Positions 1-64,000 of a stretch of 64,000 nt of DNA are shown piece by piece. A program made the position numbers and the translations under genes. Numbering within the stretch: position 1 is the stretch's first letter; every line of letters starts with the position of its first letter. The notes beneath the pieces were generated by a model. That model saw nothing but the letters and a program-made list of their open reading frames with translations, searched no databases and had not been told where the DNA came from. The stretch is from Oidiodendron maius Zn. Its lineage: Eukaryota > Ascomycota > Leotiomycetes > Myxotrichaceae. The stretch is taken from NCBI GenBank assembly GCA_000827325.1, contig KN832871.1:2108001-2172000 (forward strand), in the 5' to 3' direction.

Positions 1-1826
1 CAGCCGACATGCGTGGGGCCTGTCAGTCTTTAATAGTACCGATATTGCCAATAAATGGCGCTCAACCATCCCAGAATCCCGTGCGAGGAAGACATCGGTA
101 CCCCGGTTTCCAGAGTTCATCCCCGGGTTGGATTCCCTCATTGTAAACATAGTTAGCTTCCTCCACCGATGCGAATATGAACCCTTCCGACAAGTCTACA
201 AGCGCATGGGCTGGATGGGGTTCCAGCAGCGTGCTCTAGGCGACGAGCCATAGCTGAGCCACTCAGGAGACTGGGGTCGCCATGCGCGGGGGCAGGAAGA
301 GGCTTTGACATGTGCCTCAGAGAGAGGCCGATCCAGCCGCAGACGCAGACGCAGGGCCGTGCTGATAAGAAGACCATAACTGACAAGTTGCTGGTGCTGC
401 TTGCGATCATCTCTACGGTGCGGTTCCCACTGTGGGAGACGGGGCAGCGGGTAGACTGATTGTTGAAGGCAGGCAAGACTCATTACCCTCCCGTCAGCTG
501 CCGCGTGGCGATGATCTCATTCTTCATAACCACCATAACGTAGCAACTTCATTCTTACCGCATCGTCCCTAGGTAGTGATTGTGCAAAGCGATTTTTTTT
601 TTCCCCCTCCCACCCCCCCTGGCGTTGTCGGTAACACAGACGCTGACGCTTTCCCACTTCTCACCTCAGCCAGCTGGGTCCACATGGGAGGGAGGTGGTA
701 CTGTACATGGTTTACTGTACATCCATCTCGTGGCCAGATAACGCTACGGGGCCATGGCGATCCATCCATCCCTAGAGGCATACCCGCACAGCGGTAAACG
801 CTGTTTCCTGGACCGAAGCAGCCCGGAAGACGCGAGAGACGGACGACCCGCGCTCCCCGAGGCCACCAAGACGCGGGGGATCTATTTATACCCCGGGGCA
901 TTGTGCAACCGGACCACTGCACCACATCCAGCGTCGTCGGTACTGTCGATGGCGTGTACGGCAACAGCTATAGCATGCAGCAGTTTGCTGCAGATTCCCG
1001 CTGTGTGCAAGAGAGCGGGAGACTCGGGTTGTGGGGAACTCTTCCAGTTGTGGTGACCGATGCTCATCACCAGCCACCAACAACCCACAGCCAACAATCA
1101 TCGCCCGATGGCAGGAGAGCGATGGCCAGGATATCACAGCCTCAGCCACAGCACGGAACCTGCAGCGTCGTGCGTCCAGCACCGGGCGTCCCATCAGGTG
1201 CGGCGCCCGTTCTGGCCAAGAGTTCCAATCGCTGTCAGGTTGGCGCAGGTACTCCATATACAAGGTGAGATCCTCCCCTCCAAGAGGCACAGGATTGAAC
1301 GCTGAACCGCGTGCGCCACCAATCGACGGCCGCATCACACTGGGCCCTTCGTGCTTGGGAGCGACGAGAAGAGTGAGAAATCTCCTGATCAGATGGCTCA
1401 ACCCCTCCAACACGGCTGCACAGCCGCGGCCATTGGCCCATTTCCGACGCTTCCCTGTCGCCTGAAAACCCCGGCCCTCCCTGCTCCTTCTCAAGGGCTC
1501 TCTGAACGACGGTTCGGGACAAGTCTGTGGACTCGGCGCGGGCGCAACTCTTCTTTCGTTCAGCTGGACAACCTCGCCGGCCCAAGAAGGCGTGCGGACG
1601 TCAACCTGTTATTAATGTTTGTTGGTCCTGGCTGTGAGCCCATCATCTCACCGTCCGTCCTAGTGTGTTGCGTCTTCCTATATCTCTCCCGTCCTCTGCC
1701 GTGTCTGCTCTGTAGATCTATTTTTGCTCCCACTTCTGCACCCTTTGCCGGCCCTGGTACTTTTAATTCTACGCCAGCCTCGGGTGCAAGGCCCCAAAGC
1801 CTCGCAGAGTCGATCAGCAAACCACC
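1..1826. other. Upstream region without a convincing gene
   Basis: No recognisable protein is found here on either strand. The short open frames overlap one another on both strands and show no family motif. The last 400 bases before the ATG at 1827 are pyrimidine-rich on the plus strand, as is usual for promoters and 5' leaders of filamentous fungi. A TATA-like TATTTATA lies near 882-889, far from the start codon. I read the stretch as promoter and leader of the oxidase-hydrolase gene plus flanking intergenic DNA. Confidence 0.5.
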
Positions 1827-4800
1827 ATGCCCGCAGACAGCAGCGATGTCGCGGCCGCGGCCAAAGAACGTATGGCCACGGCTTCCACAGGAACGGCCCC
1901 TAAATCTCCAGCACCACTCGTAACCGTGTCGCAAACGAACGGAACGAGCAAGAGGATTAGCTTGCACGCGTCACATTCCCATTCTGGCGACTCCGCCATT
2001 GCCCTCGACGAGACTGACGACTCTCAATCAGACCAAGAGAAGCAACGGGGAGCTTGCTTTTCTATGGAGGACAGGTCGCATGAGATCCCGACCTCAGGCA
2101 GTACCGAGCGCATTGCCCGGGGGCCGCAATCGCCGGCCAATGCCAAGATTAAAACGTACAGTGACGACCCAGATACCACGAAGTTTCCTCGGATCTCGAG
2201 GCCGGTAGAACTCCTCAGGAACGAATACGATGTTATCGTCATCGGCTCGGGATATGGAGGTGCGGTGGCAGCCAGTCGAATGGCTCGAGCTGGCCAGTCA
2301 GTCTGCCTGCTTGAGCGCGGCAAAGAGAAATGGCCTGGAGAGTACCCCAGTGGCTTCGTGGATGCCATGAAGCAACTGCACGTCTCTGGGGACTTTGCGC
2401 CAGGCTGTTTGAAAGGCTCTCTCGTTGAGGCCGGCGACCCTACCGGTCTCTATCATCTCATCATGGGTAAGGGGCAGAATGCCTTTGTTGGAAATGGACT
2501 TGGCGGCACTAGTCTCCTCAATGCTAATATATTTTTGGAGGCCGATGAAGGCACCATGGGGTTGGAGAGCTGGCCACAGGACCTTCAGAGGCCAGGGGCT
2601 TTGAAGCCGTATTACGATCGTGCGGCATCTGTTCTCCAACCCAAACCATACCCCGAGGACTGGCCTGAGTTACCCAAGCTGACCTTGCTGGAGAAGCAGC
2701 AGAAGGCATTGGGAATGGGTAGATTCTATCGCCCTCCGCAGACTACCCGATTCCAAGGCGGTCCGAACAGCACGGGCGTGGAAATGTATCCCTCCGCGCT
2801 GACCGCCATGGATAGCACCGGAGTGAATGACGGAAGCAAATCAAGCACGCTTGTCAACTACCTTGCTGATGCATGGAATTGGGGTGCAGAGATGTTCTGT
2901 GAGTGTGAAGTAAGGTACATCAAGAAGAACCCCGACCCGGAACAAGGCTATTTGGTATTCTTCGCATGGCACGGGAGCAAGAGAGGGGCATTCAAAGAGT
3001 ATATCTATGAAGATCTCATGTGGGTGCGTGCTAAGAAATGCGTGTTTCTCGGCGCTGGGAGCATCGGGACGACCGAGATTCTTCTTCGAAGCAAGAAGCT
3101 GGGCCTGTCGATGAGCGATAAGGTGGGCCTTAATATGAGCGGTAATGGCGACATGCTTGCCTTTGGCTATAATACGAACGACGAGGTAAACGCCATCGGC
3201 CGACAGCATCCTTCTCCATACAAGCCTATTGGTCCAACAATTTCAGGCATTATCGATTGTCGTGAAGGTCATGATAACCCCCTCGATGGGTTTGTCATTG
3301 AAGAAGGCGCTGTCCCAAAGGCTTTAGCACCCCTTTTCCAGACCATGCTTGAAACGATGCCCGGAAAACAATCGCCACATCTCGGTTTCATGTCAAGGAT
3401 CCACCACGCTCTTGCATCTATGGGAAGTCGCGTATTGGGGCCGTACTATTCGAAGGGCAGTATCGAGAAGACTCAGGTCTATTTAGTTATGAGCCATGAT
3501 TCAAATCAAGCGATAATGTCACTCCACAGGGACCAGCCAGTCCTCGAGTTTATGGGCGTTGGGCGCAGTGAGCATGTTACCTATCTGAATGAACAACTGA
3601 AGAAGGCAACGGAAGCTGTTGGTGGGACCTTTATCAACAGTCCGTTCTACGCGGTCCTTGGAAAGCAAGAGATAACGGTACACCCAATTGGTGGAGCATG
3701 TATGAGTAACGATGGAACGGGAGAAGGGGGGGTTACAAGTCAATATGGAGAAGTTTTCTCTGGTCCTGGTAAAGAGACTCACGGTGGTCTCTTCGTCACT
3801 GATGGAGCTATCATCCCTACGGCGCTCGGTGTTAATCCACTTGCAACAATAACCGCACTTGCTGAGCGCAGTGTCGAATATGCAGCAGCCACGTGCGTTC
3901 GCGCAAATATCAATCTAAGGCAACAGAACGCAGTTTTGAACCTGCTTGGAAAGCCTGGCCAGTTTGATGATGGTTTCACGCTCATGCACCGAGTCAATAC
4001 AATTGGCATTGAAGCTGCCACTGAGGAGGTCGAAAGTACAGAAGCTGCGGAAGCGAGCGGAATTGGTTTCTCAGAGGTTATGACTGGATACATTCATTGT
4101 GGTGACGGAATTGAAGGAGATCAGATCGAGGATTTTGAGACGGCTGCAAATACCGCCCAGGGCCTTTGCGAACAAGCGAGGTTCTTCTTGAGTGTCAAGG
4201 CATGGGATACAATGTTAAGTAAGTTATGTTTCCATTATTCCTCACACTTTCCGTCGCATTTCACAGTCAGTCCTTTTTGTACCTCTACGCCGAATAAGTT
4301 GCTAACCTTTATAGCCGTGAACCGTGCCGACCACTCCGCGATGCTTACAGGCACATTCACCTGCCCTGGAGTGCCGGGCAGCCCTTTTATGGTCCAGCGA
4401 GGCTGCTTCCACTTGTTCACTAGGGATCTGCAGGCTTCGGGCACACACAACCTTACATACGATTTCAATATGACTTCTGTAGATGGCAGGCAGTATCACT
4501 TTCATGGATACAAAGTAATTGACTCGTCATCTTCTCTTGCACCGTTCCGCTTCTGGTCCCAGACTTCGACTCTCTATGTCACCATCTCGGAGGATACGAA
4601 GGATGGCCGTATTGTTGGACGCGGAACTATGCATATTAAGCCGATTGACTTCTTGTCTGAGATGCGTACTCTTAAATCGTATGGCAAGGATCTGTTCTCC
4701 AGGCTTTATTCCGCAGGCACATTCTTGACATATTTCATCAAGCAGTCTGCGAGCGCACTTCTTAAGCCCTTTACTGCGCAGCAGTATCCAGCAATGACAT

Positions 4801-5995
4801 ATACCGACTACATCAACGATGCGCGGCCTGATGCCACATATGAGATTATAGCAAGTGACCACGTCCATACCTTGATGTACATGTGGGAGTCTCAAAATCC
4901 AAATATTGAGACTAAAACTATCTTCATGGTACCCGGCGCCTCGGTCGATCAGCAAATCTTCGCTCTTCCTACGATTGAAGTTAATGCGGTCGATTACTTC
5001 ACCCGCGCTGGATATCGAGTCTACGTGACTGTACACAGAATCTGCCATCTCGAAGTCGCACGGAACAACTGGACAACCTACGATGCCCGCCTCGATATTC
5101 GTGCCTGCCTAGAGATGATTAGAGAAAGAGAAGGCGAGGAAAAAATCTATACAATATGCCATTGTATGGGTGCTGTTGCGTACTCCTCTGGCCTCCTTGA
5201 TGGTACAATCCCATCGGAGTGGATCAAGGGTATCTCATGTTCCCAAGTCTTCTGTAATCCTATCTGGGCAACTCTCAACCTTGTCAAAGCATGTGCTGGT
5301 CCCATTCCCTTTGATAAACTATACGCCATGTTCGGGGGGAAATGGTTTTCTTGCTCCTCCAGCCCTGAAGACACCTTCTTTCAGCGGCTCATTAACCAGG
5401 CTCTAAGGTTCTACCCTGACAAAAGGGAGGAGATATGCAATAACGTGTCTTGTCACCGGTCCTCATTAGTCTTTGGAAGGTAAGTTCATACGGTTTCTCG
5501 TTCTTGCGGAAGCGTTCTAATGACAAGCCTAGACTCTGGAATCACCGTAACCTTAATGAGGCAACGCATCGGCAGATCAATCGATTCTTTGGTGGCGTAA
5601 ACATGACGCTTTTACACCTTCTCATGCAGATGGGAGTGCGAGGCTTCGTTACTTCAAATGCTCCATTATTTGAGGACCTGGCTACAGATACCAATCTCAA
5701 GCGTCTAAAAGGAATTCCGATCATGTTATTCTCTGGTGGAGATAATCATGTTCTCAATCCACGCTGCACCGACTTGACGTATGGAATTCTGCGAGATAAA
5801 TTTGGCCCAAAATTGTACGAGCGCCACGTCATTCCAGGGTACGGCCATTTGGACTGCTGGATGGGAAGGCAAGCGTATAAAGATGTCTATCCTATAATTC
5901 GACGACAAGTAGATAAGGTGTGCCGCGGAGAGAAGTATAAGTATACGGAGCCTGACTGGAAAGATTGGAAGGATTGGAAGAAGAAGACAATTTAG
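1827..5995 (+). CDS. GMC oxidoreductase (cholesterol-oxidase-like) fused to an alpha/beta hydrolase
   Basis: Three exons (1827-4218, 4315-5479, 5533-5995) give 1339 residues. After a 130-residue polar leader comes a GMC-type flavin oxidoreductase: Rossmann motif GSGYGG at 140-145, a GGTS motif, and a C-terminal GMC block with HPIGG near 619 and NPLATITA near 668. A beta-rich linker domain (about 740-960) follows. The C-terminal third is an alpha/beta hydrolase with elbow CHCMG, so the likely nucleophile is Cys1081; Asp1256 (GGDNH) and His1291 (GYGHLD) fit as the rest of the triad. The GMC family oxidises alcohols or sterols with FAD; similar oxidase-hydrolase fusions exist in bacteria. Substrate is unknown; a sterol or a lipid ester is an inference. 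No signal peptide is evident. Intron 1 (96 nt) is stop-free and in frame; intron 2 (53 nt) has GTAAGT and CTAAT signals. Confidence 0.87.
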
Positions 5996-6507
5996 GGTAT
6001 TTGAGTTTGGGATATGTTCGTTCTAGTATCAGGATACAGAACACGTGTAATAACATGTCGGTATATGCTGGCAAGGGTTCTCTGGGTTCGGGCCATAAGG
6101 GGGCCTTTGGAGTTTTCCAGGGCGACTTGCGATTATTTAGATAATATTACTACGGGATTTTACCTTAAATATGCCATGCCATCTATTTCTAGTCTATCAA
6201 TCGATCGTCCCACAGGTGACGTGCACACCAGCCCGGCTTTTTTTATTCAGTTTGCTGGGTAATTGGCTCGTGGAGGATGTCAGATGAGAGATATGCGATT
6301 AATTTTGGCCCGGCTCTGACGTGAGCTACTATTACATTACAGGCTTCAATACTAAATGAATTAGATTGCATTCCCAGGCTGTTACGCAGAGCTAACCCCT
6401 TAATCAAGGATCGCTTATCCAGGAACAGGCGATAAGAATACAACTCGACCTGGTCAGTGCGCGACGGTCAAATTTCCATCCTGACCGTACCTCGATTTTC
6501 TTCTGCC
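5996..6507. other. Intergenic: 3' end of oxidase-hydrolase gene and KSR promoter
   Basis: The stretch holds no supported gene. It is AT-rich near 6140-6260 and contains one CACGTG near 6042. It must carry the terminator of the gene to its left and the promoter of the reductase to its right. Confidence 0.5.
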
Positions 6508-7650
6508 ATGGCAGAGAGTCTGAGTTACTTGATTATTGCAAGTCTTGTCTTTGGTCTCTTGCTGATACTACCGTCCATCATGGGGTTGTTTGGGGGAAAC
6601 AAATTCAATGTCTTGGGCAAGGTACAGTCTCCTACTCAAAGTCGCAACGTGTGTTGACAACTTCAACAGACCGTCCTCCTCACAGGTGCCTCTGAGGGCA
6701 TGGGCAAGAGTGTAGCCAAACAATTGGCTAGTAAAGGAGCGAATGTCATCATAGTAGCACGAAATATCGCTATGCTAAAGGACGCGTTGGAAGAAGTCCA
6801 GGTATGGGTGACAATACTCTGTCTCGGCGCTTGTGCTAAGTCTGACATATTCTAGGCCGCAGCAGCGAACCCGTCCTCCCAGCGTTTCCTATATATCAGC
6901 GCCGACCTCTGCGAGCAAGGAGGCTCCCAACGCATCGTTGACGAAGCAACGGCGTGGAACAATGGCAGGGCTCCAGACATCGTATGGTGCATCCTGGGAG
7001 CGTCATACCCATATCTCTTCCTCGATACGCCGACGGCGAAAATGCGCCAGCAGATGGATATCAACTTCTGGACCTGTGTCGAAATGGCGCAAGCAATTCT
7101 AAAAGACTGGCTGGCTCCATCGTCGCCCAGCAAGGGACAGGAGCGACACCTCATCTTCACCAGCTCGGTGGCTGCGTTTTATCCTGTGGCGGGATACTCG
7201 ACGTATGCCCCGTCTAAGGCCGCCATCAAGAGCCTGAGCGACTCGTTGGCGCAAGAAGTGCTGCTTTATGACGAGAGCGTGAAGATTCATACCGTCTTCC
7301 CGGGCGGAATTTCGAGCCCTGGTATGGAGAGGGAGAATGTTACGAAGCCAGAGATTACGCACATTTTGGAGGAGTCAGACCCCATACAGGCTCCAGACAT
7401 GGTCGCAAAAAGGTCCATTGCGGGTCTCGAGAGGGGCGAATATCTCGTCACGGTGGCCCTGCTGGGAGCTGCTATGAGAGGCTGCGCTTGGGGAGGGAGC
7501 AAGCGGAATAACTGGGTGCTTGATACGCTGATGACCTGGATTACGAGTATTGTCTGGCTGTTTGTTGGTGCGGATCTCGATGGCAAAGTGAAGGCATACG
7601 GAAAGAAGCATGGGCACCCAAGCACCTACGTGAAGAAGCCCTCGGACTAG
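6508..7650 (+). CDS. ksr1: 3-ketodihydrosphingosine reductase (Ksr1/Tsc10/KDSR family)
   Basis: Three exons (6508-6621, 6670-6801, 6856-7650) give 346 residues. The enzyme reduces 3-ketodihydrosphingosine to dihydrosphingosine with NADPH, the second step of sphingolipid synthesis, on the cytosolic face of the ER. An N-terminal membrane helix (about 7-28) precedes the short-chain dehydrogenase fold: cofactor motif TGASEGMG at 43-50, serine motif FTSS near 183-186 and catalytic Tyr199/Lys203 in YAPSK. A hydrophobic C-terminal stretch (about residues 300-325) fits the second membrane contact of this family. The ATG at 6508 is chosen over the upstream in-frame one because it starts directly before the membrane helix and matches the family's usual length. 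The assignment rests on motif order and the membrane-flanked SDR layout. Confidence 0.88.
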
Positions 7651-9630
7651 GCTTCAATGGACTTGATTCAGAACCACGTGCGGTGTTTAAAGTAGATGTA
7701 TATTAATTTCATGAGGAATATAATGCTGTGGATCTTTCGGTGCTCGATGTTTTGAGGGATGAACTTGATATATACTTGAGCAGACAGTCGGAGACGGACG
7801 ATTTAATCATACGAAGGCACTAAATAGAGAAGGGAGCAGGGTGTTAACTGGAGAGAAGCAATCCTCTCATCCGCGACATCGAGCCGGACTCTTTTACCCG
7901 GAATAGCCGCTGGAAGACCCCGAAGACGCTGGGAACCTGGTGAAAGCGTGGCTCCTGAGGACAATCTAGTCGTCTTCCAGAATACTACCATAGAGCGAAT
8001 CCGCCTGTCGAGAGCATACGGGGCTAAATAGAATATCCATTGTGTATATCGAAAGCCTACTGTCACGAATGGCAACCCTTTTGGTGCAGTCAATGCACCT
8101 ACCACACAGCAGATACCTGACATAGGTCGTGGCTAAGGTACTGTCGCCTTGCATTCCATTTCCCCCGCTATCCTTACCCAGCTCCCAATTCCGGCTGAAA
8201 TGGCGCTTTGTAAGGCTCAACAGAACCTCATGATAAGGTTGGGCGGTTGTCTTCCGACCCCGTACATACGCGGGAGCCATTCCTATATTGCATAGCGCTG
8301 TAGGACAGGAGATTCTCTCTTCTGACCACGACCCCAAGCAGACACCACGACTGCCCAACTGTGCACTATCATTATCCATTCCCCGGGCCGTGTAGTGCCA
8401 TATACCAAGTGCCGCCGGCAAACTCGACCTTCTCTATACGCCGTGGAGCGCTGCCAGGCCTATTCCGGCCGTACTGTCGCAGCCTATGCAGCACTACTGC
8501 GTTCTCCAGGAAGATCGACCAGATGGGCCTGTCCTGCCCCAATCGTTGCATTGGGCCGCTGCTGGGTAATTCAAGATGTCATCCAAGGGTTGATGGTGTT
8601 CGGGGCAATTCAGGGAAATCGATCCTTCCAACGGCAGTCGAAAAATGGACATACTCCCGGCCCTCTTCTGGCGGAGGAACTTCACCCCAGGACACTTACC
8701 CTTTCCAGGAAAGTTATTTCTCATTTTCAGCGTCATCTTTCACTACTTGCATTGTGCAATAGGTGATTTGGAGCGTATATTTTCTAAAAACCGCAAAAGG
8801 GTGCAGAGTATATGGTGAGTTACTCTACTGTATCGTTCCTTGCTTGTCCAACACCCACCACAGGGCCAACCTCGGTGGCAGGCACCCATGGCACTTGTTT
8901 CATGGCCTCCTGAAGACAGATCATACTTCTTACGGTTGTGGCTTGCTTCTATCGTTGCTGTTTACGGGCCGAGAATAGTCCCTTCAATCCGCACTCCCTC
9001 CACGCTGCGACAGGTACATGAACATGCGCGCCTTATTGTCTATTAGAAATTGTCTTGTCAACAAAGAAAATCCACCATGGAGGTCAAACTACGGCTGTAG
9101 AGTCTGCGGTCCTAGTACAGTCAGCCGCGTACAGACGAACACATGTTGTTGTCTGTCAGATCGATCTTTATTCTGCCAAAAAAATACTAGGCTTAATTCA
9201 CCCTATCCGGACATCACGGGCCTGGTCATGTCGAACCGGGGTGTATAGTTGTGCATTCTCTGTTGTGCAGCAAGTGCAACTCCTAGTTCTGAACCATCCA
9301 TGCTTCGGCCAAAATTATCCACAGCGAGTCTTAGCCATCTAGAATTTAGCCTCACTAAGGGATGCAGCCATATTCGTGGGGAACTACGATTGTGTCTCTC
9401 TAACAGGCGCCCATTTCCGGCTGTTATCAACATGTATTGGGGGCAACCGAGAAAGTTCCGCTGGATGTGATGGGGGCTCCTTCTGATATTGCTGAAGTCA
9501 GTTAAGGGAAGTATATCTATATTATGGTGTGAGTCGCTTTAGTGTTCTTAGATGAAGAGCTCAGCCACCTGTGGGACGTACTCCATACTATAGGTTCTCC
9601 AAGATTAACTCTTCTTAACTCTCATTCATC
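7651..9630. other. 2 kb intergenic stretch, no recognisable gene
   Basis: Overlapping short frames occur on both strands (for instance minus 7966-8421 and plus 8361-8762), but none has a family motif, and frames on opposite strands are equally long, which argues against coding. There is no tRNA and no inverted repeat that I could recognise. The right end must contain the promoter of the ferric reductase gene. It may be old decayed sequence. Confidence 0.4.
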
Positions 9631-11505
9631 ATGAATATGCCATCATCCGCCAGGACTGCCAACCAGGTTGCCATGGCTGTTGCCTTGAAGTCGAATAAAC
9701 TAACCGCAGCCTACTTTGCCGCTTCGATATTGGGACTTATGGCAATAATCACGATCTCTCACTGGGCTGGAGAGTTCATACGTGTCTCTTTGCCAAAAAA
9801 TGATAGCCCTCTATCAAGAACTTTTATCTCCATAGCGAGGTAGGTCGCTAACTAAAAAGTGTGAATTCATCTGACATATAACGGTAGAGCCGTGAGAGGG
9901 TTTCTACTTCTGAAAATCCCTGGTTTTACAAATATCGGCCATGCTTGTGTATTTCTTCTATACTTGGGCATTAACATTACACTTATGTTCCAAAACTTAC
10001 ATGGCCACCTTCCCGGGAACTTCGCAAAGAGGATGGGCTGGTAAGTTGCCTGTATATATGCACAAAGCGTAACGATGTATTTACAAACTTAGGATCACCG
10101 CCTGCAATTTATCGCTTGTCGTTTTCCTCGCCCTTAAGAATACCCCTTTATCAATTCTCACATCATATTCTTATGAGCGGCTGAATATTCTTCACCAAAC
10201 AGCAGGCTACTGCATCATCGTCTGTGCTATGCTGCATGCCATCACGTACCTCGTTACGCTGTCAAGAGAGGACCTACTCCAGGTAATGCTCGCTCAGAAT
10301 CAAATCATGGGTATTGTTGCGGGATCCACACTCTTAGTCAATCTAACGACTGTTCTTATCGTTCGGAGAATATCATATGAAGCGTTCTATGTCACCCACG
10401 TCACACTTTTCATGCTTCTTATCATTGCACTTGGTTTCCATCGACCTTTCCTTTCAGGAAGGGCCATCTACATATTCATTTTTACCGCCAGTATCTGGAC
10501 TCTCGATCGCATAATCCGATTCTGCAAGATTGGCTGGTTTGCTTTTGGAAATACCGCTTCAGTCGTCCCTCTGCAGCATGCAGGAGTCAGAATTGAGCTT
10601 AGTCGATCACCAAAGAGAGCAGTTCCAGGATCCCACGTCTTCCTCTGGATTCCAAAGATCAGGGCAACGGAGACGCACCCATTTACAGTCGTGTCTACCA
10701 ATCCCCTCGGGCTCGTTGTCTCAGCACAAGACGGCTTCACAAAGGACTTGTTATTATTTGCTTCGCAAAACCCAGGCACTAAACTGAGAGCTTCCTGCGA
10801 TGGCCCTTACGGCACTCTTCCTAAGTTCTTCAATTTCGACCATATAATTCTTATTGCCGGTGGAAGTGGCGCAAGTTTTACGATCGGCGTGGCTCTTGAT
10901 GTCGTTAGACGGGCGAGTTCTTCAATAAAAATGCCCATTATCCATTTCATATGGGTCATCCGAGAACGTAGTAAGTAACAACTTACAATTTTCCTCGCTC
11001 TCAACGGAATAATTAGGCCTAATTCTTCGCTACAGAGCAACAATCATGGTTCGCCAAAGAGCTGGTCGAATTAAATGCTTCCGCACTCGTTCTCGTCACT
11101 ATCCATGTTACATGTCCTACCGTCAGTACAGTTTCCAAGCCTGCTATCGACAAACTTTCTGAAGATGAAGGTCCACAAACACCCGCGGACTACGAAATAC
11201 CCTCACTCCCTCGTTCAAAGATAGAGGTAGATAGTGATATGGAGAAAGGAAACGCCAAAAGTGAAGCAGTAATTCACAGCCGCTCCCATTATTCATTGAA
11301 TTCCGGCATACCAGTCATCCCTGGTCGCCCAGCAACAGCAAGCAAGATTAACGAGATCGTAGATAGCACTGAAAGCAGTGACTCAATAATAGTAGCAGCG
11401 TGTGGTCCAGAAGGCCTCATGCAAGTGGTTAGACAGGCTGTTGCTAGTGTGATGAGCTCCGGGAGAAGAAATTTAAGCCTACATTGTGAGAAGTTTGGGT
11501 GCTGA
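9631..11505 (+). CDS. Ferric/cupric reductase family transmembrane flavocytochrome
   Basis: Four exons (9631-9839, 9888-10040, 10093-10970, 11036-11505) give 569 residues. The family moves electrons from NADPH through FAD and two haems across the plasma membrane to reduce Fe(III) or Cu(II) for uptake. Several hydrophobic helices lie between about residues 25 and 260. Two haem-ligand pairs with 13-residue spacing are visible, His155/His169 and His223/His237. The FAD motif HPFT is at 316-319, the NADPH loop GGSGAS at 377-382, and a CGPEG motif lies near the C-terminus. Residues about 425-500 form a polar, low-complexity insert. The chain ends CEKFGC, whereas I recall these enzymes usually ending in an aromatic residue. 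Metal specificity cannot be told. No secretion signal is clear. Confidence 0.87.
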
Positions 11506-12595
11506 GTCTTTCGATGGTACAGATGTGTTCGAGCAAATGGTCTTCTATGGTATCCTGGCTCACCAGCAGTAAAGTAGTGCCGAGTGGTACGAAACATATA
11601 GGGAAATCGGCAACAGGTTCAGAAGTGTTTCTCTAGTTAAACAGCCTATCTTGCAATCAACCAGCTCAAGACATAAAGGCACTCGCATCTGTATCGATCG
11701 TCATAGCGAGGGTTGGCCACCTGTTAAGCAGGCAAATTGAACTACATGAAGTCCAAAGATCTCACAAGACAGCATGACTATCATCCAGCTCTTGAGAGAT
11801 TAGTTGGGACTTCCACACTACAGCGTTTTGATAATCAGCCGTATTACAAATAATACCTCCTGTTAGTGCCAGCGTAGTAGCAAAGACTTCGATGGTTGTA
11901 CGTAAAGCAAGATAGATGGGGCTAGCACTTCAGACTTCAACATTCACATTAGCTACTAGTAAAACTCATTACTCTACATCTCCCTGACATGATAGAGGCT
12001 AAGTCAAGTAAATTATGAAGATGTTTTCTTAGGGTCGATCTCTTCGAAAATACAAATGCTGCTCCAGTATTCGGGTCAACAAATCAACCCAATTTACAAT
12101 CAGGTAACTTTAAGTCCCGTTTCGCTTGAAATGAAGCCAAAGACCGAACACAAGATGGATACTCGTTAAAATTTCGCGAAGTGTTCAAAAATTGATGATG
12201 TGCTAACGTTAGAATGTCGATAAATGCATCTATTGAACTGTCCATTGCCAGAGGCACAGAGCATACAACCCGCCCCCGCGGCAGGCCCAGCAAAACAGTG
12301 TATGACTGTAATTGGTAAACCTGTGCATACGCCCAAGAATCTTGCAATTCAATTACCCAAGGTTTAGGTTTATCATTATAGACCAACGTTTATAACACAA
12401 GAAACGTGGACAATGGTAGTTAGTGATATAATTTATTCCACGCAATTTGGATCTAATGAGATTATTATATTTCCGTAACATTTTTCCTTTTAAGGCTTCA
12501 ATCCGCAGAGCATTCAATCTGCTGCTGCAGTTCCATATATCATAATTCATTCATGGTTCTTAGTACACACGTGTTAAAAACCCCGAGTTCTCAAA
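11506..12595. other. AT-rich intergenic stretch, nothing recognised
   Basis: No motif-bearing frame is seen. One minus-strand frame at 12084-12386 (100 codons) has no recognisable family. The base composition is more AT-rich than around the housekeeping genes to the right. It is followed directly by a decayed dehydrogenase gene, so this may be degenerating DNA. Confidence 0.4.
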
Positions 12596-13659
12596 ATGAA
12601 AGCCGTCATAATCAAAGAGCTTGGTACTGCCGTGCGGTTAGTGAAAGGCTGCCCCCCGACCTACGACCAGATTATATCCAGTCAAGCCCCACGCTGTGGC
12701 GTTAAACCCCACAGATGTGAAGCATGTTGATACACTTTCAACCCTTGAATGATGCATGGTAGCATGGATTACGCGGGGTTGTAAAAAGTGTCGCCGAAGG
12801 GCGCTCATATGGTCCTTCAGCGTTGGGGACTGGGTCGTCGGAACTGTTCATGGATGAAAATATGTACAACGACTTTGCACTTACTCCGCAGTCAATTGCC
12901 TTAGGAGGGTTGTTTGATCTAAGCTAATTAAGGGAGCATACGGATATTGCCTTTATCTCAAACTCCCGCTGACTACTCTTCCAGTTAAGAATACCTTTTT
13001 CATCTGAATTTATGCAGGCGGCACTGCACCGAGTACACTAGCAATTCAGTTTGCCAAGATATGAGTAAGAAGAATTATTGCAATTTAAAACGGGCCTTCT
13101 CAAATATGATGCGTCTTGTAGATTCATCCTCTGGTTTCCCCGCAAATTTTGTAAATGAATATGCACGGCTGTTAACCCCATAGTCTACAAATATAGGTCT
13201 GGAGGATCAGTTTTGTCAACCACTTGGTGCAGATTTTGTAGCAGATGATAAAAGTCCAAGTGCTGTCTCCAATACCAGGGCTTTCACAAACTGCGAAGTG
13301 TCGTTAGTTTTGGCCTGTATCAGGGGCAAAGTTAGCGAAGGGATCTGCTATGATGCCTTCGGCCCTTCTGGGGAGAAATACGCCACTCTCACCTCCAAAG
13401 CCGAAAGTCCGCGAGCCGAGATCGACCCTCCCATAGCTATGGCATACGATTCCTAGGGCGAGTCCTTTACAAAATGGTTTCCCCGCAAAACGTGAGCTGT
13501 ATACACTCACGGCGGGTTTCTGGGTGATGGCTGAGCATCTCCTTGCCAATGGCACCATAAAGACACGTCTGTCTCGTATCGGAAGGGGCCTGGAAAGTAC
13601 GCTTCAATGACCTGAGAATAGGGAAATATAGTGCGCGGAAATTAGTGTATACGGTGTGA
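12596..13659 (+). pseudogene. Decayed zinc-type alcohol dehydrogenase / enoyl reductase (MDR family)
   Basis: Scattered frames in the right order match the medium-chain dehydrogenase family found as stand-alone or trans-acting enoyl reductases in fungi. The start at 12596 reads MKAVIIKELG. A VALNPTDVKHVD block lies at about 12696-12731, FSVGDWVVGTVHG at about 12816-12855, the NADPH-binding GGTAPSTLAIQFAK at about 13017-13058, LGADFVADDKSPSA at about 13223-13264, and the C-terminal DLRIGKYSARKLVYTV at 13609-13656, followed by TGA. Between these pieces the frame changes several times and stops occur, and the spacing does not suit introns alone. I infer a host gene that was lost recently enough to be readable. 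It could have served secondary metabolism or general aldehyde reduction. Confidence 0.75.
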
Positions 13660-14380
13660 ATGCACTCTCCGGGACATACATCTGGTCATCAGGTGAGTTA
13701 CGCCAACGAAAGAGAGCATCACATGTTTGGACTTCACTCCGCATAAATCTTTAAGATTATGAGAGTATAAGCTATCCGCATTATCTATCTTGTACTATTT
13801 TTTTAATACTCTTCGTACTCCACGTTGGTACTAGAAAGTGATTTAGACTGTACGGTGTTAAAGGATAATTCTAGAGAATGGATTGTAGCCTGTTAGTTTT
13901 CTCGTTGTGACGCTTAAGAAGAAAATAAGGGGAAAATATTGTGGAAGCCAGAGCTGAACAACCACGAGCAATTTGCTTGCTATGCAAATGTAGCAATTGA
14001 TGAAGAGGTGGATTCGACACTGGAGAATTGTATCTCCGGAAATGTGATATCATGCAGTTTCTCCAGATGGCCGGGAAAGTACAGACTATGAGTTTGAGTT
14101 TAGACTTGCCTTCAGATATTAACAGGCAATCCTAAAGAGACAGAGATATCTGAAAGATGTAGAAGCATGTCTGACGTTTAAAGTGTCAAGACTTGACTTA
14201 ATATCGCGTTGCCAATTAAGGAATCCTAGTCGTGGAGCTATAAGCTAACCAAATTAGGACTAACGCTCTTTTTCCCACGCGAAATCATCACCTTCAGCGC
14301 GTCTCCCTTGGACTCACGGCTTTCTCTTCGTAACCACTTCCCTACTTCATTTCTGCCATCACCACAAACACGCAGCAGGC
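13660..14380. other. AT-rich intergenic stretch before SPT16
   Basis: No gene is supported. The region is AT-rich with short stop-rich frames. The last 150 bases, with pyrimidine-rich runs just before the ATG at 14381, must hold the SPT16 promoter and leader. Confidence 0.45.
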
Positions 14381-17300
14381 ATGGCAGAGATCAAGATCGA
14401 CAAGAACCTCTTCCAAGAGCGATTATCGCACTTCTATTCAGCATGGAAGGCCGACAAACGCAGTGGGGACACGGTTTTTGGGGGCGCATCTTCGATCTTG
14501 GTGTTAATGGGTAAGACTGAGGAATCCGCCCAGTTCCAGAAAAATAACGCACTTCACGTATGTACTCTTATTGCTAGTCTTACCTTAATGGAGAAATACT
14601 GATGATTTTGAGTAGTTCTGGCTGCTTGGCTACGAATTTCCCGCGACCCTCTTCCTGTTCACCCAGGATGCCTTATATGCGATCACGACCGCCAAAAAAG
14701 GTATGTTCAACGTCCTTTTGCATCAAAATCAAAGTAGCGCAGACTAATCCTACTTAGCCAAGCATTTGGAACCGTTGAAAGGTGGCAAGATCGCCATGGA
14801 GATCTTGGTGCGAAGCAAAGATGCGGACCACAATACCGATCTTTTCAAGAAAATAACGAAAACCATTACCTCTGCAGGCGTGAGTCATCTTACATTGAAT
14901 GGTTATCTACCACGGACTAACTTGACTTGGCTACAGAAGAAACTCGGCGTTTTGTTGAAAGATACTTCCAGCGGCCCATTTATTGATGAATGGAAGAAAG
15001 TTTACGCTGAAATATCAGATAAAGTGGAGGAAGTTGATATTGCTCAGGCCATATCGTCCGCCGCACTTGCAGTGAAAGATGAGAATGAACTGGTATGCCC
15101 TCCGATTTTCTGAGGCGGAAGACACTGACTTTTTAGCGCGCCATGCGAAATGCTTCCAAGGCATGCATTGCTCTCATGAACCCATATTTTGTTGAGGAGA
15201 TGTCGAATGTGTTGGATGAAGAGAAGAAAGTCAAGCACAGTACTTTAGCCAACCAAGTTGACAGTAAATTGGACGATACAAAGTTTTGGACGACAGTCGA
15301 GCTCCCTAGCAAACAGAAGATGCCTTCCGATTTTGACCCTTCGCAGATGGATTGGACACATGGTCCAATCATTCAAAGTGGAGGCAAATTTGATCTCAAA
15401 ATGAGCGCACAAGTTGATGATGAGAATTTGCATGCGGGCGTGATATTGGCCTGGATGGGGCTTCGATACAAGTCATACTGCTCCATGATCGCTCGAACAT
15501 ATCTGGTAGATCCAAACAAATCTCAAGAGAGTAATTACAAGCTTCTCTTGCAAGTCCATAACCTTGTTATGAAAGAGATACGAGATGGTGCGCAAGTCAA
15601 GGACATTTATACGAAAGCTCTGGCGCTGGTTCGAAGCAAGAAGCCGGATCTCGAGAAGCACTTCGTGAAGAATGTTGGTGCTGGTATCGGCATTGAAACA
15701 CGAGACAGCACTTTAGTTTTGAATGCCAAGAGTAACCGGACCCTCAAAGATGGAATGACAATATGCGTTACTACAGGCTTCGCTGACGTCGAAAACCCGA
15801 ACCCGCAAGATAAGAAGAGCAAAATTTACTCGATGGTGCTTTCGGATACCGTCCGTGTATCTTCTTCGGAACCTGTGGTTTTTACCGGTGATGCACCGTC
15901 TGATTTGGATGCGACATCATTCTTCTTCAAAGATGATGAAGAGCCCGAGCCTACACCTAAGAAGGCGAAGAGAGACTCGACCGTAGGTGCTGTTGCTACA
16001 AAAAACATCACCAAGACAAAATTACGAGCGGAGAGGACAACTCAAGTTGATGAAGGAGCTGAGGCAAAGCGTCGAGAGCATCAGAAAGAACTGGCGCGAA
16101 AGAAACAGGAGGAAGGATTAGCCCGGTTTGCAGAAGCCACTGGTGATCAGAATGGCGCTGCGGTGAAAAAATTCAAACGCTTTGAGTCATACAAGCGCGA
16201 CAACCAGTTTCCCTCAAAAGTTCGGGATCTTGCAATCGTGATGGATCAGAAGAACTCGACGGTGGTCCTTCCAATCATGGGACGCCCTGTTCCATTCCAT
16301 ATTCAGACAATCAAAAATGCTAGTAAGAGCGATGAAGGTGATTATGCCTACCTGCGCATTAACTTCCTTTCTCCTGGTCAGGGTGTTGGGCGAAAAGATG
16401 ACCAGCCTTTTGAAGATGCTTCTGCCCACTTTGTACGGAGTCTTACCTTCCGTTCTCAAGATGGAGACCGTCTGCAAGATATTGCCAATCAGATTGGAAA
16501 TATGAAGAAGGATGCAGTGAAACGTGAACAAGAGAAGAAGGAGATGGAAGACGTTGTCGAACAAGATAAGTTGGTCGAAATTCGAAGTCCGTTATACCCA
16601 ACAACTTCTATGTCCTGCAGAGTGCTAACTGTCCGTTAGATCGTCGACCTGCGGTTATGGACAATGTCTTTATTCGTCCTGCTATGGATGGCAAGCGTGT
16701 TCCTGGCAAGGTTGAAATCCATCAAAATGGTTTGCGATATCAATCGCCTCTAAACCCACTCCATCGAGTTGATATTCTCTTCAGCAATGTCAAGCATCTG
16801 TTCTTTCAACCATGCCAGCACGAACTTATTGTCATCATCCATGTTCATCTCAAGGATCCAATTATCATCGGAAAGAAGAAGACCAAAGATGTCCAATTCT
16901 ACAGAGAAGCGACCGATATCCAATTCGATGAGACTGGAAATAGGAAGCGGAAGTTCCGATATGGCGATGAAGAGGAATTTGAGCAAGAGCAAGAGGAAAG
17001 GAGACGTCGAGCTGATCTCGATCGTCAGTTCAAGGCATTTGCCGAGAAGATTTCTGAAGCTGGGAAGAATGAGAATGTTGATGTTGACGTTCCTTTCCGT
17101 GAGCTTGGCTTCAACGGTGTTCCCTACCGATCAAACGTCTTTTGCCAGCCTTCTACTGATTGCTTAGTCCAACTCACCGAACCACCTTTCATGGTCATAA
17201 CGCTTGATGACATTGAAATCGCTCATCTTGAACGTGTTCAATTTGGCCTTAAGAATTTCGACTTGGTGTTCACCTTCAAGGACTTCCATCGTCCTCCGTC

Positions 17301-17739
17301 TCACATCAATACTATTCCCGTCGAGTCTCTAGAGAATGTCAAGGAGTGGCTTGATTCAGTCAATATTCCCTTCAGCGAGGGGCCTCTCAACTTGAATTGG
17401 CCTACGATTATGAAGACTGTCACTGCAGACCCACACCAGTTCTTTGCTGATGGTGGTTGGTCTTTCCTAGCAACAGAGTCAGACCAGGAAGATGAGGACG
17501 AGGAATCCGAGGAATCCGCCTTCGAAATGTCGGACAGCGAGCTCGCAGCATCAGAGGAGTCGAGCGAGGACGACAGCGACTTTGATAGTAATGCTAGTGC
17601 TGAGGCTAGCGACGATGCTAGCGATGATGATGAGGCAAGCGGAGAGGACTGGGACGAGCTGGAGCGCAAAGCGAAGCGCAAGGATCGCGAGAGCGGGTTG
17701 GATGATGAGGATGCGCCGAAGAAGAAGCGAAAGCATTAA
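14381..17739 (+). CDS. SPT16: FACT complex subunit Spt16
   Basis: Six exons (14381-14557, 14616-14700, 14758-14879, 14937-15092, 15137-16586, 16640-17739) give 1029 residues, the usual size. Spt16 with Pob3 forms FACT, the histone chaperone that takes down and rebuilds nucleosomes during transcription and replication. Seen in order: the N-terminal aminopeptidase-like lobe (starting [10 protein letters not shown], with GYEFPATL in exon 2), the pita-bread fold ([10 protein letters not shown]), a charged linker with KKAK and KRREHQKE, the dimerisation and middle domains ([10 protein letters not shown] after the last intron, then a PH-like fold), and a long acidic tail (D/E/S-rich, about 940-1015) ending in a basic KKKRKH. 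Intron 3 (57 nt) is stop-free and in frame; the last intron uses a weak GTCCGT donor, but its CTAAC branch and the restored VEIRNRRPAVMD junction support it. Confidence 0.96.
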
Positions 17740-18099
17740 GCGGGCTGATATCACAGGATCTCTCGATACCACGAAGGCGACAGGTTCGTGAGGTAAAAGT
17801 AACAAAGGTTGTACATGTAGTAAAGCATCAACGGAGTTTAACAAACCAACGATTCACTGATATTCGGAGGCAGGGTTCTCATATCTTAAATTCAGTCTAT
17901 ACCAAAATCAAATCCGTACCCTTGGTAATTCATGCCCGCATATCTAATATCAGAGCATAAAACCAGCCGAGGGAAAATAGACGCCAGACCGCTTATTTGC
18001 CAACATGAAGGAATGTGTGAGACGTGCAAAAGAGACCTTACTGTACATCCACCACTCCATTTCGTTCTTTTCTTTTCCATCCCCCCTTAACATCTTTTC
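17740..18099. other. Convergent 3' region between SPT16 and CDC50
   Basis: Two genes end towards each other here. Nothing else is seen; the stretch should contain both cleavage and polyadenylation regions. Confidence 0.5.
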
Positions 18100-19644
18100 T
18101 CAGTGCAGTCCTTCTCCCGGCATCACAGCGTCTCGGCCAGTAGTCTTTGCAGTGGAAGGCTCTACGTTATCCCAGCTAAGATATGTATGGTCGCCAAGCT
18201 TACGTGGCTTGATGAGGTGAGTGACGGTGAATACAACGCCAAGGATAACGCAGATTCCTGCAACGACGATGTAGGCAATTCCAAGGAAGGGGTTCTTTCC
18301 TCCCACGACGGTGCGCGTGCTGATTAGGATAGCTTTTGTTCCGCCATACTCCGTGACATTGAAATCTTGATTGCATTATGTTAGGAACAAGGCTAGACTA
18401 CATGCGGGAACAGAAGGGACAGATGAAGACTTACGATGCACGATATCAAGCGTGTAAGTGCCAGCCAACATTGGCGCAGTATCATTTCTCTGTACCAATT
18501 TGCTAAATGTCGGTAGACCTGCTAATCTCATCCAGACTTGGAACGCCTCATCGTTAACCAGGTCGGGGTGGTAATCATCGCTATAATTGTTCGGATATCT
18601 CAAGACCCAATTTGGGGGCACGGCGACCTCTGACCAGTTATAGGATGACGGGCCGTACAGCTTCTTGTCGGTGCTCCATGAGATATCTGTGTTGTTCTGC
18701 ATGTAATAAGTCTGGTTGTTGACATGGTCGCCTGGCACATTCAACAGCACTGGTGAAGAGAACGTGTCATTAAAGACTGAATTGGCTGCCAATCCGCATG
18801 GGTAGTATGGCTTGGTAACACCCCCATCGACAATAGTAGTTAATGGAGTGCAGTCGCTACCATGGATTGTGCTTGCGGAGACTGCTTGCCCTAAGAGTTG
18901 ATCGGTGTTGAAAGACTTGGCATATCTTCGATGGTTTTGGTAGAAGTTTGTCAGGCGGTAATAGAACAGTACCGGGGGATTCATTTCATTGGGAATCGTG
19001 AAGTCGATGGTGCATAGTGTGGCGGGAACGGTGGCCTGGAGAACAGAGCCGTTGTAATATGTGGCGTTGAAAGGCCTCTTGGTCCACGACGGCTGCGCTT
19101 GGTTCGCAGTATTACTTGCATTCTTCTTAAAGTGCATGGTGACGAGGTCTGGGGACATAGCTTCCGTAGCTGGGAAGTCCGGCGCATCCAAGTAGCATCT
19201 CGAATAGTCTATTATGATCTCTTGTACCTGCGGCACGTTGCGGTTAGTCCGGCTGATGCGTCCTTAGTAAAGGGGAGATGTTCAGTCACTGACCTGTGCA
19301 CTGGCGTACAACAGGAGTCCGCCAATAGGCGCAAATATCACACTGATGGCAAAGAATAGCGGAAGGACAGTCTTCGGAGTGAGGATAGGTCTGTAGTGTC
19401 CTGTCAGCTGCGCCGTATGGAGATTCAGACATCAGGACTTACTGCCACGCCTTCAATCGCTGTTGACGGAATGCAGTATCTGAGGGAGGGCGCCATAGTC
19501 AGCTTCGCATCTTCTCCTCCGATTCTTCGATCACAGAGGAATCTCACTAGCTGGTCTTCTGCTCTTCTCCTTCTTGCCACCCTGCTGCGCCGACTCCTCC
19601 GAGATGGAGTCATCTTGATTCCGCGACGGTTCTCGCTCTGCCAT
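18100..19644 (-). CDS. CDC50: Cdc50/Lem3 family subunit of P4-ATPase lipid flippases
   Basis: Five exons on the minus strand (19644-19548, 19479-19443, 19390-19294, 19227-18435, 18365-18100) give 429 residues. Cdc50 proteins are obligate beta-subunits that carry P4-ATPases out of the ER and help move phospholipids to the cytosolic leaflet. The chain has a short polar N-terminus, TNTAF-like conserved block after exon 1 (NTAFRQQRLKAWQP), membrane helix 1 at about 53-76, a large lumenal domain with cysteines and many N-glycosylation sequons (for example NNTD, NWSE, NYSD), then NVTEYGGTK and helix 2 at about 367-391, and a cytosolic tail with THLIKPRKLGDHTYLSW. Exon 2 is only 37 nt. The last intron junction (DIVH joined to HFNVTEY) is the least certain one. 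Confidence 0.93.
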
Positions 19645-20151
19645 CTTGATGTGCCGTCGAGATCATGCGCCGGGTCAATCCGGTCGGTCCCTTGGTGGTG
19701 GTGGTGGTGTCGTAGATGTTGCTGTTGTTGCTGAAAGCAGCGTCAAAGGTCGTCCGCCTGGTTCTTCGGAGTACGAGGTGTAATGGGGTTCAGACTTTAG
19801 CGCGAAACCATCCCGGTTGCCGCGCTCAGCCACGAGGGATATAAATATCCACACAAGCCACGCCAGGATACACGTGAAAAGATCCCTTACCGGAGAGATG
19901 CACTACATTCGTGACATGCACGGATGCCGGGTCCTATCCACGGTAATATCACATAGGATGGATCTGGTGGGGTTTGGTCTGATCTACCAACGTCGCTTTC
20001 AACGCGGCACATCTACCTTAGGAAAATCTAGCATTATATCTACCATGTTTCTTGGACATGTCTATATACTTTATCCTTCCAACTCCAAATAATGCTATGC
20101 TAATCGCCGCATCCCAAAGCAGCAACCTAAAAACTGAAAGCAATTATACTG
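19645..20151. other. Intergenic: CDC50 promoter and 3' end of the Sae2-like gene
   Basis: No gene is supported. A short GGT-triplet run near 19695-19713 lies in the CDC50 leader. The rest shows no motif that I can name. Confidence 0.45.
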
Positions 20152-23074
20152 TCATTCGTCTTTGAACAGATAGGCACCCCCGGGCCTCATCGCCTCATTA
20201 TATCTTTGGGCAACCACATCGCGCTCAACTTTCTCTAACTTCTGACGGTCTTCTCTCTCCTCCTGAGTTGAGGGGAAATCAATCCTCCAAAAGCCGGGTG
20301 GACTCCGTCTCCTTTCGTATGCATGTCGGTGCTTGCCGTGCTTATTTGCTAGCTCTCGTGTCTTGGCTTGGAGCAGAGCCTCATTTTTCTCAGCCCTCGT
20401 CATGTTGCGAATCTTGTTGGCATTGTCGCCAAGGAACTCCTTGAGAAGGCTTGTTTCAGCTTCTTCTTGCGAGGCTGTGACAGGCTTATTGGGATCGCGG
20501 GCCGCCGTGGCCAGCGCTCGAAAGATGTTGCCGCAACATTCGGGTTTCGTACAACCTGGAAGGCATCGGCGTGCTGCTTGCTTGCGGACTACATCTGTAA
20601 AGGCATAATCATAACCATTGTTGTATTCTGGGTTAATCTTGAAATCATGTACGCCGAGCATACCTAACGGCCGATAACGGAGTGATTCATTCTTGGGTTC
20701 GTCCTTGACACTAGAACCTGAAGCTCGCAAATGAGAGCTCCTTTTCGTCGTGCTAACGGACTGTCCAGAGTTTGGGCTATGATTACATACAGATTTGGGT
20801 AATTGAGGTGTGACCGCCCCCGCTAGTAGACCTCCATGAGCTGGTGTGTGCAATTCGGCAGATGTCATTGAAAGGTTGGCCGGAATAATTGGATCGCGGT
20901 TGCCATTGAGACAATTTGAGTCATCTCTCGAATTCGGTCGTTCGGCGTTAGAACGATCTTTCGGTGCCGTCTCAAGTCTGCGCGAGGCTATTCTATCACT
21001 GGGAGATAATGGAGGCGATGAATAAGAGGCGAGCGACAGACTTCCAGCCGTCATAGGAGGACCCTGTGCAGAGGATGTAGCATTCAGAACTGTCGGCAGT
21101 TTAGTGTCATACTGGAGGCCATTGGGTGGAGCATAAGCGGCTATTCTTATCGCTTTAGGGTTGGAAGGCATCGGATTTTCGAGCAGCTTCATCAATCGTC
21201 CGTCCGAGTCTGACCACTCGCTCAGGCTGGAGAAGCCCTCTATGGCTCCTTGTTTCTCGCCATCTTCAACCAATTCTTGTATAGCTAAATCATGGGTGAC
21301 TCGCCGCCGTTTTGTTGCACGATGACTCGACTTCCTTGGCATGAACTCATTTGCAGAGTTTGACGATTGAGGAGTTGAGCCGGCCTGGAATACTGGATCA
21401 ATCATAGGTGGCCTTTGAGATATGTGTGCATATTTTAGAATACTGCTCGGAGCTCTAGCACTCACAGCTTCCTGTTGAATATTTCGTGAAGGCCGTGACC
21501 CAGATCGTGGCCCATGTGGCCCCGATCCAGCAAGATCATGTATCAGTGCGCGTTGCTTTCTAGGAGTCATTTGTTTGTAGCCTATATCATCCAGATCTAC
21601 ACTTTCTTGTTCTTCCAGCTCATGCAAAGCAGCGAGGCCGATAGGACTACTTGAGATTGTTTCGACTTTTATCTTAGAAGTAACTCTAGGGCTTTGATGA
21701 GACTTCCTCTTTCTAACACTGCGTTCCTGTACAATCACCGGAATGTCCTGTAGAGATTGGATACTCTCCTGTGATTCTGTTTTGATCGTAGTGCCATGGC
21801 CGTTAAGGTTAGAAGGAGAATTCAGACACGGATCATCCGTAGAGCTGGAGTGGTATGGCTCGGTTATCACATATGGGGCGTCCTCAGCTGCATGATTCCC
21901 AGCTCTCTTGACGTCTGAGAGTACTGGGAGTTCGTTGAATTCAGATTCCCAATTCTGGTCCGGTCGTGGAGAATAATTATTTGCCTTGGCCCGACCACCA
22001 AGCTTTAATTCTGCACCTGGTTGCTTCTCTGGATCTAGTTGCTTCTCATTGGAAGTAGAGAGTTTGGGGTTGTTGCTGGTTGGAAATTCGATTTGAGGTG
22101 AAAATGTGGCGATATTATTCACGGCTGATGGCTCCAAGCTTGTTACAGCTTGGCGCTCATGAGCGGTACTGACCGGAGCAGGCTCGAAAAGTCTTGTATC
22201 GTCTTCAAAACTCCCTAGATTATCTTCCTTCCGGGCCACTTGAGCTACCTCAACAGCATTCGATTGTTTCAAGGACTGAATTTCTTCCTCCAAACTCCGA
22301 GTCTTGTCTTCTAATTGTCGTATCTTATCACGCTTCTGATCCAGCTTTTTCTCAAGCCCTTCACAAAACAGATTATACCGCTTGGTTTTATCCTTCTCCG
22401 CTCGCAGTGACTTCTCGAGCAGCGTTCTAGATGCCTTTATGTCGGTCCAGTTCTGAAACACCTGGTTATATTTTGTAACTAAAGAATTATACCTTTCTAA
22501 TGTGCTAAAATTCGAATCGCTCTTTTCAACGCGACCATACGATAAGGATAAGTTGGTAGAGATTGCGGCTAACACTGAATCACCCGGTTTCGCATTCCTA
22601 TGTACTCCTCGACCGGCAATTTCAATATCTTGCGAGTCCTGGACAGGTTGGATTTCCGTGCTTAAGAGTTGATGCTGTTCCTCGGATTGTCCAGCTTGTG
22701 CTTGAACGGCAGCACTCTTGTATGGCTTCAACTCTTCGGTAAGCCGAGCATTCTCTTTGTTCAGTCGTTCAATCTCCGCCGTCTTTTCTTGCACCAGTCG
22801 AGCGTCACTTTGTGCTTCCTCTTGTTCGCGACTTAGACCGATAAAGTCATTTTCCAGCTTTCCTACTATAGTATTCGTTTTTTGGAGTTTTCGAAACTCG
22901 TCTCGAGAGACCAATATGCTGTTCTCGTCGTGAAGTTCTGCACAGTTCTTTGATCAGTGAGAGCTTCAGTTTCCAAATCTGAGGCATACCATTCTCCACA
23001 TTCGCTCGAACTTTATCGCAGAGTTTCGCAAGATCTTCTAGCAGCTCTCTCCTACCACTCTGCCAACTGTTCAT
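20152..23074 (-). CDS. Sae2/CtIP/Ctp1-type DNA double-strand break resection factor
   Basis: Two exons (23074-22990, 22937-20152) give 956 residues. Sae2/CtIP activates the Mre11-Rad50-Nbs1 nuclease so that blocked DNA ends are clipped before homologous recombination. The C-terminal 130 residues carry the family signature: CTKPECCGNIF, then a KHRHAYERRR stretch (RHR-type DNA-contact region) and SPPGFWRIDFPSTQE. The N-terminal 270 residues are predicted coiled coil, rich in heptads (LENDFIGLSREQEEAQ and QLEDKTRSLEEEIQSL), as expected for the oligomerisation domain. The middle is disordered, rich in Ser, Pro and Lys, with several SQ/TQ and SP/TP sites typical of kinase control. It is long compared with yeast Sae2 (345 residues) but not odd for Pezizomycotina. 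The acceptor GTGCAG joins VEN to ELHDENS. Confidence 0.9.
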
Positions 23075-23630
23075 TGTTATGGCCTTTGGTACACGGTTGC
23101 TCCATCACTCTTGATATTGAGGGGCTAGCCATTGTCGCGTGTACAATTTCGTCAAGACGCGTAAGTCAGGTGACCAAAATTAAAGTTCGTTGATTACCTA
23201 ATCGGGAAATAATCTCCTCACGAAATCGGAAATCCGGCCGCATTACAAAAATGTAGTCACATCTAATAAACTGTATAATAGTGACGAAATAGACAAATTA
23301 AGATTTTGGAAATTGGCAAGAGATAATATTGGCAACGTCTGTTGTTGGGAGCCATGGAGATGCAATGTATAGTTATCCAGTATGCCGGATTTGTAATCTA
23401 CTGGGACGAGTCTGGTGGGCAGAGCAAGAGTTGGTAGAAATATATACTATTCTTGCAAATTACTGTACTCGGCTCTATGCAACTTAGAGCTGACTTCAAA
23501 AAGCGATACCAAACGTAAGAGCGCGGTCTCTTGCTACTTAAGTCAGAGCCTAAACTACTCAAAGCGAGATTCAAAGTAAAGAAGGTTAGTATAATACGCA
23601 TATAAGAAAATAAGCCATTTTCTGGGCAGC
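23075..23630. other. Intergenic between the Sae2-like gene and tRNA-Ala
   Basis: AT-rich DNA without a supported gene. The left end is the promoter of the Sae2-like gene. The last 50 bases form the 5' flank of the tRNA gene. Confidence 0.5.
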
Positions 23631-23650
23631 GGGCGCTTGGTCTAGGGGTA

Positions 23651-23702
23651 GTAAGTTATTCTATATCGCACAATTCCTCACACTCTCTAACAGTAAACTC
23701 AG
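23651..23702 (+). other. GT-AG intron-like insertion in the tRNA D-loop
   Basis: The 52-nt insertion begins GTAAGT, contains TCTAAC at 23686-23691 (branch A about 12 nt before the end) and ends CTCAG. These are the donor, branch and acceptor signals used by the protein-coding introns of this window. The join must lie exactly here, because the conserved A21 and the following TGAT stem half need it. The ends do not look like a direct repeat. Whether it is removed by the spliceosome, by tRNA endonuclease or not at all cannot be told from sequence. Confidence 0.75.
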
Positions 23703-23718
23703 TGATTTTCGTTTCGCA

Positions 23719-23738
23719 TGTCCCTTCTTGGGCTTGAT
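23719..23738 (+). other. Canonical tRNA intron at position 37/38
   Basis: This 20-nt segment lies one base 3' of the anticodon, the standard place for eukaryotic nuclear tRNA introns. It contains a small CCC/GGG hairpin (23722-23732). It would be cut by the Sen endonuclease. Confidence 0.8.
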
Positions 23739-23784
23739 TATGAAAGGTCCGGGGTTCAATTCCCCGAGCGTCCAGAACTGTGAC

Positions 23785-23789
23785 TTTTT
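23785..23789 (+). terminator. Pol III terminator (T5) of tRNA-Ala
   Basis: A run of five T on the coding strand starts 11 nt after the tRNA 3' end. Such runs end RNA polymerase III transcription. Its presence supports a working gene rather than a tRNA relic. Confidence 0.8.
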
Positions 23790-24320
23790 GCACTACTGTG
23801 CTAAACTTTTATTTTGTATCATTATTGCTGCTAATGTGAAGCTGCCTTGGCAAGACTTCACGCGAGATTTCAGAAGCGATGCACTAGTGTTGAGATTAGC
23901 ATCCATGCAATGTATATATAATAAGCGAGACCCCCCTTTTACGACCGAGTTTATATCACACCCTTTGTAGTGCTGGTAAATTTCGATTCTAACATGCGTT
24001 CTTTCTGGTTTCGGTCACTGAAAGTAGCATGATGTTACCAATACTCTAGTTCTGTGCCTTGATGTTGCATGTATCCCAGGAAGGACTGAAAGAACTAGCT
24101 ACGTACAGTATACGGTGATCTAACTAGTTAAGAGGTTTTCATGCTTGTACGTGATCCAGATTCGTGTTTGCATTGACTGAGAAAAGGGCCGACGATCATT
24201 GATTGAGACTACTGTAGTTACGAGGTCGATTGCCTCGTACAGACGCAGGTATATGTATACATTGCATAATAAATATATACAGCCAACAGTATATCGAGCG
24301 TGCATTATGGCCAAACTTGA
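23790..24320. other. Intergenic between tRNA-Ala and the RING gene
   Basis: AT-rich DNA with no supported gene. The right end is the 3' flank of the minus-strand RING protein gene. Confidence 0.5.
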
Positions 24321-26588
24321 TCAAGCGGCCCTTCTAGCATTTGTACTCATTAGTGTTATCTTCTTTACCTTCTTCTTCCTCGCACCAACGCCCGGTTTTG
24401 GGTCTTCAGGGCCTTTCAATGAGCTCGCTTGAACTTGGGCAATGAGGTCATTTTCCGCAATCAGATCCTGCTCCCACGTTGACAGCCACCCATCATCGAA
24501 ATTTGCTACAGGTTCATGCCGGTGTGTCTCTGGGGATGCCGGAGGGACAATAGCAGTTCCCCATACCGTTCTTGGACCCGGGGGGCTCGTCGATGGCGAC
24601 GCTAGAGAGGCAAACGAAGACCCTTGCCGTGCAGGCCAAGGCGGCGAGTCATCATCTGGATCCTGTACCTTAGTGGGAAGATGATTTAAAGTTTCGGCGT
24701 GGTAAATATCTTGTATTGACTCCGGTCGCTTTCTCCTGGCATTGGCCCAACGTGCATCGTCTTCCACCTTCTCGGCCCGAAGTCTATCCCTTTCTTCTCG
24801 AGTCTCTTTATCTCTATTTCGCTTTCTACGACGTTCAATGTCTTCATTAAATTGTGCAAGAACTTCTGGGGAGACGATATCCGTCCAGTTGCACTCAAGA
24901 AAGCCGACCTCGCAGCCGTGAGGGAGGTGGGCTAGGTACTTGGCTCGCTTGCGCAAATCATCGTCCATGATATGCCCAGTGGACACACGTTCAACGCGTG
25001 GGAGAAGGGTTGAAGGGAAGGAAGCGAAGTTCCCAAAGGCAGATTTGAGAATTCTAATGTCCAAGGGAGCGAGGTAGTAATGAAGTAATGCTTGATAAAA
25101 GTAGTACGGTGCATCAGGATGGTGTGCTTCATGCATGTGAGGGTGTGTATTCCTCGGCCGTGAATGAGGAATCGTGGGGTCACCATTTGCGTGAACGACA
25201 CTTGGCATCGGCTGTTGCTCCGCTACATGATTGTCTGATTTTGCTTGGATTGAGGAAAGGTCGTCTTCTCTTGACAAGTTCAGGCCAGGTTTAGAGGCAT
25301 GTTGGACGAAGTACATTGCCGGGTCGTCCTCGTTGACGGACTTAAACTGGATTGGTTGCCTTCTTGGTTTCTTTTCGGTCGGTTGTTTTGGTATTGGTGG
25401 ATCGCCGATACCCTTGATTCTTTCCTTTGCTTCCGTGACCGCCTTGATAGCTTTCTTCGTCCATTCCGGGTCCTCTCCAAACATCAACTCGTCTTCATTT
25501 TCTTGGCACTGAAGGCCCTCAATCTCAGCGTCAAACTGCTGCGTCATATACTCTTCGCCGCCTTTCATGATTCGAGCGTAATCTGTGACTTCTGCCGCAA
25601 AATACCAAGGAATATCTTCAGATTTTCCGAGTGCATCAGCTCCATCTCGGGGAAGTGCAAGGGTGCTTCCTGGCTGCCGCATAACTAGCCGCAATACAAC
25701 ATCGTCCCCCTCATGAGGCTGCGGCTCCTCCTGACCAATATACCACCTTACGGGTCGGGTCTCAGAGATGTATATTGAATCCCAACATATTGGGCATTTC
25801 TTCCACCGCGCCTTCTTTTCCGGAATCGGATCCGCATCGTCAGAAGAGTGCATATAGCGAATTAGGCAGGGCAGGCAAAAAATATGGCCGCATTTTGCCA
25901 TTCGTGGAGCAACGGGATGAGAGAGGCAGATGGGACATGCTGCTTCTTGCGAGACAGCGGAGGCAAGAATTTGCAGGACGTCATTCCAGTCCAGATGTTG
26001 GTCCGCATTTACAGCTTGTTGTTTGTAATCACCATGCGGCTTGACAATGAAGCGATAATTTGCATGTATATATCTAAGTCGGTTAGTAGAGTGATTAAAA
26101 AAGGGAGATGACCACGCGTACCTCGCTTTGTCGCTAGAATGGTGACCAGATCCGATTCCATAGATGTTTCCTCTCCTAGTACCTCGCCCAAAGGTATTCC
26201 GATAGTCCTGTGTCGGGGGAGGAAGGTTGAAGTTCATCAAATGAGTAATGGAGGTCTGGCCCCTCCGGCCAGTAGCATTTCGGCTGGCTCCCTAGATTTA
26301 TCAGTGTACGCTTGTAAAATCTTGCAAATCACGTACAGATTCCGCCATGGCATCCTCATCCGCAAGCCTTGGTCGTCTCGAATTCTTGTGCTGCTTCCTA
26401 TAACCCTGGTTGTTTCGAGCTGTTCCGTGAGACGAGCCGGAGTGGCCACCGGAACGTCTCGAGCTTGCTTCGCTTGGAGCTGCTAGCTGCCCTTGATGAT
26501 GTTGTGCCGGTACGTGCGACGAAGAAGGAGATGAGATATTGAGTGCTTTCCCCCCGGATGAAGACGCGTTTGGCAGGGCAGAAGTCAT
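24321..26588 (-). CDS. RING-finger protein of the RNF10/Mag2 family
   Basis: Three exons (26588-26337, 26291-26122, 26073-24321) give 724 residues. RNF10 and yeast Mag2 are RING E3 ubiquitin ligases linked to ribosome quality control; the role here is inferred from family likeness. A Ser/Gly-rich leader with a basic RRPR stretch precedes the conserved HLMNFNLPP block, then a NYRFIV block, and a C3HC4 RING starting at Cys187 (CPICL ... KCGHIFCLPCL ... CPIC). The second half has FYQALLHYYLAPLDIRIL and LAHLPHGCEVGFLECNW, which recur in the family, then a basic coiled segment, and ends with KKVKKITLMST. Intron 2 (48 nt) is stop-free and in frame, so an unspliced form would add 16 residues just ahead of the NYRF block. 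The start is the first ATG of the open frame. Confidence 0.88.
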
Positions 26589-27136
26589 TGCAGATGGCAG
26601 TCCAATGACGGCAGCACTGAGGACCCCTGCACGATCCTCTTCAACTTCTGATTAGAACTTGATTCTCGACAATAGATCTTTGAAGGAAGGTGATGGCGTA
26701 TTCGAACTCTTAACATGTAAAAGGGCTGTGACAGGTGCTGCTCTCTGGCAGGCGCCGACGGCGCTATGGTAGTGGGGGCTGGAGGAGAAGATGACTGCAG
26801 AGGGGTGATGATGATGTTCGAATTGCGTAAAGGGTAAATCTCAGTCCCCGTATTTGTCCCGAAGCTTCTCCGGCGCTCCGTAAGCATGTCAACCGCAGTT
26901 TTGATATTTTGCTCATGCGACGACTCGCGATATTTATTTCACCACAACGTCCGCCTTATCGTCTCCAGAGACGCCCCCTTGCCAGCCATCGACGGCGACT
27001 CTCGATGTGCTGATCGCCGTCTAAACAATACTGTCGCCAGAAACGGCAATCACGCTTCCGATCTTGCATTGCAGTGCCTCGCGGCTCCCCAACCGGCTCA
27101 GGACGCGGTTGGTTTGGAGCACACTCCCAGGCCGGC
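26589..27136. other. Divergent promoter between the RING gene and the UBP3-type gene
   Basis: Two genes start from here in opposite directions. An intron-acceptor-like TTGCAG at 27069-27074 precedes a Gly/Ser-rich open frame that joins the UBP3-type ATG, so a small upstream exon is possible, but I could not place one. Confidence 0.5.
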
Positions 27137-29871
27137 ATGATGAATGGTCGCCATCTGCCGGCAGGCCAACAGGGGATGCCGCAGGATATGGGCCGGAGGA
27201 GACAGTATAATCAGAACCTGACATACCAGCAGAGCGGCCCAATACCCTATGGATACATGGCTCCATATCACGCGAATTACTACCAGCCGCAACAGCTGCC
27301 TCCTCAGTTCCACAATGCGGCTGGCCCATATCAATATGGCCCATATGCGCCTCCGCCGCCTCACGTTCGGTCCCCTCCTCCTCCCATGCCACATTATGCG
27401 CATCCCCCGATGCCCCAACACCCATATCCACGCTCCCAGGCGTCTCCGGCCATGGCAGCACCCTATCAACCTCCGCCTTCGCAGACACCTTCATCAACCC
27501 TCTCATCACAAGCTGTCCCTGGACCTATGACCCCTCCCACCCCACAAACAGCTGTGAACGTGCCTCAATATTCTCCCTCACAGGAAAGCCCGCAAAGTCC
27601 CTTCAGACCTCCCGTAAGACTCACATTCCTCACACTCACAGAGCATGCTGATACAGAGTAGCTGCCATGGTTGTCACACCCAGATTTACCCTGGCCGGCG
27701 AGAAAGGCTAGACGGAAGAGGAGGCAACAAACCCAACTCTCTGCTGAAGCCGTCGAACTCCCTACCATCCTAGCAACCAGTGCCGAAGCGGTCGACTCGG
27801 TACAATCAGATACCCAGGCAACACGGCCGGAGACTCCTTCTACAAGCCACCCTACATCTGAACGAGGCGAATCAACCAACCCGACTACCCCATCCTCTCA
27901 ACCGCATCCATCCCAACCTGTTCCTAGCGAAGCTACACCTGTTTCACTGAAGCCGTCGCAGCGATCTACAATTCCCGCTGTACCTGTCATACCTGCGATA
28001 CCAAAATCTGTTCCAAAAGACGCTTTGAGAACCGTACCTGAGAAGACACAAGATGATCTAAAGATACAAAGCGCTATTCCAGATGAGCAACTTGGTGATA
28101 CGAATGCGACTTTGGACGAGCCGGAGCCAGAGGAACCTAAAGTCGCCACACCTCCAAATGCCTGGACGACTCCAAAGCTGTGGACTGGGTTATTTAATCC
28201 AGCCACTGCAGCCACTCTCGCTACCAAAAATGGCTCTCGGACTTCGGCTCCTGCAAACTTTGGAAAGATCAATGCAGAGACCTTGGCAGAAGCTTTGCGA
28301 TCGTTTAGTGCCGTCTCCAGTGATGCAAAAGTTACCTTTCTGGAACCTCGAGGCCTTGTTAACACGGGAAATATGTGTTACATGAATTCAGTATGTCTCT
28401 CCTGGCCTCTAATGATGTACACTAACAGACCCGCAGGTGCTTCAAGTTCTTGTATTTTGTTCCCCTTTTTATAATTTCTTGGACCAGGTTGGGAAAAATG
28501 CTGCGCACAGTTTCAAAAGCGACACACCTTTGATTGATGCTATGTGCGTTAGACTCTACTTTATAATTCTGGAATACTACTGACCCAAGCAGGATAATGT
28601 TCATGCGCGAGTATTCGGTCATAGATTCCGCCACAACAGTTGAGCAGTTGAGATTGCGGCTCAAGGATAATGAGCTTGAACAGTATGGAGAACCATTTAC
28701 ACCGGACTTTGTATATGATGTGATGAAGAGGCTCCCACGGTTTGTCACGATGCAGGTGAGACAAATCACCCCAGAAGAAGTCAGGTCACTAAAATCATTT
28801 TAGCGAGGCCACCAGCAAGACGCAGAAGAGTTCCTTGGATTTCTGCTGGATGGGCTTCATGAGGAGTGCATCCATGTCATGCAAGCAACTTCATCCAACA
28901 CCACCTCCATCACCGCAACGCCTACAAATATGCCTACGTCCCCAGTCAGTGATAATGCAAGTATAGCAGGTTCTGCATCTGGAAGGGAGAATGGGTGGCT
29001 CGAGGTTGGGCCAAAACAGAAACAGGCCGTGACTCGATCATCTGGAACCATTACGACAAACTCCCCAGTGACTAAAATATTCGGAGGAAACCTGCGGTCA
29101 GAGTTACGAGTGCCTGGTCTGAAAGATTCGGTCACACTTGAACACTATCAACCGCTACAACTGGACATTGGAGCACCCAGCGTGCACAACATCATCGATG
29201 CATTGAAAGGCCTAACGCGCCCAGAGGCGCTGCACGGCGATTTCAAATCTCCGAAAGGCCCTAATGTCACTGCGACCAAGCAGGTTTTCATTGAGACCGT
29301 CCCGCCTGTCCTCATCCTGCATCTTAAAAGGTTCCAGTACGATAATACTGGCGGGACCCAAAAGATATGGAAGAAAATTGGATACCCATTGGAGCTGGAG
29401 ATGCCTAAGGAGGTATTCCCTCGCCAGAAACGCAGCGTCTATGCTCATGGCGGCTTTCCCAAATATCGCCTCATTGCGGTTGTTTATCACCACGGTAAGA
29501 ATGCCAGCGGCGGCCACTATACCGTAGATGTTAGGAGACAGGATGGCCGTGAGTGGATCCGACTTGATGATACAGTCATTAGACGAGTGAGGAGTGAAGA
29601 TGTTGCAGAGGGAGGAAGCGAGGAGGATCCGAAAGTTCTCACAGCAGCGTTGGAGGCCCATAAGAAAGACAACCCACCCTTGGGCAACGGTTTCTCTGCC
29701 ATAGAAAATGGCGATGTGACTGGGGAAGAAGATGGCTGGAAGCAGGCAAGCGGCACTGGTAAAAAATGGTCGGCCGTTGCCAACGGCACGTCTACGCCGA
29801 AGAGCAAGAGCGAGAGGTCCTCAGTGAAGGATAATAAAGTTGCATACCTTTTGTTCTATCAAAGAATATGA
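27137..29871 (+). CDS. Ubiquitin-specific protease of the Ubp3/USP10 family
   Basis: Five exons (27137-27613, 27662-28390, 28437-28543, 28593-28755, 28804-29871) give 847 residues. These cysteine proteases remove ubiquitin; yeast Ubp3 with Bre5 acts in COPII trafficking and ribophagy. The first 160 residues are Pro/Gln/Tyr-rich and disordered. A Ser/Thr/Pro-rich stretch follows, then the USP domain: Cys box LVNTGNMCYMNS with catalytic Cys398, GHQQDAEEFLGFLLDGLHEE at the start of exon 5, LILHLKRFQYD, and His box ASGGHYTVDV with His730. The chain ends VAYLLFYQRI, the common USP C-terminus. A Ser/Thr-rich loop interrupts the catalytic domain (about 520-570). The ATG at 27137 is the first in frame, but the open frame extends upstream and the true start may lie in another exon. 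Confidence 0.9.
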
Positions 29872-30425
29872 GATATGAGGATATGCGTCTTGATTTCCTT
29901 ACTTGGCCGAGTCATCTGAGGGGTAGTTAAGAGGATCTCGCCTCGAAGGTTTGTGGGTGGGAAACCTCACGCACAGCGCTTCCATGACCTGCATTGATAT
30001 GACATATGCAGGACATGAACGCGTTGGGTGCTACGGGACATGTATGGGGATTTCTCAAGTGCGGCATCTGTTGGCCAGCTCTCTTCGATGTATATTAGAA
30101 CGGATGTCTGCTCTCTTGCCATAGCGATACCTTACGAGCGAACAAAGTCATAATAATCCTAAACACATACAGACCTCTGTTCTCTGGCGTCCAGCGTGAA
30201 TCGAGGGAAGTAAGTGCGCTGAGAGGATCTACCCCCGATGGTGGAAGCGCCGTTCTACTGTCCATCCCGCTAATCTGATTTGCTGGTAACCAGCTTCCCC
30301 TTCCACCGCGTAATTTCTTTCCGCGTAGGGAAACGAAACAACAAAAACAAATCCACACATTCACAACCTCGTTCCCTTCCTTTCTTAATTTCCAGTGTCT
30401 TTTTCTTTGGTCAACCTCATTCAAA
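29872..30425. other. Intergenic: UBP3-type 3' end and ERG4 promoter
   Basis: No gene is supported. The last 150 bases are pyrimidine-rich on the plus strand, as for a fungal leader. Confidence 0.5.
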
Positions 30426-32246
30426 ATGTCTGAGCGCTATTCGTTACGGCAGACTCCAAAGTAAATTGCTTTCTTAGTTCTCTCATTAACGCATAGCTAA
30501 ATATCGCGCAGGAAAACGGAGTTCAGTGGCTACGTCGAGACCCCACGCCCTCGTCGAACAAACCGTCGCAAGTCGCAATTCCCCAAAGATGAGGACGACG
30601 ACTCTTCCTCCCAAGCTGACAGCTCCTCGGGGAGAGTTGCGTCGACTCGATCTTCAAAAAGAATTGTCAGTTCGTCAGAACAGCCCGCCACAAATGGATT
30701 TTCCAAAAATGGTTCGATAAAACACGCCTCGAATGGCGCCTCGAATGGCCACGCGAAAAAGGCCAACGGCGCACACAAGAAGGTCATTGATGGCTGGGAA
30801 GTTGGCTCCGACCCCAGGATTGATCGCTCTGGCCATGTCGACTTTGGTGGATCGTATGGGGTCTCTGCTATGATGATTGGGTTTCCGCTGTTGATGTACT
30901 ACATGTGGATTGGAGCCACCTTTTACGATGGCAAATTCCCAACACCAGCAAAGGGGCAGAACCTGATTCAATTCTTCAGGCATCTGGCAGGAATTGTCTC
31001 CGAATTTGCCTTCCCGTCTGTACGTGCCTGGACAATATACTGGGTCTTTTTCATCTTCGAGGGGGCATGCTACTGCTTGCTCCCTGGGGTTGAGGTTTAT
31101 GGCAAGCCTCTGGCGCATGAGGGGGGTAAGCAGCTGAAATACTACTGCTCCGGAGTATGGTCCTTCTACACAACTATAGTTATTGCGGCTGTGCTTCACT
31201 ATACTGGCCTGTTCCCAATCTACACGATCATCGACGAGTTTGGCCCCCTTCTGTCTGTCGCTATCCTATCTGGCTACCTGGTCTCAATTGTTGCATACTT
31301 CTCAGCTCTAGTCCGTGGAGCACAGCATCGTATGACAGGCTACCCCATTTACGACTTCTTTATGGGCGCCGAGCTGAATCCGAGAATGTTTGGTATTCTG
31401 GATTTTAAGATGTTCTTCGAAGTCCGTCTCCCGTGGTTTATTCTTCTCGGAATCTCCTGTGCCACTGCTGCTCGCCAGTATGAGGACTATGGCTATGTCT
31501 CTCCCCAGGTTGCGTTCTTGGTTATGGCCCATTTCTTGTATGCAAATGCCTGCGCCAAAGGCGAAGAGTGCATCACCACAACGTGGTAGGTTTAACCCTT
31601 TGCAACTTTTCAAACACAGCTAAGAAGATCAGGGATATGTATTACGAGAAATGGGGCTTCATGTTGATCTTCTGGAACTTGGCTGGAGTCCCCCTGAGCT
31701 ACTGTCATTGCACTCTTTATCTTGCCAACCACCCCCCGTCTACCTACCGCTGGAATCCGTATCTCATGGCCATGCTCTTCGTTACTTATCTTTTCGTATA
31801 CTGGATTTGGGACACTACGAACTCACAGAAGAACCGCTTCCGTGCACAAGAACGTGGCACATTGCTGGAAAGGAAGACATTCCCTCAGCTTCCCTGGCAA
31901 ACCGTTAAGAACCCCCGCATAATTAAGACAAAGACAGGCGACTCGATTCTGGCTGATGGATGGTACGGCTATGCTCGGAAGATCCACTATACCTGCGACT
32001 TCTTCTTCGCCAATTCTTGGGGCTTCATAACTGGGTTTAATAGTCCCTTCCCTTGGTTTTATCCCTTTTTTTTCACCTGCATGATCATCCACCGTGCGTA
32101 CAGAGACATCCAGCGCTGCAAGCAAAAGTATGGTGAAAGCTGGGAGGAGTATGAAAAGCTGGTACCTTATTTATTCATCCCGGTACGTTCCCCACTATCA
32201 GTTACTCTAAACCTCGCCACTGATGTACTTGAAGTATGTCTTTTAA
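30426..32246 (+). CDS. ERG4: Delta(24(24(1)))-sterol reductase, ERG4 (last step of ergosterol synthesis)
   Basis: Four exons (30426-30460, 30512-31585, 31633-32182, 32235-32246) give 556 residues. Erg4 reduces the C24(28) double bond of ergosta-5,7,22,24(28)-tetraenol to ergosterol with NADPH in the ER membrane. A polar leader of about 120 residues, rich in Ser, Lys and Asn, precedes a polytopic membrane domain. The ERG4/ERG24 signature is clear: [31 protein letters not shown] across intron 2, and [15 protein letters not shown] with FFFANSWG. The C-terminus [22 protein letters not shown] is completed by a 12-nt last exon coding Tyr-Val-Phe and stop, which restores the usual FIPYVF-type ending. 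C14 reductases (ERG24) share the fold, but the [21 protein letters not shown] block fits ERG4 better. Confidence 0.92.
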
Positions 32247-32871
32247 AGAGACTCAGTGGGCTACTCCTTCGTTGTGTTGATCGCATAGCGTGGTTGAGCG
32301 CTCTCATATGTAAGATGAGGTATAGGAGGAAAATCCATACCTTATTCGACCGTCTTAGAAAGTCTTCTTGTACATTAGTTACCCTTTCACGAAGCATATA
32401 TTATGGTTTTAATTTCCGATATCGCGCTGTTTCTTGCATCTATCGTTACCTGGCGGGATTGTAGAGATTAAAGTAAATCTCTGCAGGACCTTTATGAGCA
32501 TGGACGGCTGAAACACAGCGTCTGGATGCTACGTCTAGAGAAATCGGTAGAAGAGTATTGAGAACTCAGTAATTCATAATTGAGAGCAATTAATGGCCAG
32601 ATACTCAGTGCATCTTATGTTATTTGCTGTCTCTTTGCGCAGAGCTTACCTAGGCTTGCTCAGAGTTCAACCCGCCAGCTCTACACATATTTGGAACAGG
32701 AGAATGTGTCCCCGTTCATAGTACTTCATATCTAACAGTATACAAATATATCTGCAAATACACTAGCACAAATTCCCTATTCCCAACTGGCCGGAGCTTT
32801 CCACTGTATACTATTTCCCCGGTCTGCAACTTCCTTCTAGAGCCAAATAAAGTCACACATGAAAGCTCTCT
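32247..32871. other. Convergent 3' region between ERG4 and the isourate hydrolase
   Basis: No gene is supported. The AT-rich run near 32700-32770 is a likely transcript-end region. Confidence 0.5.
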
Positions 32872-33348
32872 CTAACTTCCCCTGTATGTCGAATAACTAT
32901 ATGGAGATAGCAGCAATGGGACATGATAATGCTGTCCCGGTCTCACAAAAAAAGTCACCTCAACCTCTGGGAAGAATGTTTTATCTGTTCCGAAATATGC
33001 GCCAGTATCAAATTTAATAGTCCAGATGGACGGGCCATGTTGATCCTTTGAATTTTCATTGATAATTGATTCAACCGAGATTTGAACGTGGCTTGACTGC
33101 CATGTTGCGATCCGGCCGTCAGAATTCGTCACTGCTGTGAACATGGCGCCAGAGGCTCTGCAAGAAAGCGTGACGGATATATTAGCTGCAGGACGGCCAG
33201 CAGTGGTATCTAGAACGTGACAGGTAATTGGATCCCTGGAAGTCATAGCTGTGAAAGGATGGATATCCGATAGCGGTGCTGCAGTGTGGGAGGAGAGTGC
33301 TTGGAGTCGCTGGACACTTGAATTGGATGAGTATGTGATGGGCATCAA
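32872..33348 (-). CDS. 5-hydroxyisourate hydrolase (transthyretin-like)
   Basis: This single exon gives 158 residues. The enzyme hydrolyses 5-hydroxyisourate, the product of urate oxidase, to OHCU in purine breakdown, usually in peroxisomes. The family marks are PITCHVLDTTAGRPA (catalytic His and Arg), a WTIKFDTGAYF block, FFPEVEVTFF, HYHVPLLLSPYSYSTYRGS, and the diagnostic YRGS C-terminus. Residues 14-22 read RLQALSSHT, close to a PTS2 peroxisome signal (R-L-x5-H-L/A), apart from Thr in the last place. This favours the upstream start at 33348 over the Met at 33246, which would give only the core enzyme. The gene is convergent with ERG4 and stands alone. Confidence 0.92.
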   Translation of the reverse strand: MMPITYSSNSSVQRLQALSSHTAAPLSDIHPFTAMTSRDPITCHVLDTTAGRPAANISVTLSCRASGAMFTAVTNSDGRIATWQSSHVQISVESIINENSKDQHGPSIWTIKFDTGAYFGTDKTFFPEVEVTFFVRPGQHYHVPLLLSPYSYSTYRGS

Positions 33349-33845
33349 GATGAGATGCGGTATCTGACAATACTGTCAAGAGTTGTCATGAAATAAGTGA
33401 TATGACCTTAGAGATCCCCGGAAACTGAGGCACGTTTGGTATGTATAAACTTGGAAAAGATTGAAGCTCAAAAAGTTCCACGGTCCAACTAGAAATATCG
33501 GGGGGTGGATCGTCGGAGGTCGCCTACTCAGCCTTGCGTGGAGAGGCTGAGGCTATCTTCCACTTGGGGCTGTCAGCCTTGACAACCACAATGCTAAGAT
33601 GGGTCGAGTATATTCGGTGGTTAGGCTTCCCTGTGCTCCTCACCGCACTATGCCCTCTGTAATTATAATTTCATCCATATCCTGTGGCTCTTGCGTCAGG
33701 TTGCAGTTGGCGAATCAGGCGTTAGTGCGGGGATGCGGTAGCGCCAGAATAAACTGGCCTCTCCAAAACGGATGACTTTATTTTATATCTCTTCACGAAC
33801 TCCATCCGCAGAATCCCTCCCCTCGCCCTATACCCCTCCGCAGCC
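33349..33845. other. Divergent promoter between the isourate hydrolase and GET3
   Basis: No gene is supported. Both neighbours start from this stretch in opposite directions. Confidence 0.5.
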
Positions 33846-34919
33846 ATGTCGACTGCTGTTATCAACGCCGACGATGACCAGCTCGAACCCACACTGCAGT
33901 CAATACTGGACCAGAAGACCCTCCGATGGATCTTTGTCGGCGGCAAGGGAGGGGTAGGCAAGACCACAACATCCTGCTCTCTCGCCATCCAACTTGCCAA
34001 GGTCCGCCGATCAGTTCTGCTCATCTCTACAGACCCCGCTCACAACCTGTCAGACGCCTTCTCCCAGAAGTTTGGAAAGGAGGCCCGACTGATCAACGGC
34101 TTCACCAATCTGAGCGCCATGGAGATTGATCCGAATGGCAGCATTCAAGAACTGATGGGCCAGGCTGACGAAGGCGAGGGGCCGGTTGCTGGTATGGGTG
34201 GAATGGTGCAGGATCTTGCATTCGCCGTATGATATCTGCGTTGGTGGATTTAGTGATGCGAGCTAATACAAGTGCAGATCCCTGGTATCGACGAAGCCAT
34301 GTCTTTTGCAGAAGTCCTCAAGCAGGTGAAGTCGATGTCATATGAAACCATCATTTTCGATACAGCTCCAACCGGCCACACTCTCCGCTTCCTACAATTC
34401 CCGTCCGTCCTCGAAAAAGCCCTTGCCAAGGTCTCCCAACTCTCCACACAATTCGGACCCATGCTCAACGGCATCCTTGGTGCGAATGGCACCCTCCCCA
34501 ACGGTGCCAACCTGAACGAGATGATGGAGAAATTAGAGGGCCTTCGCGAGACCATATCGGAAGTGAACACACAGTTCAAGGACGAGAATTTGACGACCTT
34601 CATCTGTGTCTGCATACCAGAATTTCTCTCTCTCTACGAGACCGAACGAATGATCCAAGAGCTCGCAAGTTACGGGATTGACACGCACTGTATCGTTGTT
34701 AACCAGCTGCTATTCCCGAAGCCGGGCAGTGACTGCGAGCAGTGCAACGCCCGAAGAAAGATGCAGAAAAAATACTTGGAACAAATAGAGGAGCTTTATG
34801 ATGAATTTAATGTGGTTAAGATGCCGCTCCTGGTGGAGGAGGTCAGAGGAAAAGAGAGACTGGAGAAGTTCAGCGAGATGTTGATTACGCCTTATGTCCC
34901 ACCAGCAGGTGGATTATAG
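33846..34919 (+). CDS. GET3: Get3 ATPase (ASNA1/TRC40), tail-anchored protein targeting
   Basis: Two exons (33846-34226, 34278-34919) give 340 residues, the family's length. Get3 is the cytosolic dimeric ATPase that receives tail-anchored membrane proteins and delivers them to Get1/Get2 at the ER. The deviant Walker [11 protein letters not shown] is near the N-terminus, followed by switch [11 protein letters not shown], switch [12 protein letters not shown], the zinc-binding CEQC that joins the dimer, and the C-terminal PLLVEEVRG block. The methionine-rich client groove region (GMGGMVQD, then the helix at [10 protein letters not shown]) is present. The 51-nt intron sits between LAFA and [10 protein letters not shown] and keeps phase 0. 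Confidence 0.97.
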
Positions 34920-35575
34920 ATATAGAAAGAGATCACTACCCTTCGATGCAATGGCAAGTGCTCAATATGCTATGAAGCCTATGTACAATCCATTTCTTCG
35001 CCATTTTTGCTGCCACCGCATTTAGCTTAGGAGCTTAAGGAATGAAATCCCTCACACCTGGTGCGACCTGATAAGCTGCTAAAGACTACGATTGCGATAT
35101 GTCGGCTATTCTTAGATGCAAGGCCGCATGCTTTTTGCGGGAGTCCCAAAACTTTCATAAGTTTGCCATCTTGCTCACCAGTGCTTGCTCCTTCGCCGTT
35201 TGACCCAGCAAATGTATTTCCACCAGATAACTGGCTCCCTCCTTTGTAGCGCCTGCCATTCACCAATATCTCAATGCCGAGATCGGCAATCATCTCTATA
35301 ATTCCATCATCTAGCCAGAAGCAAATCCCCTTTTAGCTCTGCTGGTTCGGTGGCTGCAGGACAGATAAAATCAAGTCTGAGTTATCTCTCTCGTATTGCT
35401 TAACCTACAGGGAGATGGTGGAAAGAGGTAAAAACCAGAGGCGAAAGCAAGCGCAACCATTATCGAAATGCCGAGCTTCACTTCCTCTGAGCCGGACCTT
35501 AGGCCGCACGCGAAGAGAGACTTCCTCCTCCGAAGGCAGTATGAGCTTACACACTTATATAAGGTATAATATAAT
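34920..35575. other. Convergent 3' region after GET3
   Basis: No gene is supported. Small frames on both strands (minus 35027-35293, for example) have no family likeness. Confidence 0.5.
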
Positions 35576-36319
35576 CTATCCGGGCGACGCCTCTCCAATG
35601 ACGAAGTGCAGTTCTCCATCTCTTGGATCAAAGTCAAATGTTCTAATGATATGCTTGTCTCGGAAGCACAACGAACCATTTACCCACAACTCACCGCGCA
35701 ATATACCGTGCATCTCTCTGAGTAACTCGTATGCTTTGCTCGAATCTTGCAGCATGGCCTTCAGCCACATCTGCTTACCCCAGTGGGCAAAGGGGGGCCA
35801 TCCGGTATAGATAGCCATTCTCGTCCATGTTGAAGTTTCGCGGTATAATCTACCATCCACGGAATCGCCAAGCATCATTAATTGCAGCTCTTCATGAAAC
35901 TCTTCTACGCTCCTCGGTCTCTCTCTGACAGCACACAGAGTGATAGTCTTCAGGTTTCCGTACCGGGACCAGCCTACAAGGCATTTGAAGGCCGTACTTA
36001 TCCATTCCAGTTCGTCTCGATCGAGCAGCGCGAGATAAATTTTGAGATGTCGTATATGCTTAATGCTCTTATATCGCTCCAAATAACTCAGTCTGCGAGA
36101 TAACTGCGTGCTGTCCCTCAACCAGAGGCCATTGTGCTGCCAGATAATGTCCTTGCACTCTCTACGGACCTGCTTGCACGTCCTCAGCAAGGACAATGAG
36201 CGAGCCACCTCCACGGTCCAAGGGGTGAGCGAGACGGCGCCGGACGGAGACTGCAGGACAAGGGTATATATCAGGTCGCGGATTTCTCTCGGGAAGACAT
36301 CAAGAAAGCGTCGCGGCAT
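35576..36319 (-). CDS. F-box-like fungal protein of unknown function
   Basis: The open frame continues up to 36523, but I start at the Met at 36319 because the domain begins there and the extra 68 residues look like translated leader. The result is 247 residues. The N-terminus MPRRFLDVFPREIRDLIYTLVL is the short F-box-like helix common in expanded Pezizomycotina families, followed by SLLRTCKQVRRECKDIIW, also usual in them. The remainder, with LKTITLCAV and WLKAMLQDSSKAYELLREMHG, is not recognised. Such proteins may recruit substrates to SCF ubiquitin ligases, but that is only inferred. The gene is divergent from CDT1. Confidence 0.78.
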   Translation of the reverse strand: MPRRFLDVFPREIRDLIYTLVLQSPSGAVSLTPWTVEVARSLSLLRTCKQVRRECKDIIWQHNGLWLRDSTQLSRRLSYLERYKSIKHIRHLKIYLALLDRDELEWISTAFKCLVGWSRYGNLKTITLCAVRERPRSVEEFHEELQLMMLGDSVDGRLYRETSTWTRMAIYTGWPPFAHWGKQMWLKAMLQDSSKAYELLREMHGILRGELWVNGSLCFRDKHIIRTFDFDPRDGELHFVIGEASPG

Positions 36320-36571
36320 GGCGGGTTTGGAGGATACTTCTCGTGAGGTGTTCGCCACAAGGGAGGTTGAGCGAGATGGCGGGCAGTTGAAACTGGATCG
36401 ACTGACCACTTTACGCGGTTCGCGCTTGCGGCAGAAGCGACGCGTCTCCCGGCGCGACTCCCAACCTCCTGCTCGATGAAAGATTTCGCGGTCAAGAACC
36501 ACCACCCACTCTCCACCTTCCACCCATTCTATGAGGCGAACATAGTTTCCACGGCAATTTCATACTTTACG

Positions 36572-38026
36572 ATGCCAGCAGCAATTAAACGCCGCAAGGT
36601 GACTGCGACCTCCAGGACTCTGACGTCCTACAACCAGCCCGGAGGCATCGCGGCCTTCACCCGAGTCTCCAAGGCAAGCAGCACTGAGAAGGCGAGCATC
36701 GAGAAGAAGAATTATGATACAGTAGCGATTACCTCGTATTCTAACGAAGAGAAGAAGAGAAAACTACTCCACATCGAAGAGGAAAGCTCGACTCAGGATT
36801 TCTCTGCTATAATATCTACAGCTCTTAAGGACCGAGATGTCAAACCTTTACCTCTACGATCGAACGGCTCTCGGATATTTCCAAAGACTCCAAGTAAATC
36901 CAAACCCAAGACAGTACCGTCCTCTGACACACCCACCAAAGGCGCACGAGGTCTATTCAGCGAACTCTTCGTCTCGAAACCTATAAACTCATATTTCAAA
37001 GCGGAGAGCCTTGATCACATCAAATTATCCAACAACAATCCGACTTCAGCTCCTAATTCGGATCTTCCAATTGAGCTACTCGACCTCATAAATTTACACG
37101 CAGCATTTCTCACCGCATTATCACTCCACTATGCGCATAATGGAACCCAGTCACCTGCCGACGTGCGTGTGCTCTGTCCAGATGTGGCACGAGCATGGGG
37201 CAAACGTGGAGTCACATTAATAGACATCCGCAGGAGTCTCGGGGTCACAAACTTGGGAATACGAGAGACCAACAAGGATTCACAACTATCGAGGCTCTCG
37301 CTCTCCGACTATGGTCACGGAAAGATCTGCGTTGAGATAAGTACTGCGTTCGACAAGACAGGCAGGATGCCTCGCCCTCTAAATGAAAATCTGCTGAACG
37401 AGATATTTGTGCGTGGGCTAAGGATGGCATGGGAGGGAAGGGGAGCGAGTGATATAGTACCTCCCGAGTTCATCTCTTCTTTACCACTGGAAGCAATTAC
37501 CACTTGCCCATCTCTAATCAAGATATCGCCTTTGCTGGCAAAAGGACAGCGAAGATTAGAGGATCTTAAATCTGGAATAACTGTGAAGAAAGAGTTCCCC
37601 AAAACGAAAATCCCAGACGAGACGGCAAATGGCAAAAAGCAAAGTCTCCTTGAGCGTCTACGTGCAAAGCAACTCCATCAATCAACTCTACCAGCTCCAC
37701 CGACAAAGGATGAACTCAGCCGGAGAGCAGCGCTACAGCGAATCGAAGAAGTTGCTGGCGTGTTAGCAAATTTAAGCACCTCCACATCCTCAGGGCAACA
37801 AAGGATCTCATTTACTCTGCCGACTATTCTTGACAGGCTCCGCGATTCATGCAGGATGCCGATCTCGAAGGCTGAAGGCACAATTTGTGTCAAGCTCCTC
37901 ACATCAGAACTGACACCGGAGTGGGTCCGCCTTGTTCAGACGGGCAACGTGGAAGCTATTGTCGTCAATAGAGATAACAGGCCGTCCGAATTGGAAATTA
38001 GAGAACGTGTCGCAGGCGTCGCTTGA
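36572..38026 (+). CDS. CDT1: DNA replication licensing factor Cdt1
   Basis: This single exon gives 484 residues. Cdt1 helps the origin recognition complex and Cdc6 to load the MCM2-7 helicase in G1. The N-terminal 150 residues are basic and disordered with many Ser/Thr-Pro sites. The middle winged-helix region has LPIELLDLINLHAAFLTALSLHYAH and the LCPDVARAWGKRGVTLIDIRRSLG block typical of Cdt1. The C-terminal winged helix that binds MCM is at about 385-475 (ILDRLRDSCRMPISKAEG ... LTPEWVRLVQTGNVEAIVV). No clear PIP-box degron (QxxI/LxxFF) is visible. I use the ATG at 36572 (MPAAIKRRKVT); an in-frame ATG at 36476 would give 32 more residues with no conserved feature. Confidence 0.87.
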   Translation: MPAAIKRRKVTATSRTLTSYNQPGGIAAFTRVSKASSTEKASIEKKNYDTVAITSYSNEEKKRKLLHIEEESSTQDFSAIISTALKDRDVKPLPLRSNGSRIFPKTPSKSKPKTVPSSDTPTKGARGLFSELFVSKPINSYFKAESLDHIKLSNNNPTSAPNSDLPIELLDLINLHAAFLTALSLHYAHNGTQSPADVRVLCPDVARAWGKRGVTLIDIRRSLGVTNLGIRETNKDSQLSRLSLSDYGHGKICVEISTAFDKTGRMPRPLNENLLNEIFVRGLRMAWEGRGASDIVPPEFISSLPLEAITTCPSLIKISPLLAKGQRRLEDLKSGITVKKEFPKTKIPDETANGKKQSLLERLRAKQLHQSTLPAPPTKDELSRRAALQRIEEVAGVLANLSTSTSSGQQRISFTLPTILDRLRDSCRMPISKAEGTICVKLLTSELTPEWVRLVQTGNVEAIVVNRDNRPSELEIRERVAGVA

Positions 38027-38431
38027 ATGTTGTATAGAATAATGATTAGTGGACTCAGGTACAGCATTATTACAGATGGCGTTGGATACCTGCCTAGAGA
38101 GGCACCCTGTATGAGGAATGGACGAATAACGGCTGATAACCAGATGAATTGAGAAATTGACATCCCATGGTCCTCTATATTTGCTTTTGATTTACTTCTA
38201 TGACCGTAAAGCACGGAGAACACCCCACCCCCCCCCTTTCGCCCGTAGAGCTTCCGCGTCTCATACTCGCATGCCTTTTGCCCTGCCACCTCGCATTCAT
38301 CCAAAGTCAGTCGCCTTCTCCTTCCCCAATATTCGCTCCATAAAATCCGCTTTTCCCTTCCTTCACCTCTTCACTCTCATTCTCTCTCTCGGCCACCCCC
38401 CTCACCTACAAAGCAAAACTTTCCACCTCCC
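38027..38431. other. Convergent 3' region between CDT1 and MBF1
   Basis: No gene is supported. A C-rich run near 38224-38238 and pyrimidine-rich DNA lie downstream of MBF1. Confidence 0.5.
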
Positions 38432-39002
38432 TCACTTCTTCTTCGGCGGGAATCTTGGCTTCCCTATATCGCTTCCGCGCAACTTGACACCCAGCACTCT
38501 CTCCATGCTAGACAGCACCTTCTGGTCCGGCGTGGCGGTCCCACGCTCAAAGTCCGCCACTATGCTCTGCGTGGTGTTGCACCGCGTCGCTAGGTCCTTC
38601 TGTGTCATCTTCGGTTCCATCTTCTGCCGCCACTCCGAGATCACGGCGCCGACATCCTTGCCCACGGTTGTCGGCTTGACGATGTCATCGGACCGGTCGA
38701 CCTTGGTGAGATGCTGTCCTTCGACGCCGGGACGGGAGGCCTGTATAACGGGTTAGTTGGGGAGGATCTGTTAGAGTGGGAGATGTTTAGCGGTGGGGGA
38801 AGGGGGAGATGGGAAGCGGGGAAAGTGAACTAGGGAGACGAACAGAGTTGCCAGTGGTGAATTTCTTCTCCGTCCCAATGACGGCGCCGCTACGCTGGGC
38901 AGCGTTGAGAGCGCTCTTCCCGCGTACGACGGTCTCGCGTGGTCCACTTCCGCCGCCGCGGGTCTTACTCCCGATCTTGGTGACATTGTCCCAGTCATCC
39001 AT
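38432..39002 (-). CDS. MBF1: Multiprotein-bridging factor 1 (Mbf1)
   Basis: Two exons (39002-38844, 38740-38432) give 155 residues, the family's size. Mbf1 is a small coactivator that links bZIP activators such as Gcn4 to TBP, and it also protects stalled, collided ribosomes from frameshifting. The N-terminal Mbf1 domain starts [13 protein letters not shown]. The C-terminal helix-turn-helix has [23 protein letters not shown] and the chain ends in a basic PPKKK. The 103-nt intron uses a weak donor, GTTCGT, but the joined sequence [21 protein letters not shown] restores a block normally unbroken in the family. Confidence 0.95.
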
Positions 39003-39661
39003 CTTGGGAATGCTTGCTTGTGTATGTGCGATGGTCGCAGGCGAGGAATAAATATTATCTGAGGGTTGGTGGAAGGCTGTTGTGGTGCTTGTGTTGGTGG
39101 CGAGAGAGGAAGATGGAAATGATGATGTTGGAGTGGAAGATGGACGAAAGAATATGGGCGATATTAGCAGGAGGCGCAAGGCTGTGGCTGTGCGGGTCGG
39201 GCACTCACCGGATGATTCAGCCGATACATTATGTAAGCCAAAGCCCGAGAACCTGGCGAACCACACAAACCTTCCTTGGTGTCTTCATTATGGTTAATTA
39301 ATATTTATACAGAGGGTTGGATTATAAAGTTAACTTTTGCATATTTATTCCATCTTCCGACTTTCAAGACTGTTTTGCGTCATGAGAAAAGCAGCTTCTA
39401 TATCATGACATAACCGCAACCAGCCTAATCTTCACACACGAAATATAAAAGCTAATATTTTCGAGAATCCTCAAATTCTAAGCTCTATTGAGCACACACT
39501 CGGAAAATATAATACAGAAATATACTTGGGGCGTCTCCAGCATGACCCAGCGCCAACAGACACCAACCCAAATATCACACCTCGTAAAATTACAAGCAAG
39601 AGCACGCTGATTTGACCCCGCAATACAGCATAACTTGTGTTTAGCATTTAACACTACTCAA
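39003..39661. other. Intergenic: MBF1 promoter and GH76 3' end
   Basis: No gene is supported. A stretch at 39290-39500 is AT-rich and looks like the transcript end of the GH76 gene. Confidence 0.5.
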
Positions 39662-41271
39662 TCAAATACTCATCCAGCCAAAGAGGGCAGTGACTGACAC
39701 CAGTGTAAGAGTCGTAAGGATACCAGCTCCTGCCCTATCGGCCGTTGTGGCTGGCGTGATTGCCGTGGGGTCTACCACGCTCTGAGCGCCGGCATTGGGA
39801 TTGCCCACACTCGTGCCTCCTGAGGAGTTGGTGAGAGGCGGCCCTATCTGTACCCCATTCTCAAACTGTAGCAGGTTGGTGAAGATCACAGACATGGCGG
39901 CCATCTGCTGTCCCACGCCCTGCGTCCCGTCCCACTGGGTGCCTTTCGACCAGCTCAACCCACAGGTTCGGCCGTTGCTGCCGCCGGAGCACTGTTGCGC
40001 TGCAGCGACTGCAGAGCTCTTGAGCACAGGCATGATCTGATTCCTCGTGAAAGGGGCCATCTGGGTAGTCTGGGCAAGCCAGCGGGTGAGGTAGGACTTG
40101 AAACTGAACATGTCGGTCGAGCAAGTGAGCCTAGGTTCGCAGGCTACTTCATAGGCGATGCCGTTGGGAAAGAATGTATCCAGCGTTGATGTGAGAAGTG
40201 AGTTCACGCGCTGTTCCCAGATTGCACTGCCATTTGTCTATGTGTGTCCGATCAGTGGGAGACGGAGAAGCAGAGTATGTTTTGTCTTACATGATTATAG
40301 AGCATTGCTGCACCCAGCAGCCACACTCCCATGTTGTACGAGAATTGGATCTTGTTGATATCCGTGCAATTAGTCTCGATATGGGCACCATCATAGATCT
40401 TGTAATTGGAGTCTATCAACCCCACGCCGGTCGTCCAGTCCCAGATCTCCTCTGCATATTCGGCATACGTCTCATTATTAGTGTACCTGGCGAGCCGGGC
40501 ACCGAGGTTGAAGAAGCAGCCGTTTGCAATGGAGTTCTTGTAATCATACCCACTGAGGAACGGGTAAACTTGCCACCGCAAGCTATAGGAGTCAGCATAT
40601 TGCAGCGTTTCCAGTTGAACGATGCCCGATACTCACCCTCCATTACACGTATTATCCGTCCGGACGGCCTGAGTATTGAAGACTGCTTGGGCCAAGGCGA
40701 GCCATGAGGGTTGGCCGGGCTTAGGGTTCTGGAAATTCGTCTCAGCTGCGGACATGGCTGTCATGCCCCAGAAGCCCTGGTCGTCGTTGCCCATAGATGC
40801 CGACCAGTTCGAGGGCATCATATCATCATGCTCGCCGGCCTGCCACTGGATCCCCGCCTCTATTAGATCGTTATACGTTGAATCACCCGTATAATGCCAA
40901 TAATCGATCAATGCCCCCCACATCGCACCTGACTCCCACCAGTAGTCTGTCTTCAGTTAGTTTCTACGTAGGAATTGTGTGGAACTATTCTCGTCACTCA
41001 CAGCCCCATGGTGGGTTTGGAGGAGGGCCGGGTAGTACACCGGGGATCTCTCCTGATTCATTACCGTGATAGTAGGTCATCATATCGTACGTGATCGTCG
41101 AGGCGACGCTTTTTATCGAATCTAGGTCGACCATATATTAGCATTGATCGCTGATTGGGAGCTCCGGCTGGACTACACACCTTGCGAGGTTATATCGAGC
41201 TCAATCGCTGACACAAGATTCCCACCCAGTAGTATGGCCGTAGCGGCACGCGAGTAGGAGGAGAGCAGCAT
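39662..41271 (-). CDS. GPI-anchored GH76 alpha-1,6-mannanase-like wall protein (Dfg5/Dcw1 type)
   Basis: Five exons (41271-41181, 41121-41002, 40946-40637, 40582-40291, 40237-39662) give 462 residues. Dfg5/Dcw1 proteins act outside the plasma membrane, probably cutting the GPI glycan and joining GPI proteins to wall glucan. A signal peptide ends near residue 22 (LVSA). Catalytic Asp125-Asp126 lie in [10 protein letters not shown]. Other family marks are [47 protein letters not shown] and a C-terminal cysteine-rich block. N-glycosylation sequons are frequent. The tail is Ser/Thr-rich and ends in a hydrophobic helix ([12 protein letters not shown]), a GPI-attachment pattern. The next gene upstream is another GPI-anchored wall enzyme in the same direction. 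Confidence 0.93.
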
Positions 41272-42341
41272 TATGAGCGTTTATTTGTTTCGATGGAATA
41301 ATGAGAGATTGGAGTGAGTGGAAGAAGACGTCAGGGAGGTGTGATACCGGTCGTCAGGACACGGGATAGAAGAAGAATGGGAAGTGAACTTGTCTCACGG
41401 GCGGTCGCGATGGGGTGACCAGAGCCGCATCCACGAGAAGGAGGAAGGAACGAAGGAGATAGAGGAAGAGAGGGAGAGAGATTGAAGCTGTGATGAAAAG
41501 GAGAGGAAGACTGGACGAAAGCGGGAAGGAGGTGAAAGCATACAATACCGTTATTCATATAATTACCATAAAATCAGCTGTCTTCCAGTGTTCACTGCTC
41601 TCTCCCATCTTTCTCTCCTCCGAGACCCGCCAGAAACTTGGACGAACACCACGGGCCCGCACTAGTCTATCTGCGGCAAGGCGCATTTCGGCAGTGGACC
41701 AGAGAAAGTGGTGCCGGCAGCATTACCTAAGCAGGGTTGAAAGCATCTGGGCATCGTGATTGGCGGCTGTGGGCCTTATAGAGCCGCCAAGCTCGATTCT
41801 GGGTCGGCCGATGTGGAGGCTTAAGCGGGACACGCAAAAAACCTGGCCCGGGAAGGGTCGAGTGTTTGATAAGGAGGCAGTACAACAGCAGCGGCTTTGT
41901 AATATGAGATGCAACGTAGGGCGGGAGAGAATGACATATCGCCAAACTTACCTCAGTTGTCAACCATCCAAATGCAAAACACTTATCTGCTCACAAAGTC
42001 CCTGGTAAAGAGGGGTCAGTGTGAAAGGATTGCTGCGCTTGCAGCGCACTCCACCGGTTATCTCGCCCCTACAGTACGGGGAAATCGCGATCGGTCTTCA
42101 CATGGTGAGAGCTCAACACGGTTCTTGCTTCATCGTGTTTGCAGGTTCTAGAATACAAATCCCAAAGGTAATTAAAAAAACTCCTCTACCGTGTGCGGCG
42201 ACCAAGGCTACTTGTATGAGCCCGAACATGTGTTGTTTGTTGTGTATGCAAATCCATCCGTCTATCGAGTCCCTGGAACCATGTACACTCCCTGCGCTGA
42301 CGCAATTCTCACATTTTCCACCACGTGCGTTCGTGTCTCAC
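41272..42341. other. Intergenic: GH76 promoter and GH17 3' end
   Basis: The part next to the GH76 start is a long pyrimidine-rich tract on the minus strand (about 41380-41520), a promoter and leader habit of this group. No gene is supported in the rest. Confidence 0.5.
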
Positions 42342-43843
42342 TTACAGCACAGCCACAACAGCAGCAGCGGCAACCAAGACTCCGGCGGCCGGTCCCGAGA
42401 GGAGCATAGAGGCAGCCGCACCGGTTGAAACTGCTGCGGAGGCGGCAGAGGTAGTGGATGAGCCGTTACCCTTGGCACCACCAGTGGAGGAACCTATGGT
42501 TGAAGAATTAGCAGGTGAGCTAGGCACCCCATAAAAGGAGCTCGAAGAGCCGGTGGGGCCAGAGCCAGTAGGAGAGCCAGTAGGAGAGCCTGAAGAAGAG
42601 CCTGAAGAGCCAGAAGGAGAACCAGAACCTGAACCAGAGTCAGAGCTGGAGCTAAGACTCGAGGAGGGACTGGAAAGAGGAGCAGAAGTAGGAGAAGTAT
42701 TGGAAAGAGAATCAGATGGAGGGGAGTTGGGATTAGAATTAGCACTGAAAGTAGTACCTGAGCTAGTGGGGGTGGAACTAGAGCCAGTGGCGGCTGCGGA
42801 AGTTCCACTAGCAGTGGGCGCAGTGCTGGAGGGCAGGACAGTTACGTCCTTGCAGGAGATATCGAACAGAGTGTTGTCGCTCAGCGTGCTGCCAACAATT
42901 CCGAAGCTTGGGTTCGGTGTAACCGGAGCTGCATCTTGGAGGGTGAACCAGTACATGTTGATCTTCCCAAAGTTGGGGCATCCAACAGCATCCCAATAGG
43001 CCTTGGCGTTCTGGGTCGATGGAACAGCGAGGTTTTGGGTGCTTCCGCTGACAGGCCATCCAGTCTCGGTGACCCAGACATCCTTCCCGCCAGCAGCAGC
43101 CTGGGTGGCTGAGAGCGCATCATTGAACAGGCCAGCTCCAGACCCGATACTATTCGCCATACTGTTCTGGAAGTATGGGTAGGCGTCCATGCCCACCCAG
43201 TCACAGGCTTCCACAACAGCCGAGTTGGAAGAGTTGGCCCATGCAGTCCAGGTGTCAACGTGGCCAATAGTTGCCTTGCTCAGAGGGGTGTTAGCAATGG
43301 CGGCCCTGACCTGCTTGATATAGTTGACAAGGTCATCTGGGTTGGCGCCGTAGCCCGACTTGGCCGCGATACCCGTAGGGGAGATGCGGTAGAGATCCTC
43401 GCTGCCAACGGAGATTCCGACTACGAGGTCTGTGAACTTGGTGCCGTACTGCGTGATGGCGGACTGGAGGGCGGTGATTTCGGCTTGCATGCCAGCCTCG
43501 CCACCGGAAGCCCACAAGCCCAGGAGGAGGGTGGTGTCTTGGGCAATGGCAGCCGGGATGGCGGATGTGGGTTCGTTGGTTGAGCTACCACCTTGCTAGA
43601 AGACTATCAACAGATGTTTTAAGCGTGGAAGAAGATTGTGAGGTAACGTACGATCATGGTGTACAGGCGGGCACTGCTGAAGCCAGAGCTAACCGCCTTG
43701 GCGGTCGAGAAGAGCGCCTCGTAGTCGGACTGCACCTGGAATGAGCCGTCCGATTTGGTCGAGCCATAGTTGAAACCCTGAAGAGAGGCGGCCGAGGCGG
43801 CCGAGATAGAGGCTACGAGAGCCAGGAAGGTCGATGGACGCAT
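42342..43843 (-). CDS. eglC: GPI-anchored GH17 endo-1,3-beta-glucanase (EglC/Bgl2-like)
   Basis: Two exons (43843-43652, 43595-42342) give 481 residues. GH17 enzymes cut or rearrange beta-1,3-glucan of the wall. A signal peptide ends near residue 18 (ASAAS). The catalytic residues are visible: acid/base Glu130 in SVGSEDLYR and nucleophile Glu241 in VWVTETGWP. The WFTLQDAAP block completes the barrel. From about residue 300 to 460 there is a Ser/Thr/Pro/Gly-rich stalk with short tandem GSPTG-type repeats (42550-42600), then a hydrophobic C-terminus ([13 protein letters not shown]) for GPI attachment. The layout equals that of Aspergillus EglC. The gene name is by likeness only. It lies in tandem with the GH76 gene. 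Confidence 0.93.
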
Positions 43844-44977
43844 GTTGGCGCGAGAAGAGGGATCGTTTGTTGTGAGAGGGCAAGCAATGAAGGAGAGTTC
43901 AAGAATACGAGCGTTGTGATGCGCTGTCGTTCGGCTCTCGAGAGATTAAGATGGGATGCAGCTGTAAAAAGGGTGGAAGACCTAAAGCGAGTGTGAAAGA
44001 AGAACAAAGAAAGAAACAAGAAAGGCGACGGGGGAGAAGGACAAGAGTGGCAACGAGTGAACGCTCTTTTCCTCTCAAGTGTGGATGAAGTGGAATGGGA
44101 AAGAGAGAGGGAGAGAATGTGGAAGGTTTTCGGCGCCGTTATTTACGGGGAAAGCGCGGGTCCCCTACTCCGAAAGGGGAATGGTCGTGTATGTTTCGTT
44201 CTGTCTCGTTTTCTCTTCGCGTATCCAGGGGTCCCGACCAATGGGAGCGCAGAACGGCCTAAAAGGAGAGATTGAAAGGTCTAGTAGAGGGGATTACCTT
44301 GTATTGCCTATATTATTTCACCTTGATCCTGCTGTATGGTAACGGACCGTGGATGTCAGTAGGGAACTCTGCTGGTCCGCTACACCGTATTGCCAGTGTG
44401 GCTGTACAACATACGAGATGTGGATACGAGTGGCAAAGACCAATAGCCGGTCCCAGGGGAACAGGAACCCAGCGTAGTTACACGTGACCCTGTCTGTCCT
44501 CATTTTACCTCCCTGCACTTGGAAGGTACAATGACGTATCAGGAGAGATTCAATATGCAAAATCGAGGTTATTAAAAGTCTCCCCTTAGCGGTAGGAATA
44601 TTGCCTGAGAGTATAGAGAGCTCTATTCTAGCTATGCAGATCGAGAGGAATATATATACCTTAGCCTCTGATTCAAATGTAGAGAGAGTTCCTTCCGTGC
44701 CAAGTAGCCCGTCGAGTGCTAGAACTTAAGACCATGCAAATGCACCCCAGATGTCCCAAAGATCCTAAATAGTGACCACAAATACCAAAAGGAGAGAGAA
44801 GTTTGCCCCATTTTACGCCTCGAACTCGCAGCGTCCTCGTGCTGAGTATCATTTCCTGTAGAGCCAAACTCGGCCCTTACCCGCTCTTGACATCTCCGGC
44901 AGCCACATAGAATGTCCGTTTACAAGAGAGCGTCTTTTCAGTTCCAGAATGGGAAGTGAGATCCATCAATCAAGTAA
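43844..44977. other. Intergenic: GH17 promoter and 3' end of the orphan gene
   Basis: No gene is supported. Purine-rich plus-strand DNA at 43980-44130 is the leader of the minus-strand GH17 gene. Confidence 0.5.
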
Positions 44978-46765
44978 TCACACACCGCCCCAGCTGCCCA
45001 TGACTCCTGTGCTAGTGATTCCTCCACTCCCAACACTACTATGACCAAAGTCCCAGTAGTGCCTCGAACTGCCACTTCTCCTCGCGCCCATTCTCAATCC
45101 GCTCAGCTTTCCCTCGCTCGCACAGCTTGAGCTCCGTCTCCTGATGTGGACGGCTTCCCGCACAACTGTACTTCCGCTGCCAGGTACCGTTGCTCGCCAC
45201 GTCTTAGCCCGGTTTCTTTCTTTCTCCCTCGCATGGTTATGGGAAGGATGTACGAGGGGATGGTATTGCCTCACCCTAGCGGCTCTGGCCGCTGCCTCAG
45301 CGGTGTGTGATGTAGCTAGATGTGACGTTCCACGCGTCTGCAGGCTCGGAGACAAGGGCGACGGGGAGCCAAATTTTGAGACAAAGCGGTTGCGTAGGTA
45401 GCGAAACACCAGCTTTATGTCGAGATCAGCCTCCCACTCTTCGCGAGTTAGCGGTTGCGTAGCACGAGGTGTGGCATCTCCGGGCGATAGAAGAGGTTCT
45501 GAGAGCGACGTATAGGTAAGAGGGATGGGAATTGGCTGGGAAGTATTTTGCAGTGTGGGCTGGAATTCAGTTGTTATGGGCGTTTTCCGTGTTTGCTCTT
45601 GGGAGTCGGAGTCTGTGGGCTGGTCTCGCGCGGTTTCCGGAATGACAGGAAGACCTGCATAGGGGAGAGGTTGCGTGTGCGTTTGCAGGTAGGTCGAGAA
45701 CGCTCCTGGATGATCGGATAGCTGGTTGACGAGAATCCCGAGCTCTCGAGCGATCCTGTCAAGCAACCGATACTCCCAGGATGATTCGCCATATTGCTGG
45801 TTCTTTACCAAGTGACTATGCGCGGCATGGATAGATGCTTGAGCGCGGGGCGTTGAAGAGAGGTCATCATCTCCAGGAAGACTCTCCCCGAAGATAATGG
45901 AGAGCAGGTCATCGTCCACGCCTAACAGCTCACGGATGACTCTATTCGTGATTCTGCTCCAGAATCCCTCGTTCTCTTCACTTGGAGCCCCATCAACAAC
46001 AGACGCCTCAACATTACTCAGAGTAGCGACGTCTTCCTGCTCTTTCACCTCTGCTATGTTCTGCCTCTCGCTGGACATGCTAAGTTTGCGTCGTCTCGTC
46101 TCCTTCCGTATCTCATCTACGAGCAACCGACTCTGTTCCAACCTCCACGCCTCAATCCTCCTCGTCCTCTCAAGCCCCGCCGCATGCTCACTCTCCGTGT
46201 CTTCAATGCCCGCATTGGACTGTCGTCTTCGTTTGACCCGTCTAGGATTAAATCGTTCGAATGCATACAAGTGGTCCTGCACCACTTCATCCGTCATCAT
46301 ACCATCGATTCTAAAACTGCCCAGTCCGTCATGTGTTGGCAGGACAGAGCTACTCAACTCCTCTCTGTAGACGCTGGGCTCGGTGCGGAACTCGTGGAGG
46401 TGCGAGTCAAGGCTATCTAGCTCTGCATCTTCCTCCTCCTCCTCTTCCTCTAATGCTTCGTCTGTATTCTCCGATCCCTCGTCATATCCTTGAGATCTGG
46501 CAGCTGTATGCAGGCTCCCGAAGTCGCTCATTCGAGACCGGCCAGCAGTCCGGGTGTGACCAGTGGAGATGGCGTAGGTGCGACCGCTGGCCGTTGTCGA
46601 GGTCGGGGAGAAGAGGACCCATTCTTGACTGTCCCCAACCGACTGGGCCTGCTGTGAATGAGGTTGCAGTCCACGTTGAGATTGGGGTTGTCCTTGTGCC
46701 TGAGTCTCGTCAGGAGCGGTATAGGGCCGTTGCGGGGTATGGAGGCTGGGATGACGGAATGCCAT
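44978..46765 (-). CDS. Hypothetical acidic, disordered protein
   Basis: This single exon gives 595 residues; I do not recognise the family. The N-terminus is Gln/Ser/Pro-rich. A run of seven Glu after about residue 107 comes from a CTC triplet repeat near 46430-46450. A basic coiled segment with FNPRRVKRRRQS (about 171-184) looks like a nuclear localisation signal. The block GFWSRITNRVIRELLGVDDDLLSIIFGE (about 265-295) and the SSWEYRLLDRIARELGILVNQLSDHPG block (about 325-355) look folded and conserved, as does REEWEADLDIKLVFRYLRNRF (about 455-480). The C-terminus is Ser/Gly-rich. It may be a nuclear protein; this is an inference from the basic stretch only. The uninterrupted 595-codon frame with folded blocks supports a real gene. 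Confidence 0.75.
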   Translation of the reverse strand: MAFRHPSLHTPQRPYTAPDETQAQGQPQSQRGLQPHSQQAQSVGDSQEWVLFSPTSTTASGRTYAISTGHTRTAGRSRMSDFGSLHTAARSQGYDEGSENTDEALEEEEEEEDAELDSLDSHLHEFRTEPSVYREELSSSVLPTHDGLGSFRIDGMMTDEVVQDHLYAFERFNPRRVKRRRQSNAGIEDTESEHAAGLERTRRIEAWRLEQSRLLVDEIRKETRRRKLSMSSERQNIAEVKEQEDVATLSNVEASVVDGAPSEENEGFWSRITNRVIRELLGVDDDLLSIIFGESLPGDDDLSSTPRAQASIHAAHSHLVKNQQYGESSWEYRLLDRIARELGILVNQLSDHPGAFSTYLQTHTQPLPYAGLPVIPETARDQPTDSDSQEQTRKTPITTEFQPTLQNTSQPIPIPLTYTSLSEPLLSPGDATPRATQPLTREEWEADLDIKLVFRYLRNRFVSKFGSPSPLSPSLQTRGTSHLATSHTAEAAARAARVRQYHPLVHPSHNHAREKERNRAKTWRATVPGSGSTVVREAVHIRRRSSSCASEGKLSGLRMGARRSGSSRHYWDFGHSSVGSGGITSTGVMGSWGGV

Positions 46766-47932
46766 TGTCGATGGACTTGGACAGGAAGACGGGGTGGATA
46801 ATCGTAGGTATTATTAACGAGATCGAGCTCGAAACTGTCTCACGAGAGCCTACCAGAGAAAATCGAGGCCGGTGAGGAGGCGTTCGAGATGTTGGGACGG
46901 GGACTGCACGGGTCCTGGTCGCGAGACCTGACGAGGCTGGGCCACTGAACCATACAATGTTGGGCGGATGGCCGGGCGCAACAGCAACGTCCGATAGCCC
47001 AAGATTATGCTCGACTTGAGCTCTCGTCAGATTAGATGTGATGTTTGTAGTCTTTGATGGAACAAAGAGCGGGTCAGGAAAGGGAGAGGGAGAAGGAGAG
47101 GGAGAGAGCGCTCTCTTAACGCAGGGGGGTGATGTCGTGTGTCGTCGTATGGTGCAGATCAGCCCTCAGGCCAGATAGGAAACAGGAATGGGATATAGCC
47201 ACGTCGATGTGGTCTCGTCTCACGCCCGATAGGACGCGGCCATCAGCAAAAGCAAAGAGGAACGGCGCATATATACAGAGACATCCAGTACAGAGATATA
47301 CGGGATTGGTAAAGCTGGGAGAAAATGCGATATGTGAGTCGTCGGGCAACAGCCAGACAATGCGGAAATGGTGTTATCGGTCTCACAGCCTCTCGCGTGA
47401 TAAAGTAATCCGAGCCCCCATTTATTGCGTACATGCCAAAGGGCGTCGAGCAGAGCCAGGAACGGTGAGTACTGTATCCGCATTACGCCATCCGCAGCCA
47501 TTGGCCCGGCCGGCTGATAAGATCCAGTCTCTCTTCTCGTGCCATGGCGCACAGTAAGCAGACGTCAGACCTAGACTCGATGATATTGGCGTTATCATTT
47601 TCCTTGTCTCGTAATCCTGCAAGCCTTATGGCCTCCGAGGACGGCAATGAGTGCTACACGGAAGGGTCCCTTAATGCACGACTTACTACACCCAGTCATC
47701 CCTTCTTGGCCTTTCTCCGGTGAGTCCTAAGGGTTAGCATCTCTCACGATGTCACGCATGCACCCGCACTGGAAAGCAGAATAGTCAAAGCCAAGAGCCG
47801 TAGCCATTTTCCTAAGTACAACGATCAGATATCTGAATGCCATGCATTCGCCGAAGACATGCAATCCAGCCAACCATTGCAGATGTACGCCATTCTCAGC
47901 CCCCCATGCCCTGTTATATCCAGCGACCCCAT
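46766..47932. other. Intergenic: orphan gene promoter and RPL10 3' end
   Basis: No gene is supported. A GA-rich tract at 47081-47110 lies in the upstream region of the orphan gene. Frames on both strands are short and lack motifs. Confidence 0.5.
47081..47110 (+). repeat. GA-rich simple repeat
   Basis: Units of GGGAGA and GGAGA follow each other imperfectly. On the minus strand this is a CT-rich tract upstream of the orphan gene, possibly part of its promoter. Confidence 0.6.
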
Positions 47933-48938
47933 CTAAGCTTCAAAGGCAGCTGGGAAGCGTCGGACGTTGTCGGCCAACTTGCCGTGGTTGCTCAGGAACT
48001 GGACGTAGGCACCATCAACCAAGACCTTGCCCTCAGCCTTCTTCTCCATGTACTCCTCGCGGCGGAGAGGGGTGAAGCCCCAGTTCTTAGAGATGATGAT
48101 CTTTTGGCGGCCAGGGAACTTGTATTGCGAGCGGCGGAGAGCCTCAAGAGCGGTAGCACGGTCTGGGAGAGGTTAGCGCCGCCGCGATATGCGAGGAGAG
48201 ATTAGAACGTACGGGAATCACGAGTTCGGACACTCAGGATGATCTGGCCAATGTTGACACGGGCAACAGTTCCGTTGGGCTTGCCCCAAGCACCACGCAT
48301 TCCAGTCTGCAGTCTATCGGCACCGGCGCACGACAACATCTTGTTGATTCGGACGACGTGGTACGGGTGGGCACGAACACGGAGATGGAAACCTTCTTTT
48401 CCGGCAATCTTGACCAGGTACCTAGGGGACATGATGTTAGCTTCCTTCGTACATATAACCAAGTAAAGGTATCTGGATGTCGACTCTACATGTCCTCCCA
48501 AAAGTAACATCTCAAATACCCCACCTGACTTCATCACTGGGCAAACTTACTTGTTAGCGCAAATACGAGCGGCCTCAAGAGCCTCAGAGCTCAGCTGCTC
48601 ATACTCGTTGGATACCAAGTGGACACACAGAGGGAACTCGTCGACGTTCGCACGCTTTCGGCCAAGGTCGAAGATTCGGATCTTGGGATCAGGGACACCA
48701 CGGTTGAACCGAGACTTCGGGTACGGCTAGGACGCGAGAATGTCAGTGATTAGGCCTTTCATGATGGGATATATATTTCGGCAGCACGAAAATCGTGCAA
48801 TGAAGGCCGGAGAGGTGAGAGTGGCGATCGAGGGCCACCAGTTCTCCTCCGCCTCCAGAGAGGTTATGCTGACAAAAATGGATCCCTACGTACCTTATTC
48901 TTGCAATAACGGTAGCATCTAGCTGGGCGACGTGCCAT
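47933..48938 (-). CDS. RPL10: 60S ribosomal protein uL16 (Rpl10/Qsr1)
   Basis: Four exons (48938-48894, 48726-48551, 48421-48213, 48162-47933) give 219 residues. uL16 is loaded late on the 60S subunit and stabilises the peptidyl-transferase centre and tRNA positions. Conserved blocks are [15 protein letters not shown] in the first 45-nt exon, [44 protein letters not shown] with the flexible P-site loop region, [18 protein letters not shown], and [20 protein letters not shown]. The last intron acceptor (CCCAG) gives [13 protein letters not shown], which matches the family length. Intron sizes are 167, 129 and 50 nt. The gene stands in tandem, 538 bp downstream of RPL30. Confidence 0.96.
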
Positions 48939-49476
48939 CTTGAACGATTTCTCGGTGGCCGTAGATTTGATGTTTGTAGATGAAGACTGGAGGAAAAGTG
49001 AGGTGAGTCGTAAAGTAACCCAGATTCGGCTCCCACTTGCTGCGGATTGGAAATCCAAAATCTCGCTTAATTTTGTTCTGCTGACTAATTTAATCCCACA
49101 ACGGCATTTTTGAAAACAGGAAGAGTAGTGGGAATATTTTCATATAGAATGAAGATATGATATGATAGCACAGAGGGGGTAATTTGTGACAATAAATTCT
49201 ATCGGTTTCATTACATCGTATTTTACTGCCGGTAGAGTAGGTGTGGGTCGCCACACATGCCTCAAGTGCTGTGAACGGGACTGTCATTTCGAGAGAGGTC
49301 GCAAACTGCTCCATAGAACATATCAAAGCAAGCCAGCTATTGTGCCCTTTTCAACTTCTTTCTGAATTAGCTGGCTATGATTGTGTTTCTGGGTGAGATG
49401 AGGTATCATTCGCTAGGCTATACAGCTATACACAACGTTTGCCATATCTCAGAACCCCTTCCTCGGATCATGGCTT
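48939..49476. other. Intergenic: RPL10 promoter and RPL30 3' end
   Basis: No gene is supported. No CACGTG element like the pair upstream of RPL30 is seen here. Confidence 0.5.
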
Positions 49477-50009
49477 TTATGCCGTCTCTCCACTCAAGAT
49501 ATCCGAGTCTCCGGCATCGAGGACAGCCATGGTGGAGCATCGGAAGAGCTTTCCGCATGCGGTTCCAAGTTCAATCTGTTGTTGAGTGAGCAAATGTACC
49601 CTCCAAAGTCATGACGACTTTTTCGCAGGGCAAGATGGCGGCTGTGGCTTATAACAAAGGAAATATAGTTATGCTTACGTTGTTTCCGGCGAAGTGGTGG
49701 ACGTTGGTCTTGGACAGCATGGAGTAGTCTGGTGTAAGTTAGTTCCATCTGCGAATATATGACCGGAGGAAAACATACACTCGAGCTCGCTCTTGCGGAG
49801 AGGTGGGGTGTTGCCGGCGATGATGACCAGCTTGGCCTTCCCAGAACGGAGGGTCTTGAGGGTTGACTTGTAACCGAGAGTGACCTTTCCAGACTTCATC
49901 ACCAGCGCCAGGCGCGAGTTGATGTTGTCAGCTGTAAATAGTCAGTAAGAGTCTAACGCAGAGGAGAGAAAGACGAACCGGTCTTCTTGGTCTTCTTCGT
50001 GGGTGCCAT
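49477..50009 (-). CDS. RPL30: 60S ribosomal protein eL30 (Rpl30)
   Basis: Four exons (50009-49979, 49931-49779, 49728-49679, 49575-49477) give 110 residues, the expected size. eL30 lies at the subunit interface of the 60S; in yeast it represses splicing of its own transcript by binding a kink-turn. The protein reads [20 protein letters not shown], then [40 protein letters not shown] and [23 protein letters not shown], all standard. Intron lengths are 47, 50 and 103 nt. The first intron has a weak donor, GTTCGT, 31 nt into the coding sequence, which might allow regulation as in yeast. Confidence 0.96.
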
Positions 50010-50909
50010 CGTAGCGGTGATCCAAGGTCTGGATTGATCTTGAATGTGGTGTTCGATTGATGCTCCGGCTCTGGTTGATTTTGGAGGGATTTCGAAAAGT
50101 TCGCGAGAAACACATCTTGCGAGGGTTGCGCTAGGCGGCGCATCTTCGGAAGAATACAATCAGGTGATTTTTACTCACGTGGTATAGCCATCACGTGGTG
50201 TCATCCTGTTCCAAGCAATGCCTTGATTCCCTTTTAACGTTCCTGCTTTGCGACTCAGCCCTACCAAGTACGTAGGGATTTTTGCTAAGAATAGAAGACC
50301 CCAAGGAATGTATCTTAGGGATGTATCTTGAGGGTAAGCCTAGTTCTGTTCATCCCATCTCAGCTTACACTTTCAGCTCTGCCACGGTCCTCGCAACAGG
50401 CAAAACGCGAGAACATCTCTCTCGTGCGGCCCATGCGTACATACTGCGTCTGATTGAAGGTGCATGAAACTGCCGATCGCAGGAGACTCCCCGTCCCCTG
50501 GTTGTTGTCCTGTCGTGCTCCGCAAATTTCGTGGCAATATTAAAAGTGCCCGAGAGATGTTTATGCCATCATGCCCAGACATGACTTGACCCGCCCCTGC
50601 CTGTGAAGACCCATTGCCAAACACAATAAAACCTGCACTGCATGAAAGCGCCCAGTAAGCGTTCGTATTATAAGAGCTTTGATTTGTGCAAACGCGGCGC
50701 CCACCAGCTGAGTGAATGCGCTACAGAGAGCCGTCATTCTGTGGTTCGTAACCATCTTATCATCGAAAAACATTGCCCCAGCTGCGGACGGGGGTCTAAC
50801 TTGACAGGTAGACTACGAAAACACGGACACATCCAAAACGCAACAACATTTCTTTCCGCTCCCTTGCCTCCGCACAAGCTCTTGCTGTTGACGTCCTATA
50901 TCTCACGCA
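50010..50909. other. Divergent promoter between RPL30 and the coiled-coil gene
   Basis: Two genes start from this 900-bp stretch in opposite directions. It holds a pair of CACGTG elements near the RPL30 side. No other gene is supported. Confidence 0.5.
50176..50197. promoter_or_regulatory. Two CACGTG E-boxes upstream of RPL30
   Basis: Two perfect CACGTG hexamers sit at 50176-50181 and 50192-50197, 16 bp apart, about 170-190 bp upstream of the RPL30 ATG. CACGTG is bound by bHLH factors such as Cbf1, which controls ribosomal protein genes in some ascomycetes such as Candida albicans. Binding here is inferred. Confidence 0.5.
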
Positions 50910-52804
50910 ATGTCTACAGCGCCGAAAAAACCTCCTGCAGGCACTACCTCAGGTAGGAGGGCTCCAGGTGATACAGTAGTCGGTGCGCGTACCACACCAC
51001 CGCCATCCACGGCTACGAATGGGATCGGAAGAACACGGTCGTTGAGAGGGAGCCCCCTACCTGCGCGCACCGTCCAAAGAGGTGGCACCTCAAATCTCAG
51101 CACGAGCAGCACGGCACCCAGCTCTGCAGACGACGATGCCCGGGCGGAAATGGTCGCGTTAATAGACGACTTGAAAGAGCGCTTGCGCAAGAGTGAGACA
51201 GAGTCGGAGCACTTCCAGAAGCAAGCACAAGTGCTACAACTGAGGTTGGACGAGACTCTGGCCGAACAGGGCAAATGGGAGGACCGGTTGCACGAGACCG
51301 ACGAGAAGCTCGAGACTCTGAAGAATGAGCAGAGAGAGTCACAGAAGCAGAAGCGCGAGATGGAAGCTATCTACGAAGCAGAGAGGAGCTCCATGCTGAA
51401 GGACCGGGAGGAGATGGCTAACCGCGAGGAGGAGATGCAGGTGATCATTCAACGGCTGAAGGATTCACTGAGTCAAAAATCCAGCGCCGACGACGAAAGC
51501 AGAATCTCGAGACGTTGTAAGCGGATCCCACAGACCCTACAGGATCAGAAGACTACTAACACCCCTCATAAGCAAACAACTCGTCCCCCAGCATTGACGG
51601 ACAGTTCGCCCCATCCTCTGGCCTGAATCGCAGCGACTCAAAGAATAACTCTAAGCTGCTCTTACAGAAAGACCGCTTAATTGAATCCCTACGACTAGAA
51701 CTTGCAGAGGCGCAAATAAAGCTGGTAGAGTCGGAGAACATGGGGGGAGGGCGACTGCAGGAGGTCGAGCGACTGCTTCTCGAAGCACGAATGACGAACG
51801 CGCGAATCATGGAAGACAATGAGAGCTACCAATTACTCCTCTCACAGAAGACCTTGGCTGGCGACTTTACGCATAGCGATTTTATGGGCTCAGTTGCTCA
51901 CGCAGACACCTTGAACGCTCTCGAAGGGAGATCGATGGGCACCAGCCTTGCAGATGAGCTTTCCGACGCAGCAGAAGGCGAAAGCGAAAACTACAGACGT
52001 CTGGAGTCCGAGCTGAAGTCGCAGAAAGACCAAAATAAGGCATTGACACTATATATCAACAAGATCATCGAGCGCCTTCTCCAACACCAAGATTTTGAGG
52101 CCATCCTGGACCAGTCCATCGACGCACCCCCGATTGCAAACATACACAAAGACCTCCCTCCGCCACCTCCTCCAAAAGAAGCAAGCGGCGCCACTGTTCT
52201 CCAGCGTGCAAGATCCGTAGCTATGCGAACTGGCCGGCCTACACGTCCCCAGTCTCATATGCCAGCGGCTAGCTCTGCCTTAACTGATCCCGACACTGCT
52301 CCGAGCATTCCCTTCGGTCTGTCGCGCTCCACAAGCGTCCGATCTCGCCCTAGGAGCGAGCAGTACACAGGAGGCGCCGCCAGCGTCGTTAACCAGATGT
52401 ACCGAGGGAATAATGGTCAAATATCGCCTCCACTACAAGGCCCTCAGACGCCGCGACACTCGCAATCCTTCTTTGCACCACCGGCTGTGGGTGGGAATCC
52501 GAATGCGGCACACCGCGTCCCGTCCTCTGGTCAAGTATCTGGGAACTTCCCAGGCATGAGGAGCGATACGTCCTCGATAAGTGGGGACTCGGGAGATGTC
52601 AATACGCCGCCAAGCGTCAGCCCTCCGAGAAACCACGAGAAGACTACGACCTTCGCGGGTAACAAACCGAGACCCTTGAGGTTAGTGCAGGACCGCTCGA
52701 AAGCTGGCACTGCTGAGGAGGCGGCAAACAAAAGAGCCAGCTGGATGGGCTGGTTTGGTGGGAAGACTGACGTCGCGGTAAATGGAGCCGGAATTCCTGA
52801 ATGA
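50910..52804 (+). CDS. Coiled-coil protein of unknown function, conserved-looking fungal type
   Basis: Two exons (50910-51516, 51573-52804) give 612 residues. The intron has a perfect CTACTAAC branch and an AAG acceptor that restores NNSSPSIDG. The N-terminal 75 residues are Ser/Thr/Pro/Arg-rich. Two long coiled coils follow, about 75-200 (ALIDDLKERLRKSETESEHFQ) and about 225-380 (LLLQKDRLIESLRLELAEAQIKL ... NYRRLESELKSQKDQNKALTLYINKIIERLLQHQDFEAIL). The rest is disordered, with a Pro run PPPPPP after the second coil, and ends KRASWMGWFGGKTD, a short amphipathic tail. I recall similar fungal proteins annotated only as M-protein-like repeat proteins; a scaffold or cytoskeleton-linked role is possible but not shown. 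Confidence 0.8.
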
Positions 52805-53181
52805 AGGCTCTTTGACTCTTTGAAGGAAGCCGAGAGGGGACTGAAGTTGTATGATTTGTATATGAACATATGGATGATGAAACGTTTCTTCTTTTCATTA
52901 TAGAAAGGGCGCTGGAGGGACAAGTATTGCGCTTTGGTTGAGGTCCCTGTAAGGGGTCCTTTGGAAGCCCCAGATAGTTGTAACATGCTCTGGTTTAATC
53001 ATTCGTCGACTTTTCTACATACAATACTGTATACTAGATCTGCGAATTGCAATCTATCCTACTAGTCTCTAGAGAGTCCATAGCATGCTTTACTTAGTAT
53101 TGGATTAACCTATGCGGATCTTGAAATTCTTTTGGGTATTTATTACGGTACACAAGCAGGCAATTAACCAACCTTGCAAAT
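52805..53181. other. Convergent 3' region between the coiled-coil gene and PRP6
   Basis: No gene is supported. AT-rich DNA at 53000-53150 is likely the polyadenylation region of both genes. Confidence 0.5.
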
Positions 53182-56130
53182 TTATTCCAGTTTTCCCACC
53201 ACGATCTTCAAGATCTCTTCTATACCACGGGTTGCATTTTTTGGGTCTTTTGCCACAGTCTGCCACACCTCACCATGCCTCGGTTCACTCAAGATGCATT
53301 TTGCGATGACATCTGCTCGTTTTTCCTTCGAAACCATGTTAGCTTCTAAAAGTCCATATTTACTGGCTGGAAGGACACAACTCACTTCTGTCCCATGCTG
53401 CAATAAGAACTTATAGTACCAAGCCCAGGTGTCTCCAAGATCACTGTCAAGTAGAATAGCCTTTTCAAACCAATTTTGGGCTTTCTCTAATCGGCGCTCT
53501 CCCCAGAATATTCTCGCTATGGTGACAAAAAGAATAGGGTCATTATCAACTTTCTTAATAGCTTCGAGGGCCCGTGGTTTACGCTGTGTCCGGGGTTCAA
53601 GGTGCCAGATTGACTCGCTATATAATAGACCACTTGTCGGGACTTCTTGCAGAGCTTTGGCCATGAGAACCTTTGCTTGACTGATATTGTTTGCTCTTCT
53701 TTCGACCCGAACAGACTCTGTCCATAGCTCGGCAGACTTGGGGACTGCTAAACGCGCTCGGTCAAGGACACTGCGCGCTTTGACAACCATCCCAGCCTTC
53801 TCCTCCAGTCTCGAAAAGAGGAGCCAAAGAGGAATAGACTTAGGGCACGCCTTAGTTCCTGTACTGTACGCTTCTCTGGCCAGCGGCAACTTTCCTTCCC
53901 CTTCATATATTTGACCCTTCATCATCCACAGCTTTGCTGTTCCAGGAAAAAGTTGTAGCGCTTGAGTCACAAGATCAAGCGCAGCATCGACATCACCAAG
54001 TTGGCGCTCGAAAGCAACACTCTTCGTCCATACTCGATCGGTGGGAGCCTCCTGTCGTGCAGTCTTTAGTAATTCTCTCGCCTGCTCGGTTTGTTTATTA
54101 TCTGCTTCCAGTTTTACGGCCGCGAGCCAAATATCCTCGTTATTCGGGTTCTGGTTAAATGCCTTGCCTAAAACTCGTCGTGCATTATCGATCTCCCCTG
54201 CTTGCCACTTCTCCTTTGCTAGCATCATCCACAGTACTTCAGCCTGGGGACAAGCTTCAACAGCCTTCTCCAGGAGCTGCCACAGCGCCTCTCTGGTACC
54301 GTGGTTCTTCTCTAAGTCTGCAGCTGCCAGCCACAACTTTCTGCTGTTAACAAAGACGCGCAGCGCATAAGCATAGATTGCACGGCCAGTTTCGTACTTG
54401 CCTCGTCCGATACTTGACTTGGCATCCTCCATCCACTGGTCCTTTCGATCGTCATCCTCATCCAGTCCCCAACCAAGGGTTTCACGAATGATGTTTACAC
54501 ATGTTAAAATGGCACCTTCATCCTCGCATTTTTCCGCTTCGGCGATCCAGTCCTCACGTTTCAGCATTGCAGATTCTTTAGCAAGTTCCTGAACAGCTCT
54601 TTTCATCACACTGATCTTATTCGCATTTCCCATCTGCTCCTGGAGCCGTGCAGCTGCGATCCAGATCTCATGAGATGTTGGGATTGCTTTCCGGGCCTTA
54701 TTAAGAACCTTTTGTGCGTTCTCAGATGTCTCAAGTCGTGCGAGGGCTAGCCACAGCTCAACTGACAGAGGGATGAGCTCTGTAGATTTTGCGAGGAGAA
54801 GTTTAGCATCTTCGGGATCTTCTTCGAGATTGACCGCCTCCTTCCAGAGTGTAACTGACTGCGGGATATGATCTAAAGCATGTCTTAGGACTCTTTTTTT
54901 TGCTCTTGAGTCCGACTCGAGTTTCATAGCTTCAATCCAGAGGTTGACAGAATTATCATTTGCCTTGATTGCATTGGCTGCAATGATCTTGGCATTATGA
55001 TTATCATTCAGGCGTATGTTTTCTAGCCAAACATCTTCGTTTTTTGGACAGAATTCACAGCCTCTTGCAATGACGTTTCTTGCCGCTACTATCTTCCCTG
55101 CCAGTTCTTCCAACCGCGCAGCAGCAATCCAACCAGGCCCATGCTTAGGATTTGTTCGAATAACAGATTCCAGGAGTACTCGCACTCGCTTTATGTCTCC
55201 AACTTGTTCCTCTCCCTCCCCAGCTTGTGATTTCGCCAGGCTAGTCAGGTATCCTTTAGGGTCGATATTTGTCGCGCTGCCAGCGACAGAATCAGTACCT
55301 TGAGAAGCCTGATCAAGTTTGACCTTGAGGACCTTGTCTCTGGCAGCACCGATCTGAGCGAAATTCGTCATTGTTCCGTCCACCCCATCACCGCCAGAGC
55401 TCGCCATTCCGTCGTCTGTAACTGTAGTACCTAGTTCTGTCGAGTCTCGTGCTCCGGCAATAACACTGTCTGGGACCGCGTAAAATCTCTGCTTCATAGC
55501 CAATTTGGATCTTCGATTCTTTCCAGTCAAATCTCCAACTTCAGGCAGATTCGCCCAGTCTTCATCGCTAACAGTCCCTAGGGCTCTCTTCAAGTCCACG
55601 AATTGTTGTTGGATCTTCGGGTTATTTCGCTCGTACTCTTCTCTTTCGGCCTTTTCGCGTGCTTCCCTGTAGGTAGAACGGTCGGTAATCTGCTCATCTA
55701 TTTGGAGACATGATAAACAATCTTCAGTGAAGTCGTAAGGGGGAACATAGGAAAACGGTGGTGCTAACCTTCTTGCTTTGCGCCTCCTGTCCATTTTCTC
55801 TTCTACCTCTTGATATATCCGGTCGGCTTCATCATCATCTTTATCATATACGCCACCGGCAAACAGCCCCACCTCGTTCTCAGGATCCTGAAATCGCTCA
55901 TCATCGTCATCTTCATCATCTTTCTTTTCAGAGACACCGTAGGCTGTAGGCGCCGCAGATCCTAGTGCAGCTGCGCGTTTTGCGAGAGCCTCCTTGATCT
56001 GGTCCTCACTTGGGCCTTCTCGCGCAGGGCCAAGATCAGACCTTGTCGTAAAGCCAGTGGCCCCACGGCCAAGGCCAGCCACATAATTCTCTGGGGCTTG
56101 TTGATTAAGGAAGTCCCGTCGTCCAGACAT
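53182..56130 (-). CDS. PRP6: Pre-mRNA splicing factor Prp6 (U4/U6.U5 tri-snRNP)
   Basis: Two exons (56130-55769, 55666-53182) give 948 residues, the usual size. Prp6 bridges U5 and U4/U6 in the tri-snRNP and is needed for its assembly. The N-terminal PRP1 domain has GRRDFLNQQAPENYVAGLGRG... and NEVGLFAGGVYDKDDDEADRIY. The rest is an array of HAT/TPR helical repeats (for example HGPGWIAAARLEELAGK, ENIRLNDNHNAKIIAANAIK, VWLENIRL and WLAAADLEKNHG). The intron lies in KARR|EAREKAEREEYER; its donor GTTAGC is weak and its 102 nt hold no stop and keep the frame. Removal is preferred because the joined sequence matches the family, which has no insert here. Confidence 0.94.
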   Translation of the reverse strand: MSGRRDFLNQQAPENYVAGLGRGATGFTTRSDLGPAREGPSEDQIKEALAKRAAALGSAAPTAYGVSEKKDDEDDDDERFQDPENEVGLFAGGVYDKDDDEADRIYQEVEEKMDRRRKARRLAPPFSYVPPYDFTEDCLSCLQIDEQITDRSTYREAREKAEREEYERNNPKIQQQFVDLKRALGTVSDEDWANLPEVGDLTGKNRRSKLAMKQRFYAVPDSVIAGARDSTELGTTVTDDGMASSGGDGVDGTMTNFAQIGAARDKVLKVKLDQASQGTDSVAGSATNIDPKGYLTSLAKSQAGEGEEQVGDIKRVRVLLESVIRTNPKHGPGWIAAARLEELAGKIVAARNVIARGCEFCPKNEDVWLENIRLNDNHNAKIIAANAIKANDNSVNLWIEAMKLESDSRAKKRVLRHALDHIPQSVTLWKEAVNLEEDPEDAKLLLAKSTELIPLSVELWLALARLETSENAQKVLNKARKAIPTSHEIWIAAARLQEQMGNANKISVMKRAVQELAKESAMLKREDWIAEAEKCEDEGAILTCVNIIRETLGWGLDEDDDRKDQWMEDAKSSIGRGKYETGRAIYAYALRVFVNSRKLWLAAADLEKNHGTREALWQLLEKAVEACPQAEVLWMMLAKEKWQAGEIDNARRVLGKAFNQNPNNEDIWLAAVKLEADNKQTEQARELLKTARQEAPTDRVWTKSVAFERQLGDVDAALDLVTQALQLFPGTAKLWMMKGQIYEGEGKLPLAREAYSTGTKACPKSIPLWLLFSRLEEKAGMVVKARSVLDRARLAVPKSAELWTESVRVERRANNISQAKVLMAKALQEVPTSGLLYSESIWHLEPRTQRKPRALEAIKKVDNDPILFVTIARIFWGERRLEKAQNWFEKAILLDSDLGDTWAWYYKFLLQHGTEVSCVLPASKYGLLEANMVSKEKRADVIAKCILSEPRHGEVWQTVAKDPKNATRGIEEILKIVVGKLE

Positions 56131-57086
56131 CGTGGATGCAGGTGGCGTGAGATTTCAAGAGGTATCTGATATCGAGCCTCTGTTGAGGTTGCAAAGAACC
56201 TTGCCTTTTAAGCAGACAAGGCTGAGTCACGTGTATTAGATGAGTCATCATGCAAGGCAATCACCACCACCAGTCAGTTATGGTTTAAAATGATCCAATC
56301 TCACTGTCACTTCACAGAGCTGTGTCATCTTCCAGTTACTCAAGTGATAGTTGCCTATGAAGTTAATCTCCTGCAAGAGGAGCGCATGCCACGCATATCC
56401 TGTAGCAATAAGGGGGAAGCTGACGGGTTTACAGGCAACAAATGCTCTTGATAATGACTTCGGCTTACTGTTCTCAGCCTCCTAGTGAGAAGGCGAAGTA
56501 TCCGAACCCTCGTTATATTTTTGAGGTATTAGACCCCTCTCACTGCGTTCCAAACACCTAGATATCAGATGTTACCTAATCTCAGCGAATAAGATTGTCA
56601 GGAGGAGGCTAGATACATGGCCACGGCAGAGGAGAGGCTCCCATTATTAAAATCGGGTAACTTAACTGGGAACAGGTTAGATAACCAGCTCGTCGACAAG
56701 TTAGCTTCACTGAAGGACGATGAATAAGAGCACGCAAAAGAGTGGGATGAATAGGCAGAGCAAGGGGCAGGCATAGAAGTGGAAGGAAAGGAGAGGTAGG
56801 GCCGATGTAGATTTAGTACGTTAAATAGTTTTCATCCTTTAGATAATTTTTGATCGTAACGTCGTGAAGTGCATTTTGAAGATCGTAAACTCATAAGGCA
56901 TAGCCTCGTAACTAGTCTATCACAAATGTTCACCCTGATTCTATCCAAAGGAGAACCTTTAAACCCGTCGCTCATAACATCTTATCCAACTGATGTGGGA
57001 AAACCCGAAGAGGAACATGGCCGTCGCAAACACAAAACAAAACATATATGAAATGGAGAAAACGTGAAGAAAATGCAGACAGAATA
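56131..57086. other. Intergenic: PRP6 promoter and 3' end of the DUF3824-type gene
   Basis: Apart from the TGAGTCA/CACGTG elements close to PRP6, nothing is recognised. The right part is AT-rich. Confidence 0.5.
56223..56247. promoter_or_regulatory. bZIP (TGAGTCA) pair overlapping a CACGTG box upstream of PRP6
   Basis: TGAGTCA occurs at 56223-56229 and again at 56241-56247. The first overlaps CACGTG at 56228-56233. TGAGTCA is the Gcn4/CpcA-type site and CACGTG the bHLH site. They lie about 93-118 bp upstream of the PRP6 ATG. Function is inferred from position only. Confidence 0.45.
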
Positions 57087-60000
57087 TCAATCGCGTCTCC
57101 TCCTCCTCTCTCTCTCACCACCTGATCCAGAACTAAAAGCTTCTGCAGCGCCAGTTTGTTCAACCAACCCGCGAAGCAAATCTTTCCAGCTCTTACGACC
57201 ATCTATAACCTCGGTAAAATCTTTCGCTATCCGTTCAACCATCTCTTGAGGGCCCCCACTATTCATATCGCGGCCAGCTCCCCTAGTGAGTGGCCGGCCA
57301 TCCCGGTCGAACCTCGCCGGTAGCTCTTCTATCTCATCTGATGAGTTGGGAGATGGGTCACGAGTTCGTGTGTGGTGTTTTGATGACCGACTTGGCCTGT
57401 CAGATGAGGGGTCAGAATTACGTCTGTGCCGCCGGCGATGGCGACGCCGGTGATGCTTTGATGTGTCCGGAGATGAAGGAGATGAAGGGTCTTCGAAGAC
57501 ATTATCATCGTACTTTTCTTGTTTGCTGTCATGAAAACTCCGGGATTGATGAGAAATTTCTGGCTCGGACGATGAATCTCCCCCGTCTTTGGCAGTGTGC
57601 GACGAGGGTATGGGTAATGGTGCAAAATTCACGGATTTGTTAGAGTGCTGAGGTTGGTACGTTTGAGTATTACGGGGTATCGAGGGAGTTGAAGGAGGCG
57701 TATCAATGCTGGCTGCGGGGGATGCCGGGTGGTCTACGCGTGCTATTTTTGTTGTTAGCCTAGGTTTTAAAACGATGCATATCATATAAACTAGATGAAA
57801 ATGGGGCACAGAAAGGAAAGACAGGATATGAAAGAAAGGATGGCGCACCACCGTCACGCAAATGCTGCTGCTCATTTGGGACACTCGGCGCCGCAGGTGG
57901 AGGAAAATACGGCACACTGCCACTGGACGCAGACGGGATATTGGTTTGGACAGGATGCATGTTACTCACATTGTCACCTGCATTAGGAGCCGGATATCCA
58001 TGGGTATCATGCGTCCCCGGCTGGTGTACATAATCTTGAGGATTATATGGGGGAATAGGGACGTCTGTTGGGGGATGCGGCCCGGAAGGCCCTGCGTGTG
58101 GGAAATCTGGGGAGGGAGCGGGTGGCGCTCCAGTTGGCGGGGGAGGGAATTCGGTCGTGTGCGGATAATAACCACTTGGTGGCGGGGCGGCGTATTCAGG
58201 ATGATTTGGATAATAGGAACCGCCGCTGGCGTGAGGCGGAGACGGAGAGTAGTCCTCGTCTCGGTAACCGTCGTTGCCATAGTAGTTCTCTCGAGGCGCC
58301 TCATCCTCATATCCTGAAGTAGCCGTTAGAACATGTTGCATGGTGGAGTAAGAGACAAAGGAAACGTGCCGCCCCAGATCCGGATCATTTGGGAATCAAG
58401 TTCGACAATCGTCTCTTCATTGAACTCCCAAAGGATTCGGGTCGAGATGGGGGTGATGGCGACGAGTCCTGGGAATCCTCACTTCGTCGTTCACGCTCAC
58501 GCTCACGCTCACGCTCTTCCTCTTTCTTTTGCCTCCTCTTCCGATATTCATGTACGCCGATTGCAGCTGCTCCGGCAGCAGCCGCTCCTCCAGCGATATC
58601 CCTCGCCCGGCTCCGACTACGGCCGTGGCTCTCGACCTCTGGGCTGGAGGAACGATCCCGGTCTCGGTGCCTCCTGCCTCGACTGCTATGCTGAGAATAC
58701 ACTGGCTCAGTGCCGTACTGCACCATTCCCAACTCGGGGTCATGCCGGTCAGAATATGGAGAAATAGATCTTCCTCTCGATCTCGATCTGGACGTCTCTC
58801 TCGACTTCTCTCTCGCCCGTCGTGCCTCTTTACGCTCCTTCTTCAAGCGAGCTTCCTCCTCCTCTTCTTTCGCTTTCTTGGCCTTTCGGTTCTCAAACAA
58901 ACCTGCTACGGCCGCACCAGCTAGACCCGCGCCTACAACTTCAGCTCCAGTCCTGATCCGGGATTTAGATCTTTCCCCAGTACCACTGCGGGACTTGTTG
59001 CGGAAGTGCTCGACAACACCGGCGACTGCCGCAGTGGCCACACCAGCCTTGGCCATCGTAGAAACCGCGTGACGGGGTGAAGCAGGCTTCTTTGGCTCGT
59101 CGGACTCATCGGAGGAGTGGTATGACCCGTGCCGGCCTCTTGACATGCTGCGATTCCGGCTGCGGCCTCTATTCTCCTCCTCCTTGTCCGCCTTCCGCTT
59201 CTGAACATACTTGACAGCAGCCGCAGCTGCCACACCGGCGACAGCAAGTCCGAGAGCCGTCTTGACGATTGGGTGGCTAATCTTGGATTTTGATCGCGAC
59301 CGTGATCTCGACCTACTCTCGCTCCGTTCGCGCTCCCGTTGATGATCCCGGTACCGGCTTCGCGCTCGGGTGATAACTTCAGCGCCGACGGCTCCGAGTG
59401 CAGCTCCTCCCACCATGGATCTGGCACGATGCCTGGGTTTGCCAGTTGACTTGGATCTGTGATGTGCGAGCAGGGCCGCACCAGCTGCCCCGGCAATAGC
59501 GCCCTCAGCAAGATGCCTCTTATGATGGTGGTTCGGGCTCTCGCTTGGCTCTCTCCTTATAATCTTCTTCTTCACCACGACCTCGTCGTCACTGTAGCGG
59601 TCATCGCTAGGGGACCTACGACCCCTGCGGGCCATTTGCATGCCCTCTTCCCTCCTGGGTGGCTCGATCTCTCGCACATCTCGGCGATAGTAGAACTCGT
59701 CGTCTCTCCCCCGCTCCCGTACGTCAGTACGACGGACGACCTCGTAGCCTTGCTGTTCTTCGCGAGGTAGGACGATGGGAAGCGGGCGAGGGGCCTCTTG
59801 CACAATGATCTTCTGTTCAGGGGCTCGTTGCCGGATGATGATGGGTTGTGGCGCTGGCTCGGGACGGTCGTAGTACTCAGTCTCCCTCTGGTAACGCTCG
59901 ACCTCGTAAGGCTCATCTCGGCGATCATCGTGGCGTTCGACCACCCTCTTCTCGATCCTCACGTCAGTCTCCCTAACGTCGCGCTCCGAGTCCCACGTTC

Positions 60001-60460
60001 GCCGGTCACGTTCCCAGTATTCCGAGTCGCGCGGGCGGTCCCGCTCCCGCTCCCGATCCCGATCATAGTCGTAGACAACAGTCCGGGTGTGCTCGCGTTC
60101 CCGCTCGTGATCTGGCGAGCGAACGGGCTCACGCTCCACGTATCGCTCGGTGACGATGGACCGCGGGCGCGGGTCGATGGCCGACCGAGGACGCTCAGGC
60201 TCAGAGTACCGCTCGATTCGACGGTCGACCTCGATACGCTCACCTCGTGGCAGCTCTAGGCGGCTGGACCGGCGCTCTTCCTCGACCTCCTCGACGCGAC
60301 TGGGTGTCACCCGGTATCGTTGAACTGTATGGTAGGAACCGTTGCCGCCGCCATGTCGCGCACGGCCCGAGGAGGAACGGCCCTCGTCCGAGGAATAATC
60401 ATCGTTATCCGCTCGTCGGGTGGTGTACGTGTCGCGCACAACTCGGGTGACTTCAGGCAT
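57087..60460 (-). CDS. Large Arg/Glu/Ser-rich protein, DUF3824 type, with glycine-rich hydrophobic segments
   Basis: Three exons (60460-58483, 58313-57858, 57742-57087) give 1029 residues; exon 2's donor is uncertain by a few bases. The first 300 residues are rich in Arg, Glu, Asp and Tyr with many R-D and R-E pairs. Then come several Gly/Ala hydrophobic segments that look like glycine zippers: GAIAGAAGAALLAHH, SMVGGAALGAVGAEV, TALGLAVAGVAAAAAV, AGVATAAVAGVVEHF, EVVGAGLAGAAVAGLF and DIAGGAAAAGAAAIG, each flanked by RS-rich stretches. Exon 2 is a Pro/Tyr/Gly-rich tail typical of DUF3824 proteins. The C-terminus has repeated basic RRRHRRRHRRNS and ends with an amphipathic DLLRGLVEQTGAAEAF block. 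Function is unknown in the family; the hydrophobic segments suggest self-association or membrane contact, which is inference. Confidence 0.8.
58491..58516 (+). repeat. TCACGC hexamer microsatellite in coding sequence
   Basis: About four copies of the hexamer TCACGC run here. On the coding (minus) strand they encode alternating Arg and Glu just before the exon 1 splice donor. Copy number may vary between strains. Confidence 0.7.
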
Positions 60461-61548
60461 AGTGGCGGTAGGGGTGTAGTAAAGGGGGGGGAAATGCGGC
60501 TGAGATGCCCGAAGGCAAGAGGGATAAGAGCAGGTGTGGACGATGGGGCAGAACGGTTGGCGATGGGACGAGCAGAGCGGAGAGTGATGAGACGGATGGT
60601 AAGAAGATAAGAAAGAAAGAAGCGACTTCTCTGATGTTGGATGTTGGACACTGGCGGTTGGAAAAGTAAGCGGCTGGAGGGATGAGGCGGGGTCCTAGGG
60701 AGGATTTGTAGGGGATCAGTCAGGGACCTGGTCTTGGCTGGTGTGTCCTGATGTCACTGGGTCGACTGGGTCGAGGGAGGCTCTCTCCGCAGAGAGGAGG
60801 ATGAGCGGACGAGGAGGAAGGCGGGCGAAACCGAGGATGAGGCCGGAGACGATGAGAGGGAGAGAGAGGAAAGTAAGTGAGGGTGACGGTGATGGTGGTG
60901 ATGGCAGTGGGGAGATGAGAGTCGAGGGTACAAAATACCATAAAATAATGGTGTAAACCGGCGAGATCGGGTATATTTATTACCTATTTCAGGTATATAT
61001 ACGAAGTGCCTTGCAGTATATAAGGTATCCCTTCCATAAAATCAATCACGGGGACACCCGCGCACCGGATCTCTCGCTTCCCGTCAGCCTCGATGTCCCG
61101 CCCCGAACTTTCCATTAAGCCTTGATTACCACCTGATGTATACGCTTTTTCGGCTCCCTTTATTAGGCGTTATTCACCTCTCCCGTATGTATACCGCCTT
61201 GCATGCCTATTCTCACCGAAAGTTCGTGGCTGATGGCGTAGCCTCCAAAGGGGGGCCGGTGATGAGATAAGCCCTCTACCCTCACGGTAACTTACCCTGA
61301 ATTTAAGTAAGATCACTCAGTTGAATTCCGGTACGAGCCTACAGAAGGTACATCTAGTAATGCTGTACGACTTACAGCATTATCCATCTCAGAGCTAAAC
61401 TGTCTTCTCACCGGCTGCCAGACAAGGTGGCTGTAATGGCTCCTTAAAGGCTACTCGGTGTTTAAGCCACAATAAAAAGCCTTCTGCCACATCGTCTGTA
61501 TATCTGGGCTTGGATTCCTAGGCATCCCTATTATGCGTAGTCCTCGGC
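60461..61548. other. Intergenic: promoter of the DUF3824-type gene and 3' end of the edge gene
   Basis: No gene is supported. TATA-like DNA at 60970-61020 is too far from the start at 60460 to assign. The stretch next to 60460 is purine-rich on the plus strand, that is, a pyrimidine-rich leader on the coding strand. Confidence 0.45.
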
Positions 61549-64000
61549 TCATGCATCGTACAATCCCTCACTCTCATCGGCACTCTCTTCCTTGCCTTCT
61601 TCTGTCTTGGGCTCCACTTCCTCAAGCTCCTTCATCTTAGACTCTTGTGTCGGCTCTTTATTCTTGGCCCTCTTATCTTGCTGCGTGTGCTGCTCCGTTT
61701 CCTTCTCCTCTCCGTCCTTGGCGTCAAGGTCACGAGCCGTGAATATCCAGATCGCGAACCGCAGAGCCTCATTCTCAACGTCTGTTTGTATTGGGAGGAT
61801 GCTCTGCTCGACAAAGTAGTCATTGATCGCCACTTCAACTTTGCTATAGAGATGGGCTGCAAGCGCAACGCTGTTAGCACCTAGGCCAAGAAAGAGCTGG
61901 GCAACCCGGTCGTTGGTGATGGTGGTCATCTCTTTTATGAAGACGACGCTCTCGGCGTCGCCAGGGCAGTCTTCGATCATGGACAAACCGCCAACGATAT
62001 CGATCTGCCGGACAGCCAAGGTACGGAGAAGTTTAGTTCTTGTATTCTGTTAGCATGTCCTAGTCGGAGGATTCTTCCTAGTTACTTACGATGCAACACC
62101 ATGATAAGCCAAGAATGTGTCAAATCCGGTGTCCTTAAAGTTTGCTGCCATGGGAGGCCATACCATCTCTCCATTTTCCTTCGCCAGCTTGATCTTATAG
62201 CGGATGTGGTCCTTTTTAATATTATTCTTTAAGCCTATTTGCGATCCTTTCTTGATAGCCTTAGAAGCATTTTCAGACCATCCGATCTGGGCAGCGTTTT
62301 CAGAAGCCAGAAAGTTTTGAGCACGCGCCTCACTGGCCACCAATTCTTCGTCCTGTGCTCCCCTTTCCTTACGCGTGCTCTCCACCTTTGCCTTGGCCAA
62401 AGTCTTGAAAAGACCGTGCTTTCCCTTTGCCGGTCTCGTATTATTAGGCACCTCGCCACGAGATGCAGCGGGAGTCTTCTCCAGCTTGTCATCGCACTCG
62501 AGACCAGTGCCAACCTTCTCGGCATGCCCTTCCTTACCTCTATTAGCCAACTTTCGAGGACCGACAGCCTGTTCGACGATGATTTTGGCAGCCTCTTTGT
62601 CGGCACGTTTATTAATCTCTTCCGTGGTCTTGGCATCATGCTCTTCGATGAGTTTGGCGGCCTCTGAGGTTATGCCCCTGCCGTCGCATTGTGTCCTAGC
62701 CCTCATGAGCCACTCTGCTCGTGATACATATCCATGAAACAGCCCGATAACAAGCGCACTCTCTTCTCCTCTCGCGATGATGAGTCTCTTCAGTTTAGAT
62801 ATATGATCTACCTTCGGGTCATGCATTGGAAGACTGTCCATGAATCGGTTGAGTAGGCCAAGAGGAAGCGACTTAGGAAGTGGACAGCCATACAGAACTG
62901 TAAAGGCATCAGCCGCTTGAGCAAATAATTCTTCCTCATGCTCAACCAGTGTATCACCCGACTCGACTTCATCATTTCCGTAAGCTTGCTTGCATTTCTC
63001 CGCAGTCTCAGCAAGTGCAGCCGTGCGGATTGGGATTCCTGACGACTTCCTGGTTGCTGCCGCATTAGGCTGTATTTCCTTGCTATCAGTTTGTTTTGTG
63101 ATTTTAAATACCCCATTCTCTCTTCCATCTCCTAGGCCAGACGCTAACGACAAGCTCGCGGTAATAGTTTGTGGGCTATTAAAACCTTCTCCAAACCCAG
63201 TTGCAGCATTACCGATTTCGCCAAGTACTTTAGTGCGCTCATTGTGCTGCTTCTGCATATATCCCTTGTCGATTCTGTCGAGACAAATGCTCATGTACTC
63301 CTGAGTGATTTCTCCGTTGTCTACTTTGGCACGCAGCGTTTTAATGTGTTTCTGTCGTGATGTACGGTACTTGGCCTCCTGCTGACAAGAAAGGTACCAT
63401 AGCCGTTTTTGGGCCTCGTCAATATGATACTTGCATCTCAATGCCCATAAACTATTCTTTTCCTACTCCCCCGAAAATGACTATCAGTAATGAATGTGGC
63501 TGTTGAGTAGTTTAAACAGCCCTTACATTCTTCTCAAAATCCTTGAAGAGTCTCTCCTCCTTCTCTATGAATTCGAGGACAGCATCTCGTGCGTCAAATG
63601 CCAAAGCAGCCACGGCAACTGCTTTCTCTGTACGAAAGTCAAATCTTCCGCCCTCTTTGAGCAACTTTTCACCTGTTGTATGCTAGTCAGCTGAGTTTTC
63701 TTGTATTTCTGACCCGTATCATAAAGCACTCACGAGCATCAATATCAAGCCTAGCGCCAATGGCTGCATAGTCAGGATTACCTGGGTATTTTTGTAGCCA
63801 CTGCGCAGCATATCCCTCAGTGATGTGATATCCGCAGTCCTTGCATGCCGACACTACTGCCCCGACCATCTGGTCTTCGCCATATTCTCTGCAGACCGTA
63901 ATTAGCTATTGCTTCCCGGATTGGCCTCCCCCTCCTCCAACGCGAAGTGGGTGTATGAAGATAAAGAAGTAAGTAACAAACCACGTACTGGTTCTTATGA
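61549..64000 (-). CDS. Unrecognised protein, 5' end beyond the window
   Basis: Five visible exons (64000-63989, 63888-63734, 63672-63527, 63462-62090, 62038-61549) read continuously for about 724 residues; the start lies to the right of the window. I do not recognise the family. Visible features are a CKDCGYHITEGYAAQWL segment near the left of the protein, a coiled, charged stretch (EFIEKEERLFKDFEKN and KRLWYLSCQQEAKYRTSRQKH), a folded-looking middle (AADAFTVLYGCPLPKSLPLGLLNRF), a long Lys/Glu/Ala-rich linker, then NFKDTGFDTFLAYHGVAS and a second folded block (LFLGLGANSVALAAHLYSKVEVAINDYF) before an acidic tail. The last two long frames were joined by a GTAAGT...CAAG intron, since the frame and text continue. 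No hint of function comes from neighbours. Confidence 0.68.

Follow-up and report, generated by a model that had tools for sequence, protein, structure and literature searches.

A putative spliceosomal intron in the D-loop of a nuclear tRNA-Ala(CGC) gene that also carries a 37/38 intron

The introns of tRNA genes and those of mRNA genes have been treated as belonging to separate worlds, each with its own machines. Bhattacharya and colleagues are said to have described, in 2000, ectopic spliceosomal introns in the rRNA genes of lichen-forming ascomycetes. The available part of a further source likewise records spliceosomal introns in lichen rRNA genes, which are removed from the rRNA, one of them by engineered yeast from Pol I rRNA transcripts (PMC8527467), and that of another records a spliced mRNA-type intron in the U6 RNA of Schizosaccharomyces pombe, thought to stem from reverse splicing (PMC10484740). 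Among tRNA genes, those of the red alga Cyanidioschyzon merolae include some with introns in the D-arm (PMC9602550), the junctions of which are described as bulge-helix-bulge (BHB) motifs (PMC3978253), in both cases going by the accessible portion of the text; similarly, the section available of PMC8450103 gives eukaryotic tRNA genes as limited to one intron.

Here we describe a nuclear tRNA-Ala(CGC) gene which, we consider it highly likely, carries a 52-nt spliceosomal intron in its D-loop, and the transcript of which would likely need two machineries to mature, namely the spliceosome for the D-loop intron and, for the 37/38 intron, the tRNA splicing endonuclease; both removals are inferred from the DNA, without RNA evidence. 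A literature search that covered titles and the starts of abstracts among the matches listed, with subscription journals mostly uncovered, returned no spliceosomal intron in a tRNA gene. As far as could be found, this one would be the first, and it lies beside a Sen-type intron.

Gene body and its two insertions

The window, i.e. the whole 64-kb stretch of DNA that was analysed, encodes SAE2/CtIP, an ArsA-type ATPase (Get3), Cdt1, a PRP1-type splicing factor, CDC50, GH76 and ERG4/ERG24, a gene content from which a filamentous ascomycete is inferred. The best solved matches of the window's Get3 are 8odu, 3iqw and 3ibg, the last two of which we take to be from filamentous ascomycetes. That a PRP1-type pre-mRNA splicing factor is encoded in the same window (53185-56154) is probably a coincidence. 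The tRNA gene lies on the plus strand between minus-strand ORFs for SAE2/CtIP (20152-22953) and a RING protein (24321-26291), and consists of three exons and two insertions (Table 1).

Table 1. Coordinates of the tRNA-Ala(CGC) gene, its insertions and neighbouring signals
Feature	Position	Strand	Details and basis
Two TATAA motifs	23590-23606	+	starts 23590 and 23601; consensus match only
Whole tRNA gene	23631-23774	+	three exons and two insertions
tRNA exon 1, positions 1-21	23631-23650	+	has G3 of G3:U70; box A 23638-23648 intact; read directly, ARAGORN
D-loop spliceosomal-type intron after A21	23651-23702	+	52 nt; read directly, splice model
5' splice site GTAAGT	23651-23656	+
Branch motif CTAAC	23687-23691	+
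3' splice site CAG	23700-23702	+	insert ends CTCAG
tRNA exon 2, positions 22-37	23703-23718	+	anticodon CGC; read directly, ARAGORN
Ordinary tRNA intron at 37/38 (Sen-type position)	23719-23738	+	20 nt; ARAGORN
tRNA exon 3, positions 38-73	23739-23774	+	U70, A73; box B 23753-23763; read directly, ARAGORN
T5 run, candidate Pol III terminator	23785-23789	+	11 nt 3' of tRNA end; sequence match only

With the 52-nt insert taken out, ARAGORN calls a tRNA-Ala(CGC) of 72 nt with the 20-nt intron one base 3' of the anticodon, and the mature form has the CGC anticodon, the G3:U70 pair and A73. All 17 pairs of the acceptor (7), anticodon (5) and T (5) stems form, two of them as G-T. The D-stem is irregular at G10.T25 (a wobble) and at T13.T22 (a mismatch), in D-region letters that a human tRNA-Pro has as well. 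An earlier note on this DNA had proposed a tRNA-Ala(CGC) with a G3:T70 pair and A73, interrupted by a normal 37/38 intron, and the ARAGORN call agrees on each of these points; its wording of a perfect 72-nt tRNA-Ala holds for the length and the alanine identity, "perfect" being a slight overstatement given the two D-stem irregularities and the folding results. Minimum-energy folding did not recover the cloverleaf from the mature, the 92-nt or the 144-nt form: the mature letters take another fold at -27.5 kcal/mol, the cloverleaf coming to -22.0 kcal/mol, and the 144-nt form does not exceed its shuffles in stability (z -1.14). Hence, it is the tRNA pattern, and not folding energy, that supports the cloverleaf. 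Judged by its letters, the gene has what a functional tRNA-Ala gene is expected to have in its cloverleaf, CGC anticodon, G3:U70 and A73; expression and aminoacylation are inferred. Assignment through Rfam was set aside, as no family reached its gathering score in the window and a lax threshold gave only T-arm fragments (mascRNA, tmRNA).

A crude cloverleaf score was computed for candidate placements of the insert; it points to 48-53 nt within the D-region and leaves the ends unfixed: among the best 25 rows, seven other end pairs score 54-56 vs 52 for 23651-23702, and at least 11 more rows tie with the latter at 52. Cloverleaf rules alone permit other ends within a few nucleotides. Real tRNAs settle the ends better than this score: taking out exactly 23651-23702 renders positions 8-26 identical at 18/18 to human tRNA-Pro(TGG), as given in the accessible portion of PMC12217144, and the D-region identical at 17/18 to a tRNA-Pro on another contig (L001). 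The same removal aligns best of six readings to these two real D-regions, the five others being worse.

The L001 gene was the single uninterrupted relative recovered by a DNA pattern scan of genome_contigs; in viral_contigs neither uninterrupted relatives nor the same insert gave a match, and these collections hold almost no fungi. The T-arm pattern matched two viral contigs, one with a different, uninterrupted tRNA (L002) and the other phage-like by its ORFs (L003). At 4242-4313, L001 has a eukaryote-like tRNA-Pro(TGG), and the contig (JARDZP010000080.1), filed under a Haloplasmataceae bacterium MAG, has ORFs that read yeast-like; it is probably yeast contamination. Over the whole mature body, 52/72 positions are identical to human tRNA-Pro and 50/72 to the L001 tRNA-Pro, with no tRNA-Ala as comparator. 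To judge from this resemblance, the tRNA-Ala(CGC) may have switched identity from a tRNA-Pro-like body, or fungal tRNA-Ala may share such a body.

On the raw window ARAGORN in default mode reports no tRNA, and with introns allowed it misnames the gene as a tRNA-Ser(TGA); when the intron is held to 37/38 the unspliced DNA is called as tRNA-Ala(CGC). Both calls come with one 68-nt intron and have imperfect stems. Such calls would allow that there is no D-loop intron at all, merely one 68-nt intron at 37/38 along with a different anticodon arm, an alternative that in its alanine form, with one anticodon-stem base bulged out, is among the rows that tie with the two-intron reading at 52, and that draws on the presence of TCGCA in both the insert and the true anticodon loop. 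However, the raw-DNA calls carry little weight, because shuffled inserts still yield full-stretch calls in 235 of 300 cases with the intron fixed at 37/38 and in 277 of 300 with it free. We rejected the single 68-nt intron for this reason, for its imperfect stems (its anticodon stem must carry a bulge or a mismatch, in addition to a D-stem mismatch) and for its D-region alignment to real tRNA-Pro, the worst of the six, and regard it as very unlikely. The best reading that leaves no base out of the D-region, with a 70-nt intron, scores only 44 in the crude cloverleaf, and the GT..CTAAC..AG match would go unexplained.

The intron stretch 23656-23671, TTCTATATCGCA, is similar to the true anticodon arm, TTCGTTTCGCA, and it is this stretch that lets ARAGORN build the false tRNA-Ala(CGC). 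The likeness of TTCTATATCGCA to TTCGTTTCGCA is probably due to chance, since full-length calls, with assorted anticodons, arise from shuffled inserts as well.

Splice signals of the D-loop insert

A 52-nt insert after A21 that opens with GTAAGT, contains a branch motif and closes with CTCAG was what the earlier note had described, and the letters, read directly, agree. Its wider reading, an mRNA-type intron within a tRNA, is upheld for the identity of the tRNA, for both insertions and for the splice signals, with splicing itself an inference. The GTAAGT hexamer also opens four of 14 introns of the window (5480, 10971 and, on the minus strand, 62089 and 18434), as expected of a U2-type donor; CTAAC ends 11 nt before the last base of the insert, inside the 7-21 nt of the 14 introns, as expected of a branch site; and the length of 52 nt, with AG as the 3' splice site, falls within their range of 44-69 nt.

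For scoring, two models were derived from introns in protein genes of the window. A strict automatic pass on codon scores gave 3 introns and a looser pass 146 candidate rows; the 16-intron model comprises 14 introns chosen by reading the joined proteins and two added by eye (the second CDC50 junction at 19228-19293 and Erg24 at 31586-31632). The 11-intron model is the same set minus the hydrolase (5480), FRE (10971), Erg24 N-terminal (30461), coiled-coil (51517) and 62039 introns, and a Pfam match spans the joined exons for 9 of its 11 members, those of Spt16 and GH17 being without one.

In the 16-intron model the insert scores 22.6 vs 15.2-22.2 for the training introns and ranks first among the 127,896 52-mers of the window on both strands. 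Among the GT..AG stretches of 44-70 nt in the window none other equals it, nor does anything in five dinucleotide shuffles of the window reach its score. In the 11-intron model it scores 20.45 vs leave-one-out values of 10.4-19.35, above all 11 native introns, and comes second of the 127,896 52-mers on both strands and fourth of 12,384 GT..AG stretches of 44-70 nt. The one higher 52-mer, at 20.7, is 19391-19442 on the minus strand (GTAAGT...CTGAC...ACAG), which joins CDC50 exon stretches in frame and which we read as a putative CDC50 intron; the three higher stretches are that of CDC50, the ubiquitin-protease intron 28391 (part of the training set; 20.6 if kept in the model) and a minus-strand stretch at 49778. 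When 10 pairs of insert ends are compared in the 11-intron model, only 23651-23702 is high (20.5), the next reaching 11.8. The splice signals of the insert stand at the top of the range of the window's own introns.

The stretch at 49729-49778 on the minus strand is in itself a strong intron-like sequence of 50 nt (GTATGT...CTAAC...CCAG) and belongs to an unidentified gene.

The insert was also compared with the remainder of the 64-kb window for near-identical copies of the introner type: no second copy was found, the longest shared word being 13 nt, and the notion that the insert is a copy of another intron of the window was rejected on this ground.

Nuclear tRNA genes of C. merolae with D-arm introns (known here from partial texts of PMC9602550 and PMC3978253) offer a precedent for taking the D-loop insert as an unusually placed tRNA intron of the BHB type, on which a Sen-like endonuclease would act. 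A complete bulge-helix-bulge, with four central and three outer pairs and 3-nt bulges, was found in none of 13 registers, the best central helix reaching 3 of 4 pairs in two of them, and a BHB intron at the D-loop was rejected accordingly. It would, moreover, leave the donor, branch and acceptor signals unexplained, and we give it only marginal credence.

Transcription signals and the state of the locus

Box A lies entirely 5' of the insert and box B 3' of it. The second TATAA starts 30 bp upstream of tRNA position 1 and, as a consensus match, is plausible as an upstream Pol III element, its function being inferred. Together with the downstream T-run, the two boxes give the locus the matches expected of a functional tRNA gene. 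The locus might instead belong to an overlapping Pol II non-coding transcript, of which the insert would be an intron and the tRNA-like exons merely a part; the upstream TATA-like motifs could serve Pol II. However, removal of the intron restores an exact tRNA D-region, for which such an RNA would have no need, and a T5 run follows just 3' of the tRNA; of all the alternatives this is the one to which we attach the least belief.

The earlier note had itself allowed for an inert insertion in a silent copy. On this account the locus holds an intron-like insertion or a recently landed intron, and an uninterrupted tRNA-Ala(CGC) elsewhere does the work; the lack of expression data, and of a whole genome that might reveal a second copy, leaves room for this, and the insert enlarges the start-to-start spacing of box A and box B to 115 bp instead of 43. 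In opposition to this, the 72-nt body is without decay, every pair in the acceptor (7), anticodon (5) and T (5) stems being formed; box A, box B and T5 are all in place, as is the TATA-like site at -30; and donor, branch and acceptor signals of this strength at the exact ends are not expected of an inert insertion (0/200,000 random 52-mers of the insert's composition reach its score in the 16-intron model). The silent copy is thereby weakened by the undamaged body, the boxes, the TATA-like site and the T5 run, and is not excluded; we hold it to be unlikely. For their part, the intact body and the Pol III-type signals support expression and do not prove it. Exon 2 contains TTTT (23706-23709), at which Pol III could sometimes stop prematurely, at the cost of some transcripts, and a very short exon 1 on a Pol III transcript without a cap may, by inference, weaken recruitment of the spliceosome. 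All of the evidence comes from a single DNA sequence, with neither RNA reads nor a second copy nor a related species to set beside it.

Proposed maturation and comparison with known systems

Spliceosomal removal of the D-loop intron is the reading that calls for the fewest coincidences, and we adopt it as the best explanation. Pol III is predicted to transcribe the gene from its intact internal boxes; the spliceosome would then recognise GTAAGT, CTAAC and CAG and join A21 to position 22, in the manner known from the mRNA-type intron of S. pombe U6, and the 20-nt intron at 37/38 would be excised by the Sen endonuclease, with tRNA ligase, to give a standard 72-nt tRNA-Ala. The order of these steps is likewise inferred. 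As to origin, an excised mRNA intron may have entered the tRNA by reverse splicing, the product then being reverse-transcribed. This origin is proposed because the ends of the insert are exact, with no target-site duplication seen by eye at its edges; the absence of such a duplication and a longest shared word of 13 nt fit reverse splicing from a distant intron, and are no proof of it.

If this reading is true, the spliceosome can process a tRNA precursor, and the supply of tRNA-Ala(CGC) would depend on spliceosome activity. The short list of non-Pol II RNAs with spliceosomal introns, i.e. U6 and rRNA, would grow to include tRNA, and the locus would offer a test case for the gain of introns by an abundant structured RNA. 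Since ARAGORN misses or misnames the locus, such genes may be systematically misannotated and more of them may be hidden in fungal genomes.

Set against the ordinary 37/38 introns of eukaryotic tRNA genes, the 20-nt intron is of the same kind by position, whereas the 52-nt intron differs in being the second in its gene, in lying elsewhere and in having other signals. The multi-intron tRNA genes of C. merolae are alike, as far as the partial texts go, in being nuclear and in combining a D-arm intron with one at 37/38; their junctions, on the same texts, form a BHB, whereas the present insert has no complete BHB and has spliceosomal ends. The rRNA genes of lichen-forming ascomycetes resemble this tRNA gene, on the reading adopted here, in that ectopic spliceosomal introns interrupt a structural RNA from a polymerase other than Pol II (PMC8527467, in the part available), the difference being that between a Pol I rRNA and a Pol III tRNA. 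S. pombe U6 provides an mRNA-type intron within a structured fungal Pol III RNA, as the gene described here probably does (PMC10484740, again from an incomplete text). U6, however, sits in the active site of the spliceosome, where self-insertion is easy to imagine, whereas a tRNA does not, and the tRNA-Ala(CGC) is set apart from U6 by bearing a Sen-type intron in the same RNA.
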